Source: Actinokineospora auranticolor (GTDB taxonomy: Bacteria > Actinomycetota > Actinomycetes > Mycobacteriales > Pseudonocardiaceae). From it: 64,000 bases of DNA. The notes beneath the pieces are model-generated. The model saw only the letters and a list, made by a program, of their open reading frames with translations, made no database searches and was not told the origin of the DNA. Both the position numbers and the translations under genes were made by a program. The stretch spans positions 1 to 64,000 of the forward strand of contig NZ_PTIX01000032.1 of NCBI RefSeq assembly GCF_002934265.1, written 5' to 3'. Below are positions 1-64,000 of the stretch, piece by piece; positions within the stretch are counted from its first letter, which is position 1; every line of letters starts with the position of its first letter.

Positions 1-184
1 AGGGCAAGGCGAGGCGAGGCGAGGTGGGCAAGGCACGGCGGGCAAGGCGGGGCGTGCCAGGCGGAGTGGGCCAGGCAGAGTGGGGTGGGGCGGGGTGGGC
101 GGGGCGGGGCAGGCACGGCGGGCCAGGCGGGGCGGGCAAGGCAGGGTGGGGTGGGGTGGGGGCTAGGGCTTGGGGTGGGGCGGG
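1..184. repeat. G-rich low-complexity tandem repeat
   Basis: This stretch is made of short imperfect units such as GGCGGGGC, GGCAAGGC and GGGGTGGGGC. A longer unit with the core GGGGCTAGGGCTTGGG occurs twice near the right end. The plus strand is almost free of C-runs and full of G-runs, so it could form G-quadruplexes. It lies directly after the stop codon of the hybrid kinase on the minus strand. No gene is visible in it. It might help end transcription or be a copy-number-variable repeat; both are inference. Confidence 0.75.
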
Positions 185-3115
<2,931 letters not shown>

Positions 3116-3125
3116 CAGCGGCCCG

Positions 3126-3500
3126 TCACCCCTCATGGCTCGGGAGGAGGGCGTGGATGCGGTCGAGCAGGTCGGCGGGTTTGAAGGGTTTGCAGACGTA
3201 GTCGTCGGCGCCGCTGGTGAGGCCCGCGTCGATGTCGGACTGCTTGGTCATGCCGGTGAGCAGGATGATCGGCAGGTGCGGGGTGGGGTGGCGCTCGCGG
3301 AGGGTGGCGCAGACCCGCAGGCCGTCCATGCCGGGCAGGGTGACGTCGAGCAGCAGCAGGTCGGGCCGGTCGGCGGCGACCTGGTCGAGTACCTCGGGGC
3401 CGGTGCCCACCGGGGTGGTGGTGTGGCCCGCCTGTTCGATTTTGAACGTGATCAGCTCACGCAGGTCGTCGTCGTCCTCCGCGATCAGAATGCGCGCCAC
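3126..3500 (-). CDS. Single-domain response regulator
   Basis: A stand-alone receiver of 124 residues: acidic pocket EDDDD at 8-12, phosphoacceptor Asp52 in [12 protein letters not shown], and Lys in VCKPF. It has no output domain, so it probably works as a phosphorelay shuttle or by protein contact. The GTG start at 3500 has AAGGAG 8 nt upstream; a longer reading frame to 3638 is Pro/Gly/Arg-rich and looks non-coding. It sits between the giant DUF11 protein gene (134 bp gap) and the hybrid kinase, whose Shine-Dalgarno lies in the last codons of this gene, so the two are probably translationally coupled. Confidence 0.88.
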
Positions 3501-3634
3501 CGCGCGTTCTCCTTCCCGCACCCCCGGCCCGTGGCGGGGGTTCCGTCCTCCCGGTCCGCGGCGGGGGTTCCGCCGCGGACCGCCGTGGACGTGTCCACCC
3601 GCGCCCGGGGCCCGGGTGGACGGCGTGCCACAGG

Positions 3635-6600
3635 TCATGAACGCCTACCTCGGCGCCAGGGCTGGTACACCAGCGTGACGCCCAGAAGGGTGAGCAGCAG
3701 GCCGAGGCTCAGCCACCGCAGGACCGGGAAGCCGGTGTAGCTGAGGTCCTGGTCGGTGGCGGTGTCGTCGGTCGTGGTCGTGGTGCCGCCGTTGGTGCTG
3801 GTGGTGGGCGTCTCGGTCGTCGGGGTGGGTGTCTCGGTGCTCGTCTCGGCGGCGCTCACCTCGGTGGTGGCGGACGCGGAGTTGTCGTCGGCGGAGTCGA
3901 GGACGTCCTGGACGGCGAGGGTGGCGATGTTGACCAGCGGTCCTTCGCGGTCGACGCGGGCCGTGACGGTCAGCGTGCGCTGGTCCGCGGGGCCGACCCA
4001 GTCGAGGTGCCAGAGGCCGGTGGCCGGGTCGTAGGTGCCCTGGCTGGTGACCGCGGAGATCAGGGTGATCCCCTCGGGCAGCAGGTCGGTGACCTGGACG
4101 GACGGCGCGGCCGACGGGCCGGTGTTGGCGATGGTGACCACCCAGGTGATGGTGTCGCCGACGGTGGCCTTGGTCTGCTCGGTCGTCTTGGTGACCGACA
4201 GGCCCGTCTGCCTGGTCAGGGTGGTGCTGACCGCGCTGTTGTTGTCGCCGCTGTTGGCGTCGGGGGTGCTGGAGGTGACGCGGGCCGAGTTGCTGATGGC
4301 CGTGCCGTCCAGGTCCGCGGCGATGGCGGCGCGGAGCCGCACCGTGACGGTGGCCGCGGGGGCCAGCGCGTCGAGCGGGCAGGTGACCACGCCGTCGGTG
4401 TTGGCGCAGGTGGCGCCGGTGCTGGAGACCAGCGTGGCGCCCGCGGGCAGCGCGTCGGTGAGCACGACGTCCCGGGCGAAGGCGTCGCCCGCGTTGGTCA
4501 CGGTGACCACCCAGGTGGCCTGGGTGCCGGGCACGATCTGCCCGCCGTCGACGCTCTTGGTGACCCGCAGGTCGGGGCTGGCGTTGAGCTGGGTGGTGAC
4601 GGCCGCCGAGTTGTCGTCGGAGTCCTGTTCGGCGGTGGTGGAGGCGACGGCGGCGCTGTTGGTGATCGGACCCGCGGCGGCGTCGGCGCGGACGGTGCCG
4701 GTGATGGTCAGCGGGGTCGAGGCGCCGGGGTTGATGTCGCCGATGGCGCAGATCAGGGCGCTGCCGCGGGTGACGCAGCCGTTCGGCGGGGTGGTGACCT
4801 CGACGGAGGCGGGCAGCAGGTCGGTCACGGTGACGCCGCGGGCGGTGGAGATGCCGTTGTTGGTCGTGGTGACCAGCCAGGTGATCGTGTCGCCCGGCCG
4901 GTGGTTGGCCTGGTCGGCGGTCTTGACCACGGACAGGTCGGCCTGCGGCGCGGACGGGCCCGCGACGCTGGCGGCGTTGTCGATCGGGTCGCTGTCGGGG
5001 TCGTCGGACAGCACGGTCGCGGTGTTGCTGACCTCGTCGGGGACGAAGCCCGCCGCGACGTCGACGACGATCGTGATCTGGATGGTCTCCAGCGGGTCGA
5101 GGTCGCCGGGCGCGCAGGTGACGAGTTGGCCGTCGATGACGCAGGAGCCCTTGGTGGCGGTGGCGGTGGCCGGGGTCAGTCCGGTCATCAGCGGGTCGGT
5201 GACGAGGACGCCGGTCGCCGCGGACGGTCCGTAGTTGTAGACGTCGAGGGTGAAGGTGGCCTGGCCGCCGGGGGTGACCGAGGCCGGGGTGAGGGTCTTG
5301 TCGATGCCGAGGTCGACCGAGCGGGCGACGTCGGAGGCGACGGCCGCGGTGTTGTTGTCCTGGTCGGTGTCGGCGGTGGTGGAGGTGACCGAGACCGCGT
5401 TGTCGAGTTGGCCGCCGACGTAGTTGGCGTCGACGTGGGCGGTGATGGTCAGGATCCGGTCGGTGTCGGTGGTGACGGTGCCGAGCACGCACCGGAGGGT
5501 GCGGTCGGTGAGGGTGCAGGACGGGTCCGCGGCGACCAGGGTGACGCCCTTGGGCAGGGTGTCGACCAGGACGACGTTGCGGGCGTCGGAGGGGCCGCCC
5601 GCGTGGACGGTGATGCCCCAGGTGATGTCCTCACCGGCGGTGACCTGGGCGGGGCCGTTCATGGTGACGCCGAGGTCGGTGACGGAGGTGACGTCCTGGC
5701 TGACGAACACCGAGTCGTTGCTCGGGTCCGGGTCGGGGGTGGCGGACTCGACCTGGGCGGTCACGGCGGCGTCGCCGGTGACGTCGGAGTCGAAGACGCC
5801 GCGGACCACGAAGTCCAGGGACGCGCCGGGCGGCAGGTCGCCGAGGTCGCAGGCGATGGTGTTGTCGCAGGTGACGCCCGGCGGGGCGGTGATCGTGATG
5901 TTCTGCAGCTCGCCCGGGAGTCCAAGGGAGAACCGGGTCTTGCTCGACGTGGACGGGCCCGCGTTGCGGACCGTGGCCCGGATGGTGGCCTCGGAGCCAG
6001 CGGTGAGCTGGGCGGCTTCGAAGTCGGCGACCACGGACAGGTCGGCGAAGGCGGTGACCGGCTTGGTCAGGGCGACCGAGTTGGTGTCGGTGTCGAGGTC
6101 GATCGAGTCGGAGTCGGCGGTCACCGTGGTGGCGAGGTCTTCGACCCGGTCGGCGGCGACGGTGCCGACGACGGTGATCTCGACGCTGGCGCCGGGTTCG
6201 AGGGTGTCGACGACGCAGGTGGCGGTGGTGTCGCAGGTGACCCCGGCGGGGGCGTTGACCACGACGGACTGGAGGCCGTCGGGCACCGGCACGGTGATGG
6301 TGACGTTGCGGGCGATCGAGGGGCCCTGGTTGGTGGCGGTCGCGGTGATGGCCGCGGCGGAGCCCGCCACCAGCGGGTCCGGGCCGAGGGTGGCGGCGAG
6401 GACCAGGTCGGACACGACCTGCACGGCGCCGGTGGCGGTGACCGAGTTGTCGGTGTCGTCGGGGTCGTCGGTGGCGCTGGTGGTGGTCGCGACGATGTCG
6501 AACGGCCCGTTGGCGTCGGCGCCGAGGTCGCCGCCGATGTCGATGGTGACCGTGGCGCCGGGCGCCAGGGTGCCGATCACGCAGACCACCGTGTTGTCGC

Positions 6601-9600
6601 AGGTGACGCCGGGCGGCGCGGTGACGGTGACGTTCCGCAGGCCTGCGGGCAGCGGCACGGTGAGGGTGACGCCGGTGGCCGCGCCCGGGCCGTCGTTGGT
6701 GACCGAGGTGGTGATCGCGACCGGTCGGCCCGCGGTGGGCAGGCCGGAGGTGATCGCGGCGCGGGTCACGAGGTCGGCGCTGGCGGTGATCGGCGCGGTG
6801 ACGGTGACGGTGTTGTCGGCCGGTGCCGGGTCGCTGAACGACGACGTGGCGGTGGCGGTGAACGTCAGGTCGCCGGTGGCGCCCGGGGCGACGGTGCCGC
6901 GCACGGTGATGTCGACCTGGGTGCCGGGGGCCAGCGTGTCGATCACGCAGTTGCCGCCCGCGTCGCAGGTGACCCCGGCGGGCGCGGTGAACTGGGCGCC
7001 GGTGAGGCCCGTGGGCACGGGGATGGTGACGACGACGCCGGTGGCCGCGGACGGTCCGGTGTTGCCGACGGTGACCGTGGCCGATTGCGGGGTGCCCGCG
7101 GTCGGGGTGGTCGGGTCGAGCACGAGGGCGACGTTCAGGTCGGACGCCACGAACAGCGGCGGGGTGACCGTGACGGTGCGGTCGGCCGGGTTCGGGCCGG
7201 GGGTCGGCGAGGCGACGGTGGCCACGAAGGTCGGCGCGGTGGTCGTGGTGGGGCTGACCCGGCCGTTGACGACGATGGTGATGTCGGTGCCGGGCGGGAC
7301 GTCACCGATGGTGCAGGAGACGGTGTTGTCGCAGGTGATGCCCGGCGGGGCGGTGACGGTGACGCCTTCGACGCCCGCCGGGATGGGCAGGGTGAAGGTG
7401 ACTCCGGTGGCGGTGGACGGCCCGGTGTTGCCGATCACCGTGGTGGCGGTGAACGGGTCACCCGCGGTGAGGGTGCCGGGGCTGAAGGTGGTGCCCACGG
7501 ACAGGCCCGCGGACGCGGTGACGTTGGCGTTCAGGACGACGACGTCGTTGCCCTCGTCGGGGTCCGGCGTGGTGGAGTTCGCGGTCACCGTGAAGGTGGT
7601 GGTGCCCGGGTTGGCGTTGGGCGCGAGGACCCCGTCGATCACGAAGTCCAGGCTCGCGCCGGGCGCCAGGTCGCCGATGGCGCAGGAGACCGTGGTGTCG
7701 CAGGTGACGCCTGCCGGGGCGGTGACGGTGACGTTGGTCAGGCCCGCCGGGATCGGCACGGTGAAGGTGACGCCCTGGGCGGTCGACGGTCCGGCGTTGC
7801 GGACGGTGGCGGTGACCTTGGCCGGGGAGCCCGGGGTGAGGGCGGCCGGGTCGAGGGCGGCGGTGACGCCCAGGTTGGCGGACTGGCTCACCTGCGCGGT
7901 GATGGACGCGGTGTTGTCCGCGGCGCCCGGGTCGCCGGAGGCGGCGGTGACGTCGGCGGTGAAGTCGAGGTCGGTGCCGGTGAAGGCCGGGTCGACGGTG
8001 CCGGTGACCACGATGTCGACCGACTGGCCCGCGGCGAGCGGCGGGATGGTGCAGGTGACGGTGTTGTCGCAGGTGACGCCGGGCGGCGCGGTGACGGCCA
8101 CAGTGGTCAGCCCGGCGGGCACCGGCAGCGAGACGGTGATCGCCGACGACGTGGACGGGCCGTTGTTGCGGATGGTGGCGGTGTGCCGCACCGGTTCGCC
8201 CGCGGTGAGGGTGGTCGAGTCGAGCGCGGTGGTGACCGCGAGGTCCGCGGCCACGGTGACGCCGACGGTGACGGTGCCCGCGTTGTTGGCCGGGATCGGG
8301 TCGGTGCTGGCCGAGGCGACGGTGCCGGTGAAGGTCAGCGACGGTCCGGTGAACGCCGGGTCGACGGTGCCGCGGATGGTCGCCGTGACCTCGGCGCCGG
8401 GCAGCAGGTCGCCGAGGTCGCAGACGGCCGAGTTGTCGCACGTGGCTCGGGCCAGCGCGGACACGGTGACTCCGGTCAGGCCCGCCGGGATCGGCAGCGT
8501 GAGGGTGACGCCCTGCGCGGTGGACGGGCCGTTGTTGCGGATGGTCGCGAGGACCTCGATCGGCGTGCCCGCGACGGCGCTGCTCGGGCCGGTGATCGAG
8601 ACGAACGAGACCTCGGAGGCCACCGTCACGGGGATCTGGACGGTGGTGACGTTGCCCGAGTTGTTCGGGTCGCTCGCGGCCGAGGAGATCGCGCTGGTGA
8701 ACGACAGCGCGGGGCCGGTGTAGTCGGGCGCGATGGTGCCGCCGACGGTGATCACGACCTGGGCGCCGGGGGCGACCGAGTCGATGGTGCAGGTGACGGT
8801 GTTGTCGCAGGTGACCCCGGCGGGCGCGGTGACCTGGACGTTGGTCAGGCCTGCCGGGATCGAGACGGTGAAGGTGGCAGGCCCGGCGGTGGACGGCCCG
8901 GCGTTGGTGACCGTGGCGGTGAGCGAGACCGGCGAGCCCGCGGTGGCCGTCGCCGGGTCGGTGGCCACGGTGACGCCCAGGTCGGCGCTGCGGCCGACCG
9001 GCGCGACGACCGTGCTGGTGTTGTCGCTCTGGTCGGGGTCGGGCGTCGGGGTGGTCGCGGTGGCGGTGAAGGTCAGGTCGGCGCCGGCGAAGTCCGGTGC
9101 GACGGTGCCGCGGACCTCGATGACGACGTCGGCCCCGGGGGCGATGGTGCCCAGGTCACAGGCGACGGTGTTGTCGCAGGTGACACCGGGCGGCGCGATG
9201 ACCGTGGCGCCGGTGACCCCGGCGGGCACGGGCAGGGTGTAGCGGGCGCCCGCGGCGGTGGACGGGCCGTCGTTGTGGATCGTGGTGCGGACGGTGACCG
9301 GCGAGCCCGCGGTGAGGCTGGTCGGGTTGACGACGGTGGCCGCGGTGAGGCCGGCGGCGGCGCCGGACTGGGCGTCGACGGTGACCGAGTTGTTGGCCGG
9401 TGTGCTGTCGGGTGTGGCCGAGCCCGCGGTGGCGGTGAACGGCAGGGTCGTGCCGGTGAAGTCGGCGGCGACGCGGCCGTTGACGGTCACCGCGATGCTC
9501 TGCCCCGGTGCCACGGTGGCGGCGGTGCAGCTGATGGTGTTGTCGCAGGTGACACCGGCGGGCGCGGTGACCGTGACGTCCTGCACGCCCGCCGGGACGG

Positions 9601-12600
9601 GCAGGGTGAAGGTGACGCCGGTGGCGGTTGACGGGCCCGCGTTGCGCAGGGTGGCCGTGCCGGTGAACGCCGTGCCCGCGGTGAGGGTGGGCGGGTCGAG
9701 GGTGAAGGCGGCGGACAGGTCGGCGTTGGCCGTCACCGGGATGGTGGTGCTGCTGGTGTTGCCCGCCGTGTCCGGGTCGGGGGTGGGCGAGGTGACGGCG
9801 GTGTCGATGGTCAGCGCGCCGGTGAAGTCGGGCGCGACGGTGCCGCGCACGGTGATCACCACGTCGGTGCCGGGGTCGATGTCGCCGACCGCGCAGGTGA
9901 TCGACGAGTCGCAGATGACGCCCGGCGGCGCGGTGACGGTGACGCCGGTCAGGCCCGCGGGCACGGGCAGGGTGAAGGTCGTGCCGACCGCGGAGGACGG
10001 GCCGCCGTTGCGGATCGTGGTGGTGACGGTGACCGGTGACCCGGCGGTGGCCTGGCCCGGGTCGACCGTGGTGGTCGCGCTCAGGTCGGCCGTGGCGTTG
10101 ACCTGGACCGGGGTGGTCGCGGTGTTGTCGGCCGGGTTCGGGTCGTCGGTGGTGGCCTGGGCGGTGCCGGTGAACACGATCTGGTCGCCGGTGTAGTCGG
10201 CCGCGACGGTGCCCCGGACCTCGACGGTGACCTGGGTGTCGGGGGCGAGCGTGCCGATGGCGCAGGCGACGGTGTTGTCACAGGTGACACCGGCCGGGGC
10301 GACCACGGTGACGCCCTGCAGGCCCGCCGGGACGGGTACGGAGAGGGTGACGCCGGTGGCGGTCGACGGGCCGACGTTGCGGGCCGTGACCGTGACGGTG
10401 ACCGGGGTGCCCGAGGCGACGCTGAGCGGGGTCGGCGTGACGACGGCCCGGATGTCGGCGGCGACGCGCACGTTCGCGGTGATGGTCGTCGAGTTGGCGT
10501 CGGGGGTCGGGTCCGGGGTGTCGGACGTGGCGGTGCTGGTGAAGGTCAGCGGGCCGCCGGTGTAGGCCGGGTCGACGAGGCCGGTGACCTCGATGCGCAC
10601 CGGGGTGCCCGGGGCGACGGTGCCGACGGTGCAGGTGATCAGCGTGTCGCAGGTGACGCCCGCCGGGGCGACGACCTGGACGCCGGTGACGCCCGGCGGG
10701 ATCGGCAGGGTGAAGGCCGTGCCGGTGGCCGTCGACGGGCCGGTGTTCTCGATGGTGGTGACGGCGCGGAACGGTTCGCCCGCGACCAGGGCGGTAGGGT
10801 CGAGGGTCGAGGTGACCCGCAGGTCGGCCGAGGTGGCGACCTGGGTTGTGGCGGTGCCGGTGTTGTCGGCGGCGGACGGGTCGGTGGCCGTGGTGGCCGC
10901 GGTCGCCGTCAGGGTGATGTCGCCCGTGTGGTCGGGGGCGACGCGGCCGCGGACGCCGATCACGACGTCGGCGCCGGGGGCGACGTCGCCGAGGACGCAG
11001 GACACGGTGTTGTCGCAGGTGACGCCGTTGGGCGCGGTGACCACCACGTCGATGAGCCCGGCGGGTACCGGCACGGACACGGTGGTGCCCGCGGCGGTGG
11101 ACGGGCCCGCGTTGCGGATGGTGACCGTGGCCCCGATCGGCGAGCCCGCGACGACCTGGCCGGGGTCGAAGCCGACGCTGGCGTTCAGGTCGGCGGCGGT
11201 GCCGACGGTGCCCGTGGTGGTGAAGGCGTTGTCGGCGGTGTTCGGGTCGGCGACCGGCGAGGACGCCGAGCCGGTGACGGTGATCGGTCCGGTGACCGTG
11301 GGCAGCACGGTGCCGCGGATGACCACGTCGACGGTGCCGCCCGGCGGGACGCTCGCCACCGAGCAGGTGACGGCGTTGTCGCAGGTGACGCCCGGCGGTG
11401 CCTCGACGGTGACGCCGGTGATCTGGGCGGGCACCGGCACCGAGAAGGTGATCCCGGTGGCGGTGGACGGGCCGTTGTTGACCAGCTTGGCCGCGATGGT
11501 CGCCACGGTGCCCGCGGTGAGCGGCGCGGGGGTGACCACGCCGGTGAACGCGAGGTCGGCGCTGGCGGCCGTGGTGCCCGTCGCGGTGGCGGTGTTGTTG
11601 GCCGGTGTCGGGTCGGCGGTCGGCGAGCTGCCGGTGGCGGTGACAGAGATCGGCGCGGTCACGTCCGGCGCGACGGTGCCGCGCAGCGTGATGCGGACGC
11701 TCGCGCCCGGCGCCAGGGTGCCGACGGCGCAGCTGACGGTCGCGTCGCAGGTGACGCCCGCGGGGGCGTCGACGGTCACGCCGGTGACGCCCGCCGGGAC
11801 CGGCACGGCGAGGGTGACGCCGGTGGCCGTGGACGGGCCGCGGTTGACCAGGTCGGCGACGATCTCGATCGGCTGACCGGCGACCGGCGCGGTCGGGTTG
11901 ACGGTGATCGCCGCGTCGAGGTCGGCGGCGGCGCCGACCGGGCTGGTGACCGTGGTGGTGTCGTCGGCCGGGTTCTGGTCCGGGGTCGGCGACGTGGTGC
12001 TCGCGGTGAACGCGATGTCCGCGCCCTGGTAGGCCGGGTCGAGGGCGCCGCCCACCGTCACCACGACCTCGGTGTCGGGCGCGATGGCCCCGAGGACGCA
12101 GGACACGGTGTTGTCGCAGGTGACGCCGTTGGGCGCGGTGACCACCACGTCGATGAGCCCGGCGGGCACCGGCAGCGACAGCGTGACACCGGTGGCGGTG
12201 GACGGACCGGCGTTGCGGACCGTGGCGGTCGCGATGACCGGGGTGCCGGGCGTGACCTGGGCCGGGTCGACGGCCAGGGCGACGCTGACGCCCGCGTCCG
12301 CGCCGACGGCGGTGGTCGTGGTGACCGTGTTGTCGGCGTTGTTCGGGTCGGCGCTGGTCGTGGTGGTGACGGCGGTCAGGCTCAGGTTCGGGCCCGCGAA
12401 GGCGGGCGCGATCCGGCCGCCGACGGTGATGACCAGGTCGGTGTTCGGCGCGATGGTGCCGACGACGCAGGAGATGGTCGAGTCGCAGGTGACGCCCGGC
12501 GGGGCGGTCACGACGACGTTCTCCAGCCCGGCGGGCACCGGCAGGGTGAGGGCGACGCCGGTCGCGGTGGACGGGCCCGTGTTGCGGATGGTGGCCGTCG

Positions 12601-15600
12601 CGGTGACCGGCGAGCCCGCCACCAGCGGCGTCGGGTCGACGGTGAGCGTGACCCGGACGTCGGAGGCGATGCCGACGGCGGTGGCGACCTGCGAGGTGTT
12701 GTCGGCCGGGTTCGGGTCGGCGACCGGCGAGGTGACGTTCGAGGCGATGGTCAGCGGGCCGTCGGGGAACTCGGGTGCCACCTGGCCCCGCACGACCACC
12801 ACGACGTCCTGGTTGGGGCCGATCGCGGCGGCGGTGCACCGCACGGAGTTGTCGCAGGTGACCCCGGCGGGCGCGGTGACGGTGATACCGGTGAACCCGG
12901 CCGGGATCGGCAGGGCGAACACGACCTGGTCGGCGGTGGACGGCCCGGTGTTGTGGATGGTGGAGGTCAGGGTGACCGGCGAGCCCGCGGTGAGCGGGGC
13001 CGGGTCGACCACGGTGGCCACGGACAGGTCGGCCGAGGTGGACACCGACGAGGTGACCGTGGCGGTGTCGTTGCCGGGCACGTTGTCGGGGGTGTCGCCG
13101 TCGACCGACGCGGTCAGCGCGATCGAGCCGCCGGTGAAGTCGGCGGCCACGACGCCGCGGAGCACGATGTCGACCTCGGTGCCGGGCGCCATGGTGCCGA
13201 TCTGGCAGGCGGCGGCGTCGTCGCAGGTGACCCCGGCGGGCCCGGTGACGACGACGTCGCGCAGTTCGGCGGGCACCGGCAGCCGGAAGGTCACGCCGGT
13301 GGCGGTGGACGGGCCGTTCGCGCGGACCTTGGCGTTGACCGTGACCGGGGAGCCCGCGACCGGGGCCGCCGGGTCGATGGTGGCGGTGACCGCGAGGTCG
13401 GCGTCCACACTGGACTGTTCGACGGTGGTGACGGTGTTGTCCGCCGGGTTCGGGTCGGCGATGGCGGAGGTGACCGCGGCGGACAGCGTCAGCGAGTCGT
13501 CGGTGAAGGTCGGCGTGACCCGGCCGCGGACGACGATCCGCAGCTGGCCGGGCGGCACGTCGCCGACGGTGCAGCTGATCGAGGTGTCGCAGGTGACGCC
13601 CGGCGGCGCGTCGACGGTGACGTCCTCGACGCCGGTCGGGACGGGCAGGGTGAAGGTGGTGCCCGGCGCGGTGGACGGGCCCGCGTTGGTGACCGTGGCG
13701 GTGATCGTCACCGCGCCGCCCGCGACGATGGGCCGCGGGTCGACGGTGATGCCGAGCCGCAGGTCGGCGGTGGCGCTGATCGGGGTGCTGGCGGTCGCGG
13801 TGTTGTCGCCCGGGTTCGGGTCGGGGTTCGAGCCGGTGACCGTGGCGGACGCGTTGAGCACCGGGGCGGTGACGCCGGGGGGCACGTCGGCGCGCAGCGT
13901 GAACTGGACGGTGCCTTCCTTGCCGGTGGGCAGGGTGCCGATCACGCAGCGCAGGTTCGCGTCGCAGGTGACGCCCGCGGGCGCGGTGATGGTGGCGCCG
14001 GTGGTCTCGGCCGGGGCGAGGCCGGTGAGCACCACGTCGCGGGCGGTGGACGGGCCCGCGTTGGTCACGAGGACGGTCCAGGAGGCGGGCAGGCCCGGGG
14101 TGATCGGGTCCTGGTCGGCGTTGACCTGGACGAAGATGTCCGAGGTGGCCACGACCGCGCTGGTCGCGCTGTCGGTGCGGTTGTCCGGCTGGTTCGGGTC
14201 CGGTTCGGGCACGGTGGACTCGACCGCGACGTCGCTGGTCAGCTCGTCGGCGGTGATGTCCGGCGAGAGCCTGCCGTAGACGGTGACCGTCACCGCGGCG
14301 CCCGAGGCGATCGTGGACAGGTCGCAGCGCAGGGTCTGGCCGGTGACCTGGCAGGTGCCCTGGGAGCTGACCGCCGAGATGTCGTCGACGTCGGCGGGCA
14401 GGTTGTGCACGACCGCGGCCGGGGCGTCGGACGGGCCGTTGTTGGTGACGGTGATGGTCCAGCCGGTCAGCTCACCGGGGGTGACCTGGTCGGCGGCGTC
14501 GAGCCGGACACCGAGGTCGGCCTGGGCGCTGACCTGGGCGCTCGCGGTGGCGGAGTTGTTCGCCGGGTTCGGGTCGGGGGTGGAGGCCTGCACGTCGATG
14601 GTGTTCGACAGCGTCGGCTCGGCGAACGACGGGGCCAGCGTGACCGGGATCTTGACGGTGATCGGCGTCCCGGGCGCGATGAGGCCGAGGTCGCAGACGA
14701 CGCTGCGGACGACCACCGAGCAGGTGCCCTGGTCGCTGGTGATCGGCCCGGAGATCTCGGTGCCGTCGGGCAGCGGCGAGAAGGTGACCACGCCGCGCAC
14801 CGCGGACGGGCCGGGGCTGGCGATGGTCGCGGTGTAGAGCAGCGACCGGCCCGGCACGACCGGGGTCGGGTCGACGTGCAGGTCGGCGCTGAGGTCGGCG
14901 CCGCGGGTGACCTGGACCCGGGAGGTGGTCGAGTTGTCGCGGCTGTCCGGGTCGGGGGCCTGCGACCCGGTGCTCATCCGGGTCTCGAGCTCCACGCCCT
15001 GGTAGAGCGGGTCGACCGTACCGGTGATCTTGACGACGACCGAGGCGCCGGGGGCGATGTCGCCGAGCGCGCAGGACGCGGTGGTGCAGCCGGGCAGGTC
15101 GGTGGTGACGCCGGTGAGGGCGGCGGGCAGGACCCGGTCGAGGGTGGCGCCGCGGGCGGTGGACGGGCCGTTGTTGGTGACGGTGACGGTGTAGGTCAGC
15201 GGGGTGCCCGCCACGACGCTGCCGGGCACGTCGACGGTGACGGCGAGGTTGGCCGACTCGGTGGCCGAGGCGATCACGGTGCCGGTGTTGTCGGACTGGT
15301 CGAGTTCGGTGGTGGCGCTGCTCGCGGTGGCCGAGTTGGTGACCGTGTCGCCCGCGCCGTTGGCGAGGACGCCGCGCACGGTGATCGCGACGGGCGGCGC
15401 GCCCGCGGCGACGGTGCCGAGGTCGCAGCCCAGGGCCTGGCCGGTGAAGGCGCAGGTGCCCTGCGAGGTGAGCACGGTGAGCTGCCCGATGGTCGTGGGC
15501 AGGTTGTCGGTGACGGTCACCGCCTGGGCGTCCGACGGGCCCGCGTTGGAGACCTCGATGCGGAACTCGATCGGCGCGCCCTGCACCGGCTGGCCGCTGG

Positions 15601-18600
15601 TGACGGCGAGCGCGACGTGCAGGTTGCCGTTGGCGGTGACCGGGGTGGTCGCGCTGCCGGAGTTGTTGGCCTGGTTCGGGTCCGGGACGCCGGAGGTGCC
15701 CGCGCCGGTGTCGGTGAGGGTGGGCGCGGTGACGTTGGCGGCGAGGGTGCCTGCGATGGTCAGCAGCACGGTGGCCCCGGGCTGCAGGTCGCCGGTGGCG
15801 CAGCTGATGTCGCGGCCGGTGACGGTGCAGTTGCCCGCGGGCGTGGTGGCGGTGACGCCGGTGAGGCCCTCGGGGACGGTGTTGGTGAGCACGACCGCGG
15901 TGGCGGTCGACGGCCCGAGGTTGCGGGTGCTCTGCACCCAGGTGAGCTGGGTGCCGGGCACCGCGGCGTCGGGTCCGGCGATGGTGCTGACCAGGTCGGC
16001 GGCGGTGCTGGCGGAGCCCACGACGTCGACGACGTTGTTGGCCAGCACCGGGTCGTTGGTCTGCGCGATGGCCTCGGCGCCGAGGGTGAGCGGGCCGGAG
16101 TAGCCCGCGTCGATGGTGCCGGTGAAGCTGACCTCGGTGGTCTGGCCCGCGGCGATCACGCCGAGCGGGCAGGTGACCACGGCGCCGGAGACCGCGCAGG
16201 AGCCGGTGGGCCAGCTCGCCCGGGCGTTGTAGACGTAGGCCGGGACGGAGATGGTGAGCGAGGTGCCGACCGCGTCGGACGGGCCGGTGTCGGCGACCCG
16301 GACGGTCCAGGTGGCGGTCTGGCCCGCGACCGGGTTGGCGGGCGGGGTGGCGGTGACCGCGAGGTCGGCCTGCGGGCTCAGCGCGGTGCTGCTGGTGGCG
16401 GTGTTGGAGCCCGCGTCGGGGTCGGCGGTGCCGCTGGTGACGGTGCCGGTGACGCGCAGGCTGTTCTCGGCGAACCCGGGGGCGAGCCTGCCCGTGACGG
16501 TGACCGTGCCGGTGGCGTTGGTGGCGATGTCGCCGACGGGGCAGCTGATCCGCTGGCCGGTGATGGCGCAGCCCGCCTGCGGCTGCGGGGTGACCCCGGC
16601 GGGCAGGTCGGCGTTGAGCACGACGCCGCGCGAGGTGGACGGGCCCGCGTTCGTGGCGGTGAGGGTCCAGGTGGCCGGTGAACCGGGCACGGCCGGGTCG
16701 GGCGCGGAGGTGATGGCCAGGCGCAGGTCGGCGCTGCTGGAGGTGTCCGAGACCGCCGACGAGGTGTTGTTGGCGGTGTTCGGGTCGGTCGAGGTGGACG
16801 TCACGGTGACGGTGTTGGTGACGCTCGTGCCCGTGTAGTCGGGGGCGAGGGTGCCGGTGACGGTGACCGTGGCGGTGGCGCCCGCGGCCAGGGTGCCGAT
16901 GGCGCAGTGGGCGGCGGTGTCGAAGGTGCAGGTGCCCGCGGTGGCGGTCGCGCTGTCGAAGCGGATGCCCGCCGGGGGCGGCGCGTCGGTGGTGACGCCG
17001 TACGCGGAGGACGGGCCGTCGTTGCGGACCACGGCCTGCCAGGTGAGCTTGCCGCCCGCGACGGGGGCGCCGGAGGTCAGCGTCTGCACGACCGACAGGT
17101 CGGCGGTGGCGCCGACGTTGGCGCTGGCGGTGGCGGAGTTGTCGGCCTGGTTCGGGTCCGGCACCGCGGAGGACGCGGTGACCGTGTTGGCGAACGCCGA
17201 GCCCGCGGGGGTGCCGCTGGCCAGGGTGGCGGTGATGTCGGCGGACACGGCGGCGCCCAGCGGCACCGACGGCCAGGTGCAGCGGACGGCGCCCGCGGAC
17301 AGGACGCAGCTACCGCCCGCGGACGGGGTGGCGCTGCCGTAGGTGAGCCCGGCGGGCAGCCGGTCGGTGAGCACGACCTGGGGTGCCAGGGACGGGCCGT
17401 TGTTGGTGGCGCCGACCCGGTAGGTGACCGGGGTTCCCGCGACCAGCGGCCCGGACACGATGGTGTTGGTGGCGGTCAGGTCCGCGCTGGTGTTGACGGT
17501 GTGGGTGATCGACCCGTTGTTGTTCGCGGTGTTCGGGTCCGCGGTCGCCGAACTCGCGGTGGCGGTGTTGACCAGGGTCTGGCTCGCGTAGTCGGAGGCG
17601 ACCAGGACGGTGACCGACTGGGTGTAGATCGCGCCTTGGGCCAGGTCGCCGACGGCGCAGCGGACCTCGGTGCCGACCAGCGAGCAGCCCGCGCCGGCGG
17701 AGACGAAGGAGGTGCCCGCGGGCAGCGGGTCGGTGATGGTGACCAAGCGGGCCACCGACGGGCCGTCGTTGGCGACGGTGACGTTGTAGGTGATGTTGCG
17801 CCCGGCCTCGGCGTTGGTGGACGTCGAGGTGGTGCTGACCGACAGGTCGGCGGCGGTGCTGACGGTGGCGGGCAGCGACACCGACCGGTTGGCCATGGTC
17901 GGGTCGGCGGTGGGCGAGCCGACGGCGGCGGTGTCGATGAGGACCGTGCCCGCCGCAGTGTCGGACGGGACGAGCGCGGTCAGCACGACGACCACGGAGC
18001 GGCCCGGCTGGATGGTGCCGAAGGTGCAGTTGACGCCCTTGTTGTCCGGGGTCGGGGTGCAGGTGCCGGACTGGGTGGCGACGCCGCCGGGCAGCAGCAC
18101 GAGCCCGTCGGGCAGCGTGTCGGACAGCACCACGTTCGCGGCGGCGGACGGGCCCGCGTTGGACACGGTGAGGTTGTAGGTCTGCGCGGTGCCCGCGCGG
18201 ACCGGGTCCTGGCCGACGGTGCCGGTGAGTACCAGGTCGGCGGTCTGCACGACCGGGGTGTTGACCGTGCTGAGCTGGTCCTCACCGCCGGGGCTGGGCG
18301 TGTCGGTGGACACCTGGGCGTTGGTCTCGACGGTGCCGGAGGCGGTGGGCGAGACGTTGACGACCACTGTGACGTCGGCGCGGCTGCCCGCCGGGAGCCG
18401 GTCGACGGTGCAGGTGACGACCTGGCCCGCGATGGCGCAGGTGCCGAGCGAGCTGGACGCGGACACCGCGGACAGCGCGGCCGGGAGGGTGTGGGTGATG
18501 ACGACGTTGGTCGCGTCGGACGGCCCGTTGTTGGTCGCGCCGATCTGGTAGGTGGCCAGCGCGCCCGCGACCAGCGGCGACGGGGTGACCGTCTGCTGGA

Positions 18601-21600
18601 TGGACAGGCCCGCGTACGCGGTGACCGCGGTGCTCGCGGACACCGTGTTGTTCAGCGGCGCGGAGTCCGGGGTGGACGAGCTGATGGTGGCGCTGAACGA
18701 GCGCGGACCGGGCGGGCTGGACGCGGCGATCCGGCCGGTGACCACGCCGCTGAGCGTCTGGCCCGCGGCCATGGTGCCGACGGCGCAGGTGATGCGGGCG
18801 CCGGTGACGGCGCAGGTGGTGCCGTCGACGGTGGCCGCGAGGTCGAGCACGCCGACCGGCAGGTCGGCCACGATAGTGGTGTCGCGGGCATCGGACGGGC
18901 CGCCGTTCATCACGCTGAAGGTGCGGGAGAACGTGTCACCGGCCATGAAGGTGCCGGGGTCCTGCAGGTTGGAGAAGCGCAGGTCGGCGACCGCGCGAAC
19001 GGCGACGGAGGCGCTCGCGCTGTTGTTGGACTGGGTCGGGTCCGGGGTGGTCGAGGCGACGGTGCCGGTGGCCGAGACCGAGCCGAGGGCCTGGCCGGAC
19101 GGCACGTTGACGTCGATGGTGACCGTGGCCCTGGCCTCGCTGGCCAGGTCGCCGATGGCGCAGCGGACCTGGCCGCTGACGATCTGGCAGGTGCCGGTGG
19201 AGGTGGCGATGGTGCCGATGCCGAAGCCCGCCGGGATGGTCTGGTTGAGGGTGACCGCCTGGGCCACCGACGGGCCGGAGTTGGCGACGGTGACCACGTA
19301 GCGGCCGGACTGGCCCGCCTGGATGTTCGGGGTGGTGGTCGTCTCGGTGACCGTGACGTCGGCCTGCGCGGTGACGTTGGCGAGGTGGGTGGCGGTGTTG
19401 TCGCCGGGGTTCGGGTCGGTGCTGGCCGAGGTGACCGTGGCGGTGTTGCTGAAGCCCGCGGCGGGCACGGTGCCCGGGGTGTCGGCGGTGATGGTCACGG
19501 AGGCGGTGCCGCCGTTGGCGACGGTGCCGAGGGCGCAGGAGACCGTCCGGCCCACGGTGGTGCAGGTGCCGGAGGTGGACTGGACGCCGGTGACGGTCAG
19601 GCCGGCGGGCAGCGGGTCGCTGACGACCACCGCGCCCGCGTCCGAAGGGCCGCGGTTGGTGACGGTGAGCGAGTACGCCAGCGGCGCGCCCGCCACGACC
19701 GGGGCCGGGACGGCGGTTTTGGTCAGGCCAAGGTCGCTGACCCGGCTGACGGTGCCGGTGACGGTGGCGGAGTCGTTGTCGGTGACGTCCTGCGGGGTGC
19801 TGGTGGTCGCCGTGGCGACGCTGGGCAGCGGGCCCGCCGCGTAGTCGGGGTTGACGGCCACGCGCAGGCTCACCGTGGTGGCGCCGCCCGCGGGCACGAC
19901 ACCCAGCTGGCAGGACACGGTGGCGCCGACGGTGCAGGTGCCGGACTGCGGGGTGGCGCTGACGATCGTGGTGCCGGGCTGGACCGGGACGGTGACCACG
20001 ACGTTGCGCGCGTCGGACGGCCCCGGGTTGGCCACCATGACGGTGTAGTTGAGCCGGGAGCCCGCGACCGGTGCGTTGGTGGAGGCGTTGTTGGACACCT
20101 GGATGTCGGCCAGCGGCTCGACGGGGGCGGTGGCCGTGGTGGAGTTGTCGCCCGTGGACGTGTCCGGGGTTGTCGAAGACACCGAGGACGGTACGGACAG
20201 GGTCGGGTCCGCGTAGCTGGGGACGACACCGAGCACGGCGGTGACCGAGTAGCTGACGCCGGGCGCGAGGGTGCCCACGACGCAGGTCATGGTGCCCGCC
20301 GCGACGGTGCAGCCGGAGGACGCCCACACCACGGAGACGCCGTCGGGCAGCGGGACGCTGATCGTCACGTTCTCGGCGGTGGAGGGGCCCGCGTTGGTGA
20401 CGGTGGTGGTGAGCACGGCCTGCTCGGTGCCGGGCACGACCGGGCCGTTGAGCGTGGAGGCGATCTGCAGGTCGGCCGCGCGGGTGACGGTGACCGGGGC
20501 GGTGGCGGTGTTGTTGACCGTGACGTCGTCGGCGGTCGACGCCGACACCGTCACGGAGTTGATCACGACGCCACCCGCCGAGTCGGCGTTGATCCTGGCC
20601 ACGACCGGCACGGACACGGTGGCGCCGTTGGCCACCGCGCCGACCGAGCAGGTGACTTTCTGCCCGGACGGGGTGCAGGTGCCGCCCGCGGGCGGGGACG
20701 CCGACTCGAACGTGGTGCCCGCGGGCAGGGTGTCGGTGAGCACGACACCGGTGGCGTTGTTCGGCCCCTGGTTGGTGGCGGAGATGGTGTAGTTGACCGT
20801 CTGGCCCGCGTTCTGCGACGGCGCGGCCACGGTCTTGCCCGCGGACAGGTCGGCGAGGTCGCGGACGACGGTGTTCACGTCGTTGCCGGAGAAGGTGTAC
20901 GGGCGGTTTAGCGTGCGGGCGCGGTAGTCCAGCACAGGCGTGTTGGCGATGGTGGTGCCCGAGGCGGCGCGGTTCACCGTGGCGCGGAAGCGGGCCGCGA
21001 CGGAGCCGCCGGGCGCGATCGAACCGCCCGTGGACGCGGTGGCGCCGCTGCCGACCCGGAAGCGGACTGTCCTGTCCGCCGCGGTGTAGTCGCCGGTGTC
21101 GTCGCCCGCCGTGTCCGTCCGGGTGCCGGTGGTACCGCCGGTGTTGGTGTCGATGACCAGGCTGTTGGGGACGTAGGTGAGGTTGGCGGGCAGCACGTCG
21201 CGCACGACGGAGGCGTCGGCGTAGTCACCGCCGGAGTTGGTGAAGGTGAGCTGGTACTCGAGGGTGTCGCCCGGCTGGGCCGGGTTGTTGCCGTTGAGGT
21301 TGGACACGGTCTTGCTGACCGCGTTGAAGGTGGGGGTGAACAGGTCGATCTGGCTGGTGACGACGCCGGGGTAGTATGAGTCGCCGCTGGAGGTCAGGTT
21401 GATGGTGGCCGACGTGCTGCCGTTGCTGATCACGTTGGTGGTCGCGATGCGGCCGATGTCGACACCGAAGTTGTTCAGGTTGCCCGGCGATCGCCCGGTC
21501 TGGTCGACACCGGCGTCGCTGATGCGCGAATCGAAGAAGTTGTTCGCCGGGCGGGTCGCGTCCGACAGCGTGGTGTTCGCCAGGCGCAGCGCGTCGCCGG

Positions 21601-22438
21601 TGGTGCCGAAGTCGCCCTCCCAGGCCACGACGCCGACGGAGGCGTTGACGTTGCCGGTGGTGGGCGTGAGGAAGCCGGACACCGGGATGTCGACGCTGTT
21701 GTTGCCGGTGGCGGAGGTGATGTCGGCGAAGCCCTCGAACACCCGCAGGTTGCGCAGCGGCAAGGACGGGTTGCGGTAGGCCACGACCAGCGACCAGCCC
21801 GCGTACCGGTCCTGGCCGGTGGCCGAACCGATGTCGGCCACGGCGTAGACGCCGTTGCCCGCGGTCTTGACCGCGGAGGTGACGTCGAGGGATGCCTGGT
21901 ACGGGCCGCCGTCCGTGGTGACCAGCGCGGTGGGCTGGATGAGCGTGGTGGCGGTGTAGGTGGTGTAGCTCGTGGCGCCGGGGGCCTTGAACTTCGCGGT
22001 GTTGACGGCCTTGGTGGGCGCGACGCCGTTGGTACCCGCCACGGTGCGGCCGCCCCAGACGAGCCGCGCGTAGAGGACGGTGGAACCGGTGGGCAGCGAC
22101 AGCGTGGCGGTGGAGGAGTTCGATGTGGACGAATCGGAGTCCACGTCGACGAACGCCATGTTGTACAGGTTGTTGTTGTTCGAGGTGCCGGTGGCGGTGC
22201 CCGCGCGGGCGGACGTACAGCCGGACGCCGCGGTCGGGCAGTCCATGGAGCTGGCGCCCGCGAGCGTGATGGCGCCGTTCTCCTCGCTGGAGTAGACGGC
22301 GTCGAAGTTGGTGCGCACCGACGCCTCCGCCGGTGTGGGCGTGACGAACGGCACCAGCGTGGCCACCACGGCGGCGACCAAACCCAGCGCACCCGCGCGG
22401 GTGCGCCGCGGGTCTCCGGTCCTAAACACCGCGCCCAT
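3635..22438 (-). CDS. Giant secreted DUF11-repeat surface protein with sorting signal
   Basis: A protein of about 6267 residues that takes up 29 percent of the window. The start has a signal peptide (Arg-rich n-region, hydrophobic core LGLVAAVVATLVPFV, then TPAEAS). About 330 residues of non-repeat domain follow, of the type often found before DUF11 repeats (motif YARLVWGGR). Then come about 47 DUF11 repeats of about 124 residues, each opening with a variant of ADLSV and carrying one cysteine pair. The C-terminus has a Thr/Glu-rich linker, LSYTG, a membrane helix and the tail RRGRRS, which resembles a class E sortase signal. The ATG at 22438 has AAAGGAA upstream at good spacing; an in-frame ATG at 22468 is less likely. 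A role in adhesion, a surface layer or hyphal or spore contacts is inference. A sigma-B-like promoter lies about 70 nt upstream. Confidence 0.9.
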   Translation of the reverse strand: MGAVFRTGDPRRTRAGALGLVAAVVATLVPFVTPTPAEASVRTNFDAVYSSEENGAITLAGASSMDCPTAASGCTSARAGTATGTSNNNNLYNMAFVDVDSDSSTSNSSTATLSLPTGSTVLYARLVWGGRTVAGTNGVAPTKAVNTAKFKAPGATSYTTYTATTLIQPTALVTTDGGPYQASLDVTSAVKTAGNGVYAVADIGSATGQDRYAGWSLVVAYRNPSLPLRNLRVFEGFADITSATGNNSVDIPVSGFLTPTTGNVNASVGVVAWEGDFGTTGDALRLANTTLSDATRPANNFFDSRISDAGVDQTGRSPGNLNNFGVDIGRIATTNVISNGSTSATINLTSSGDSYYPGVVTSQIDLFTPTFNAVSKTVSNLNGNNPAQPGDTLEYQLTFTNSGGDYADASVVRDVLPANLTYVPNSLVIDTNTGGTTGTRTDTAGDDTGDYTAADRTVRFRVGSGATASTGGSIAPGGSVAARFRATVNRAASGTTIANTPVLDYRARTLNRPYTFSGNDVNTVVRDLADLSAGKTVAAPSQNAGQTVNYTISATNQGPNNATGVVLTDTLPAGTTFESASPPAGGTCTPSGQKVTCSVGAVANGATVSVPVVARINADSAGGVVINSVTVSASTADDVTVNNTATAPVTVTRAADLQIASTLNGPVVPGTEQAVLTTTVTNAGPSTAENVTISVPLPDGVSVVWASSGCTVAAGTMTCVVGTLAPGVSYSVTAVLGVVPSYADPTLSVPSSVSSTTPDTSTGDNSTTATAPVEPLADIQVSNNASTNAPVAGSRLNYTVMVANPGPSDARNVVVTVPVQPGTTIVSATPQSGTCTVGATVSCQLGVVPAGGATTVSLRVAVNPDYAAGPLPSVATATTSTPQDVTDNDSATVTGTVSRVSDLGLTKTAVPAPVVAGAPLAYSLTVTNRGPSDAGAVVVSDPLPAGLTVTGVQSTSGTCTTVGRTVSCALGTVANGGTASVTITADTPGTVPAAGFSNTATVTSASTDPNPGDNTATHLANVTAQADVTVTETTTTPNIQAGQSGRYVVTVANSGPSVAQAVTLNQTIPAGFGIGTIATSTGTCQIVSGQVRCAIGDLASEARATVTIDVNVPSGQALGSVSATGTVASTTPDPTQSNNSASASVAVRAVADLRFSNLQDPGTFMAGDTFSRTFSVMNGGPSDARDTTIVADLPVGVLDLAATVDGTTCAVTGARITCAVGTMAAGQTLSGVVTGRIAASSPPGPRSFSATISSSTPDSAPLNNTVSASTAVTAYAGLSIQQTVTPSPLVAGALATYQIGATNNGPSDATNVVITHTLPAALSAVSASSSLGTCAIAGQVVTCTVDRLPAGSRADVTVVVNVSPTASGTVETNAQVSTDTPSPGGEDQLSTVNTPVVQTADLVLTGTVGQDPVRAGTAQTYNLTVSNAGPSAAANVVLSDTLPDGLVLLPGGVATQSGTCTPTPDNKGVNCTFGTIQPGRSVVVVLTALVPSDTAAGTVLIDTAAVGSPTADPTMANRSVSLPATVSTAADLSVSTTSTSTNAEAGRNITYNVTVANDGPSVARLVTITDPLPAGTSFVSAGAGCSLVGTEVRCAVGDLAQGAIYTQSVTVLVASDYASQTLVNTATASSATADPNTANNNGSITHTVNTSADLTATNTIVSGPLVAGTPVTYRVGATNNGPSLAPQVVLTDRLPAGLTYGSATPSAGGSCVLSAGAVRCTWPSVPLGAAVSADITATLASGTPAGSAFANTVTASSAVPDPNQADNSATASANVGATADLSVVQTLTSGAPVAGGKLTWQAVVRNDGPSSAYGVTTDAPPPAGIRFDSATATAGTCTFDTAAHCAIGTLAAGATATVTVTGTLAPDYTGTSVTNTVTVTSTSTDPNTANNTSSAVSDTSSSADLRLAITSAPDPAVPGSPATWTLTATNAGPSTSRGVVLNADLPAGVTPQPQAGCAITGQRISCPVGDIATNATGTVTVTGRLAPGFAENSLRVTGTVTSGTADPDAGSNTATSSTALSPQADLAVTATPPANPVAGQTATWTVRVADTGPSDAVGTSLTISVPAYVYNARASWPTGSCAVSGAVVTCPLGVIAAGQTTEVSFTGTIDAGYSGPLTLGAEAIAQTNDPVLANNVVDVVGSASTAADLVSTIAGPDAAVPGTQLTWVQSTRNLGPSTATAVVLTNTVPEGLTGVTATTPAGNCTVTGRDISCATGDLQPGATVLLTIAGTLAANVTAPTLTDTGAGTSGVPDPNQANNSGSATTPVTANGNLHVALAVTSGQPVQGAPIEFRIEVSNAGPSDAQAVTVTDNLPTTIGQLTVLTSQGTCAFTGQALGCDLGTVAAGAPPVAITVRGVLANGAGDTVTNSATASSATTELDQSDNTGTVIASATESANLAVTVDVPGSVVAGTPLTYTVTVTNNGPSTARGATLDRVLPAALTGVTTDLPGCTTASCALGDIAPGASVVVKITGTVDPLYQGVELETRMSTGSQAPDPDSRDNSTTSRVQVTRGADLSADLHVDPTPVVPGRSLLYTATIASPGPSAVRGVVTFSPLPDGTEISGPITSDQGTCSVVVRSVVCDLGLIAPGTPITVKIPVTLAPSFAEPTLSNTIDVQASTPDPNPANNSATASAQVSAQADLGVRLDAADQVTPGELTGWTITVTNNGPSDAPAAVVHNLPADVDDISAVSSQGTCQVTGQTLRCDLSTIASGAAVTVTVYGRLSPDITADELTSDVAVESTVPEPDPNQPDNRTDSATSAVVATSDIFVQVNADQDPITPGLPASWTVLVTNAGPSTARDVVLTGLAPAETTGATITAPAGVTCDANLRCVIGTLPTGKEGTVQFTLRADVPPGVTAPVLNASATVTGSNPDPNPGDNTATASTPISATADLRLGITVDPRPIVAGGAVTITATVTNAGPSTAPGTTFTLPVPTGVEDVTVDAPPGVTCDTSISCTVGDVPPGQLRIVVRGRVTPTFTDDSLTLSAAVTSAIADPNPADNTVTTVEQSSVDADLAVTATIDPAAPVAGSPVTVNAKVRANGPSTATGVTFRLPVPAELRDVVVTGPAGVTCDDAAACQIGTMAPGTEVDIVLRGVVAADFTGGSIALTASVDGDTPDNVPGNDTATVTSSVSTSADLSVATVVDPAPLTAGSPVTLTSTIHNTGPSTADQVVFALPIPAGFTGITVTAPAGVTCDNSVRCTAAAIGPNQDVVVVVRGQVAPEFPDGPLTIASNVTSPVADPNPADNTSQVATAVGIASDVRVTLTVDPTPLVAGSPVTATATIRNTGPSTATGVALTLPVPAGLENVVVTAPPGVTCDSTISCVVGTIAPNTDLVITVGGRIAPAFAGPNLSLTAVTTTTSADPNNADNTVTTTTAVGADAGVSVALAVDPAQVTPGTPVIATATVRNAGPSTATGVTLSLPVPAGLIDVVVTAPNGVTCDNTVSCVLGAIAPDTEVVVTVGGALDPAYQGADIAFTASTTSPTPDQNPADDTTTVTSPVGAAADLDAAITVNPTAPVAGQPIEIVADLVNRGPSTATGVTLAVPVPAGVTGVTVDAPAGVTCDATVSCAVGTLAPGASVRITLRGTVAPDVTAPISVTATGSSPTADPTPANNTATATGTTAASADLAFTGVVTPAPLTAGTVATIAAKLVNNGPSTATGITFSVPVPAQITGVTVEAPPGVTCDNAVTCSVASVPPGGTVDVVIRGTVLPTVTGPITVTGSASSPVADPNTADNAFTTTGTVGTAADLNASVGFDPGQVVAGSPIGATVTIRNAGPSTAAGTTVSVPVPAGLIDVVVTAPNGVTCDNTVSCVLGDVAPGADVVIGVRGRVAPDHTGDITLTATAATTATDPSAADNTGTATTQVATSADLRVTSTLDPTALVAGEPFRAVTTIENTGPSTATGTAFTLPIPPGVTGVQVVAPAGVTCDTLITCTVGTVAPGTPVRIEVTGLVDPAYTGGPLTFTSTATSDTPDPTPDANSTTITANVRVAADIRAVVTPTPLSVASGTPVTVTVTARNVGPSTATGVTLSVPVPAGLQGVTVVAPAGVTCDNTVACAIGTLAPDTQVTVEVRGTVAADYTGDQIVFTGTAQATTDDPNPADNTATTPVQVNATADLSATTTVDPGQATAGSPVTVTTTIRNGGPSSAVGTTFTLPVPAGLTGVTVTAPPGVICDSSITCAVGDIDPGTDVVITVRGTVAPDFTGALTIDTAVTSPTPDPDTAGNTSSTTIPVTANADLSAAFTLDPPTLTAGTAFTGTATLRNAGPSTATGVTFTLPVPAGVQDVTVTAPAGVTCDNTISCTAATVAPGQSIAVTVNGRVAADFTGTTLPFTATAGSATPDSTPANNSVTVDAQSGAAAGLTAATVVNPTSLTAGSPVTVRTTIHNDGPSTAAGARYTLPVPAGVTGATVIAPPGVTCDNTVACDLGTIAPGADVVIEVRGTVAPDFAGADLTFTATATTPTPDPDQSDNTSTVVAPVGRSADLGVTVATDPATATAGSPVSLTATVTNAGPSTAGPATFTVSIPAGLTNVQVTAPAGVTCDNTVTCTIDSVAPGAQVVITVGGTIAPDYTGPALSFTSAISSAASDPNNSGNVTTVQIPVTVASEVSFVSITGPSSAVAGTPIEVLATIRNNGPSTAQGVTLTLPIPAGLTGVTVSALARATCDNSAVCDLGDLLPGAEVTATIRGTVDPAFTGPSLTFTGTVASASTDPIPANNAGTVTVGVTVAADLAVTTALDSTTLTAGEPVRHTATIRNNGPSTSSAITVSLPVPAGLTTVAVTAPPGVTCDNTVTCTIPPLAAGQSVDIVVTGTVDPAFTGTDLDFTADVTAASGDPGAADNTASITAQVSQSANLGVTAALDPAALTPGSPAKVTATVRNAGPSTAQGVTFTVPIPAGLTNVTVTAPAGVTCDTTVSCAIGDLAPGASLDFVIDGVLAPNANPGTTTFTVTANSTTPDPDEGNDVVVLNANVTASAGLSVGTTFSPGTLTAGDPFTATTVIGNTGPSTATGVTFTLPIPAGVEGVTVTAPPGITCDNTVSCTIGDVPPGTDITIVVNGRVSPTTTTAPTFVATVASPTPGPNPADRTVTVTPPLFVASDLNVALVLDPTTPTAGTPQSATVTVGNTGPSAATGVVVTIPVPTGLTGAQFTAPAGVTCDAGGNCVIDTLAPGTQVDITVRGTVAPGATGDLTFTATATSSFSDPAPADNTVTVTAPITASADLVTRAAITSGLPTAGRPVAITTSVTNDGPGAATGVTLTVPLPAGLRNVTVTAPPGVTCDNTVVCVIGTLAPGATVTIDIGGDLGADANGPFDIVATTTSATDDPDDTDNSVTATGAVQVVSDLVLAATLGPDPLVAGSAAAITATATNQGPSIARNVTITVPVPDGLQSVVVNAPAGVTCDTTATCVVDTLEPGASVEITVVGTVAADRVEDLATTVTADSDSIDLDTDTNSVALTKPVTAFADLSVVADFEAAQLTAGSEATIRATVRNAGPSTSSKTRFSLGLPGELQNITITAPPGVTCDNTIACDLGDLPPGASLDFVVRGVFDSDVTGDAAVTAQVESATPDPDPSNDSVFVSQDVTSVTDLGVTMNGPAQVTAGEDITWGITVHAGGPSDARNVVLVDTLPKGVTLVAADPSCTLTDRTLRCVLGTVTTDTDRILTITAHVDANYVGGQLDNAVSVTSTTADTDQDNNTAAVASDVARSVDLGIDKTLTPASVTPGGQATFTLDVYNYGPSAATGVLVTDPLMTGLTPATATATKGSCVIDGQLVTCAPGDLDPLETIQITIVVDVAAGFVPDEVSNTATVLSDDPDSDPIDNAASVAGPSAPQADLSVVKTADQANHRPGDTITWLVTTTNNGISTARGVTVTDLLPASVEVTTPPNGCVTRGSALICAIGDINPGASTPLTITGTVRADAAAGPITNSAAVASTTAEQDSDDNSAAVTTQLNASPDLRVTKSVDGGQIVPGTQATWVVTVTNAGDAFARDVVLTDALPAGATLVSSTGATCANTDGVVTCPLDALAPAATVTVRLRAAIAADLDGTAISNSARVTSSTPDANSGDNNSAVSTTLTRQTGLSVTKTTEQTKATVGDTITWVVTIANTGPSAAPSVQVTDLLPEGITLISAVTSQGTYDPATGLWHLDWVGPADQRTLTVTARVDREGPLVNIATLAVQDVLDSADDNSASATTEVSAAETSTETPTPTTETPTTSTNGGTTTTTDDTATDQDLSYTGFPVLRWLSLGLLLTLLGVTLVYQPWRRGRRS
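3870..21327 (-). repeat. About 47 tandem DUF11-coding units of about 371 bp
   Basis: I counted 47 units by their recurring openings (ADLSV, SDLGL, AGLSV and similar) with the following PG and NxGPS motifs. Two classes can be told apart. Class A (roughly repeats 2-19 and 43-47) has a GTC...C pair. Class B (roughly repeats 20-42, about 5690-14160) has the tight motif PxGVTCD followed by C after 4-5 residues. Class B is a continuous central block, which suggests that it grew by internal duplication. A 75-bp block at 10991-11065 is identical to 12092-12166, exactly three units away. Confidence 0.85.
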
Positions 22439-22930
22439 ACCCGATTCCTTTGGGTTCGCCCGATTCAAACGTCGATCACTTTAGGCAAACTCACAGAACT
22501 TGGCATCGGACATACCCGAAAGCGTGGGGACAACCAATTTCGCTAACGCAGCGCGCGTTCAGCGGGACGCGATACTCACTCGACGGGTGGAAATCCTCGG
22601 ACGGTACGCCCGATAGCGTGACCAGCTCTGATCATTTTGACCAGCCGTCACTCCCGCGGATTCCGCACCCCGCGACGCGACAAGTCACGATTCGGTCGCT
22701 CACGCGATCGAGGGAAAGGAAACGAATTGATCATCACGGGAATGCGCGGTCCGACACACATCGGAGCGATTTCGGCGTAGTCGGCCGACAGCACCCGGGT
22801 AAAACCACTCGGACGGGTGGCGCCGAGTCCCCCACGGCGGCGGCCACACCGGCCCAGCGTCACCAAACCCCTCTCTCCACTGTGGACTCACCGGCTTCCG
22901 GCGGCCCCACCGGACACATCGGACCCCCGC
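22439..22930. other. Intergenic region upstream of the giant surface gene
   Basis: This 492-bp stretch is less GC-rich than the flanking genes and carries no convincing gene. It holds the sigma-B-like promoter at 22512-22535 and a direct repeat TGACCAG at 22619-22625 and 22638-22644 (19 bp apart, near two helical turns) that could bind a regulator. I see no clear hairpin terminator for cobS and no second cobalamin riboswitch. Confidence 0.5.
22512..22535 (-). promoter_or_regulatory. Sigma-B-type promoter candidate for the giant surface gene
   Basis: On the minus strand GGTT is followed after 14 nt by GGGTAT. This matches the GNNT-N14-16-GGGTAY pattern known for Streptomyces sigma-B-family factors. 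The expected transcript start is near 22505, about 65 nt before the ATG. The assignment rests on the motif alone. Confidence 0.45.
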
Positions 22931-23683
22931 TCAGACCGCCGCGCACACCACCAAGACCACGGTCGTCGCCACTTCGGCGTTCGCGCCGAAGACGTCCCCG
23001 GTGACCCCGCCGAAGCGGCGGACGAGGTGCCGGGTCAGCAGCGCCACCGCGCCCGCGGCCAGGAGCGCGGCCAGCGGCCCCAGCCAGGGCCTGCCGGGCA
23101 CGACCAGCGGTCCGGCGCAGACCAGCGCGGCCAGCCAGGCCGCCGGGACCGCGGGGTGCTGCGTGCCCGCGACGAGCGCGCCGAAGCCCTCGGGCCGCGC
23201 GGGCGGCACGCCCCGGCGGCAGCACCAGGAGAACGCGGCCCGGCCCGCGACGAGGGCGTACACGACCGCGGGCCACCGCGCCGTGCCGCCCAGCGCGCCC
23301 AGGGCCACGGCCTGGACGCCGATGGTGATGACCAGCGCGACGGTGGCGAACGCGCCGACGCCGCCGTCCTTCATCACCGCCAAGGCGCGTTCGGATGGGC
23401 CGTAGCAGCCGAGGCCGTCGGCGGTGTCGGCCAAGCCGTCGAGGTGCATCCCGCGCGTCAGCAGCGCGGTGGCGCCGACCGCGAGCAGACCGGACATCAG
23501 TGGCGGTAGGCCCGCGAGCGACAAGAGGTACAAGAGCGTCGCGACGACGCCACCGAGCAGCACACCGACCACGGGTGCCCAGGTGATGGCGAGACCCCTG
23601 GTTCGCGCGTCCGTGCCGTCCTGGTGGATCGGGAACGTGGTGAGCCAGTGCAAGGCGAGCCGCGCGCCCGCGAGGTGGCTCAT
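22931..23683 (-). CDS. cobS: Cobalamin synthase (adenosylcobinamide-GDP ribazoletransferase)
   Basis: CobS joins adenosylcobinamide-GDP and alpha-ribazole(-phosphate), the final step of the nucleotide-loop pathway, in the membrane. The 250-residue length is normal for the family. Family motifs are visible: RLALHWLTTFPI at the N-terminus, then GMHLDGLADTADGLGCYG followed by MKDGGVGAFA, and a C-terminal GGVTGDVFGA. Several hydrophobic helices are present. The ATG overlaps the cobU stop by 4 bp (ATGA), so the two are coupled. With cobU it can complete either de novo made or imported cobinamide, which fits the corrinoid uptake operon 3-9 kb away. Confidence 0.95.
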   Translation of the reverse strand: MSHLAGARLALHWLTTFPIHQDGTDARTRGLAITWAPVVGVLLGGVVATLLYLLSLAGLPPLMSGLLAVGATALLTRGMHLDGLADTADGLGCYGPSERALAVMKDGGVGAFATVALVITIGVQAVALGALGGTARWPAVVYALVAGRAAFSWCCRRGVPPARPEGFGALVAGTQHPAVPAAWLAALVCAGPLVVPGRPWLGPLAALLAAGAVALLTRHLVRRFGGVTGDVFGANAEVATTVVLVVCAAV

Positions 23684-24219
23684 CCGCGCAGCCGCAGCGG
23701 GATCCCGGCGACGAGCAGCAGCACCTCGGCGCAGTGCGCGGCGACGGCGGCGTTGAGCGCGCCCAACTCGTCCCGGAATATCCGGCCCGCACGGGTCGAG
23801 GGGATGACCCCGAGCCCGACCTCGGCGGAGACGAGCACCAGGCGGGCGGGGCAGGCGGCGACCGCGGCGGCGAGGTCGACGCGGGCCTCGGCGGCCTCGG
23901 GGCCGCGGGTCCAGCCCACGTCGTCGAGGACGCCGGTGAGCCAGGTGGCGAGGTCGTCGACCAGCAGCGGCGGGTCGTCGGGTCGGGCGGCGCGCAGCCG
24001 GGCGGGCAGGTCGGCGCGGGCCGGGACCTCGACCGTGCGCCAGTGCGCGGGCCTGCGCGCGACGTGGTCGGCGATGCGCGCCGACCACTCGGTGTCGGCG
24101 GGGTCGCGGCGGGCGGTGGCCAGGTAGTCGACGGGGCCGTCGCCGGTCAGCAGGCCCTCCGCGTGGGCCGACTTGCCGGACCGGGCACCGCCGAGCACCA
24201 GCGTCCGGGGGGTGGTCAT
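23680..24219 (-). CDS. cobU: Adenosylcobinamide kinase / adenosylcobinamide-phosphate guanylyltransferase
   Basis: A bifunctional cytoplasmic enzyme of 179 residues that phosphorylates adenosylcobinamide and transfers GMP to it. The P-loop GGARSGKS is at residues 10-17, followed by the family motif YLATARRDPADTEWSARIADH with its putative GMP-accepting His. VSAEVGLGVIPS and the C-terminal GRIFRDELGALN are also typical of CobU. The start is close to the divergent cobF start (42 bp between them), which leaves no room for a riboswitch. It ends in an ATGA overlap with cobS. Confidence 0.95.
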   Translation of the reverse strand: MTTPRTLVLGGARSGKSAHAEGLLTGDGPVDYLATARRDPADTEWSARIADHVARRPAHWRTVEVPARADLPARLRAARPDDPPLLVDDLATWLTGVLDDVGWTRGPEAAEARVDLAAAVAACPARLVLVSAEVGLGVIPSTRAGRIFRDELGALNAAVAAHCAEVLLLVAGIPLRLRG

Positions 24220-24249
24220 GGCCCCATCTAACCGGGGTCCACCGGCGGT

Positions 24250-24255
24250 TAGGGT
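24250..24255 (+). promoter_or_regulatory. Minus-10 box TAGGGT of a probably leaderless cobF transcript
   Basis: TAGGGT fits the actinobacterial TANNNT minus-10 pattern and lies 6 nt before the cobF ATG, so the transcript would start at or very near the start codon. No Shine-Dalgarno is visible before cobF, which agrees with a leaderless mRNA. Confidence 0.4.
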
Positions 24256-24261
24256 CACGGC

Positions 24262-25035
24262 ATGAGTGAGGCGACGCGGGTGGCGGTCATCGGGATCGGG
24301 GCCGGTGACCCCGGTCACGTGACGGTGGCGGCGGTGGAGGCGCTCAACCGGGCGGACGTGTTCTTCTTCCTGGACAAGGCGGACGCGGCGATCGAGCTGT
24401 CCGAACTGCGACAGGCGATTCTGGACGTTCACGTGCCCGGTAAGGGCTACCGGCTTGTCCGCACCCCGGATCCGGAGCGGTTGCGCACGGAGGCCGGTTA
24501 CCCGGAAGCGGTGGAGGACTGGCGGAAGCGGCGCGCGGACGTGTGCGAGCGGATGATCGCCGAGAACCTGCGTCCCGGTGAGACGGGCGCGTTCCTGGTG
24601 TGGGGCGACCCTTCGCTCTACGACAGCATCATCTCCGTCGTCGACGACATCCGGGCGCGGGGCGCGCTGGCGTTCGAGGTCGAGGTGCTGCCGGGGATCA
24701 GCAGCGTGTCCGCGCTCGCCGCGCGGTGCCGTACGACGCTCAACCAGGTCGGCGGGGCCGTGCAGGTGACCACGGGCAGGCGGTTGGCCCAGGGTTGGCC
24801 GGAGGGTGTGGACGACGTCGTTGTGATGCTCGACGCGCGGGACGCCTACCTGGAGCTGGCGGACGACCCCGACCTGCACATCCACTGGGGTGCGTACGTG
24901 GGCACGCGGGACGAGGTCGTCATCTCCGGGCCGCTGGCCGAGGTGGCCGAGCGGATCCGGGACACCCGCGCGGCGGCCCGGCGGGAGAAGGGCTGGATCA
25001 TGGACACGTACCTGCTGCGGCGGGCGCGGGGGTAG
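24262..25035 (+). CDS. cobF: Precorrin-6A synthase (deacetylating), CobF
   Basis: An S-adenosylmethionine-dependent methyltransferase of 257 residues, the family's normal length. It methylates C-1 of precorrin-5 and releases acetate in aerobic cobalamin synthesis. The N-terminal VAVIGIGAGDPGHVT is the glycine-rich SAM/precorrin methyltransferase motif. VWGDPSLYDS and EVLPGISSVSALAARC are conserved in tetrapyrrole methylases. It is divergent from cobU, and its 3' end overlaps the convergent LysR gene by 38 bp. No other corrin-ring genes are in the window, so the rest of the pathway must be elsewhere if present. Confidence 0.93.
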   Translation: MSEATRVAVIGIGAGDPGHVTVAAVEALNRADVFFFLDKADAAIELSELRQAILDVHVPGKGYRLVRTPDPERLRTEAGYPEAVEDWRKRRADVCERMIAENLRPGETGAFLVWGDPSLYDSIISVVDDIRARGALAFEVEVLPGISSVSALAARCRTTLNQVGGAVQVTTGRRLAQGWPEGVDDVVVMLDARDAYLELADDPDLHIHWGAYVGTRDEVVISGPLAEVAERIRDTRAAARREKGWIMDTYLLRRARG

Positions 25036-25969
25036 CCGGGTCGAGCCGGTCAGGGCACCTGGCGTGCCTGCGGGCGTAGTCGCGGTACGCCTCGCGGGCG
25101 AACCCGAGCATGGCGTCGGCGTGGTCGGCCAGCGGCCCGTCGCGGCGGCAGAGGAGCACGTGCCGCATGCGCACGGGCGCGCCCGCGAGGGGCCGGACGA
25201 CGATGCCGTCGCCGCCGCGGTAGACGGCCTGGCAGGCGGTGACGGCGTGGCCCGCCGCGACGAGTTCGTGGATGGATTCGGCGCTCGCCGAGGTGTAGTG
25301 GACGCGCGGGGTGAACCCGGCGCGCACGCAGGCGGTGTGGAAGCAGTCGGGCCAACCGGCGCCATCGGACGGTGTCATCGCCCATGTGCGTTCCGCGAGC
25401 TCGGTTAGCGCTACCTCGTCACGGTCGGCTAAGAGGTCGTTCGGTGCCAAGGCAACGAAAACCGGCTCATCGGCGATGACCGCGCACTGTATGTCCGATG
25501 TGGACTCCAGTTCGTAGCCGGGGTAGTCGACCGTGGCCGCCGCTTCGAGCCTGCCCGCGGCGACCAGGTCCCACAGCAGCCGGGGCGAGTACTCCATGGT
25601 CAGGCGCACCTCGACGGCGGGCAGGCGGTCGACCACGCGCGCGGCCAGGCCCACCGAGACCGAGCCGACCGCGCCGCCGATGGCGACGACGGGCGCGTCC
25701 GCGTCGGTGAAGCGGGCCACGCCGCGGCCCAGGTCGTCGACGCCGTGCAGGATCGCGCGGGCGCGCAGCAGCACGAAGTCGCCCACGCGCGTGGAGACCA
25801 TCCCGCGCGGACCGCGAGTGAACAGCGGTACCCCGATTTCCTGCTCGACGCGTTTGAGGCGGGCGGTGAGGGCGGGTTGGGACAGGCGCAGGACGGCGGC
25901 GGCGCGGGTGAGGCTGCCGGTGTCGGCTATCGCGCAGAGCGTCCGCAGATGGCGTAGCTCCAGGTCCAT
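24998..25969 (-). CDS. LysR-family transcriptional regulator
   Basis: A 323-residue regulator. The N-terminal winged helix-turn-helix is clear (LRHLRTLCAIADTGSLTRAA, LSQPALTARLKRVE, GVPLFTRGPRG). The rest is a LysR substrate-binding domain whose ligand I cannot predict. I took the ATG at 25969 (MDLELRHLRT), the usual LysR start; upstream codons look non-coding. It is divergent from the M64 peptidase gene with a palindrome between them, so it may control itself and that peptidase. Its last codons overlap cobF on the opposite strand. Confidence 0.9.
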   Translation of the reverse strand: MDLELRHLRTLCAIADTGSLTRAAAVLRLSQPALTARLKRVEQEIGVPLFTRGPRGMVSTRVGDFVLLRARAILHGVDDLGRGVARFTDADAPVVAIGGAVGSVSVGLAARVVDRLPAVEVRLTMEYSPRLLWDLVAAGRLEAAATVDYPGYELESTSDIQCAVIADEPVFVALAPNDLLADRDEVALTELAERTWAMTPSDGAGWPDCFHTACVRAGFTPRVHYTSASAESIHELVAAGHAVTACQAVYRGGDGIVVRPLAGAPVRMRHVLLCRRDGPLADHADAMLGFAREAYRDYARRHARCPDRLDPATPAPAAAGTCP

Positions 25970-26004
25970 CCGGTGAGCGTAGTGGGGGTTCGCGCGCGCG
26001 AGCC

Positions 26005-26031
26005 ATAGATCGGCGGTATGGAAGCCGCTAT
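26005..26031. promoter_or_regulatory. Interrupted palindrome, candidate LysR operator
   Basis: ATAG-N2-CGGC is mirrored by GCCG-CTAT across a 9-bp centre in the 119-bp gap between the divergent LysR and M64 peptidase genes. LysR proteins usually bind such dyads next to their own promoter. The match is by eye only. Confidence 0.3.
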
Positions 26032-26088
26032 TACCCCGGTGCGGGAAGGGCGGGCGATAGTGGCGTTCCCTGCCTGGATCGGAGAGAG

Positions 26089-27066
26089 ATGCGTACGGTT
26101 CCCCTGCTCGCGGCGGTGGTCCTCGCGGCCGCGATGGTCGGTGTGCACACGGCCGATGCCGCGCAAGACGCGAATTCCCAGCCGCCCACGTACTCAACTG
26201 TGAAAGAGGTCTTCTCCCCCGACGGCACCATCACCCGCACACGGGTGACGCTTCCCGTGCCCACGGAGTCGTTCGCGCCCGTAGTGGCGGATGTGGTGCC
26301 GGTGCAGCAGACCGGTCCGTCGAGTTCGCGGTTCGACCTGGTTTTCGTCGGCGACGGGTACACCGCCGCTGAGATGGCGACCTACCACCAGCACGTGGTG
26401 AACCGGTGGAACGAGCTGACCCAGGTCGAGCCGTTCCGGTCGATGAAGGGCTCGTTCAACGTGTGGCAGGTCAACGTGGTGTCGCCGGAGTCCGGTGTGG
26501 ACAACGAACCGTCGAGGGGCGTGCGGCGGAACACCGCGCTGGACATGTACTTCTGGTGCGACGACATCGAGCGGCTGCTGTGCGTCGACGAGGCCAAGGC
26601 GAAGCGGTACGCGGCGCTGGCACCCGCGGTGGACCAGGTGCTGGCGGTGGGCAACAGCACCAAGTACGGCGGCGCGGGCGGCGGTGTGGCCACGTCCTCG
26701 GGTGGCAACGCGCAGTCCGGGCAGGTCGTGGCGCACGAGTTGGGGCATTCGATCGGTGGGCTGGCCGACGAGTACGACGTGCCGAACGACCTGTACACCG
26801 GCCGGGAGCCGCAGGAGGCGAACGTGTCGGTGTACTCGAGTTCGTCGATGGCCCGGTATCGGACGAAGTGGTACTCGTACCTCGGTAAGCCGTCTCCGGA
26901 CGGTGGGGTGGTGGGTACCTTCCAGGGCGCCTACTACTACAAGCGCGGCATCTACCGTCCGACGGAGAACTCGTTGATGCGCACCCTGGGGCGCCCGTTC
27001 AACCTCATCGGGTTGGACGCGATGAAGGCCGCTATCGCCAAGAAAGCGCCCGGGGTCAGGGGATGA
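26089..27066 (+). CDS. Secreted M64-family metallopeptidase
   Basis: A 325-residue secreted protein. The signal peptide is clear (MRTVPLLAAVVLAAAMVGV, cleavage near ADA-AQ). The zinc site HELGHSIGGLADEY has His216, Glu217 and His220; it and the upstream FDLVFVGDGYTAAEM match M64 (IgA peptidase-like) proteins. GGAGAG precedes the ATG. Substrates of bacterial M64 enzymes are mostly unknown outside the clostridial IgA protease, so the immunoglobulin link is not implied. The 3' end overlaps the convergent ECF S-component gene by 11 bp. The divergent LysR gene may regulate it. Confidence 0.88.
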   Translation: MRTVPLLAAVVLAAAMVGVHTADAAQDANSQPPTYSTVKEVFSPDGTITRTRVTLPVPTESFAPVVADVVPVQQTGPSSSRFDLVFVGDGYTAAEMATYHQHVVNRWNELTQVEPFRSMKGSFNVWQVNVVSPESGVDNEPSRGVRRNTALDMYFWCDDIERLLCVDEAKAKRYAALAPAVDQVLAVGNSTKYGGAGGGVATSSGGNAQSGQVVAHELGHSIGGLADEYDVPNDLYTGREPQEANVSVYSSSSMARYRTKWYSYLGKPSPDGGVVGTFQGAYYYKRGIYRPTENSLMRTLGRPFNLIGLDAMKAAIAKKAPGVRG

Positions 27067-27829
27067 ACTCGGCGCGGCGGGCCGCGCGGCGGAACACGCG
27101 CAGCAGCACCGGTCCGGTGACCAGCACCAGCACCACGGTGGTGATGGCCCGTCCGAGGTCCCAGCCCAGCGAGGTGGCGAGGGAGAACAGGACCAGCCGG
27201 GTGAGGTTGTCCTCGACCGGCGCGCCGGGCTGGAACGACAGCGAGGTCCCCTCCCCCAGCGTGAACGGCCAGAACGACAGGTTGAGCAGCAGTCCGTACA
27301 GCAGGCCCGCGGCGGCGCCGTAGCCTGCCAGCAGCAGCGGTTCGAGGCGCCCGGTCGCCCTCGGCAGCAGCCCCGCGCCGAGGGCGACCCAGGCGGCGCC
27401 GAGCATCTGGTACGGCAGCCACGGGCCGACGCCGCCGGTGAGCAGCGCGGAGGCGAACAGGGTGGTGTTGCCGAGCACGAAGCCGAACCCGGGGCCGAAC
27501 ACGCGGCCCGCGAGGACCATGAGGAAGAAGACGGTCTCGATGCCCGCCGTGCCCGCGCCCAGCGGCCGGATGGCGGCGCCGAGCGCGCTGAGCACGCCGA
27601 GCATGGCCACGGCCTTGGCGTCCATGCCGCCGTCGGCCAGTTCGGCCAGCACGACGGCCAGCGACACCGGGAGCAGCAGCGCGAACACCAGCGGCGCGTC
27701 GGTGCCGTGCGCGAGGCCCGCGCCGGGGCCGACGACCAGCGGCCAGCAGAACGCGACCAGGCCGAGGACGCCCGAGAGCGCCAGCGCGACCGCCGAGCGC
27801 GGTCCGACGCGGACCGGTGGCGCGCTCAC
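27056..27829 (-). CDS. ECF transporter S component, probable corrinoid
   Basis: A 257-residue membrane protein with about six or seven hydrophobic helices, in the position of the substrate-binding subunit of an energy-coupling-factor transporter. It follows the fused EcfA gene with a GTGA overlap; the GTG at 27829 starts VSAPPVRVG. The sequence motifs (GAAIRPLGAGTAGIETVFF, PWLPYQMLGAAWVALGAG) resemble S components annotated next to CbiO/CbiQ-like genes in actinobacteria. The substrate is not evident from the protein itself. The cobalamin riboswitch and the transcobalamin-like proteins of the same operon point to cobalamin or cobinamide. Confidence 0.8.
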   Translation of the reverse strand: MSAPPVRVGPRSAVALALSGVLGLVAFCWPLVVGPGAGLAHGTDAPLVFALLLPVSLAVVLAELADGGMDAKAVAMLGVLSALGAAIRPLGAGTAGIETVFFLMVLAGRVFGPGFGFVLGNTTLFASALLTGGVGPWLPYQMLGAAWVALGAGLLPRATGRLEPLLLAGYGAAAGLLYGLLLNLSFWPFTLGEGTSLSFQPGAPVEDNLTRLVLFSLATSLGWDLGRAITTVVLVLVTGPVLLRVFRRAARRAEFIP

Positions 27830-29433
27830 CGGGTGGCCAGGGCGGTCTCGACGGCGGCGACGGTCAGCCACGGTCGGGGCGCGAGGACCTTGGCGACCTG
27901 GGGTGCGAAGACCGGGGACGACGTGACGACCTGCTCCACCGGGCCGTCCGCCACGATCTCGCCGTCCGCGGTCACGACGACGCGGGTGGCGACCTCGGCG
28001 ACGAACTCGACATCGTGGGTGGCGAGGACGACGGCGTGGCCGTCGCGGGACAAGGCGCGCAGTGCCTCGGCGAGGCGGGTCTTGGCCGGGTAGTCCAGTC
28101 CGCGCGTCGGTTCGTCCAGCAGCAGCACGTCCGGCGACGGGGTCAGGGCGATTCCCAGGACGAGGGCGAGGCGTTGACCTTCGGACAGGTCGCGGGGATG
28201 GCGGTCGTCCGGGATGCCCGGGGCCAGTGAGTCCACCAGGGCGCGGCAGGTGCCCTCGGGTCTACCGGACTCGGTGTCGGCTTGGGCGCATTCGGTGGCG
28301 ACCGTGTGCAGGTAGAGCAAATCCGCCGGTTGTTGGGGAACCATGCCTATCTTGGCGCGACGAGCGGGGGGCTTCAGTTTCGCCGGGTCGGCGCCATCGA
28401 CCACTACGGCGCCACCGGAGCGTTTGCCGCTGCCTTGCAGTGCCCACAGCAGGCTCGACTTGCCGGAGCCGTTGCGGCCCATGACCGCGACCCGCTCCCC
28501 CGTCGTCACCTTGAGGTCTACTCCGCTGACGGCGGTGGTGTTGCCGTAGCGCACGGTTACGCCTGTCGCGGCCAGGATCTCTCTACCGCTCACGGATTCC
28601 GACACCGGCGGTGTGATCGGCTCCAGTCGTTCCCGCAGTGGCCCGGCGAGCCTGCGGGCGTCGCGGATCGACACCGGCGGCGGTGACCAGCCGGCGAGTT
28701 GGCCGAGTCGCACGACCGGTGGCGCTACCGGCGCCTCGGCGAGCACGGTCCCGGGATCACCGTCGACCGGGGCCGCGCCGCCGCCCGGCAACCAGATCAC
28801 GCGGTCGGCGTACTGGGCGACGCGTTCCAGGCGGTGTTCGGCGACGAGCACGGTCATGCCCAGGTCGTGGACGAGCCGGTGCACGGCGGCCAGCACGTCC
28901 TCGGCCGCGCCCGGGTCGAGCGCGGAGGTCGGTTCGTCGAGGACGAGGACGCGGGGGTGCGCGGTGAGCGCCGCGCCGATCGCGACCCGCTGCTGCTGCC
29001 CGCCGGACAGGGTGGCGAGCGCGCGGCCGCGCAGGTCCGCGAGCCCGAGCAGGTCGACGGTCTCCTCGACCCGTTTGCGCATCACCGTTTCCGGCACCGC
29101 CAGCGACTCCATGGAGTACGCCAGTTCCTCCTCGACCGAGTCGGTGACGAATCCCGCCACCGGGTCTTGGCCGACCAGGCCGACGACGTCGGCCAGTTCT
29201 CGTGGTGGGTGCGTGGCGGTGTCGCGCCCGTCGACAACAACGCGACCGGTGAGCTTGCCGCCGGTGAAGTGCGGCACCAACCCGTTGACCGCTCGAAGCA
29301 AGGTGGACTTACCCGCGCCGGTACTGCCCACTACGAGGCAGAGTTCACCCTCCGGCACGAACAGGTCTATCCCGCTCAAGGTGGGCCTGTCCGCGCCGTT
29401 GTACGTCACGGACACGTTGTCGAACCGGATCAC
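27826..29433 (-). CDS. Fused ECF transporter ATPase (EcfA-EcfA', CbiO-like)
   Basis: A 535-residue protein with two ABC ATPase domains. Domain 1 has Walker A GSTGAGKST (36-44), signature LSGGQQQR and Walker B VLVLDEPTSALDP. Domain 2 has Walker A GRNGSGKSS, signature LSEGQRLAL (a weaker form) and Walker B VLLLDEPTRGLD. Such fusions replace the separate EcfA1/EcfA2 pair and energise uptake through EcfT. The GTG start at 29433 overlaps the EcfT stop by 4 bp, and its own stop overlaps the S-component start in the same way. Confidence 0.93.
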   Translation of the reverse strand: MIRFDNVSVTYNGADRPTLSGIDLFVPEGELCLVVGSTGAGKSTLLRAVNGLVPHFTGGKLTGRVVVDGRDTATHPPRELADVVGLVGQDPVAGFVTDSVEEELAYSMESLAVPETVMRKRVEETVDLLGLADLRGRALATLSGGQQQRVAIGAALTAHPRVLVLDEPTSALDPGAAEDVLAAVHRLVHDLGMTVLVAEHRLERVAQYADRVIWLPGGGAAPVDGDPGTVLAEAPVAPPVVRLGQLAGWSPPPVSIRDARRLAGPLRERLEPITPPVSESVSGREILAATGVTVRYGNTTAVSGVDLKVTTGERVAVMGRNGSGKSSLLWALQGSGKRSGGAVVVDGADPAKLKPPARRAKIGMVPQQPADLLYLHTVATECAQADTESGRPEGTCRALVDSLAPGIPDDRHPRDLSEGQRLALVLGIALTPSPDVLLLDEPTRGLDYPAKTRLAEALRALSRDGHAVVLATHDVEFVAEVATRVVVTADGEIVADGPVEQVVTSSPVFAPQVAKVLAPRPWLTVAAVETALATR

Positions 29434-30491
29434 GAGCGCGTCTCCCGTCGAACGAGCGCCACGGGCAGCAGCGCGATCAGCACACCCGCCGACGGCAGCA
29501 GCGGTAGGTCCGGGAAGGACAGGGGTGAGGTGGTCGGCACCAGGTCCGCCGTGCCCAGGGAATCGGCCACGATCGTCACCGCGCCGGCGGCGAGCCCGGA
29601 GCACGCGATGAGGACGGAGCGGACGGTCCACTTGTCCGGTCGGTACCGCGTGCGGCGCACCCGGCGGGAGCCGATCAGCAGTCCGGTCACCGCGAGCAGC
29701 ACCCCGAGCAGGAGCGTCGGCGCGCCGATGATCGCCGGGGCGGCCGAGTCCAGCAGCCCGTAGGCGCCGACGCACAGGCCGATCAGGCCGCCGAAGACCA
29801 GCAGCGCCGTCAGGACGCGGGTCCGGCGCGGCAGTCCGGCCGTGCGGCCGTAGCCCCGGGAGTCCATGGCGGCGGCCAGGTGCAGCGAGCGGTCGAGGCC
29901 GTCCTCCAGCACCGGTACGAGCAGGGTCCGGATCGCGCGGCGGCCACGCGCGGGGTCACCGCGCAGCATCCGGGCGCGGCGCACCGACCGCGCGGACACC
30001 GCCAGCTGCGGTGCCAGCGTCAACGCGACCACGACCGCGGCGCTGACCTCGTAAAGCGCGGCGGGGACCGATTTGAGCAGCCTGCGCGGGTCGGCGAGCG
30101 CGTTCGCGGCGCCGACGCAGCAGAGCAGCGTGGCCAGCTGCAACCCCAGGTACAGCGCGTGCGCGAGCCCCTCGGCGGTGACCGGGCCGCCGATCCGGAT
30201 GCCCGCCGCCCAGTCCGGCAGCGGGATCTCCGGCAGGGTGAACAGCACGGTGGTGCCCGTGAAGCCGCCGACGAGGACGTGGAACACCAGCCGGATGCCG
30301 AGCACGGCGAGCCCGAGTTTGAGGAACATCCCGTACGCCGACGACCAGGGCGCGGCGGCGCGGCAGGTGACCGCGACGAACCCCGCCACGGCCGCGACGA
30401 GGGCCAGCAGCACGGGGTTGGTGGTGCGACTGGCGACGACCGCGAGTCCCAACGCCCACAACCACCACGCCCCGGAGTGCGTTCGGGTCAC
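29430..30491 (-). CDS. ECF transporter transmembrane component T (EcfT/CbiQ-like)
   Basis: A 353-residue membrane subunit that couples the ATPases to the S component. It has several membrane helices. The cytoplasmic coupling motifs are visible as SVRRARMLRGD and AMDSRGYG, matching the two Ala/Ser-Arg-Gly helices of EcfT. The GTG start (30491) overlaps the preceding stop (GTGA). It has an extra C-terminal membrane part compared with a minimal EcfT of about 260 residues. Confidence 0.9.
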   Translation of the reverse strand: MTRTHSGAWWLWALGLAVVASRTTNPVLLALVAAVAGFVAVTCRAAAPWSSAYGMFLKLGLAVLGIRLVFHVLVGGFTGTTVLFTLPEIPLPDWAAGIRIGGPVTAEGLAHALYLGLQLATLLCCVGAANALADPRRLLKSVPAALYEVSAAVVVALTLAPQLAVSARSVRRARMLRGDPARGRRAIRTLLVPVLEDGLDRSLHLAAAMDSRGYGRTAGLPRRTRVLTALLVFGGLIGLCVGAYGLLDSAAPAIIGAPTLLLGVLLAVTGLLIGSRRVRRTRYRPDKWTVRSVLIACSGLAAGAVTIVADSLGTADLVPTTSPLSFPDLPLLPSAGVLIALLPVALVRRETRS

Positions 30492-31336
30492 AGATCCTCT
30501 CGCGCTCTCCGACGCCGCGCGGTGATGGCGGCCAGGGCCGCGAGCACGACAACCACGATCCCGGCGACGATGACCGCCGTGGAGCTACCGGACTCCGCGC
30601 CCGCCGTGGGTTGCGGTGGGGGCGGCACCGTCTCGGATGGGGCTACCGGTGCCGGTATGGCTTCCGCTGACGGTGACTGCGACGGCGGCGGGGAGGATTC
30701 CGACGACGACGGCGTTGAGGATGGCGGTGTGCTCGGTGGTGGCGCGGGTGCCGCTGTCGTTGTCGTGACGGGAGGTTGTACGGCGGCGGGAGCGGCGGGT
30801 TTGCCCGCTGCGGTGGCGGGAGGGGCCTGCACGGCCGTAGTTGTCGGGTTCGCCGCGGGCGGCGGGACCGCGGGTGCGGCCGGGGGTGCCATGGCGGGCG
30901 CCGCGCCCGCGCCGAACGACCACCCCTCGACAGTGCCCGCGCCGGGGTCGCGGTTGCCCGCCCCCTTGGTGCTGTAGGTCCAGGTCCCCCCGCGCGGGGC
31001 GTGCCAGTACGACCAGTACGCGTTGCCCGGTGAGGCGTTGACGCACGGGTCCGCGTCCGGGGCGGGGCGGTTGTCGATGCGGCACACGAAACCGGGCTGC
31101 CGGGTGGGGAACGTGTAGCCGAACCCGGCGTCCGCCAACGCCGCGAGTCCGCTCGCGGGATCGCCCGGCGCGCACCGGGTCTGCACCCCGCCGCCGAGCG
31201 AGCCGAAGTCGACGACAACGGTCACCCCGGAGGCACCGCACGCCGCCGCCGACGCCGGTACCGCGCCGCCGACCAGCCCCGCCGCCGCCAAGAGGGCGGC
31301 GGCGAGGGCGGTGCGCAGGCCCGACCGTGCGGTCAC
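30488..31336 (-). CDS. Membrane-tethered DUF4430 (transcobalamin C-terminal-like) protein
   Basis: A 282-residue surface protein: signal peptide (LAAALLAAAGLVGGAVPASA), one DUF4430 domain (about 30-125), a Pro/Thr/Ser-rich linker of about 110 residues, one membrane helix and the basic tail RRRRARED. The domain carries the family pattern NAYWSYWHAPRGGTWTYS and GTVEGWSFG with a Cys pair (FVCRID, DPCVN). The same domain forms the C-terminal half of intrinsic factor and transcobalamin. It is about 50 percent similar by eye to the next gene upstream and most likely a duplicate. GTG start with GTGA overlap. I infer that it hands corrinoids to the ECF transporter. Confidence 0.85.
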   Translation of the reverse strand: MTARSGLRTALAAALLAAAGLVGGAVPASAAACGASGVTVVVDFGSLGGGVQTRCAPGDPASGLAALADAGFGYTFPTRQPGFVCRIDNRPAPDADPCVNASPGNAYWSYWHAPRGGTWTYSTKGAGNRDPGAGTVEGWSFGAGAAPAMAPPAAPAVPPPAANPTTTAVQAPPATAAGKPAAPAAVQPPVTTTTAAPAPPPSTPPSSTPSSSESSPPPSQSPSAEAIPAPVAPSETVPPPPQPTAGAESGSSTAVIVAGIVVVVLAALAAITARRRRAREDL

Positions 31337-31782
31337 GGGGCCTGGCCGGGAGCGGTGCCCGCGCCGAAGGCCCAGCCCTCGACCGTGCCGGGGGCGGGGT
31401 TGTAGGCGCCCGCGCCACTGGTGCTGTAGGTCCACGAGCCGCCCGGGGTGCCGTGCCAGTAGGACCAGTAGGCGGTGACCGGGGCGCCGTTGCACGGGTT
31501 GGGCTTGGTGTTGATCTGGCACACGAAGCCCGGTTGGCGCGGGACGAACCCGTAGGTGAACCCGGCGCCGGTGAGCGCGGCCAGGCCGGACGCGGGGTCG
31601 CCGAGCGCGCAGGCGGTCTGGATGGTGCCGCCTACGGCGGTGAAGTCGACGATCACGGTGACGCCGGACGTGCCGGAGCACGCGGCGGCTTGCGCGGGTG
31701 CCGCGCCGAGCGCGGTGGTGACGGCCGCGGTGAGGCCTACCGCCGCCGCTGCGGCGGTTCTGCGGAGTACGGCGGTCTTCAC
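31333..31782 (-). CDS. Secreted single-domain DUF4430 (transcobalamin C-terminal-like) protein
   Basis: A 149-residue secreted protein: signal peptide ending near AQAAAC, then one DUF4430 domain with TAYWSYWHGTPGGSWTYS and GTVEGWAFGAG. It has four cysteines in positions matching the tethered paralogue, so disulfides are likely. It has no anchor, so it should be free or bound to a partner such as the barrel protein encoded upstream. The GTG start has a perfect GGAGGT Shine-Dalgarno 6 nt upstream inside the previous gene, and overlaps its stop (GTGA). Confidence 0.87.
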   Translation of the reverse strand: MKTAVLRRTAAAAAVGLTAAVTTALGAAPAQAAACSGTSGVTVIVDFTAVGGTIQTACALGDPASGLAALTGAGFTYGFVPRQPGFVCQINTKPNPCNGAPVTAYWSYWHGTPGGSWTYSTSGAGAYNPAPGTVEGWAFGAGTAPGQAP

Positions 31783-33020
31783 TTGTTACCTCCATGTGGG
31801 ACACGGCGACGGGACACGAGGACAAGGCCGGTTCCGGTCAGCAGCAACAGGACTCCGACCCAGACCCCGGCGGTGGGCTGGAATCCGGTGGCGGCCAACG
31901 GAGGCGTGCGCGATCCGGCGGGCAGCGGCGCGGCGGCCGAGGTGGTGGTCGTCGTGCCACTGGCGGTTGTGGTCGTAGTAGTAGGCGCGGTCGTGGTGGT
32001 GGTCGGCGTGGGGCAGTCCACAGTGGGCAACGCGGCGGTGGCGCCGTCGGCGGTGATGTCGGCGAAGCTCACCCCGGCGATACCGGGGATGGCCTGGGCC
32101 GCGGCACGGGCGGCGGTGGCCGCGTCGAACTCGGACGCGTTGTGCGGGATCGCGCCGCGGTCGGCTTCCGGGCGGTCGCAACCGACCTGGAGGGTGACCA
32201 GGAACGCGACGGCCTTGTCCGCTTCGGCGGTGCGACCGCCCGCGCGCAACGCCTGTGCGGCCAGGCCGGTGCTGTTGGAGTTCTCGATGCCGCCGTCGAG
32301 GAAGGAGCCGTTGGGTCGCTGGTTGGCGACCAGCCAGTCCAGCCCCTTGGTCGCGGGCTGCGCGCGCCCGGCGGCCAGCAGCGCCTGCACGGTGATCGCG
32401 GTGCCGTCCACGTCGGGCAGGCAGGTCGCCTCCTCGAACGGGACCGGGAAGCCGCCGTCGGGACAGGCGGCGCCCGCGAGGTAGTCGACCGCGAGGTCAG
32501 GCAGTTCGCCCGCACGCTTGAGGGTCAGCACGGCCAGTGCCTGGCTGAAGGTGCTCGTCTGGTCGCCGTATTTCGTGGCGTCCGCGAACCGGCCGGTCCG
32601 CGCGTCCATCAGCGCCAGCAGTCGGGCGTGCAGGTCGATCCCGCCGAAGGTCTTCGGGTCGATGCCCTGTGCCTGGGCCACAAGGCCGAGTTTGGCCAGC
32701 GGGCCGACGTAGGACTCACCGCCGCCGGGGAAGGCGTAGTAGGTGGCGTTGGCCGGGACGGCGAGGAACGCGGTGGCCTTCTCCGCCGCGCCCTTGGCCA
32801 CGCCCGCCGCGTCGAGCGCGAGGACGACGTCGGCGGTCAGGCCGTGGTCCGGCATGCCGGGGACGCCCGGGGTGTCGATGTACTCGCCGTCGACCAGCTG
32901 CCTGGCCAACCACCCGGCGGCCGTGTCGTCGGCGGTGACCGCCGCCTGGGCGGGGGCCGTCGCGGTGACCGTGACCGCGACCGCGAACACCGTGGCCGTG
33001 ATCCTCCGGCCTAAACCCAT
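31779..33020 (-). CDS. Transcobalamin-like alpha/alpha-barrel surface protein with LAATG signal
   Basis: First gene of the operon, 413 residues. Signal peptide (RRITATVFAVAVTVTATAPAQA), then helical-repeat segments of the prenyltransferase/terpene cyclase-like toroid (TAAGWLARQLVDGEY, GLDWLVANQRPNGSF, NSNSTGLAAQALRAGG, AIPGIAGVSFADI), a Thr-rich linker, LAATGF, a membrane helix and SRRRVPHGG. NSNSTGLAAQAL strongly recalls the YSTGMAVQAL segment of human intrinsic factor, and the barrel ends with a GVSFADI...VDC stretch like that protein's GKTYLDV...TC. I infer cobalamin binding at the wall, anchored by a class E-type sortase. The start is the ATG at 33020; AGGAG is unusually close (1 nt). Codon 3 is TTA, rare at this GC content. 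Confidence 0.82.
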   Translation of the reverse strand: MGLGRRITATVFAVAVTVTATAPAQAAVTADDTAAGWLARQLVDGEYIDTPGVPGMPDHGLTADVVLALDAAGVAKGAAEKATAFLAVPANATYYAFPGGGESYVGPLAKLGLVAQAQGIDPKTFGGIDLHARLLALMDARTGRFADATKYGDQTSTFSQALAVLTLKRAGELPDLAVDYLAGAACPDGGFPVPFEEATCLPDVDGTAITVQALLAAGRAQPATKGLDWLVANQRPNGSFLDGGIENSNSTGLAAQALRAGGRTAEADKAVAFLVTLQVGCDRPEADRGAIPHNASEFDAATAARAAAQAIPGIAGVSFADITADGATAALPTVDCPTPTTTTTAPTTTTTTASGTTTTTSAAAPLPAGSRTPPLAATGFQPTAGVWVGVLLLLTGTGLVLVSRRRVPHGGNK

Positions 33021-33116
33021 TCTCCTACGCCTCTCGCGCTCGCGGCGGCGTGGGAACCCGGACCCGCGCGACAACGGCGGGGAGCGTCCAGGCTCCGACC
33101 CGCTGTCCTCGACGGT

Positions 33117-33242
33117 GTGCGGAGCAGACCGCGCCCAGCGGGTATTCGGGCTCACCACCGTCTCTCGGTGGCCTACCGTTGCGGGACAGCGCCGGATTCC
33201 GACCGGACTTCCCCCGACTGGGCACGGGTGCGTTCCGCTCAC
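33117..33242 (-). ncRNA. Cobalamin riboswitch
   Basis: On the minus strand the conserved core is plain: GGGGAAG, CCGGTCGGAATCCGG, CTGTCCCGCAACGGT (33175-33191) and the B12-box-like AGCCCGAATACCCGC (33138-33152). The outer helix closes between GTG(AG)CGGA (33234-33242) and TCCGCAC (33117-33123). About 96 nt separate it from the first ATG. In that space ACGCC and GGCGT can pair around GCG/CGC just 5' of the AGGAG, a possible ribosome-site sequestering hairpin. This predicts repression of the uptake operon when cobalamin is plentiful. Confidence 0.92.
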
Positions 33243-33294
33243 GATCATGCCGGGCGGGCCGGCGCCGCCGCAAGATCCGAATAGGTCACCCGGC

Positions 33295-33997
33295 TCACGT
33301 GGCCGGGCAGGCGCCCCGCGCGCGGTTGACGGCACGGACGGCGGCGACGCCCACCAGCACGACCGCGGAAAGCCTGAAGCACAACGACTTCACCGCCGAC
33401 ACGGAACCTGACCGCCGTGGCCAGGAGGTCGATCCGGGTGGGGTACGCGGTGATGCCCGCGTCCTCGACGTAGTTCAGCGCGGCGCCCACCAGCGGCAAC
33501 AACGCGATCCACGCGCGCACCCGCGGCGCGGCGTTGCGCAGGGTGTGACGCAGTCCGAGGGTGAGGGCGGCGGCGAAGGACAGGGCCAACGGGATGTCCA
33601 GCAAGAGGATCAGCAGGGGGTCGGTCCGGCCGTCGGCCCGTAGGTGGTCAGCCACGAATAGGCCGTGTCGGCGGCCAAGGCGGCGGCGGTGAGCAACGAG
33701 TCGTGGGGGGGTCGCGCAGGTCGAGGGCGCCGGGAGCGGCGAGGGTGGCGACGATCAGCGGGCGCAGCAGCGCGCCCATGAAGATCACGGCGAGCAGCAG
33801 CGACTGCCCTCGCGCACGACGCCCGCGCGCTGTCCGGCCGCCATCAGGTCCCCCACGATCTCCACGGGGTGCTGGAAGCCCGGGGGCAGGCTCGGGTGGA
33901 ACGACGAGGTGTTCAGCACGGTGACGGTGAACGCCTCGGGGTCGCGCCGGTAGGCGGCCGCGGCGGTGATCTCGTCCCGCCTGCTCGCTCGGGGCAC
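33295..33997 (-). pseudogene. Frameshifted membrane-protein gene, unknown family
   Basis: The minus strand reads as one protein only if four frame changes are allowed: near 33808, at a run of seven G at 33705-33711, near 33625 and near 33415. The pieces are an N-terminal soluble part (VPRASRRDEIT ... VGDLMAAGQRAGVVREG), then hydrophobic helices SLLLAVIFMGALLRPLIVA, DSLLTAAALAADTAYSWL, LLILLLDIPLALSFAAALTL, IALLPLVGAALNYVEDAG and LSAVVLVGVAAVRAV, ending at TGA 33295. I do not recognise the family. Either the gene is decaying or the sequence has indel errors here. It lies between the stressosome terminator and the riboswitch. Confidence 0.7.
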
Positions 33998-34040
33998 GAC
34001 ACCTCCCGGAGGTGAAGGTGAATGTTCACTCTCGCCGTAG

Positions 34041-34077
34041 CACTGAACCACCCCGAACCGACCGGGGTGATTCAGTG
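34041..34077 (-). terminator. Hairpin terminator of the stressosome operon
   Basis: A 15-bp stem (34041-34055 with 34063-34077, one internal mismatch) with a 7-nt loop begins 3 nt after the stop codon of the receiver-PP2C gene. There is no U-tract, which is common in actinobacteria. Confidence 0.6.
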
Positions 34078-34080
34078 GGC

Positions 34081-35622
34081 TCAGTCGCGGCGCAGGACGA
34101 GGAGCGCGATGTCGTCGTCCTTGTCCTGGCCGAAGTCGGCGAGCAGGCGCTCGCAGATGGCCTCGGGGGACTCCCCGTGGCGCATCGAGGCGCGCAGCCG
34201 CTCCATGTCGGCGTCGAGTGGGACCGTGCGGCGCTCGATGAGGCCGTCGGTCATCAGCACGACCGTGGTGCCCGGGGGCACGTCCACGGTGGTCGCGGGC
34301 GGGCGCGGGGTGGCGACGCCCAGCAGCGCCCCGGGCAGCCGCAGGTAGCGGGCGCCGTCGGCGTCGAGGAACAGCGGCGGGATGTGACCGGCGTTGGCCA
34401 CGGTCGCGCGGCCCGCCACCGGGTCGAGCAGCAGCACACACAGCGTGGTCAGGCCCTCGGGGTGGAAGCGCCGGAGCATCGCGTTGAGGCGTTCCACGAT
34501 CAGGTCCGGGCCGTGCCCCTCGATCGCGTAGGCGCGCAGCGCGTGCCGCACCTCCCCCATGATCGTCGCGGCCTCGATGGAGTGGCCGGTGACGTCGCCG
34601 ATCGCCACCAGCAGCCGGTCGTCGAGCTCGGCGACCTCGTAGAAGTCGCCGCCCACCTGGGCCACCGTGGACGCGGGCACGTACCGGGCGGCCATGGTGA
34701 CGCCCGGGCGGCGCGGCAGCACGCTGGGCAGCAGGCTGCGCTGGAGCGCCAGGGCGACGTCGTGCTCGTCGGTGAACGCGCGCAGCCCCTCCGCCGCGAC
34801 CGCCGTGGCCAGCCCCAGCTGCACCAGCAGGTCCCGTTCCTCCGGCGCCCCCACGGCCGCCTCCGGCACCGCGACGCAGGTCACGGGGCACTCGGGCTTG
34901 GTCCTCGACAGCGCGGCGCACAGCCCGCCGGGCAGCGCTCGCACGGCCGAGGTGACGCCGTCGGGCAGGTGCTCGTCGGCGAGCGCGGTCGCCCCGTGCG
35001 GCGCGAGCGCCACCGGCCCGCCGGGGCCGGGGGTGCTCCCCCACAGCTCAGCGCCGTCGCGCAGCCGAACGAGCACGGTCGCGCCGCTGCCGAGCACGGC
35101 GGCGGCCCCCCGGGTGGCGGCGGTGACCAGGGCCGGGAAGGTGCGCGCCGCGTTGACCTCCAGGCTGGCCGCGGTGAGCCGGGACAGCCGGGCGGCCAGG
35201 TTCTCGGCGGCGGCCCGCGCCCGGTAGTAGCGCAGCGCGGCCTTGACGGTGGCCAGCAGCTCACCCGGGTCGACGGGTTCGGACAGGTACGCGTCGGCGC
35301 CGCGGGTCAGGCCCGCCGCGCGGTCGCTGGCCTCGATGTGGCTCGCCGAGACGTGCACGACCGGCACCACCGCGGTCGCCGGGTCGCTCTTGATCACCTC
35401 GCACACCTCGAACCCGCTCATGTCCGGCAGGTTCACGTCGAGGATCACCAGGTCGACGCCGTCGCGCACGCGGGCGAGCGCGCTCGCGCCGGTGTCCGCC
35501 TCGATGATCTCGTGGCCGTTGCGGCGCAGCCAGCCACCGGTGATCATGCGGCTGGCCTCGGTGTCGTCTACCACCAGGATGCGGGCCGGGCGGTCTTGGT
35601 CGTCGAAGGGCCGGGCGGTCAT
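34081..35622 (-). CDS. Receiver-PP2C (RsbU-like) serine phosphatase
   Basis: A 513-residue fusion. Residues about 12-130 are a receiver (ILVVDDTEASR, phosphoacceptor Asp in LVILDVNLPDMSG, Lys replaced at the usual KP site, which reads YLSEPVDP). A GAF-like linker follows, then a SpoIIE/PP2C phosphatase from about 280 (GGDFYEV, IGDVTGHS, NAGHIPPL, MTDGLIERR, DDDIALLVLR) with the metal-binding acids. It should dephosphorylate an anti-sigma antagonist in response to phosphorelay or stressosome input. The loss of the conserved receiver Lys is odd, since it normally stabilises the active form. ATGA overlap with the preceding kinase. Confidence 0.88.
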   Translation of the reverse strand: MTARPFDDQDRPARILVVDDTEASRMITGGWLRRNGHEIIEADTGASALARVRDGVDLVILDVNLPDMSGFEVCEVIKSDPATAVVPVVHVSASHIEASDRAAGLTRGADAYLSEPVDPGELLATVKAALRYYRARAAAENLAARLSRLTAASLEVNAARTFPALVTAATRGAAAVLGSGATVLVRLRDGAELWGSTPGPGGPVALAPHGATALADEHLPDGVTSAVRALPGGLCAALSRTKPECPVTCVAVPEAAVGAPEERDLLVQLGLATAVAAEGLRAFTDEHDVALALQRSLLPSVLPRRPGVTMAARYVPASTVAQVGGDFYEVAELDDRLLVAIGDVTGHSIEAATIMGEVRHALRAYAIEGHGPDLIVERLNAMLRRFHPEGLTTLCVLLLDPVAGRATVANAGHIPPLFLDADGARYLRLPGALLGVATPRPPATTVDVPPGTTVVLMTDGLIERRTVPLDADMERLRASMRHGESPEAICERLLADFGQDKDDDIALLVLRRD

Positions 35623-37358
35623 GACCCGGCGACCAGCTCGGTGGTGGCCGGGTCGACCGCGGCCAGGGCGCGGTGGATGCCGTCGCGGACGGACTCGGTG
35701 GACAGCTGCGAGGTGCGCAGCACGGCGACGCCGCTGTGCCGGTCGCGGTGGTCGGCGGACTCCAGCGCGAGCACCGGGGTGGCGACCAGCCGGGGGTCGC
35801 GGCGCATGCCCTCCAGGCAGTCGTCGGCGTGCGGGGCGGCCAGGTCGAGCACGAGCAGCCCGGGCGGTTCCGCGGCGGCCATCAGCACGGCGCCCGCGCC
35901 GTCGGAGGTCTCCCGCACGGATCCGACGAGCGGACCGACCACAGTGGTCAGTCGGGCACGGAGCGTGTCGTCCGCGGTGACCAGCAGCGCCGATCGGGGA
36001 CGGGCCTGGGGACGCGGGGCCCGCAAAGGAAGTCGCACGGTCACCAGCGTGCCCCGCCCGGGCGTGCTCCGCAGATCGAGTGAACCGCCGAGCACCTCGA
36101 TCAGTCCCTTGGCGTACGGCAGCCCGAGGCCGGTGCCCGCGCTCTTGGCCTGCAACGGGCCGGGCACCTGGTGGAACTCCTCGAAGACCTTGTCGACGTG
36201 CTCGGCGGGGATGCCGATGCCGGTGTCGGCGACGGTGAACTCCCAGTGCTCGCCGTCGCACGCGGCGGTGACCCGGACCTCGCCGCGCTCGGTGAACTTG
36301 AGCCCGTTGGACACCAGGTTGCGCAGGACGTGCCCGAGCAGCGTCTCGTCGGTGCGCGGCGGCGGCGCGTCGGGCAGGTCGTCGATCACCAGCGCCACCG
36401 CGCTGTCGCGGGTGATGGGCAGGAAACCGTCGCGCAGCCGGGCGAGCAGCAGCCGCGGGTCGACCTCGGTGTAGCGGGGTTCGAGCCTGCCGGACTCCGC
36501 CTTGGCCACGTCCAGCAGGTCGTTGACCAGGGTGAGCAGCGCGGTGCCGGAGCCGGTGATCACCTCCAGCTGCCTGCGCTGGTCGGCGGTGAGCGGGTCG
36601 GCGCCGGGGCCGAGCAGCAGCCGCGCGAGGCCGACGATCGAGTTGACCGGGGTGCGGACCTCGTGGCTCACATTGGACCAGAACCGGTTCTTGGCCTCGC
36701 TTGCTCGTCGCAGCTCGATACCCGTCTGGTCCAGTTCGGCATAGAGAGCCACCACGCCGCGGTTAGTCTCGTCGAGCTCTTCGGTCAACTCGCCATAGAG
36801 CGCGACAACACCGCGGTTGGTCTCTTCCAGTTCCGCGTTGAGGGTGAGTAGTTCCTCTTGCTTGCGCTCGAGGCTTTCCAACGTCAGAAGAAGTTCTTCG
36901 TTCTGCGCGCGCAGCTCGTCCGCAGCGTTGGTCTCCCCCAGACTGCCAAGAGCATCACGCAGCCGTACAAGTTCGTCTTGGCCCGGGTAGCCCATTCCGG
37001 CCGGGAGGCGTTTGGACACGCGCACCTCGACCCGGCCCCGGAAGTTCACGACGCACACCTCGTCGAGCAGGCGTTCGGCGGTGGCCCAGCCGGGTTCGTC
37101 CACCGGCAGCCGGTCGACGCCGGTGCGCAGCCGCACGGTCAGCGCGGGCGAGGGCGCCGAGGTCACCGCGAACGCCGCCACCACCACGCGCTTCCCGGTG
37201 AGCAGCACGCGGCCCAGGTCGCTGAGCGCGGTGGCCACCCGGATCTGGTCCTGGGCCTCCAACCCGACCGCGCGGGCCGCCTCGCGGCCGCGCTGGCGCA
37301 GCAGGAACACGTCCTGCTCACCCGCCAGCGTCACCACCAGCAGCTCGTCCGCGCTCAT
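35619..37358 (-). CDS. Stressosome-linked soluble histidine kinase with C-terminal receiver-like domain
   Basis: A 579-residue cytoplasmic kinase with no membrane helix. The N-terminal 130 residues resemble a degenerate RsbT/HATPase fold. A coiled coil follows (about 160-225) that contains the unit ETNRGVVALY twice. Then HisKA (His in SHEVRTPVN), HATPase_c (NLVSNGLKFTERG, DTGIGIP, GTGLGLPYAKGL) and a C-terminal domain shaped like a receiver (SALLVTADDTLRARL, GLLVLDLAAPHADD), probably degenerate. It likely senses through partners in the stressosome and signals to the receiver-PP2C encoded next. ATGA overlaps join it to both neighbours. Confidence 0.88.
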   Translation of the reverse strand: MSADELLVVTLAGEQDVFLLRQRGREAARAVGLEAQDQIRVATALSDLGRVLLTGKRVVVAAFAVTSAPSPALTVRLRTGVDRLPVDEPGWATAERLLDEVCVVNFRGRVEVRVSKRLPAGMGYPGQDELVRLRDALGSLGETNAADELRAQNEELLLTLESLERKQEELLTLNAELEETNRGVVALYGELTEELDETNRGVVALYAELDQTGIELRRASEAKNRFWSNVSHEVRTPVNSIVGLARLLLGPGADPLTADQRRQLEVITGSGTALLTLVNDLLDVAKAESGRLEPRYTEVDPRLLLARLRDGFLPITRDSAVALVIDDLPDAPPPRTDETLLGHVLRNLVSNGLKFTERGEVRVTAACDGEHWEFTVADTGIGIPAEHVDKVFEEFHQVPGPLQAKSAGTGLGLPYAKGLIEVLGGSLDLRSTPGRGTLVTVRLPLRAPRPQARPRSALLVTADDTLRARLTTVVGPLVGSVRETSDGAGAVLMAAAEPPGLLVLDLAAPHADDCLEGMRRDPRLVATPVLALESADHRDRHSGVAVLRTSQLSTESVRDGIHRALAAVDPATTELVAGS

Positions 37359-38377
37359 CGCGCACCCGGCTTGGCCACCACCACACTGGCGTCGTCGCGC
37401 CGCACACCGGCCTCCCGCAGCAGTTCCAGCCCGATCACCAAGGGGTCGGCCGACCACCGGACAACGGGGTCGACGCCCCAGCGGTCGTTGAGCCCGTCCG
37501 AGTGCATCACCACGACGGCACCGGGCGGTAGGTCGTAGGTGAACTCCCGGACCGTACGCGCCTGGTAACCGGCGACACCGGGCAGCGACACCAGGCCGTT
37601 CTTGCGCTCGGACACGACCGCGCCCGCGATGTTGCCCACACCCGCGTACCGCAGGGTGCGCGCGGTCGGGTCCAGTTCGGCCACCGCGACCGCGCCGCCG
37701 CGGGTGCCCAGCATGGCGGTGTGCAGGCGCCGCACGACCCGCTCGGGCGGCGCCCAGTCGCCGTCGAGGAACGCGCGCACGGCGGCCCGGGACGCCGACG
37801 CGGCCAGCGGTCCGTGGCCCGCGCCGTCGCAGAGCATGAGCAGCAGCCGGTCGCCGTCCCGGCGGATGGCGTAGGCGTCGCCGCAGACCTCCTCGCCCGC
37901 GATCGGCTTGGTGACGCCGATGGCGAACCCGGGGGTGGGGACGGTGCGGCGGTCCGGGCCGAAGCGGGCGGCGAGGACGGTGCCGTCGGGGGTGGAGCGC
38001 AGCGAGCAGACATCGGCGAGCCTGCGCACCGCGCCGAGACCGATGCCCAGCGTGCCGGTGGTGGAGTGGCCGTCCAGGAAAGCCAGTTCCGTGTCCGGGA
38101 TGCCGGGGCCGTTGTCGACCGCGGCCACCTCGATCTCGGCGTGGTCGGCCGTGCGCAACGCACGCAGCAGCAGCACGCCCTGGTCGGCGTGCTTGCACAG
38201 GTTCGTGGCGATCTCCGTCACCGCGATCCCCACCTCGGCGGCGCGGGACCCCGGGAACGCCAACCGCTCGGCGAGGTTCGCCACCGCGCGCCGGGCGGCG
38301 CCCACGGCGGACAGCTCCTCCACCGGCAGCCAGATGACGTCCTCCGCGGTGGGCAGGTGGTCGGTCCCCGCGCTCAC
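37355..38377 (-). CDS. RsbT-like ATPase fused to SpoIIE/RsbX-type phosphatase
   Basis: A 340-residue protein. Residues about 15-150 are a HATPase_c anti-sigma-kinase-like module (EIATNLCKHA, DNGPGIPD, TGTLGIGLGAVRRLAD). About 160-335 is a PP2C-like SpoIIE domain (CGDAYAI, LCDGAGHGPLA, MHSDGLNDRWG). In Bacillus, RsbX resets the stressosome by dephosphorylating RsbR and RsbS; this fused form in an rsbRST operon probably does the same. I chose the GTG at 38377, which gives a GTGA overlap with rsbT, rather than the GTG three codons upstream. Confidence 0.87.
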   Translation of the reverse strand: MSAGTDHLPTAEDVIWLPVEELSAVGAARRAVANLAERLAFPGSRAAEVGIAVTEIATNLCKHADQGVLLLRALRTADHAEIEVAAVDNGPGIPDTELAFLDGHSTTGTLGIGLGAVRRLADVCSLRSTPDGTVLAARFGPDRRTVPTPGFAIGVTKPIAGEEVCGDAYAIRRDGDRLLLMLCDGAGHGPLAASASRAAVRAFLDGDWAPPERVVRRLHTAMLGTRGGAVAVAELDPTARTLRYAGVGNIAGAVVSERKNGLVSLPGVAGYQARTVREFTYDLPPGAVVVMHSDGLNDRWGVDPVVRWSADPLVIGLELLREAGVRRDDASVVVAKPGAR

Positions 38378-38784
38378 CGGGACCACTTGACGACGGTCAC
38401 CGTGGTGCCCTGGCCCGCCCCGGTGTCGAGGGTGAACTCGTCGACCAGCCTGCGCGCGCCGCTGAGCCCCAGGCCCATGCCCCGGCCGCTGGTCCAGCCG
38501 TCGGTGAGGGCGAGGTCGACGTCGGGGATGCCGGGGCCGTCGTCCTGGAAGCTGGCGCGCACACCCGACCGCCGCCCCTCGGTGAGGAACTCGACCACCG
38601 CCGTGCCACCGCCGCCGTAGGTGAGGGTGTTGCGGGCCAGCTCGCTGGTGGCGGTGACCAGCTTGGTCTGGTCGACCAGCGACAGCTTCGCCTTCTGCGC
38701 GTAGGACCGCACCGCCTGCCGGACCCGCACGACGTCCTCGTCGGCGGTGATCGGGATCTCCTCCCGCGCGGCCGGCGGGGTCAC
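38374..38784 (-). CDS. rsbT: Stressosome switch kinase RsbT
   Basis: A 136-residue serine/threonine kinase of the GHKL fold. Motifs: TATSELARNTLTYGGGG (N-box), QDDGPGIPD (G1) and GRGMGLGLSGARRLVD (G2 lid). In the stressosome model it phosphorylates RsbR and RsbS, then leaves to activate a PP2C phosphatase. The GTG start overlaps the rsbS stop (GTGA). Confidence 0.93.
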   Translation of the reverse strand: MTPPAAREEIPITADEDVVRVRQAVRSYAQKAKLSLVDQTKLVTATSELARNTLTYGGGGTAVVEFLTEGRRSGVRASFQDDGPGIPDVDLALTDGWTSGRGMGLGLSGARRLVDEFTLDTGAGQGTTVTVVKWSR

Positions 38785-39149
38785 CGGTCGGTCCGGTCCC
38801 CGAGGGCGGCGAGGATGGCCAGGCCCTTCTCCAGGTCGAGGGCCGTGCGGACCTCGCCGAGGGTCAGACCGAGTTCCACGAGCGTGATCGCGACCGCCGG
38901 GCGCATGCCGACCACCACGGTCTCGGCGTCGAAGAGCCGGGAGGTGGCGGCGATGGTGGCGAACATGCGACCGATGAAGGAGTCGACGATGTCGACCGCG
39001 GAGATGTCGAGGATGACGCCGCGGGCGCCGGACGAGCAGATCTTCTCGGCCAGGTCCTCCTGCAGCGCGAGCACGTCGCGGTCCTGCAGGTCGATCTGGA
39101 TGGACGCGAGCAGCACGTCACCGATCTTGAGGATGGGGATGCGTTCCAC
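38781..39149 (-). CDS. rsbS: Stressosome scaffold STAS protein RsbS
   Basis: A 122-residue single STAS domain. VILDISAVDIVDSFIGRMF contains the conserved serine that RsbT phosphorylates (DS in IVDSFIGR). VVVGMRPAVAITLVELGL is the usual C-terminal part. It forms the stressosome core with RsbR and holds RsbT when unphosphorylated. The GTG start lies 3 bp after the rsbR stop. Confidence 0.94.
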   Translation of the reverse strand: MERIPILKIGDVLLASIQIDLQDRDVLALQEDLAEKICSSGARGVILDISAVDIVDSFIGRMFATIAATSRLFDAETVVVGMRPAVAITLVELGLTLGEVRTALDLEKGLAILAALGDRTDR

Positions 39150-39152
39150 GGC

Positions 39153-40001
39153 TCACCCGCGCCCGGAGGAGATGGTGACGCCGGACCGGGTCAGCGCGTG
39201 CCGCAGCGCGTCGGCCAGCGTGGCCTTGGTGGTGATGTCGCCGAACTCGATGCCGAGGCCGACGATGGTCTGCGCGATGTGCGGCCGGATGCCCGAGATG
39301 GTGCACTCCGCGCCCATCAGCCGGGCCGCCATGACGGTCTTGAGCAGGTGCTGGGCGACCTGGGTGTCCACGGCGAGCACGCCGGTGATGTCGATGATGG
39401 CGTGCTCGGCGCCGCTGCCGACCAGCGACTCCAGCAGCTTCTCCATCACGACCTGGGTGCGCGCGGAGTCCAGGGTGCCGACCAGCGGCACGGCCAGCAC
39501 GCCCTCCCACACCTTGACCACCGGGGTGGTCAGCTCCAGCAGCTGCTCGGCCTGCTCGTCGATGACCTCCTCGCGGGCCTTGGCGTAGGTCTCGAAGGTC
39601 AGCAGGCCGAGGGCGTCGAGCAGCAGCGAGAAGGCGAGGACCTCGCGCAGGTCGCCCTCGATCTCGGCGCGGTCGACGAGCTCGAACAGGGCCTGCTTGA
39701 GGGTGAACACCCCGACCGCGGTCTCCGTCGGGGTGAACCCGGAGCGGGCGCGGTGGCGCGACATGTCCGACAGCAGGGCCCGGACCTCGGCGTAGGGCTC
39801 GGACTGGAGGTCGCGGCTACCGCTCTCGACGGCGGCGACGAGGGCGCGGAAGAGCTCGGTCAGCTCCCGTTCGAGCTCGGCGACGGTGAGCCTGCCGCGC
39901 AGTGGCGCGGCGGCCAGCTCGATCCACCGCCTGGTCAGCGCCCCGGTGCCGGCGCGCAGCAGAGCGGCCAGGTTGTCCGTGGGCTCTGGTCCAGTGGTCA
40001 T
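39153..40001 (-). CDS. rsbR: Stressosome co-antagonist RsbR
   Basis: A 282-residue protein: an N-terminal helical sensor domain (about 1-150) and a C-terminal STAS domain (about 165-278). The STAS part has AIIDITGVLAVDTQVAQHLL, with Thr at a conserved RsbT target position, and CTISGIRPHIAQTIVGLG. AGGAGG lies 5 nt before the ATG. It opens the operon rsbR-rsbS-rsbT-SpoIIE-HK-receiver/PP2C. The N-terminal domain has no haem or flavin motif that I recognise, so the stimulus is unknown. Confidence 0.93.
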   Translation of the reverse strand: MTTGPEPTDNLAALLRAGTGALTRRWIELAAAPLRGRLTVAELERELTELFRALVAAVESGSRDLQSEPYAEVRALLSDMSRHRARSGFTPTETAVGVFTLKQALFELVDRAEIEGDLREVLAFSLLLDALGLLTFETYAKAREEVIDEQAEQLLELTTPVVKVWEGVLAVPLVGTLDSARTQVVMEKLLESLVGSGAEHAIIDITGVLAVDTQVAQHLLKTVMAARLMGAECTISGIRPHIAQTIVGLGIEFGDITTKATLADALRHALTRSGVTISSGRG

Positions 40002-40347
40002 GGTGCCTCCTCTTCCGGACGACCGGCGGAGCCTATGCCGCCCGTCGTCCGCCTCGTCGCGCCCGCACCGCCTGTCCGGGCGAGGTAAACCCGACCGTCC
40101 ACTGACGGGCGCAGGGAGGTCTGCCGACCCACACGGAACCGCCCGTCAGCGGGGGCTGCGTGCTCAACCTCTTCGCCGGTCGGCGCCAGCCTAGTCACCC
40201 ACTCCGGGGAACCACACGGCGGTGCGAACGTCCGCACGGCGGGTGATCGGACGGGCACGAGGGGGCACCACGCGGGCTCGGCGGGGCCGGGCGTGGTGGT
40301 ATCTGTGGCATGACGCGGAGCGCGCCCGACCGGGCGGTGGCGGGGCG
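40002..40347. other. Divergent intergenic region, rsbR and the FAD oxidoreductase
   Basis: This region must hold the stressosome promoter on the minus strand and the oxidoreductase promoter on the plus strand. An inverted repeat of 10 bp, CTGACGGGCG at 40102-40111 and CGCCCGTCAG at 40140-40149, lies about 100-150 bp before rsbR and could be an operator. TAGGCT on the minus strand near 40190 could be a minus-10 box. A 13-codon mini-ORF (ATG 40310) ends in an ATGA overlap with the oxidoreductase start. I found no sigma-B-type motif here. Confidence 0.4.
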
Positions 40348-41930
40348 ATGACGGCGGACGCGGTCGTCATCGGCAGCGGGCCCAACGGGCTGGTCGCGGC
40401 GAACCTGCTGGCCGACGCCGGGTGGTCGGTCGTGGTCTTGGAGGCGGCCGGCGCGCCGGGCGGGACGGCCCGGACCGCGGCGGTGACCGTGCCCGGGTTC
40501 CGCCACGACCTCTACAGCGCCTTCCACCCGCTGGCGGCGGCGTCGCCGGTCATCGGCGACCTCGGCCTGGACGCGTTCGGGCTGCGGTGGCGGCACGCGC
40601 CCGCCGTGCTCGCGCACGTGCTGCCGGACGACCGGGCCGTGCTGCTCTCCCGCGACCTGGACCGGGACCGCCGAGTCGGTCGACGCCTTCGCCGCGGGCG
40701 ACGGGGCCGCGTGCCGGCGGGAGTTCGACCGCTACCGGCTGCTCCGCGACGACCTGCTGGACGCCCTGTTGCGCCCGTTCCCGCCGGTCCGCGCGGGCCT
40801 GGGCCTGCTGGGCGCTCGGGGTCGGTGACGCGCTGCGCGCCGCCCGGGTGCTGGCCATGCCGGTGCGCCGCTTCGGCGAAGAGCGGTTCGCCGGTGAGGG
40901 CGCGCGGGTCCTGCTGACCGGCAACGCGATGCACGCCGACCTGGGCCCGAACCAGGCCGGTGGCGCGGTGTTCGGCTGGCTGCTGGCGATGCTCGGGCAG
41001 GACGTCGGGTTCCCGGCGCCCGAGGGCGGCGCGGGCGCGATCACCGACGCCCTGGTGGCCCGGCTGCGCGCCCGCGGCGGCACGCTGGAGTGCGGGCGCC
41101 GGGTGGCGCGGGTGCTGGTCGCGGGCGGCAAGGCGGTCGGGGTGCGGACCGCGGACGGCGACGTGGTGCGCGCGGGGCGGGCCGTGCTGGCCGACGTGCC
41201 CGCGCCCGCGCTGTACCTCGACCTGCTCGACCCGGCCGCGCTGCCTGCCCGGTTCGTCGCCGACGTCCGCCGCGTCGACTGGGACGACGCCACGATCAAG
41301 CTCGACTGGGCGCTGTCTGGCCCGATCCCCTGGTCGGCCGCGGAGCCGCAGCTGGCCGGGACCGTCCACCTCGGTGTGGACAGCGACGGGTTCGTGGGCG
41401 TGGACGCCGACCTGGGCCGGACCCGGGTGCCCGCGGAACCGTTCCTGCTGATGGGGCAGATGACCACGGCGGACCCGACGCGCTCGCCCGCAGGCACCGA
41501 GTCGGTCTGGCTCTACAGCCACGTGCCGCGCGGCGGGCACTGGCCGGTCGAGCGGGTCCGCGAGTGGGCCGACCGGGTCGAGGCGGTGGTGGAGCGGCAC
41601 ACGCCGGGGTTCCGCGACCTGGTGGTCGGCCGGGTGGCCTCGGGGCCGCGGGAGTTGGAGGGCGGGAACCCGGGCCTGGTCGGCGGGGCGGTCAACTCGG
41701 GTACCGCGGGCGTGCACCAGCAGTTGGTGTTCCGCCCCACACCGGGCCTGGCGCGCGCGGACACGCCGGTGGAGCGCCTGTTCCTGGCGAGCGCGTCGGC
41801 GCATCCCGGCGGTGGTGTGCACGGTGCCCCGGGGGCCAACGCGGCGCGTGCCGCGTTGGCGTCGCGGTCTTGGTACGGCCCGGCTTGCCGGGCGGGCATG
41901 CGCGCGGTGAGCCGGACCTTGCACGGGTGA
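40348..41930 (+). pseudogene. Frameshifted NAD(P)/FAD oxidoreductase (phytoene desaturase-like)
   Basis: Intact, this would be an amine-oxidase/phytoene-desaturase family flavoenzyme of about 525 residues. The N-terminus has the FAD dinucleotide motif VVIGSGPNGLVAANLLADAG and VLEAAGAPGGTARTA. The C-terminal part is in another frame (GNAMHADLGPNQAGG, LFLASASAHPGGGVHG). Between them (about 40668-40818) the protein continues in the third frame (SVDAFAAGDGAACRREFDRY). Two indels, near 40665 and near 40818, each equivalent to one added base, are needed. Either a pseudogene or sequence errors; the rest of the chain shows no further decay. Confidence 0.8.
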
Positions 41931-41933
41931 GGG

Positions 41934-42605
41934 TCAGGCCGGTTTCGCCAGTACACGGTGGACAGCGGTAAGGACGTTGTCGGGGAGCAGGCGCGCGGCT
42001 GCGGCGGCCAGGCGGTTGGCCGGAGACGCAGGGGTGACGTGCGGCCTACCGCGCATTGCGGCGGCGAAGGCCGCAGCGGCGGAGTCTTCGACGAGGGCGT
42101 CGGTGGGGCCTAGGGCGGTGACCGTGACTCCGGTGCCACGGAGTTCCTCGCGCAGGGACAGGGCGTAGGAGTGTGTGAACGCCGTAGTGGCGTTGTGGAC
42201 CGACTGGTGTGGGCCGGGGGCCGGGGTCGGTGAGGTGAACAGAACGCGCCCGTAGGCGCGGTCGATCATGCCGGGGACGAGGAGCTTGGCCAGGTGCACG
42301 GTGGCGCGGACGTCGAGGTCGACCATGGCGAGGTGGTCGGTGAGGGCCGTGCCGGTGTTGATGGCGAGCGCGGCGGGTACGCCCAGTTCGGTGGCCCGCG
42401 CGGCCAAGGCCTCGACGTTGCCCGGCTGTCTCAGGTCGAGGCGCACCGCCTCCACGCGCGGCCCCAGCCGGGTGGCGGTGATGCCCGGTTCGTCGGCCAC
42501 CGCGAGGACGCGGAAGTCGTGCTCGGCGAACTGGCGGGCCAGTTCGTGGCCGATACCGCGGGCGGCGCCGGTGACCACGGCGAGTGGGGGTCTGCTGCTT
42601 TTCAC
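41934..42605 (-). CDS. SDR-family protein lacking the catalytic Tyr-Lys pair
   Basis: A 223-residue short-chain dehydrogenase-like protein. The cofactor loop TGAARGIG is intact. The region that should read YxxxK reads HNATT (in SVHNATTAFTHSYALSL), so both catalytic residues are missing, and the NNAG motif is INTG. A nearby Ser (FTSPTP) is present. It may bind NAD(P) without normal catalysis. The GTG at 42605 has GGAGAGG upstream. A GATT-N16-GGGTAG motif at 42716-42741 on this strand is a weak sigma-B-like promoter candidate. It is convergent with the frameshifted oxidoreductase and ends 3 bp from it. Confidence 0.75.
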   Translation of the reverse strand: MKSSRPPLAVVTGAARGIGHELARQFAEHDFRVLAVADEPGITATRLGPRVEAVRLDLRQPGNVEALAARATELGVPAALAINTGTALTDHLAMVDLDVRATVHLAKLLVPGMIDRAYGRVLFTSPTPAPGPHQSVHNATTAFTHSYALSLREELRGTGVTVTALGPTDALVEDSAAAAFAAAMRGRPHVTPASPANRLAAAAARLLPDNVLTAVHRVLAKPA

Positions 42606-42772
42606 GGGTACCTCTCCGGTCGTGGGTATCGGGACGGGTCGCGGTCGCGACCGCTCGGTCATGGTGACCCGGGCGCGGACGGCGGCCAACTCGGCGGGTT
42701 GTCCCTGCCCGGTAGCTACCCGGCTGGGGCGTCGGACAATCGCGGGTCGGTTTCACGCTGCGCTGCGGAGGT

Positions 42773-42796
42773 CCACCCGGGTGGGTGTCACCCACC
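42773..42796. promoter_or_regulatory. Two overlapping perfect palindromes, candidate operator
   Basis: CCACCCGGGTGG (42773-42784) overlaps GGTGGGTGTCACCCACC (42780-42796), giving three spaced half-sites of the same GGGTGG word. They lie between the divergent SDR-like gene and the MscS-related gene, which is where a shared repressor would bind. Confidence 0.4.
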
Positions 42797-42877
42797 GGTT
42801 TCTCCCGGGGTGTGGGAACGCCGCGGTGGCGAGATGCTCGGGTGACCAGTCCACCGATCAGCCCTAGGGAGGCGCCG

Positions 42878-43798
42878 ATGGCCGCGACCGACGTGGCCGC
42901 CGTCGACATCGGAGCGGGGTTCTCCGACGCGTGGCGGATGGTCATCACCTTCGTGCCCCGGCTGCTGGGGTTCCTGCTCGTTCTGGCGGTCGGCTACTTC
43001 ATCGCGAAGTTCGCCGCCCGCGTGGTGGTCCGGGTGCTGCAACGGGTCGGGTTCGACCAGGTGGCGCACCGCGGCGGGGTGAACCGGGTGCTCGCCCGGT
43101 CCCGCTACGACGCCAAGGACATCGTGGCGAAGATGGTCTACTACGCGATCCTGCTGCTGACGTTGCAGGTGGCGTTCGGGGTGTGGGGCGCGAACCCGAT
43201 CTCGGCGCTGCTCACCGACATCGTGGCCTGGCTGCCCAAGGCGGCGGTGGCGGTGCTGATCGTGGTGGTGGCCGCGGCCATCGCCCGGGCGGTGCGGGAC
43301 TTCGTCTCCAACGTCCTCAGTGGCCTCTCCTACGGGCGGACGCTGGGGACCGCCGCGTCGGTGTTCATCACGGCGTTGGGGATCATCGCGGCGCTGAACC
43401 AGATCGGTGTGGCCACGACGGTCACCACGCCGGTGTTGATCACCGTGCTGGCCACCGCGGGCGGTATCGCGGTGGTCGGGGTCGGGGGTGGGCTGATCCG
43501 GCCGATGCAGAGCCGGTGGGAGGGGTGGCTGGATCGGGCGGGGCAGGAGATCCCCCGGATGCGGGAAAGCATGGAGACCCATCCGACGATGAACCCGTTG
43601 CGGGAGCCCGCGTACAGCGCGGCGGCGCAGGGGGCGGGGCAGATGCAGTCCGGTCAGATGCCGTCCGGCCAGATGCAGTCCGGGCAGTATCCGGCTCCGG
43701 GGCCGATGTACGGGGGGCCGATTCCGCCGCAGCCGCCGCCCGGGTATCCGTACCACCAGCAGATGCCGCCGTATGGGCAGCCGCCGCAGGGGCGGTGA
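42878..43798 (+). CDS. MscS-related mechanosensitive channel-like membrane protein
   Basis: A 306-residue membrane protein with helices near 20-45, 85-110, 125-150, 165-185 and 195-215. The repeated helix segments (RVVVRVLQRVGFDQ, ARAVRDFVSNVLSGL) fit the conserved-helix family related to MscS, but the MscS beta domain is absent. The C-terminal 80 residues are Pro/Gln/Met-rich and contain QMQSGQMPSGQMQSGQ, a short tandem repeat. GGGAGG lies 6 nt before the ATG. A role in osmotic response is inference. Confidence 0.75.
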   Translation: MAATDVAAVDIGAGFSDAWRMVITFVPRLLGFLLVLAVGYFIAKFAARVVVRVLQRVGFDQVAHRGGVNRVLARSRYDAKDIVAKMVYYAILLLTLQVAFGVWGANPISALLTDIVAWLPKAAVAVLIVVVAAAIARAVRDFVSNVLSGLSYGRTLGTAASVFITALGIIAALNQIGVATTVTTPVLITVLATAGGIAVVGVGGGLIRPMQSRWEGWLDRAGQEIPRMRESMETHPTMNPLREPAYSAAAQGAGQMQSGQMPSGQMQSGQYPAPGPMYGGPIPPQPPPGYPYHQQMPPYGQPPQGR

Positions 43799-43807
43799 GG
43801 GATTGAA

Positions 43808-43837
43808 CGGGGCGTGGCCTGGGCCACGCCCCGTTTT
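43808..43837 (+). terminator. Rho-independent terminator after the MscS-related gene
   Basis: A perfect 11-bp stem (CGGGGCGTGGC and its complement) with a 4-nt loop CTGG is followed by TTTT. It starts 10 nt after the stop codon. Confidence 0.9.
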
Positions 43838-43857
43838 GCTGTCTGGGGTCTTGCGGG

Positions 43858-43980
43858 TCAGCGGTGACGTAATAGGACTCCGACGCCACCGGAGAGGGGC
43901 AACTCGTGGCGGACGGCCACCAGGACGGCGCCCACCGCCACGGCCGCGGCAGGGAGTTCGGTGAAGTCCGAGAGGCCCAC
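43858..43980 (-). CDS. Possible small hydrophobic protein, about 40 residues
   Basis: The minus strand between katE and the terminator encodes a short hydrophobic peptide from a GTG at 43980 (VGLSDFTELPAAAVAVGAVL, ending LLRHR). The amino acid composition looks protein-like and suggests one membrane helix. There is no Shine-Dalgarno, and the frame stays open upstream into katE, so it may be a remnant or chance. I do not recognise it. Confidence 0.2.
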   Translation of the reverse strand: MGLSDFTELPAAAVAVGAVLVAVRHELPLSGGVGVLLRHR

Positions 43981-44041
43981 GACCGCGGGTGAGCGGGCGC
44001 CGAGACTTGGTGGGGCGGGGCGGTCGCCGTCCGCTTGGTGG

Positions 44042-46129
44042 TTACGCGGTGACCTCCCTGGTGTCGCGGTTCCACGCGCGGTGTTTGGCGATTTCCTGGG
44101 CGAACACGTCGACGAACCCGTCCGGGATCTCGTCGCGGGCCTTGGTCGTGGTGACCACGCCCGCTTCGACGACCAGGTCGCCGTCGTCGACCGCGATGCC
44201 CGCGGCCGCCAGGAGTTCGGTTCCGGTGCCGAACGCCGCGATCGCTTTGCGGTGGCGGAACGCCTCGGCGACGAAGTGTCGGACGGAGCCGTCGGCGGCG
44301 AGGGTCTCGACGCTGTCGGGCCCGCACGGCACGAGTACCGCGTCGTAGAGGACCGAGGCCATCGTGGACACCACGCGGTCCACCGGGAGGTCGGGGCCGT
44401 GGGCCGTGCGGACCGCGCCGCCGCGCGGGGCGAGGGTTTCCGGGGTGGCGCCGCGTTCGCGCAGGGCGGTGAGGATCTTCTCGGTACCTTCCCCGTCGAC
44501 GCCGTCGGCGACCAGGACGGCGATCTTGCGGGTGGCGATCGTGCCCGTGGGTTGCCCGAGCTGGCTCAGCGCGGGTGAGGACTGGGTGCTCGCGGGCTCG
44601 CCGAGGTCCGGAAGGGGCAGGCCGAGGCCTTCGGCGACCGCCGCGGCGAGGTCGGCGTGGACGCGGCCCAGTTGGGCGACGACGGCGGCGCGGATCTCGA
44701 CCGTCTCGACCTTGCCCAGTTCGAAGCGGAAGGCGGCGACGATGTGCGTGCGCTCCACTTCGGACATGCTGTTCCAGAACAGGGCCGCCTGGCCGTGGTG
44801 GTCGGCGAAGCTCGCGCTGCGTTTGCGGATCTTCGATCCGTCGACTTTCTCCTGGTAGTGCCGGAACACCTCCGGGAAGTCGCCGCCCACGACAGGGCAG
44901 CCGCCGCCGAGGGTGTTGGGCGTGTAAGACGTGCGACCGCGGTGTACGCGCTGTTGGCCGTAGCCGTCGCGTTGGTTGGTCGACACCTCCGTGACCGGTC
45001 GGTTGACCGGGATCTGCGCGAAGTTGGGGCCGCCCAGCCGGATCAGCTGCGTGTCCAGGTAGGAGAAGTTGCGCGCCTGCAGCAGCGGGTCGTTGGTGAA
45101 GTCGATGCCCGGCACGATGTTCGCGGTGTGGAAGGCGACCTGCTCGGTCTCGGCGAAGAAGTTGTCCGGGTTGCGGTCCAGCACCAGCCGCCCCACCGGC
45201 AGCACCGGGACCCGCTCCTCCGGGATGATCTTCGTGGGGTCCAGCAGGTCGAAGTCGAAGGCGAACTCGTCGGTCTCCTCGACCAGCTGCACGCCCAGCT
45301 CCCACTCGGGGAACGCGCCGGACTCGATGGCCTCCCACAGGTCGCGGCGGTTGAAGTCCGGGTCGTAACCGGCGATCCGCTGACACTCCTCCCACACCAG
45401 CGAGTGCGTGCCCAGCGCGGGCTTCCAGTGGAACTTCACGAACGTGCCGCGCCCGTCGGCGGTGACCAGGCGGAAGGTGTGCACGCCGAAGCCCTGCATC
45501 ATCCGGTAGCTGCGCGGGATCGCGCGGTCCGACATCAGCCACATGACCGCGTGCAGGGTCTCCGGTTGCAGCGCGACGAAGTCCCAGAACGTGTCGTGCG
45601 CGGACTGCGCCTGTGGGATCTCGTTGTGCGGCTCGGGTTTCACCGCGTGCACGAAGTCCGGGAACTTGATGCCGTCCTGGATGAAGAAGACGGGGAAGTT
45701 GTTGCCCACGAGGTCGTAGTTGCCCTGGCGGGTGTAGAACTTCGTGGCGAACCCGCGCACGTCACGGACGGTGTCGGCCGACCCGCGCGAACCCGCGACG
45801 GTGGAGAACCGCACGAACACCGGCGTGGTCACGGACGGGTCCGTCAGGAACTCCGCGGCGGTGTACCGGGCCAGCCGGTCGTCGTAGGGCGTGAAGTGCC
45901 CGTACGCGCCCGCGCCGCGCGCGTGCACGACACGCTCCGGTATGCGCTCGTGGTCGAAGTGGGTGACCTTCTCCCGGAAGTGGAAGTCCTCCAGCAGCGT
46001 CGGCCCGCGGTCGCCCGCGGCGAGGGAGTCGTCGGTGTGGTCGACCCGCACCCCCTGCTGGGTAATCAGCCGCGAGCCATCCGGGTCGACCCTCGCCCCG
46101 TCGAGCGCGCGCTGCTTCTCGTCCGCCAT
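44042..46129 (-). CDS. katE: Large-subunit (clade 2) catalase HPII
   Basis: A 695-residue haem catalase that turns hydrogen peroxide into water and oxygen. Distal His69 (RVVHARG), Asn143 (VGNNFPVFF) and the proximal haem-ligand Tyr in NFSYLDTQ are present. Residues from about 545 form the extra class I glutamine amidotransferase-like domain ([14 protein letters not shown]) that defines the large clade. GGAGG lies 7 nt before the ATG. A consensus sigma-B-type promoter sits 39-63 bp upstream, and a hairpin lies in the leader. It is separated from the upstream MCP gene by a strong terminator. Confidence 0.96.
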
Positions 46130-46144
46130 GAACGGCCTCCTGGG

Positions 46145-46165
46145 GTCGGGAGCGGTACTCCCGAC
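46145..46165 (-). promoter_or_regulatory. Hairpin or operator in the katE leader
   Basis: GTCGGGAG and CTCCCGAC pair over a 5-nt loop. The dyad covers the expected transcript start of the katE promoter, so it could be a repressor site or a 5'-end hairpin that stabilises the mRNA. Confidence 0.35.
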
Positions 46166-46167
46166 GC

Positions 46168-46192
46168 GTACCCGAGGGGCGGCCGGACAAAC
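46168..46192 (-). promoter_or_regulatory. Sigma-B-type promoter of katE
   Basis: GTTT-N15-GGGTAC on the minus strand, an exact match to the consensus reported for Streptomyces sigma-B-type promoters. Stationary-phase or stress catalases are known sigma-B/sigma-S targets in several bacteria, which supports the call. Confidence 0.65.
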
Positions 46193-46230
46193 GCCGGGGC
46201 CGGGACACCAGTGGCGTCCCGGCCCCGGCG
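46192..46230 (-). terminator. Terminator after the MCP gene
   Basis: A perfect 15-bp stem (46192-46206 with 46216-46230) with a 9-nt loop, followed on the minus strand by TTTGT. It starts 13 bp after the MCP stop and insulates katE from read-through. Its end touches the katE minus-35 element. Confidence 0.85.
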
Positions 46231-46242
46231 GGGTGCGGTCGG

Positions 46243-47844
46243 TCAGACCCGGAAGCGGGCCACCACGTCGTTCAGCTCGCCCGCCATGGCGGCCAGGGAG
46301 CCCGCGGTCTCCTGCGAGGCGTCCACGGTGTGGCTGGTGGACGCGGCGGCGTCGGCGACGTCGGTGACGGTCCGGGCGATCGCGTCGGCGCCGGAGGCGG
46401 CCTCGGAGACGCTGCGGCTCATCTCGCTGGTGGTCGCGGTCTGCTCCTCCACCGCCGAGGCGATGGTGGTCTGGTAGTCGCTGATCCGGTGGATGATCTC
46501 GGAGATGTGCTCGATCGCGGTGACCGCCGACGCGGTCTCGCCCTGGATCGCGCGGACCCGGTCGGCGATGTTCTCGGTGGCCTTGGCGGTCTCCTGGGCC
46601 AGGTCCTTGACCTCGCTGGCGACCACGGCGAAGCCCTTGCCCGCGTCACCGGCGCGGGCGGCCTCGATGGTGGCGTTGAGCGCGAGGAGGTTGGTCTGCT
46701 CCGCGATCGAGGTGATCACCTTGACGATGTTGCCGATCTCCGCCGACGACTCGCCGAGCTTGCCGACGATGTCGGTGGTCTCCTGGGCCGACTCGACGGC
46801 CTCGGAGGCGACCCGGGCCGCGTCGGAGGCGTTGGACGAGATCTCCCGGATGGAGGCGCCCATCTCCTCGGACGCGGTGGCCAGGGTCTGCACGTGCAGC
46901 GAGACCTCCTGCGCGGCGGCGCGCACCTTGTCGGCGCGGCCCGCGGTCTGCGCGGCGCCCTTGGCCAGGATGTCGCCCGCCTTGGCCATGTCGCGGGAGG
47001 AGCCGCCCAGCGCGGAGGCGTTGGAGCCGATGGTGCGCACGGTGGCGAGCATGCTGTCGGTGGCGCGGTTGAGCGCGGTTGCGATCTGGCCGACCTCGTC
47101 GCGGCCGGTGACGTCGGCGCGGCGGGTCAGGTCACCGTCGGCGACCGACTCCAGCACGCCGGTGACCCGGCGCAGCGGGCGGGTGACCGAGCGGGCCACC
47201 AGCCACGCCAGCAGCAGGCCGAAGAGCAGGCCGAGCGCGGCGCCGATGGTGATCGACCAGTTCGTGCTGGTGCCGGTGTCGGCGACCGCGTCGGCGTCGG
47301 CCTTGGCGTCGGCGGCCTGGTTGGTGGTGAGCGTGTCGAGCTGCTTGTCGACCTCGCTGGTGAGGCCCTCGGCGGTGTTGTAGCCGTCCCAGAAGGCGCC
47401 CAGGTTGTTGGCGTCGGCGGACGGGATCAGCTGCTTGTCGCGGACCTGCAGGTAGGAGTCCCAGTTCTTGCGCAGCGCGGCGAGCGTGGTCGGGTCCGCG
47501 GTCTCGGCCTCGAAGCGGGTGAGGAGCTTGGCGATGCTCGCGTCGAGGCCCGCCATCGACTCCTTGTTCTTCGGCCGCCACTCCGCGTCGGACATGTAGT
47601 AGTTGAGCATGAAGTTGCGGTCGGTGAGGATGTCGGCCCGCAGCTCGGCCAGCGTCTGCGTCGACTGCACGCCGTGGTCGTAGATCTCCCGCGACCCGTC
47701 GGTCACCCGGTTGGTGCCGCTGAGGCTGATCGCCACGACCACCCCGAAGGCCGCCAGCACCACGGCGACCGCACTGAAAATCCTGACCGCCACGGGGAGG
47801 TCGCCGAAGCGCCCCACCAGTCCACTGCGACGCGACGCGCTCAT
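46243..47844 (-). CDS. Methyl-accepting chemotaxis protein
   Basis: A 533-residue transducer: membrane helix 1 ([20 protein letters not shown]), a four-helix-bundle type extracytoplasmic domain (about 45-190), membrane helix 2 ([20 protein letters not shown]), HAMP, and the MA signalling domain with the conserved hairpin tip [20 protein letters not shown]. The ATG at 47844 has GGAAGGG upstream. No CheA/CheW genes are near. A chemotaxis transducer suggests motile cells or spores, or an alternative signalling role. Confidence 0.93.
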
Positions 47845-47874
47845 CGTGACCCTTCCACCCGGATCTTCCTGTTG

Positions 47875-47905
47875 GCTCCCGGCCTGTCTTCGGCAGGCCG
47901 GGAGC
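47875..47905 (-). terminator. Hairpin terminator after the glycosyltransferase gene
   Basis: A 12-bp perfect stem (GCTCCCGGCCTG and complement) with a 7-nt loop sits 33 bp after the glycosyltransferase stop codon on the minus strand. No U-tract follows. Confidence 0.6.
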
Positions 47906-47937
47906 ATTCCTGAGGAGCCGGGTGGCGGGTTCCCCGA

Positions 47938-49776
47938 CTAGTCGCCGCGCAGGAACGGGAAGTCGAACAGGTGCTTGCGCAGGATCTGGGCGTCGGGGGC
48001 GTCGTCGCGCAGGGAGGCCTCGTAGACCGCGTCCAGCTTGGTGAGCAGGCCCGCGTCGGCCCAGTCCCGGGCGATCCAGTAGTTCATGTAGTAGTTCGGC
48101 GCGAACATCGGACCGCGCCCGAACACGAACTCCGAGCCCTTGCTCTTCACCCAGTCGTGGGCGATCGGGGACGCGTCGACGGCTCGGGCGCTGTCGGGGT
48201 CGGGCGCCTTGGAGATGAGCACGACCATCTTCACGTTGTTGCGGTCCAGGAACGCGGCGTCGAGGGTCCCGCGCGCCGCCTCGACGGTGCCCAGGCCGGA
48301 GATGTCGATGACCTCCTGCTTGACCGAGTACGGCAGCACGCCCGCGTCGCCGACCACGATCTTGCCGTCGGACAGGTCCGTGGACGCGATGGCCTGGCCG
48401 ATCGCCTGGTGCGCGCCTTCGAGGCGGTAGCGGTAGGACAGCAGGCCGAGCAGGTCGTCGGACTGGCCGAAGCCGACCACGGTGGCCAGGCCGACCGAGG
48501 CGGCCAGCAACGCCACGTGCGTGCGGCGGGAGAAGCCGATGGCCACGGCGACGAACACCAGGCCGCACCCGACGATGATCGCGCTGGTCACCGCGGAGAA
48601 GTTCCAGACCAGCACGGTCACCGCGCCCAGCGCGACCGCGAGCAGCGCGAGGTTGCGGCGCTGGGTCTCGGCGCCGTCCTCGACGGCGCCCGCGGCGGTG
48701 GGGCCGGTCAGCGGCCGGGCCAGCACGACCAGGGCGACGGGCAGCAGCAGCTGCCAGTAGAACCGGTTGCCCGGGTCCATGACCAGGTTGGACTGCCGGT
48801 AGACGCCGAGCACGACCAGCGTGGACAGCACGGCGAGCAGCAGCGGGACCGCGTCGCGCAACAGGTCGGTCCGGGTCGTGGCGGTGCGGGTGGCGGCGGC
48901 GCGGCGGTACCAGGCGCCGCACACGGCGAGGCCGACGAGCACCGGCACCAGCAGCGGCGCGAGGCCGATGCCCAGGTCCAGCGCCTTCTGCAGGAAGGGG
49001 ACGTGGGAGGAGGACTTCTTGTAGTACGTGTTCGGGAAGAACTGGCCGAAGTACGCCCAGCGCACGCACCAGTAGGCGAACCAGCCGCCGAGGACCAGCA
49101 CCGCGCCCACCCAGGTGCCCCGGTCGCGGCGGTTGAGGACCAGCGCCCAGACGATCGCCGCGCCCGCGAACGCGATGCCCTCCGGCCTGCTCACCGCGAG
49201 CAGCGCGGCCACCACGAAGCCGAGCACGCCGAGGTTGCCGCGGCGGTACAGGATGCCGAAGAGCCAGGCGATGAACAGCGCGAAGGTCGCGGTCTCCAGG
49301 CCGAGGAAGGCCTGCAGGTAGAAGACCGGGCTGAACAGGGCGATGGCCAGCAGCGTGAACTCCTGCGCGCGCGGCAGCCGGGCCTTGCGCACGACCAGCG
49401 CGAAGCCGATGACGGTGGCGATGCCGACCAGCTTGAAGAACAGCTCGACCGGGACGCCGAGCAGCGCCGGGATGATCGACAGGACCGCGAACAGCGGGTT
49501 CGTGTAGGCCTCGACCAGGGGACCGCCGGGGTTCCAGTTCCACGCGCCCGCCTCGACCAGCGACCGGCCGTAACGCCAGGTGATGAACGAGTCGTCGAGG
49601 GTGGCGCGGATGAAGACGAAGGTCAGCACCACGGCCGCGAGGGCGAGCAGCAGGTAGGCGAGGCGCCACGCGCGGTCGTTCCCCCGGGCCTCGGGGGCGG
49701 CGGGGGCCACGCGCTCGGTGGCGCTCTCGGCGGGGACGTCGTCGGCGGTGGGCCGGTCCAGGGAGGACGCGGTCAC
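47938..49776 (-). CDS. GT-C membrane glycosyltransferase, AftB-like arabinosyltransferase candidate
   Basis: A 612-residue integral membrane protein with about ten to eleven helices and a soluble C-terminal domain (from about 450). The first loop has DDSFITWRYGRSL and the following WNPGGPLVEAYTNP, which match the catalytic acidic loop of polyprenyl-phosphate-sugar-dependent GT-C enzymes such as mycobacterial AftB. The length also fits AftB. A final arabinose addition to arabinogalactan is likely in an arabinogalactan-containing actinobacterium, but a mannosyltransferase is possible. The GTG start overlaps the stop of a 15-codon leader ORF that has its own good Shine-Dalgarno, so expression may depend on coupling. 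Confidence 0.75.
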   Translation of the reverse strand: MTASSLDRPTADDVPAESATERVAPAAPEARGNDRAWRLAYLLLALAAVVLTFVFIRATLDDSFITWRYGRSLVEAGAWNWNPGGPLVEAYTNPLFAVLSIIPALLGVPVELFFKLVGIATVIGFALVVRKARLPRAQEFTLLAIALFSPVFYLQAFLGLETATFALFIAWLFGILYRRGNLGVLGFVVAALLAVSRPEGIAFAGAAIVWALVLNRRDRGTWVGAVLVLGGWFAYWCVRWAYFGQFFPNTYYKKSSSHVPFLQKALDLGIGLAPLLVPVLVGLAVCGAWYRRAAATRTATTRTDLLRDAVPLLLAVLSTLVVLGVYRQSNLVMDPGNRFYWQLLLPVALVVLARPLTGPTAAGAVEDGAETQRRNLALLAVALGAVTVLVWNFSAVTSAIIVGCGLVFVAVAIGFSRRTHVALLAASVGLATVVGFGQSDDLLGLLSYRYRLEGAHQAIGQAIASTDLSDGKIVVGDAGVLPYSVKQEVIDISGLGTVEAARGTLDAAFLDRNNVKMVVLISKAPDPDSARAVDASPIAHDWVKSKGSEFVFGRGPMFAPNYYMNYWIARDWADAGLLTKLDAVYEASLRDDAPDAQILRKHLFDFPFLRGD

Positions 49777-49820
49777 GAGGCGGACCCCGGCGACGGCGCG
49801 GCACTGGTCAACGGGTCCAT
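49773..49820 (-). CDS. 15-codon leader ORF before the glycosyltransferase
   Basis: ATG at 49820 follows AGGGAGAG at good spacing and encodes MDPLTSAAPSPGSAS. Its TGA overlaps the glycosyltransferase GTG as GTGA. The glycosyltransferase itself lacks a strong ribosome site, so ribosomes may reach it by terminating here. The alternative is that the main gene starts elsewhere and this is chance. Confidence 0.4.
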   Translation of the reverse strand: MDPLTSAAPSPGSAS

Positions 49821-50165
49821 CGGCTCTCCCTCACGACGATTTCCACGGACGGGCGACCGCTGCGCGCAATGGCGGATAAGACGGATTTCGCACCTGATCC
49901 TCGAGGGATTCTACCGATTACGGTGCGTAGTTCCGCCCACCCCGTATCGCGTGAGGCAAAGCCTGAACGAGTGGCAGAAAGGGGGCACCGCCCGCCGACT
50001 GTTGGTGGGTTGGGCGTCGCGGGAGGCGGTGCGGTCGCGTCCCGGATTCACGTTCGACTCGCCAAGGTCGCCATCACCGTGCGCGACCAGCGGAAACTTT
50101 CCCGGTACGGAACACGGGGGGAACCCGTTCGGGACACGCCCGGCGACGCGGCCCAAGATTGTTTT
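49821..50165. other. Intergenic region upstream of the glycosyltransferase
   Basis: Less GC-rich than the genes around it. On the minus strand TAGAAT near 49910 is a possible minus-10 box. I found no convincing minus-35 element, no further gene and no RNA structure beyond the terminator that follows. Confidence 0.4.
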
Positions 50166-50211
50166 CCCGTGGTCTCCGGGATTTCACGCGGTGCGCCCCG
50201 GAGACCACGGG
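50166..50211 (-). terminator. Terminator hairpin after recQ
   Basis: A perfect 15-bp stem (50166-50180 with 50197-50211) and 16-nt loop begin 6 nt after the recQ stop codon. The minus strand has AAAACAAT, not a U-tract, after the stem. Confidence 0.7.
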
Positions 50212-50217
50212 TCCGGA

Positions 50218-52224
50218 CTAGTAGTCCTCGGGCGGGGGCTCGTCGTCGTAGTCCGGGGGCGGCTCGTCGAGCGGGAAGCCGTCGTCGACGGCGGTCCGGG
50301 ACGCCGGCGCGGACGCCGCGGGCGGGGGTGTCGACGGCGGTTGGTCGAGGGCGGCGAGGGTCTCGATGATCTGCTGGCCGTAGCGGGCCAGCTTGCTCTC
50401 GCCGACGCCGCTGATGGTCGAGAGGCCGGACAGGGTCGTCGGCATCACCGTCGCGATCTGGCGCAGGGTCGCGTCGTGGAAGATGACGTACGCCGGGACG
50501 CCCTGTTCGCGCGCGGTGTTCCCGCGCCAGGCGCGCAGCGCCTCGAACACCGGGGTCGCGGCGGCGGGCATCGCGGCCGCCTCCGCCTTGCGCGTCTTGG
50601 CGACCGCCGCGGCGCGGGCCGGGCGCTCCGGTTCGCGGCGGAAGTGGACCTGCCGCTCGCGGCCGAGGACCGCCGCGCTGTCCGGGGTCAGCGCGAGGGT
50701 GCCGTACTCGCCCTCGACGGCCAGCAGGTTCTGCGCCAGCAGCTGGCGGACCACGCCGCGCCACGCCGAGTCGTTGAGCTCGGTGCCGATGCCGAACACA
50801 GTCAGCTGGTCGTGCCGGTGCTGGGTGACCTTGTCGGTGCGCTTGCCGAGCAGGATGTCGATGACCTGCCCGGCGCCGAAGCGCTGGTTGCGCTCGCGGT
50901 CCAGGCGCAGCACGGTGGACAGCAGCTTCTGCGCGGCGACCGTGCCGTCCCAGGACTCCGGCGGGTTCAGGCAGGTGTCGCAGTTGCGGCACGGCTCGCC
51001 GGACTGGCCGAAGTAGTTGAGCAGCTGCACGCGGCGGCACTGGACCGTCTCGCACAGCGCCAGCATCGCGTTGAGGTGCTGGTTCTGCTTGCGGCGGTGC
51101 GCCTCGTCGCCTTCGGAGCCGTCGATGAGCTTGCGCTGCTGCACGACGTCCTGCAGCCCGTAGGCCAGCCACGCCGTGGACGGCTGCCCGTCGCGGCCGG
51201 CGCGACCGGTCTCCTGGTAGTAGCCCTCCACCGACTTCGGCAGGTCGAGGTGCGCGACGAAGCGCACGTCCGGTTTGTCGATCCCCATCCCGAACGCGAT
51301 GGTGGCGACCACCACCAACCCGTCCTCGCGCAGGAACCGGGACTGGTTGGTCGCGCGCGCCCGGGAGTCCATGCCCGCGTGGTACGGCACCGCCGGGATC
51401 CCGTTGTCGCACAGGAACTGCGCGGTCTTCTCCACCGACGACCGCGACAGGCAGTAGACGATCCCGGCCTCGCCCGCGTGCTCGGCGCGGATCAGCTCCA
51501 GCAGCTGCTTCTGCGGGCTGGCCTTGGGCACGATCCGGTACTGGATGTTGGGCCGGTCGAAGCTGGCGACGAAGTGCCGCGCCTCCCCCAGGTTGAGCCG
51601 CTGCGCGATCTCGGTGTGGGTGGCCGCGGTGGCGGTGGCGGTCAGCGCGATGCGCGGCACGTCCGGCCAGCGCTCGTGCAGCTCCGACAGGGCCAGGTAG
51701 TCCGGGCGGAAGTCGTGGCCCCACTGGGACACGCAGTGCGCCTCGTCGATGGCGAACAGCGCGATCTTGCCGCGGTCGAGCAGCGCGGTGGTCGACTCCA
51801 CGCGCAGCCGTTCCGGGGCCAGGTACAGCAGGTCCAGCTCGCCGTCGACGAACGCCTTCTCGACCGCGCGGCGCTGCTGGTAGTCCTGGGTGGAGTTGAG
51901 GAAACCGGCGCGCACGCCGAGGTCGCGCAGCGCGTCGACCTGGTCCTGCATCAACGCGATCAGCGGCGACACCACCACGCCGACACCGGGGCGGACCAGC
52001 GCCGGGATCTGGTAGCAGAGCGACTTGCCGCCACCGGTCGGCATCAGCACCAGCGCGTCGCCACCGGCGGCCACGTGGGTGATGATGTCCTGCTGCTCGC
52101 CGCGGAACGCGGAGTAGCCGAAGACGCGCCGCAGCACCTCGGTGGACTCGTCGAGCGCTGCCGCGTGGTCGAGCGGGGTGGGTTCGGAAGGGGGCTGGGG
52201 AGGTTCGGACGTGACGCCTGACAC
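50218..52224 (-). CDS. recQ: ATP-dependent DNA helicase RecQ
   Basis: A 668-residue 3'-5' DNA helicase. The order is DEAD/DEAH helicase core (Walker A PTGGGKS, DEAHC, TATAT), helicase C domain ([24 protein letters not shown]), the RQC zinc site with four cysteines (CETVQC ... CRNCDTC), the RQC winged helix and an HRDC domain (about 540-615) before an acidic Pro-rich tail. The GTG start at 52224 is a best guess since no strong Shine-Dalgarno is seen; the first helicase motif begins about 35 residues later. It acts in recombination and replication-fork repair. It is divergent from the pirin gene. Confidence 0.95.
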
Positions 52225-52287
52225 GCCCGAGATCCTACGGCCCCGACCGACGTTCCCGGGGACGCGGTGCGCGAGCCTGTGGACAAC

Positions 52288-52332
52288 TACCCTGGCCGCA
52301 TGACGCGAACCGCCGCCGGACGTGAGGAATGA
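52288..52332 (+). promoter_or_regulatory. Minus-10 box and leaderless mini-ORF before pirin
   Basis: TACCCT (52288-52293) would start transcription near 52300, which is the A of an ATG. That ATG opens a 10-codon ORF ([10 protein letters not shown]) whose TGA at 52330-52332 overlaps the pirin ATG. A leaderless mini-ORF coupled to pirin is therefore possible; the inference rests on the sequence alone. Confidence 0.35.
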
Positions 52333-53297
52333 GCAACACCGAGGCCGATCCCAGCGAGGTGGAGTGCCGCGCCGCCGCGGACACCGCGCGGGTGGAGGTG
52401 CTGACCGCGCGCGAGGTCCCGTTGGGCGGTCCGCGTGCCATGCGCGTGCGGCGGACCCTTCCGCAGCGCGATAGGTCGCTGATCGGCGCGTGGTGCTTCG
52501 CGGACCACTACGGCCCCGATGTCGTCGCCACCGCCGGGGGTATGGATGTCGCCCCGCACCCGCACACCGGCCTGCAAACGGTGAGCTGGTTGTTCTCCGG
52601 CGAGATCGAGCACCGCGACAGCCTGGGTTCGCACGCGATGGTGCGTCCGGGTGAGCTGAACCTGATGACCGGCGGCGCGGGAATCTGCCATTCCGAAGTA
52701 TCCACACGTACTACGAAGGTTCTGCACGGTGTTCAGCTGTGGGTGGCGCTACCGGACGCGCACCGCCACACCGCGCGCGCGTTCGAGCACTACGTCCCCG
52801 ACGAGTTCGCGCTGGATGGCGCCACCGCCAAGGTGTTCCTGGGAACCCTCGCCGGTAAGACTTCCCCGGTAAGCACTTTCATGCCGTTGTTAGGCGCGGA
52901 ACTCGTCTTGGCCCCGGGAACCGAACTGCTCCTCGAAGTCGATCCGTCGTTCGAGCACGGTGTCCTGCTCGACACCGGCCGCCTCCGCCTGTCCGACGTC
53001 GAACTCGCCCCGGCCGAACTGGGCTACCTCGCGTCCGGCGCCCCCTGCCTGCGCCTGGCCAACCCCGGTGGCACCCCGGCCCGCGCCCTGCTCCTCGGCG
53101 GCACGCCGTTCGAGGAGCCGATCCTGATGTGGTGGAACTTCGTCGCCCGCACCCACGACGAGATCGTCGCCTACCGGGAGGCGTGGCAGGCGCGGTCCGA
53201 GCGGTTCGGCGAGGTCACCGGGTACACCGGTGAGCCCGCGCGGCTCCCGGCGCCACCGCTGCCACCGGTCACGATCAAACCCCGCCGCAATCCCTGA
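52329..53297 (+). CDS. Pirin-family protein
   Basis: A 322-residue bicupin. The N-terminal cupin has the pirin metal motif ([22 protein letters not shown] with conserved His) and [24 protein letters not shown] is the typical C-terminal signature. Some pirins oxidise quercetin or modulate transcription or pyruvate dehydrogenase; the role here is open. GAGGA touches the ATG, too near for a normal Shine-Dalgarno, which fits translation through the upstream mini-ORF. Confidence 0.92.
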
Positions 53298-53361
53298 CGC
53301 GATGGTCGGGTTCGGCGTTAACCGGTTGCGACGGCGGGAAAGAGCCATCCACACTGGGACG

Positions 53362-53856
53362 GTGCAGACCCTGACCGAGCCGGAGATCCGGACAAGTTTC
53401 GTCAACTGCTCCCAGGGCGAGGCCAAGCGCCTGGCGCTGCCCCGGGGGTTGACGGACCTGCCCTGGGCCGACCTCGACTTCCTCGGCTGGGTCGAGGCGG
53501 GCGCGCCCGACCGCGCGTACCTGGTGACCTCGCACGACGACCGGCTCGTCGGGCTGAGCCTGCGCAAGCCCCCGCCCGGCCCGAAAAGCCTGACGCGGAC
53601 GTCGATCTGCGCGCTCTGCCTCACCGCGCACACCGCATCCGGCGTCTCCCTGTTCACCGCGCGCAAGACCGGCGCGGCGGGCCGCCAGGGCAACTCGCGC
53701 GGCACCTACATCTGCGCCGACCTCGCCTGTTCGCTCTACCTGCGGGGCAAGCGCAAGACCGAGGCCACCCAGGCCGCCGAGTCGCTGACCCTGGACGAGC
53801 GGATCCTGCGGCTGCGGATCAACCTGGACGGCTTCCTGGCGGGCGTCTTCGCCTGA
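53362..53856 (+). CDS. FBP-domain protein, FusB-like EF-G-binding candidate
   Basis: A 164-residue protein. The C-terminal half has a four-cysteine zinc finger (CALC ... CADLAC) and the following SLYLRGKRK typical of the FBP family, to which the EF-G-binding fusidic acid resistance proteins FusB/FusC belong. In FusB the finger contacts EF-G and frees it from the ribosome. The GTG at 53362 is the best start; upstream codons are not protein-like. Whether it gives drug tolerance cannot be told from sequence. It ends 34 bp from the convergent GAF-ANTAR gene. Confidence 0.85.
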   Translation: MQTLTEPEIRTSFVNCSQGEAKRLALPRGLTDLPWADLDFLGWVEAGAPDRAYLVTSHDDRLVGLSLRKPPPGPKSLTRTSICALCLTAHTASGVSLFTARKTGAAGRQGNSRGTYICADLACSLYLRGKRKTEATQAAESLTLDERILRLRINLDGFLAGVFA

Positions 53857-53890
53857 CGAGTCCACAAGCGACTGTCCGGGGCGAACGGGG

Positions 53891-54625
53891 CTACACGCGG
53901 TCCGGGGTGCCCGCGAAGCCCGGCGACGCCAGGTACTCGGTGAAACCGCCGCGTTCCTGGGCGTCGACCAGGTCCGCGGCCACCTCGCGGAGCTTGCGGT
54001 TGGTGTGCTGCGACGCCCGCCGCAGCTCGTCGAAGGCCGCGTCGGCGCCGTAGTCGAAGTGGCGCATCAGCAGGCCCTGGGCCCGACCGATGGCGGCGCG
54101 GGTGGCCAGCGCGGAGCGCAGCTGGTCGACCAGCTTCCCGCTGTCGTGGTACAGGTTCACGTTGTCGAACACCACACCCGCGTGCAACGCCAGCAGGATG
54201 ACGAGGTCGTACGAGGACTCGTCGAACGTACCCGGTTCCTCGGCGTACAGGGTGAACACCGCCCCCGACCCGCCCCGGCCGGGGATCGGCAGCGACAGGC
54301 AGCTGCGGAACCCGAGGAGCGCGGCGCACGCGGAGAACGCGGGCCAGCGCCGGTCGGTGCGCACGTCGTCGAGGCGCCGGGGCTCGTGGTACTCCAGCGC
54401 CTCGGTGATGGGACCCGCGACCAGCAGGTCGACGTCGCGCGGGTCGTCGCCGACGGCCTCCACCTCGCCACGGGGACCGCGGATGGCCAGCGACGCGTGG
54501 ACGCAGCCGGGCACGGTCGCCACGGCCCGCCCGGTGAACCGCTCGAACGCCGACGCGACGTCGTCGTCCTCGACCAGCCGCGTCACCTCCGCCAGTTCGC
54601 GAGCCAGGGAGAGGACATCGGTCAT
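53891..54625 (-). CDS. GAF-ANTAR RNA-binding regulator
   Basis: A 244-residue protein with a GAF sensor domain (about 20-165) and a C-terminal ANTAR domain (about 175-225; TRAAIGRAQGLLMRHFDYGADAAF). ANTAR proteins bind paired hairpins in nascent RNA and prevent termination. It starts in an ATGA overlap with the preceding hypothetical gene. No obvious ANTAR target hairpin pair is nearby, so targets are probably elsewhere. Confidence 0.9.
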   Translation of the reverse strand: MTDVLSLARELAEVTRLVEDDDVASAFERFTGRAVATVPGCVHASLAIRGPRGEVEAVGDDPRDVDLLVAGPITEALEYHEPRRLDDVRTDRRWPAFSACAALLGFRSCLSLPIPGRGGSGAVFTLYAEEPGTFDESSYDLVILLALHAGVVFDNVNLYHDSGKLVDQLRSALATRAAIGRAQGLLMRHFDYGADAAFDELRRASQHTNRKLREVAADLVDAQERGGFTEYLASPGFAGTPDRV

Positions 54626-55092
54626 CCGAGCCAGCCGGGGGTCGGCACGTCGTGCTGCTCGCACCACTCGATGGAGCCGACCGTCCACAGCAGCGCCAGG
54701 ACCAGCACGTCGACCGGGTCGAACCGCGGGTCGTCGCGCACCGCCAGGTCGAGCTGGTACTCGGCGTCCGCGCGCTGCCCGTTGAGCCGCGCCAGCAGCG
54801 CCCGCACCAGCGCGCGCACCGGCGGGTCGAGCGCGTCGACCTCGACCGGGTCGCCCTCGTCGTCGCGCAGGTCGAGCACGAACGCCTTGTCGGGTCCGGT
54901 GCTCTCCGCGCGGCACAGCATCATGTCGGCGGTCGCCACGACCAGCTCGCGCAGCACCGCGCCCAGCTTGTCGCGGTGGCGCTCGCCCGCGAGCACGTCC
55001 AGCGCGCCGGACGGCCCGCGCGGGTCGAGCTCGCCGCCGCGGGTCACGTCCACGAGCTTGCGGGCTACACCCCGGGGATGCTCCGTCGTCAT
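54622..55092 (-). CDS. Hypothetical protein in the MEDS/ANTAR group
   Basis: A 156-residue soluble acidic protein without a family I recognise. The C-terminal part is helical and ends WCEQHDVPTPGWLG. The ATG at 55092 has GGGAGGG 8 nt upstream, better than the GTG at 55098. It lies between the MEDS-HATPase gene and the GAF-ANTAR gene, coupled to the latter by an ATGA overlap, so it is probably a partner in that pathway. Confidence 0.6.
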   Translation of the reverse strand: MTTEHPRGVARKLVDVTRGGELDPRGPSGALDVLAGERHRDKLGAVLRELVVATADMMLCRAESTGPDKAFVLDLRDDEGDPVEVDALDPPVRALVRALLARLNGQRADAEYQLDLAVRDDPRFDPVDVLVLALLWTVGSIEWCEQHDVPTPGWLG

Positions 55093-55152
55093 CTGCACTG
55101 CCCTCCCAGGTCGGCTGTCCTCGACAGGGGAACTACCCGGTCCGCGCGGAGA

Positions 55153-56076
55153 TCAAGCACCCGACGGGAGTGCGAAGTGCGCGCGCACGACCGTGCCGTG
55201 CTCGTCGGCGTGCAGGGTCACCAGGTCGGCGAGGGTGTGCACGAGCAGCAGGCCGCGGCCGTGCGCCTGGTCGACCGGGGCGGGCCGCAGCCCGGCCAGC
55301 GGGTCGGCGAGCGTGCCGCCGTCGCGGACCTGGCAGACCAGTTCGCCGTCGCGCGACCAGACGCGCAGCTCGGCGCGGCCCCCGCCGTGCTCGATGCTGT
55401 TGGTGACCAGTTCGGTGACGACCAGCGCGGTGTCGCCGACGCGCTGCTCGTCGAGGCCGTGCGCGCGGGCCGCGGCCGACACCATGGCGCGGGCGTCGCC
55501 GAGTTCGCCGACCCCGACGGAGATCTCGCGGGCCCCGTCCGCAGCCGCGGGGTCGTCGGGCATCCGGTTGTAGGTCTCCAGCGCGACGTCCGGCGCGTAC
55601 TCCGGGTTGGTCTCGGCGGCGCCGCGGCGCAGCAGCGCCGGGTGGGTGCCGACGGCGTCGGCGAGCGCGGACGCGGGCAGCAGCTCGGCGTCGTAGGGGC
55701 ACAGCAGGCGCAACGGGCGGTCGGCGATGACGTCGTTGGCCAGCGCTTCGTGCCGCACGCACGCCGGGTACTGCGCCGAGGGGCGACCGGGCCACACGAC
55801 CTCGGTGACCACGCGTCCACCGCGGGCCAGCAGCGGGTGCAGCACGGCGGAGACGATGCGGCCGGGGTTGCGGCCCACCTCGGCCATGTCCAGCCAGCGC
55901 ACCCGGTCGGCCAAGCCCTCCGCGCCGCACTCGTCGCGCACCAGGTCGAGGTTGCCCCGGGGCGCCGCGACGGTCACCGCCTCACCGGCGGCCACGCCGT
56001 CGCGCACGAACGGCAGCACGGCGGCGAGGTACTCGACGGCTCCCCGGTACAGCAACGCGGTGTGGTCTGCGGTCAT
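55153..56076 (-). CDS. MEDS sensor domain fused to RsbW-like ATPase
   Basis: A 307-residue protein. The N-terminal 170 residues are a MEDS (DcmR-type) sensory domain: LLYRGAVEYLAAVLPFVRDG at the start and RLLCPYDAELLPASAL near the end. The C-terminus is a GHKL ATPase ([44 protein letters not shown]). Such proteins are thought to phosphorylate STAS anti-anti-sigma factors, and a STAS gene lies 217 bp upstream. A mini-ORF (ATG 56129) ends in ATGA at its start codon. Confidence 0.88.
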   Translation of the reverse strand: MTADHTALLYRGAVEYLAAVLPFVRDGVAAGEAVTVAAPRGNLDLVRDECGAEGLADRVRWLDMAEVGRNPGRIVSAVLHPLLARGGRVVTEVVWPGRPSAQYPACVRHEALANDVIADRPLRLLCPYDAELLPASALADAVGTHPALLRRGAAETNPEYAPDVALETYNRMPDDPAAADGAREISVGVGELGDARAMVSAAARAHGLDEQRVGDTALVVTELVTNSIEHGGGRAELRVWSRDGELVCQVRDGGTLADPLAGLRPAPVDQAHGRGLLLVHTLADLVTLHADEHGTVVRAHFALPSGA

Positions 56077-56293
56077 CGCACCCGCGGCCGATCACGCCAC
56101 GCCGGGGTGCGCGACGCCGGGCCCGTCATGCCGTTCACCGTCGGGCCTCCCCTGCTCGCCTCACCGCGGAATGGTCATCAATCTACGCGTGCCCGCCCCG
56201 ACCGGCCGAACGCCCGAGGAACCCCGCTCGCCCGGTGGCTTTCCCGGGTGGGGTCGTGGTCAACCCCGGCCTTTCCCAGGGGGTCGGGCGGGG

Positions 56294-56650
56294 TCAGCTC
56301 GCGGCGAGGGCGTCGTCGAGGGTGGGGTGGACGCTCAGCACGTTGTCGAGGGAGCTGACCTGGATGGCGCGCAGGACCGCGCCCCCGGCGGTGAGCACGC
56401 GCAGCGCCCGGCCCGCCTCGCGGCAGCGGGTGTGGAACTCGACCAGCAGGGCCAGTCCGGCGGAGGCCAGGAACCCGACCTCGGTGAGGTCGACCAGCAC
56501 CGGGTCGGCCGCGCGGCCCCGGGTGACGGCGTCCGCCAGGTGGCCGCGCAGGATGGGCGCGGTCCCCATGTCGACCTCGCCGCGGACGCGGAGCAGCACC
56601 GCGTCGGGTCGGTCGGCGAACTCGACGGACAGCAGGTCGGAGGTACTCAT
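56294..56650 (-). CDS. STAS anti-sigma-factor antagonist (RsbV-like)
   Basis: A 118-residue single STAS domain. VLVDLTEVGFLASAGLALLVEF includes the target serine of anti-sigma kinases (LASAGL). The ATG at 56650 has AAGGG at good spacing; an upstream frame to 56674 is less likely. It is divergent from an RsbW-like kinase at 56804, a likely partner. Confidence 0.92.
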   Translation of the reverse strand: MSTSDLLSVEFADRPDAVLLRVRGEVDMGTAPILRGHLADAVTRGRAADPVLVDLTEVGFLASAGLALLVEFHTRCREAGRALRVLTAGGAVLRAIQVSSLDNVLSVHPTLDDALAAS

Positions 56651-56803
56651 GGCAGCCCTTCGCGCAGGGGTCACTCACGTGTGGCGGCTGGCTGCTCAAC
56701 CGCCTCGACGACCAGCCTAGTAGGTTCGGTCGCGGTCGATCGACCCGTCCCACACCCCCGGTGTGTCGACCAGGGGGGCGCACCAGACCCCGAGGAGCGA
56801 GCC

Positions 56804-57190
56804 GTGCCCGACACCCCCCGGCCCGACGTGGACCTGCGGTTGCGCGCCGACCTGGCGAACCTGCCGATCGTGCGCGGCGTGGCCGCGACGGTGGCGATGG
56901 GCGCGGACTTCACCGTCGACGCGATCGCGGACCTGCGGCTGGCGGTGGACGAGGTGTGCTCGCAGCTGATCGTGCTCGCGGCCCCCGGCGCGGACCTGGA
57001 GTGCCGGTTCACCAGGGAGAAGGCGGGTGTCACGTTCATCGCGAGCACGCGCTCCAACGACGGCCGCACCCCCAACACCGACACCTTCGGCTGGCACGTG
57101 CTGCGCACCCTGGCCGAGGAGGTGGACACCGGTCTCGGCGACGGCGTGCGCCCGCCGGTGCACATCACCATCCACAAGCGCCGCGACTGA
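56804..57190 (+). CDS. Anti-sigma regulatory factor kinase (RsbW-like)
   Basis: A 128-residue GHKL-type kinase. The N-box LRLAVDEVCSQLIVLA is clear; the lid region FGWHVLRTLAEEVDTGL is shortened. AGGAG lies 7 nt before the GTG start. RsbW-type proteins hold a sigma-B-type factor and phosphorylate its STAS antagonist. No sigma factor gene is in the window. TAGGTT (56721-56726) is a possible minus-10 box. Confidence 0.85.
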   Translation: MPDTPRPDVDLRLRADLANLPIVRGVAATVAMGADFTVDAIADLRLAVDEVCSQLIVLAAPGADLECRFTREKAGVTFIASTRSNDGRTPNTDTFGWHVLRTLAEEVDTGLGDGVRPPVHITIHKRRD

Positions 57191-57250
57191 GCACCCCCAG
57201 GAGACGTGGATCTCCGCACGCCGGCGGGCGGAGGTGGGAGGATCGGGTCC

Positions 57251-58081
57251 GTGGGCACACTCCTGGGGATCAGCGACCTGCACATCACCTACGCGGAGAA
57301 CCGCGAGATCACCGACGGCCTGCGGCCCGGGTCGGCCGACGACTGGCTGCTGGTCGCGGGGGACGTCGCCGAGCAGGTCGCGGACGTGGAGTGGGCCCTG
57401 GGGCGGCTGGCCGAGCGGTTCGCGAAGGTCGTGTGGACGCCCGGCAACCACGAGCTGTGGACCGTCCCCGCCGACGCGGTGCAGGCCAAGGGCGTGGAGC
57501 GCTACGAGGCGCTGGTGCGGGTGTGCCGCGACCTGGGCGTGCTGACCCCGGAGGACCCGTACGCGGTGTGGGAGGGCGAGGGCCGCCCGGTGCGGGTCGC
57601 GCCGCTGTTCCTCGGCTACGACTACACGTTCCGCCCTGAGGGCGCGCACACCAAGGCCAAGTCGCTGGAGATCGCGCACGCCAGCGGGGTCGTGTGCACC
57701 GACGAGTACTACCTGCACCCCGACCCGTACCCGACCCGCGACGACTGGTGCCGGGCGCGGGTGGCCGAGACCGAGCAGCGGCTGGTCGCCGACGCCGACC
57801 CGGCCGTGCCGTACGTGCTGGTGAACCACTACCCGCTCGTGCGCGAACCCACGCGGATCCTGCGGTACCCGGAGTTCGCGCAGTGGTGCGGCACCGAGCT
57901 GACCGCCGACTGGCACACCCGGTTCCCCACCGCGGTGATGGTCTACGGCCACCTGCACATCCCGCGCGTAACCCACCACGACGGCGTCAAGTTCCAGGAG
58001 GTCTCCCTGGGCTACCCGCGCGAATGGCGCAGGCACGGGCACCCGCACGGCCTGCTGCGCGAAGTCCTCGCCGACGCCTGA
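57251..58081 (+). CDS. Calcineurin-like metallophosphoesterase
   Basis: A 276-residue phosphoesterase. Metal-site motifs in order: SDLHITY, VAGDVAE, TPGNHELW, VNHYPL and YGHLHIPR. No signal peptide, so cytoplasmic. The GTG start at 57251 has GGGAGG about 10 nt upstream. The substrate cannot be predicted. A DRTPAG-like stretch upstream in frame is not convincing as coding. Confidence 0.88.
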   Translation: MGTLLGISDLHITYAENREITDGLRPGSADDWLLVAGDVAEQVADVEWALGRLAERFAKVVWTPGNHELWTVPADAVQAKGVERYEALVRVCRDLGVLTPEDPYAVWEGEGRPVRVAPLFLGYDYTFRPEGAHTKAKSLEIAHASGVVCTDEYYLHPDPYPTRDDWCRARVAETEQRLVADADPAVPYVLVNHYPLVREPTRILRYPEFAQWCGTELTADWHTRFPTAVMVYGHLHIPRVTHHDGVKFQEVSLGYPREWRRHGHPHGLLREVLADA

Positions 58082-58333
58082 GCCGTTACCGGTTGCCGGT
58101 CCAGTTCACTCAGCGCCGCGTGTCCGCCCGCCACTGTCCACACGGGCCACGGCGTTCACCGCCGAACAGCGCCCGCGGCCGCGGCTGTGTGGCCGCTATC
58201 ACCCCTGGGTTATGCCCGGTTGGGATGAGCTTCCCCGCTTTCGGTCGCTCATATTGGTGAACGAAGGCCGTCGCCCGGGCATCCAGGCCGTGAAGGGGCA
58301 CTCCGGACGCGACGGCGGAAGAGGTGGCTCGCC

Positions 58334-58786
58334 ATGACAGCGGCGGAACTGTCCGAAGCACACACACCGGACCTCGCGGTGTCCGACTACCGGACCCGGC
58401 TCGGTTGGCCGGTCGACGGGGACGCGCTCAACGCCTACCTGGACCTCGGCGGCGACCGGGTCACGGGGCTGCGCATGCGCGCGGGCCTCGGCGCGGAGGT
58501 GCAGTGGTGGCTGCGCCTGCGGATGCTCGCCGGCCCGGTGCTGGCCGTCCCGGGCAAACGGACCGAGTGGACCTTCCTGTGCCAGCCCGCGTCGGAGGAG
58601 CACTCCCGCAGGCCGCTGCCGCCCGGCGTGGAGCCGGTGCGCGCGCGGGTCCTGATCCCGACGGCCGACACCGACCGCTCGGTGGTCTCGTGGGCGACCG
58701 CTCCCGATCTCGAGCACCCGGCCCTCCCCCAGTTCTGCTCGGTGGTCGGCGCCGTGCGCAGCGTGCTCTACGGCCACCGGTTCTGA
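58334..58786 (+). CDS. Hypothetical protein, 150 residues
   Basis: An actinobacterial-looking soluble protein with no family I can name with confidence. YRTRLGWPVDGDALNAYLDLGG recalls the short open frames annotated as primase/polymerase-like in Streptomyces, but catalytic acids are not evident. AGAGGTGG precedes the ATG. The 252 bp upstream hold no gene that I can support. Confidence 0.55.
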   Translation: MTAAELSEAHTPDLAVSDYRTRLGWPVDGDALNAYLDLGGDRVTGLRMRAGLGAEVQWWLRLRMLAGPVLAVPGKRTEWTFLCQPASEEHSRRPLPPGVEPVRARVLIPTADTDRSVVSWATAPDLEHPALPQFCSVVGAVRSVLYGHRF

Positions 58787-58948
58787 GTCGATTCCTCCCC
58801 ACCCCCTCATCCCCACCCGGCACCGTTCCCGACTTGGCCCGTCGCCGCGGGTTGACGCCGCCGATCATGGGGGCCACGCGCGAGACCGCGCGAGAGGTTC
58901 ACCCCGCGCACTCACCACCCAGGGGTGGGCCGGCACGATCGACACACC

Positions 58949-61450
58949 ATGACGCTGACCGCACGCCTGCCCGCCGCCCCCGAGCCGGACGCCCTGTTCG
59001 ACGCCTTCGCCACCTGGTCCGCCGACCAGGGCCTGTCGCTGTACCCGGCGCAGGAGGAGGCGTTGATGGAGATCGTCTCCGGCGCGAACGTCATCCTGAA
59101 CACGCCGACCGGCTCCGGCAAGAGCCTGGTCGCGGCCGGGGCGCACTTCACCGCGCTGGCCCAGGGCGTGCGCAGCTTCTACACCGCGCCGATCAAGGCG
59201 CTGGTGTCGGAGAAGTTCTTCGCGCTGTGCGAGCTGTTCGGCGCGGAGAACGTCGGCATGACGACCGGCGACTCCAGCGTCAACGGCGGCGCGCCGATCA
59301 TCTGCTGCACCGCGGAGATCCTGGCCAACATCGCCCTGCGCGACGGCGCCGAGGCCGACGTCGGCCAGGTCGTGATGGACGAGTTCCACTTCTACGCCGA
59401 GCCCGACCGCGGCTGGGCGTGGCAGATCCCGCTGATCGAGCTGCCGAAGGCGCAGTTCGTGCTGATGTCGGCGACGCTGGGCGACGTCACCCGGTTCAAG
59501 GACGACCTGACCCGGCGCACCGGCCGGGAGACCGCGGTCGTCACCTCGGCCGAGCGGCCGGTGCCGCTGATGTACTCCTTCGGCATGACCCCGCTGACCG
59601 AGGCGCTGGAGGAGCTGCTCACCACCAACCAGGCCCCGGTCTACGTCGTGCACTTCACCCAGGCCGCGGCGCTGGAGCGGGCGCAGGCGCTGATGAGCAT
59701 CAACGTGTGCACGCGCGAGGAGAAGGACCGCATCGCCGCGCTGATCGGCGACTTCCGGTTCTCCTCCGGCTTCGGCAAGACGCTGTCGCGGCTGGTCCGC
59801 CACGGCATCGGCGTGCACCACGCGGGCATGCTGCCCAAGTACCGCAGGCTGGTGGAGAAGCTGGCCCAGGCGGGCCTGATGAAGATCGTCTGCGGCACCG
59901 ACACCCTGGGCGTGGGCATCAACGTGCCGATCCGCACGGTCGTGTTCACCGCGCTGTCGAAGTACGACGGGGTGCGGACCCGGATCCTCAAGGCCCGCGA
60001 GTTCCACCAGATCGCGGGCCGCGCCGGGCGCGCGGGCTACGACACCCTGGGCACGGTGCTGGTGCAGGCGCCCGAGCACGTCATCGAGAACGAGAAGTCG
60101 CTGGCGAAGCTGGGCGACGACCCGAAGAAGCGGCGCAAGTTCGTGCGCAAGAAGCCGCCGGAGGGCATGGTCTCCTGGGGGCAGCCGACCTTCGACCGGC
60201 TGGTGTCGGCCGAGCCGGAGCCGCTGACGTCGAGCTTCAAGGTCAGCCACTCGATGCTGCTCAACGTGATCGGCCGCCCCGGCGACGCGTTCGCCGCGAT
60301 GCGGCACCTGCTGGAGGACAACCACGAGGAGCGGTCCGCGCAGCGCAAGCACATCCGGCGGGCCATCGCGATCTACCGGGCGCTGCTGACCGCGGGCGTC
60401 GTCGAGCAGCTCGACGAGCCCGACGAGCAGGGCCGCCGGGTCCGGCTGACCATGGACCTGCAGTTCGACTTCGCGCTCAACCAGCCGCTGTCGCCGTTCG
60501 CGCTGGCCGCCATCGACCTGCTCGACCGCGAGGCGCCGGGCTACGCGCTGGACGCGCTGTCCGTCGTGGAGTCCACTTTGGACGACCCGAGGCAGGTGCT
60601 CTCCGCGCAGGCGCACAAGGCCCGCGGCGAGGCGGTGGCCGCGATGAAGGCCGAGGGCATCGAGTACGACCAGCGGATGGAGCTGCTGGAGGCGGTCACC
60701 TGGCCCAAGCCGCTGGCCGAGCTGCTCGGCGCGGCGTTCGAGACCTACCGGCGCGGGCACCCGTGGGTCGGCGACCACCAGCTGTCGCCGAAGTCGGTGG
60801 TGCGCGACATGTTCGAGCGCGCCATGACCTTCACCGAGTACGTGTCGTTCTACGGACTGGCCCGCTCCGAGGGCCTGGTGCTGCGGTACCTGGCCGACGC
60901 CTACCGCGCGGTCCGCCAGACCGTGCCGGACGAGGCGAAGACCGAGGAGCTGACCGACCTCATCGAGTGGCTCGGCGAACTCGTCCGCCAGGTCGACTCC
61001 AGCCTGCTCGACGAGTGGGAGAAGCTGACCAACCCGGAGACCGGCGAGACCGAGGACCCGGTCGACAAGCTGCCGCCGGGGGTCACCACCAACCCGCGCG
61101 CGTTCCGGGTGCTGGTGCGCAACGCGCTGTTCCAGCGCGTGCAGCTCGCCGCCCGCCGCGACTACGCCGGGCTGGGCGAGCTGGACGGCGACGCGGGCTG
61201 GGACGCCGACGCCTGGGCCGACGCGCTGGAGCCGTACTTCGAGCTGCACGCCCGGATCGGTGTCGGCGCGGACGCGCGGGGCCCGGCGCTGCTGACGATC
61301 ACCCAGGAACCCGAGCGCTGGCTGGTCCGCCAGGTCTTCGACGACCCGGCGGGCGACCGCGACTGGGGTTTCACCGCCGAGGTCGACCTCGGCGCCTCCG
61401 ACGACGCGGGCACCGCCGTCGTGCACGTCACCGAGGTGGGCGAGGTCTGA
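58949..61450 (+). CDS. Ski2/Mtr4-like DEAD/H helicase with DUF3516
   Basis: An 833-residue superfamily 2 helicase. Walker A TPTGSGKS, motif II DEFHFY, motif III SATLG, and motif VI region QIAGRAGRAGYD are intact. The C-terminal 350 residues match the DUF3516 extension of actinobacterial helicases. It is probably an RNA helicase, by analogy with Ski2/Mtr4, but direct function in bacteria is poorly known. The ATG at 58949 has no good Shine-Dalgarno. Confidence 0.9.
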   Translation: MTLTARLPAAPEPDALFDAFATWSADQGLSLYPAQEEALMEIVSGANVILNTPTGSGKSLVAAGAHFTALAQGVRSFYTAPIKALVSEKFFALCELFGAENVGMTTGDSSVNGGAPIICCTAEILANIALRDGAEADVGQVVMDEFHFYAEPDRGWAWQIPLIELPKAQFVLMSATLGDVTRFKDDLTRRTGRETAVVTSAERPVPLMYSFGMTPLTEALEELLTTNQAPVYVVHFTQAAALERAQALMSINVCTREEKDRIAALIGDFRFSSGFGKTLSRLVRHGIGVHHAGMLPKYRRLVEKLAQAGLMKIVCGTDTLGVGINVPIRTVVFTALSKYDGVRTRILKAREFHQIAGRAGRAGYDTLGTVLVQAPEHVIENEKSLAKLGDDPKKRRKFVRKKPPEGMVSWGQPTFDRLVSAEPEPLTSSFKVSHSMLLNVIGRPGDAFAAMRHLLEDNHEERSAQRKHIRRAIAIYRALLTAGVVEQLDEPDEQGRRVRLTMDLQFDFALNQPLSPFALAAIDLLDREAPGYALDALSVVESTLDDPRQVLSAQAHKARGEAVAAMKAEGIEYDQRMELLEAVTWPKPLAELLGAAFETYRRGHPWVGDHQLSPKSVVRDMFERAMTFTEYVSFYGLARSEGLVLRYLADAYRAVRQTVPDEAKTEELTDLIEWLGELVRQVDSSLLDEWEKLTNPETGETEDPVDKLPPGVTTNPRAFRVLVRNALFQRVQLAARRDYAGLGELDGDAGWDADAWADALEPYFELHARIGVGADARGPALLTITQEPERWLVRQVFDDPAGDRDWGFTAEVDLGASDDAGTAVVHVTEVGEV

Positions 61451-61560
61451 CCCGCCCGCCCCGGGTGGTGATTCCGCACGGTTGCGGATACCCCCCACCG
61501 GTGCCTGATCCGTGGCAACCTGGAAGGTCCCCGGCATGGCCCCGCGTGGAGGGGAGCGTC

Positions 61561-61974
61561 GTGATCGACTTCCGGGACCACCCGCACATCCGGGCGCTGC
61601 TGGCGATCGGCATGCCCGCGCGCGACTACGCCATCGCCGGGAGCTGGCCGCTGTACGCGCGGGGCTGGATCGACGCGCCGGGTGATCTCGATGTGGTCGC
61701 CAGGGGCGTGGCCTGGCGCGTCGCGGCGGCGGCCGGGACCCCGCGACCGGCACCATACGACGGCGTGCGGCACGTGTGGTTCGCCGCGCGGACCGTGGAG
61801 GTGCTCGACGGGTGGTTCCCCAGCGTGTGGCCGGACGTGGGCCAAGTGGTGGACACCGCCGACCGGTTGCGCGGCCTGCCCTTCGCGAACCTCGACGTGG
61901 TGCTGCGGACCAAGGAGCTGCTGGGCAGGCCCAAGGACCACGCGCACATCTCGATAATCCTGGCCAACCGATGA
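61561..61974 (+). CDS. Nucleotidyltransferase-fold-like protein
   Basis: A 137-residue protein. AGSWPLYARGWIDAPGDLDVVARG has the spacing of the GS...D-x-D site of the nucleotidyltransferase fold. DLD gives the two acids; a third is not certain. GGAGGGG lies 6 nt before the GTG start. It precedes the PIN-like gene by 12 bp, so the two are probably co-transcribed. Confidence 0.55.
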   Translation: MIDFRDHPHIRALLAIGMPARDYAIAGSWPLYARGWIDAPGDLDVVARGVAWRVAAAAGTPRPAPYDGVRHVWFAARTVEVLDGWFPSVWPDVGQVVDTADRLRGLPFANLDVVLRTKELLGRPKDHAHISIILANR

Positions 61975-61986
61975 CGGGTCGAACAC

Positions 61987-62760
61987 ATGGCGGAGCACGG
62001 GGAAGACGACGGGACGCGGCCGGGCAGGCTGCTGCCGGTGGCCGGTGCGCGGGTGCTGCTGGCGCGCGGCGCCGACGGGACGTGGGACCTGCTGCCCGGC
62101 AGCGCCGAGGTCGGGCCGACCCGGCCGTACGGGGTGGTGCGCAGCGGTCCGGAGCCGGTCACGGTCGTCGGCGCGGACCCGACCGGGGTCGACGGCGCCG
62201 AGTGGGTGCCGGTGGCCGAGGTCGACGACCTGCCGCCGGGCGGCCCGCTGGGCGCGGTGTGGCCCCGGCTGCGCGAGTGCCTGCGGGAGCCGGTGCTGGT
62301 GGTGGACTGCGCCAACGTGATGGGTTCGCGACCGGACGGCTGGTGGCGCGACCGCGCGGGGGCGGCGGCCCGGCTGCGCGACCGGCTGGCGCGCGCCGAC
62401 GGCTTCCCCGGCCTGCCCCCGTTCGACCCGGCCCACCCGCGGGTGGTGCTGGTGGTCGAGGGCAAGGCCCGGCACGTCGAGCCGGTGCCGGGGGTGGAGG
62501 TGGTCTCGGCGCCCGGCAGCGGCGACGACACGATCGTGGACGTGGCCGCGGCCAACCCGGGGTGCACGGTGGTGACGGCCGACCGCGAGCTGCGCGGCCG
62601 CTGCGCCGCGGTGGGCGCGCGCCTCACCGGGCCCGGGTGGCTGCTGGAGCGCCTGGACGACGAGCCCGGGAACGAGTCCGCCCGCCCGTGGCAGGCGGGC
62701 GGGCGGAGCGGGTCGAGGACGAACCGGGTCAGGACTTCCCGGAGGAGAACTTCGAGTTGA
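61987..62760 (+). CDS. PIN/NYN-like RNA-processing-fold protein
   Basis: A 257-residue protein. The first 95 residues form a small separate domain (GARVLLARGADGTWDLLPG) that looks like a remnant NUDIX-type fold without the NUDIX box. From about 100, VLVVDCANVMGSRPDGWWRD, GSGDDTIVDVA and VVTADRELRGR give the acidic sites of PIN/NYN nucleases. The tail is Arg/Ser-rich and overlaps the convergent SOD gene by 32 bp. It is often annotated as an NTP pyrophosphohydrolase; the PIN reading seems better supported. Confidence 0.65.
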   Translation: MAEHGEDDGTRPGRLLPVAGARVLLARGADGTWDLLPGSAEVGPTRPYGVVRSGPEPVTVVGADPTGVDGAEWVPVAEVDDLPPGGPLGAVWPRLRECLREPVLVVDCANVMGSRPDGWWRDRAGAAARLRDRLARADGFPGLPPFDPAHPRVVLVVEGKARHVEPVPGVEVVSAPGSGDDTIVDVAAANPGCTVVTADRELRGRCAAVGARLTGPGWLLERLDDEPGNESARPWQAGGRSGSRTNRVRTSRRRTSS

Positions 62761-63283
62761 AGCACGCGAGCCGGGCACCCGCGGTCCCGGCCTCACCGGG
62801 GCCGGTGTGGGTGTGGCTGTCGTGGATGATCACCGCGTTGGCCGGGCGGTCGCCGAAGCGCCACAGCACGTTGGAGACGGCGAAGGCCTCGCCCTTCTCG
62901 TCGGTGGCGAAGTCCAGCCAGATCTCGTTGCGCGGGTTGGCGTAGTTCGGGTCGACCGACGGCTGCACCGGGTCGGCCTGGTCCTGGAAGTGCGGACCGG
63001 CGTCGGCGGGCGAGGGCCCGCAGGGCTTGACGTGCACGTGGGCGCCGTAGTGGCGGTAGGGCAGCAGCCCGTACACCCACAGCACCACGGTGGTCTTGCG
63101 GCCGGACGGGATGGTCATGACCGACGCGCGGGAGCCGACCGGCACCTTGGCGGGGTCGTAGGTGACCGCTTTGGCTCCGGGTCGGTAGGGTTCGAAGACG
63201 CCGTGCCCACCACCGGCGGAGGCCGGGGTCACGGCGGCGGCCGTCATCAGCAGAGCGGCGGCCACGCTCAGAAGGGTACGCAT
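62729..63283 (-). CDS. Secreted Cu/Zn superoxide dismutase family protein
   Basis: A 184-residue secreted protein with a signal peptide (LLSVAAALLMTAAAVTPASA). The Cu/Zn SOD pattern is seen: GAHVHVKPCG (two Cu His), GPHFQ, then HDSHT and the C-terminal GTAGARLACF with the second Cys of the disulfide. The zinc loop (PVQPSVDPNYANPRNEIW) is unlike the classical one, so zinc binding is uncertain. AAGGG precedes the ATG. It would protect the cell surface from superoxide. Confidence 0.85.
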   Translation of the reverse strand: MRTLLSVAAALLMTAAAVTPASAGGGHGVFEPYRPGAKAVTYDPAKVPVGSRASVMTIPSGRKTTVVLWVYGLLPYRHYGAHVHVKPCGPSPADAGPHFQDQADPVQPSVDPNYANPRNEIWLDFATDEKGEAFAVSNVLWRFGDRPANAVIIHDSHTHTGPGEAGTAGARLACFNSKFSSGKS

Positions 63284-63362
63284 GGCCCTTGATCCTGACC
63301 GTTGCCGGCCGCCCGGTTTGCCCGACTGGCAAGACCGTCACACCAAGAGGTGAACCATTGGT

Positions 63363-63827
63363 CTAAACCTGCCCCTCAACGTCACCCTGGATCACCACCG
63401 GTCGCGACGGCCGACCTGAGGTGTCCGAGCCGTCCGAGGTGTTCACGACCACGGAGTCGACCACGATCACCGGCCGCGACGCCTCGGCCCGGCGGATGAG
63501 CCGCTCGCGCAGCAGCGCCCGGGTGGGCGGGAGCAGCAGCAGGAGGGCCAGCACGTCGCTGATGAAGCCGGGCAGCACGACCAGGATCCCGGCCGCGGCG
63601 ATCAGGATGCCGTCGACCAGTTCCTTCTCGGGCGCGCGGCGGGCGAACACGGCCTGCTGGAGCGCGCTCAGCGCCCGCAGGCCCTCGCGGCGCAGCAGCG
63701 CCCCGCCCAGCACGGTGGCCAGGACCAGCAGCCCGATGGTGGGCAGCACGCCGATGGCGCTGCCGACCGCGACGATCACGGTGATCTCGGCGGCCACCGC
63801 CAGCAGGAGGACCAGCAGGACGGGCAC
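63363..63827 (-). CDS. fxsA: FxsA-family membrane protein
   Basis: A 154-residue membrane protein with four hydrophobic segments. The pattern PVLLVLLLAVAAEITVIVAV, GGALLRREGLRAL and GILVVLPGFISDVLALLLLL is typical of FxsA, which in E. coli affects exclusion of phage T7 by the F plasmid. Its cell role in actinobacteria is unknown. The GTG start has AAGGAG 7 nt upstream. TAGGGT (63858-63863, minus strand) is a possible minus-10 box. Confidence 0.9.
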   Translation of the reverse strand: MPVLLVLLLAVAAEITVIVAVGSAIGVLPTIGLLVLATVLGGALLRREGLRALSALQQAVFARRAPEKELVDGILIAAAGILVVLPGFISDVLALLLLLPPTRALLRERLIRRAEASRPVIVVDSVVVNTSDGSDTSGRPSRPVVIQGDVEGQV

Positions 63828-64000
63828 GGTCGCGCTCCTTCGAGTACCTCGGTTGTCACCCTATCCAACGTCCAAGGGACCCGATTCGATCCCGTGACCC
63901 AAAACCCCTGTTCAAACCCGGGTAGGCTGAGTCAAGTGGACACCGGGCCCGGGTAATCTTCACCACGGGGCACTCTTGGCCTATCCCGGATACGCCGAGT

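Follow-up and report, generated by a model that had tools for sequence, protein, structure and literature searches.

The window analysed here, a stretch of 64,000 nucleotides of Actinokineospora auranticolor (contig NZ_PTIX01000032.1), contains a minus-strand operon in which a cobalamin riboswitch is followed by six genes. Open reading frames confirmed the operon where the initial annotation had placed it, with the gene order toroid, small-domain protein 1, small-domain protein 2, ecfT, ecfAA and ecfS (Table 1), and GTGA forms a 4-base overlap at every gene junction. The layout claimed for it, a single transcript for a barrel (here called the toroid), two small proteins and a full ECF importer, is borne out by the genes and their overlaps, and the riboswitch claimed for its head passes the curated Rfam cut-off.

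Table 1. Features of the operon (window positions)
Feature	Coordinates	Strand	Description
Cobalamin riboswitch aptamer (RF00174), operon head	33237-33120	minus	cmscan 43.4 bits, cut-off 31.5, E 1.3e-7
Toroid gene	33020-31779	minus	413 aa, ATG start; signal peptide, alpha/alpha toroid, Thr-rich stalk, LAATG sorting signal (predicted)
Small-domain protein 1	31782-31333	minus	149 aa, GTG start; predicted secreted, beta-grasp, transcobalamin-beta-like, no anchor
Small-domain protein 2	31336-30488	minus	282 aa, GTG start; predicted secreted; Pro/Ser-rich stalk, C-terminal hydrophobic stretch + RRRR membrane anchor
ecfT	30491-29430	minus	CbiQ-like coupling component; CbiQ E 1.6e-8, 34.9 bits, cut-off 25
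ecfAA	29433-27826	minus	Two fused ECF ATPases; ABC_tran, two stretches, E 2.1e-49
ecfS	27829-27056	minus	Predicted substrate component; ECF_trnsprt E 3.2e-6, 27.7 bits, cut-off 30.7

The transporter genes

The operon encodes both a T component and paired ATPases, as expected of an ECF transporter, with CbiQ and ABC_tran matches above cut-off. The ecfAA product also exceeds the cut-off of the NCBIfam cbiO subfamily (226.3 bits against 211.8) and matches ECF_ATPase_1 with an E-value of 2.1e-81, yet stays under the cut-off of that model. The ecfS family, with a mean column identity of 72% among 30 members, is kept beside the T and AA genes. It has no sequence relative among PDB chains, and the window protein reaches the cut-off of no curated vitamin family in Pfam or NCBIfam and has no CbiM or CbiN match in Pfam. 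Thus no other vitamin family claims EcfS, which agrees with the initial annotation, but nothing marks it as a B12 S component either.

These genes bear on what is imported. A corrinoid precursor or other cobalt-containing molecule (cobinamide, cobyric acid, cobalt) instead of complete cobalamin would fit the position of cobU and cobS about 3-4 kb away, which suits salvage of incomplete corrinoids, the match of the T component to CbiQ ('cobalt transport') and the finding that PDB sequence searches gave EcfS no characterised relative. The missing CbiM and CbiN matches speak against such a ligand, as does the transcobalamin-type beta fold described below, which points to a whole corrinoid, and we consider precursor import fairly unlikely. 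Since precursor corrinoids would also fit the clamp that we propose, it would change the ligand and leave the mechanism in place.

The toroid proteins

The family profile of the toroid matches squalene-hopene cyclase in the PDB with an E-value of 6.4e-31, in support of the alpha/alpha fold named in the initial annotation. At E ≤ 1, Prenyltrans was matched by 43 of 49 family members and Cobalamin_bind by 16 of 49, while NCBIfam SCO2321_fam matches the toroid with an E-value of 1.2e-28, under its curated cut-off. The toroid C-terminus carries LAATG, a hydrophobic stretch and RRR; it scores 17.6 bits with NCBIfam LPXTG_anchor (cut-off 15.9), as expected of the wall-sorting signal that had been noted. 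With six sortase matches in the genome, the protein is a predicted sortase substrate.

The catalytic motif of class II terpene cyclases is DxDD. The complete motif occurs in none of the 49 toroids, all of which lack Asp at the fourth motif position, and we therefore rejected a role for the toroid as a functional enzyme of that class.

A second toroid, predicted to be unanchored, is encoded elsewhere in the genome, outside the window, and carries its own cobalamin riboswitch. The initial description of one barrel with two DUF4430-type proteins holds inside the window only; counted over the genome, toroids and small-domain proteins number two each, which makes the set two plus two and not one plus two. 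The idea of one barrel shared by both small proteins was dropped once the second toroid was found.

The small-domain proteins

The domain of protein 2 is 65% identical to that of protein 1. Their C-termini agree with the claim that one protein is free and the other membrane-tethered. Neither protein reaches the cut-off of Pfam DUF4430 (PF14478), nor does any protein of the same genome or any of 63 family members, and further Pfam scans of relatives gave no match above cut-off, with 1 of 22 sequences at E 0.043. Likewise, PDB sequence searches with small-domain alignments found no transcobalamin match, the best hit of one (E 0.0094) being a designed repeat protein. Because these searches were empty, a fold search and a profile-profile comparison were needed.

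The structure model of protein 1 (pLDDT 86) has the predicted elements E10-16, E24-30, H36-42, E47-50, E53-60, E76-81 and E104-109, in which we read the strand pair past the helix as a hairpin. A beta-grasp with a hairpin inserted after the helix is the arrangement of the transcobalamin-like clade of the SLBB superfamily, to which the predicted fold would belong. The initial annotation had proposed a Foldseek comparison with transcobalamin. Against 350,542 PDB chains, ranks 1-16 for the small domain were all transcobalamin, intrinsic factor or haptocorrin, though the E-values are weak (best 0.016, none ≤ 0.001); the isolated transcobalamin beta domain (PDB 5np4) appears among the results.

The wider small-domain family alignment is related to DUF4430 by hhalign (P = 2.6e-7, probability 93%), whereas a narrower alignment gave P 1.1e-3 and a probability of only 20%; the control comparison of toroid with DUF4430 gave P 0.12. 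NCBIfam SCO2322_fam matches the small domains with E-values of about 2e-6 (protein 1: 1.5e-6), under its curated cut-off. We therefore do not retain the label 'DUF4430' for the window proteins: PF14478 is unmatched, and what stands of that claim is a sister family related by profile, with a predicted transcobalamin-type beta fold. Proteins that do match PF14478 occur in the same setting. In locus L155 one above cut-off lies in a riboswitch operon with a toroid, a small domain, ecfT and ecfAA, and proteins of this kind lie in such gene clusters in genomes G040 and G171.

Association of toroid and small domain

Relatives were drawn from the best 80 of 130 loci similar to small-domain protein 1. 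The gene set recurs across Actinomycetota and is therefore not a chance assembly. Natural one-chain fusions occur in five loci, in the order small-toroid-LAQTG in L067 and small-toroid-toroid in L012, L017, L025 and L038. A fusion model, predicted from the trimmed alignment A4, reached pLDDT 88.9 and pTM 0.72; the toroid in this model found terpene cyclases at Foldseek ranks 1-14 and transcobalamin first at rank 26 (E 1.4e-4).

In 21 of 28 genomes, strong toroid matches (E ≤ 1e-50) and strong small-domain matches (E ≤ 1e-30) were equally numerous, against a mean of 11.3 under permutation, and 0 of 20,000 permutations gave as high a value. Like the pair counts below, this statistic overstates the association, since kinship makes the genomes non-independent and all 28 came from loci chosen by their small domains. 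These genomes were searched from 30 loci, without L015 and L040. Counts were unequal in 7 of 28, and toroid matches too weak for these thresholds went uncounted in 10 of the 28 (G302, G303, G304, G305, G308, G311, G314, G316, G322 and G323). Small-domain matches were likewise passed over as too weak in three genomes (G310, G316 and G317). The A1 phylum survey scored the best 15 candidates per genome and one genome-count search the best 150, and the resulting counts are to be read as 'at least'.

Adjoining toroid-small pairs were wall-sorted plus membrane in 28 cases, free plus free in 23 and mixed in 13 and 4 (Fisher p 1.7e-5), with membrane tails called at a hydropathy cut-off of 1.6 for the pair counts and 1.55 for the tree, so that borderline tails switch class: the 13 anchored-free pairs include L045, with a tail at 1.59, and the second small domain of L018, at 1.58, was called free. 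In the window the wall-sorted toroid adjoins the free small protein instead of the tethered one, an arrangement shared by 12 of the 13 anchored-free pairs. Across relatives, toroids and small-domain proteins thus tend to form, as judged from their predicted C-termini, one unanchored and one anchored pair.

With a riboswitch model of our own, built from 30 examples whose matches hold by construction, 79 of the 98 toroid/small-domain gene runs that had 700 bases of upstream sequence showed a riboswitch within that distance; at loci outside model building one preceded 42 of 59 runs. Of the 80 loci, 51 contained a cobalamin-clan riboswitch by Rfam models at curated cut-offs, and several riboswitches missed by the Rfam cut-off, for example in L003, L006, L014 and L067, were found by our model. 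Lone toroid genes are also preceded by riboswitches. Three genomes have a small-domain gene and no toroid at E ≤ 1e-10; in the two from Amycolatopsis among them (L068 and L073), our model found no riboswitch.

Together the fusions, the riboswitches before gene runs and the equal domain counts support cooperation of toroid and small domain, as far as sequence comparison can indicate it. The toroid might instead be a wall polysaccharide-binding or enzyme-like scaffold, with the small-domain proteins alone binding the corrinoid and passing it to the ECF transporter. Its profile is indeed nearest to terpene cyclases, and the three genomes with a small-domain gene and no toroid (G313, G315 and G318) show that the pair is not obligatory everywhere. 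Moreover, the accessible part of PMC5599065 (see also PDB 5np4) has cobalamin bound by the isolated transcobalamin beta domain alone. Different ligands for the two domains would sit poorly with their fusion in one chain, their matched counts, their adjacency and the riboswitches before lone toroids, and an enzyme-like scaffold with the incomplete DxDD motif; we regard this alternative as unlikely.

Discussion

We consider it probable that the operon encodes a cobalamin-repressed system for corrinoid capture and import, built around a transcobalamin-like clamp in two pieces. When cobalamin is short, the riboswitch would permit expression of the operon. The secreted toroid would provide the alpha half of the clamp and the secreted beta-grasp protein the beta half; a corrinoid bound on one half would recruit the other and so close the cavity. 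A precedent for such closure is found in the accessible part of a study of human transcobalamin, where alpha and beta domains expressed separately co-elute only in the presence of added cyanocobalamin (PMC5599065). Each half appears to come unanchored (the distant toroid and protein 1) and anchored (the wall-sorted toroid and tethered protein 2). The anchored set, if displayed in vivo as predicted, would gather the ligand at the membrane, and the ECF transporter (S, T and AA) would take it over through EcfS and import it.

A more far-reaching version, possible but in our judgement doubtful, is a secreted 'corrinophore'. Here the unanchored toroid and unanchored small protein would close on a corrinoid away from the cell, dock at the anchored pair and deliver their cargo through it to an ECF S component of a new type, specific for corrinoids, in a ligand-glued relay of split transcobalamin halves. 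Because both halves exist in apparently unanchored form, the secreted set could also serve to withhold corrinoid from neighbours or to sense it, the ECF transporter having some other purpose. Among the best 80 of 130 loci, anchored and free forms cluster with ECF genes in many, which makes that use very improbable and favours capture for import.

Genes for CobN, CobU, CobS and a CobF-like methylase are present in the genome, and the organism may therefore make B12. According to the accessible part of Burroughs et al. (2007; PMC1796856), bacteria with toroid and beta-grasp B12 systems usually lack key steps of B12 synthesis. The possible synthesis here contrasts with those bacteria, and we counted it against the proposal.

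If the proposal is true, it would explain extracellular corrinoid capture by many actinobacteria, and families of the SCO2321/SCO2322 type, like an orphan ECF S component that is widespread, would gain a suggested function. The animal B12 carriers would then have a naturally split counterpart, bearing on the origin of transcobalamin and offering a two-protein, ligand-induced dimer ready for testing.

Several known systems share parts of this arrangement. ECF-CbrT is reportedly a characterised B12 transporter with the same ECF architecture, and it is not known to have surface capture proteins. A CbrT structure is deposited in the PDB; since the EcfS family matches no PDB chain, it has no match to CbrT. 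Surface B12-binding lipoproteins of Bacteroides are said to capture B12 ahead of an importer, as the surface proteins may do here, but they have different folds and work in a Gram-negative outer-membrane setting. SCO2321 and SCO2322, which both domains match below cut-off, are family names that carry no function, and DUF4430 proteins are relatives by profile whose Pfam model the window proteins miss.

Animal transcobalamin, intrinsic factor and haptocorrin have the same two parts, an alpha/alpha toroid and a beta-grasp with a hairpin past the helix. They are single chains, whereas the parts are separate proteins here and fused in few relatives, and the toroid is nearer to bacterial terpene cyclases than to that of transcobalamin. 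The animal carriers also use receptor endocytosis, in place of which an ECF importer would serve the putative corrinoid-binding proteins described here.

We found no functional study of extracellular corrinoid capture in Actinomycetota in the open-licence literature, which agrees with the initial annotation that the function of such a split system is not established there. The idea is less new than that suggests, since B12 scavenging by bacterial fused toroid/beta-grasp (SLBB) proteins with CbiO/CbiQ was predicted by Burroughs et al. in 2007 (PMC1796856). As far as the accessible part of that report describes them, those systems likewise combine an extracellular toroid and a transcobalamin-like SLBB domain, often with a second SLBB paralogue, beside CbiO/CbiQ; they are fused chains in low-GC Gram-positives, planctomycetes and euryarchaea. 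What is new here is the split, free and anchored arrangement in Actinomycetota, with riboswitches, including a second unanchored toroid under a riboswitch of its own.

Results

The initial annotation had placed a wall-sorted barrel protein, one free and one membrane-tethered small protein and a full ECF importer behind a cobalamin riboswitch, and each of these elements was recovered (see table). The first gene starts 99 bases past the riboswitch end, and the neighbouring ends of all six genes overlap by GTGA. Pfam and NCBIfam back the gene calls, ecfS falling slightly below its Pfam cut-off, and the genome holds six sortase matches. Downstream, a peptidase gene converges head-on with ecfS, their ends overlapping by 11 bases, and cobalamin genes lie about 2-4 kb from the operon end.

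Features of the operon, its surroundings and related loci
Feature	Position	Strand	Details
Cobalamin riboswitch	33237-33120	minus	43.4 bits, E 1.3e-7
Gene 1, alpha/alpha-toroid protein		minus	413 aa; secreted; Thr-rich stalk; LAATG sorting signal
Gene 2, small-domain protein 1		minus	149 aa; secreted
Gene 3, small-domain protein 2		minus	282 aa; C-terminal membrane anchor
Genes 4-6, ecfT, ecfAA, ecfS		minus	ecfAA, two ATPases
M64-type metallopeptidase gene	26089-27066	plus	
cobS, cobU, tetrapyrrole methylase, adjoining LysR regulator	22931-25035		
Second toroid, contig C5 of the same genome	50490-51512 (L121:6491-7513)		open frame 383 aa; start probably at 50490, with the end at 51512
Its cobalamin riboswitch	C5:50271-50413		32 bits
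PF14478 (DUF4430) cluster	L163:7405-12562		EcfS relative, E 9.8e-17; toroid also present
PF14478 (DUF4430) cluster	L164:7239-10936		EcfS relative, E 2.3e-11

The two small proteins had been annotated as DUF4430, a name that did not hold, although a relationship to that family did. Pfam DUF4430 matched nothing in the window or the whole genome and none of 63 small-domain family members. Small-domain protein 1, modelled from 63 sequences (pLDDT 86), has a predicted strand and helix order that fits the beta-grasp fold with post-helix hairpin of the transcobalamin-like clade, as described in the accessible text of Burroughs et al. (PMC1796856). When this model was searched against 350,542 PDB chains, ranks 1-16 were all transcobalamin, intrinsic factor or haptocorrin, in chains of carrier or beta-domain length, with probabilities of 0.77-1.00 yet a best E of just 0.016; the predicted fold supports the proposed likeness to transcobalamin. 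Furthermore, a wider small-domain alignment (the two window domains and 20 phylum-survey matches) aligned with 25 PF14478 matches over 79 columns (P 2.6e-7, probability 93%); a narrower small-domain set gave P 1.1e-3 (probability 20%) and the toroid alignment, as control, P 0.12. Because Pfam matches are lacking yet a predicted carrier-type fold and this profile alignment were found, the small domain is a sister family of DUF4430 and not a member.

For the toroid, an alignment of 49 sequences retrieved squalene-hopene cyclases from the PDB (E 6.4e-31). Pfam Prenyltrans was matched by 43 of the 49 at E<=1, and Cobalamin_bind, the eukaryotic cobalamin-binding toroid, by 16 (best E 0.0045). DxDD is the motif of class II cyclases; no toroid among the 49 carries it complete.

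Relatives of small-domain protein 1 numbered 130 in a single scan. The best 80 of these were kept as loci, by title all Actinomycetota except one Chloroflexota bin, with toroid-small-(small)-T-AA-S and toroid-small-toroid-small-T-AA-S as frequent orders. Rfam, at its cut-offs, placed a cobalamin-clan riboswitch in 51 of the 80. Our own model, made from 30 such sequences, found one within 700 bases upstream of 79/98 gene runs, and of 42/59 in loci outside its training set. In four Lentzea operons (L008, L009, L010 and L027) the heading riboswitch, near 4650-4790, scored best as AdoCbl-II (RF01689), not RF00174. Among 296 phylum genomes the small domain occurred in at least 45 (E<=1e-6) and PF14478 in 51 (E<=0.001). 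Only G040 and G171 had both, sharing one cluster in each; in G040 a cobalamin riboswitch is followed by the PF14478 protein, then by toroid, small domain, ecfT and ecfAA. PF14478 proteins also adjoin ECF ATPases and distant EcfS relatives in L163 and L164, which suggests that DUF4430 systems are served by the same S family as this EcfS.

Several observations bear on whether the two domains work together. Both are complete in one open frame in five cases: the frame of L067 reads small-toroid and bears LAQTG, and the other four, in L012, L017, L025 and L038, read small-toroid-toroid; a toroid-small frame in L062 is broken by a contig end, and L029 holds a partial copy. The L067 fusion model (pLDDT 88.9, pTM 0.72) had terpene cyclases at ranks 1-14 among the PDB matches listed and its first transcobalamin at rank 26. 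Across the 28 genomes reached through the loci, strong toroid and small-domain counts were equal in 21 (Spearman 0.80), and 0 of 20,000 permutations gave as many equal counts, a figure overstated by kinship and by the selection of genomes. Counts were unequal in G303, G306, G312, G313, G315, G316 and G318, and G313, G315 and G318 had no toroid at E<=1e-10.

Six Amycolatopsis loci (L068, L073, L074, L076, L081 and L082) have a membrane-anchored small domain with ECF genes; neither a toroid nor a riboswitch was found there, and G313 and G315, two of these genomes, lack the toroid genome-wide at that threshold. Additionally, a cobalamin riboswitch precedes another toroid gene in L012, L017 and L025 (minus) and in L038 (plus). 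This gene has a long C-terminal part that is not toroid, and in three of these four loci it is encoded on the strand opposite the adjoining toroid-small pair.

The window's genome encodes a second toroid behind its own riboswitch. This toroid lacks a sorting signal, and no small-domain gene was seen next to it. It is 45% identical to the window toroid, and 23 of its 25 best matches in the fetched loci are unanchored toroids (52-65% identity). When 68 toroids were placed in a tree, 16 of its 21 unanchored members grouped together (support 98/94). The unanchored toroid directly follows ecfS in Actinokineospora L003 and L006, and in Micromonospora L028, L050 and L055 one riboswitch precedes a free toroid and a free small domain, after which a second riboswitch precedes an LPxTG toroid, a membrane small domain and the ECF genes. 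Adjacent toroid-small pairs were anchored-membrane in 28 cases, free-free in 23, anchored-free in 13 and free-membrane in 4, a like-with-like pairing (Fisher p 1.7e-5, ignoring relatedness of loci). Twelve of the 13 anchored-free pairs are toroid-small-small operons of the window's type, the other being L045, of borderline hydropathy. Judged from these counts and gene orders, the organism appears to have one soluble set of these proteins and one at the surface.

Discussion

The most economical reading of our analysis would be a corrinoid clamp formed from two separate proteins and supplying an ECF importer. EcfS shows strong conservation (mean column identity 72% over 30 sequences); no PDB sequence relative was found, and no curated vitamin family scored above its cut-off in Pfam or NCBIfam, so that an S component plainly of another vitamin family, which would have counted against the initial annotation, was not seen. 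The tetrapyrrole methylase near cobU and cobS is probably CobF, by our own reading. The ligand could be cobinamide or another precursor, given that cobU, cobS and this CobF-like gene lie at 22.9-25.0 kb, and cobU and cobS would fit with corrinoid salvage. CobN is encoded too, so B12 may be made by the cell itself, with the predicted system serving for salvage.

The initial annotation held that the function of such a split system is not established in actinobacteria. We found no functional study of the split form in a literature largely without subscription papers, although the accessible text of Burroughs et al. 2007 (PMC1796856) describes bacterial chains that fuse toroid and SLBB, with a second SLBB paralogue and CbiO/CbiQ genes nearby, and predicts B12 scavenging by such proteins. 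Given both, we consider the split actinobacterial system a variant of a kind already predicted, itself new. Its ligand, closure and pairing, as well as anchoring in vivo and hand-over, are what we infer here, and for a two-piece clamp of this sort the halves of human transcobalamin are a direct precedent: in the accessible text of PMC5599065, the beta domain binds ligand by itself, and alpha and beta domains made apart co-elute only with cyanocobalamin.
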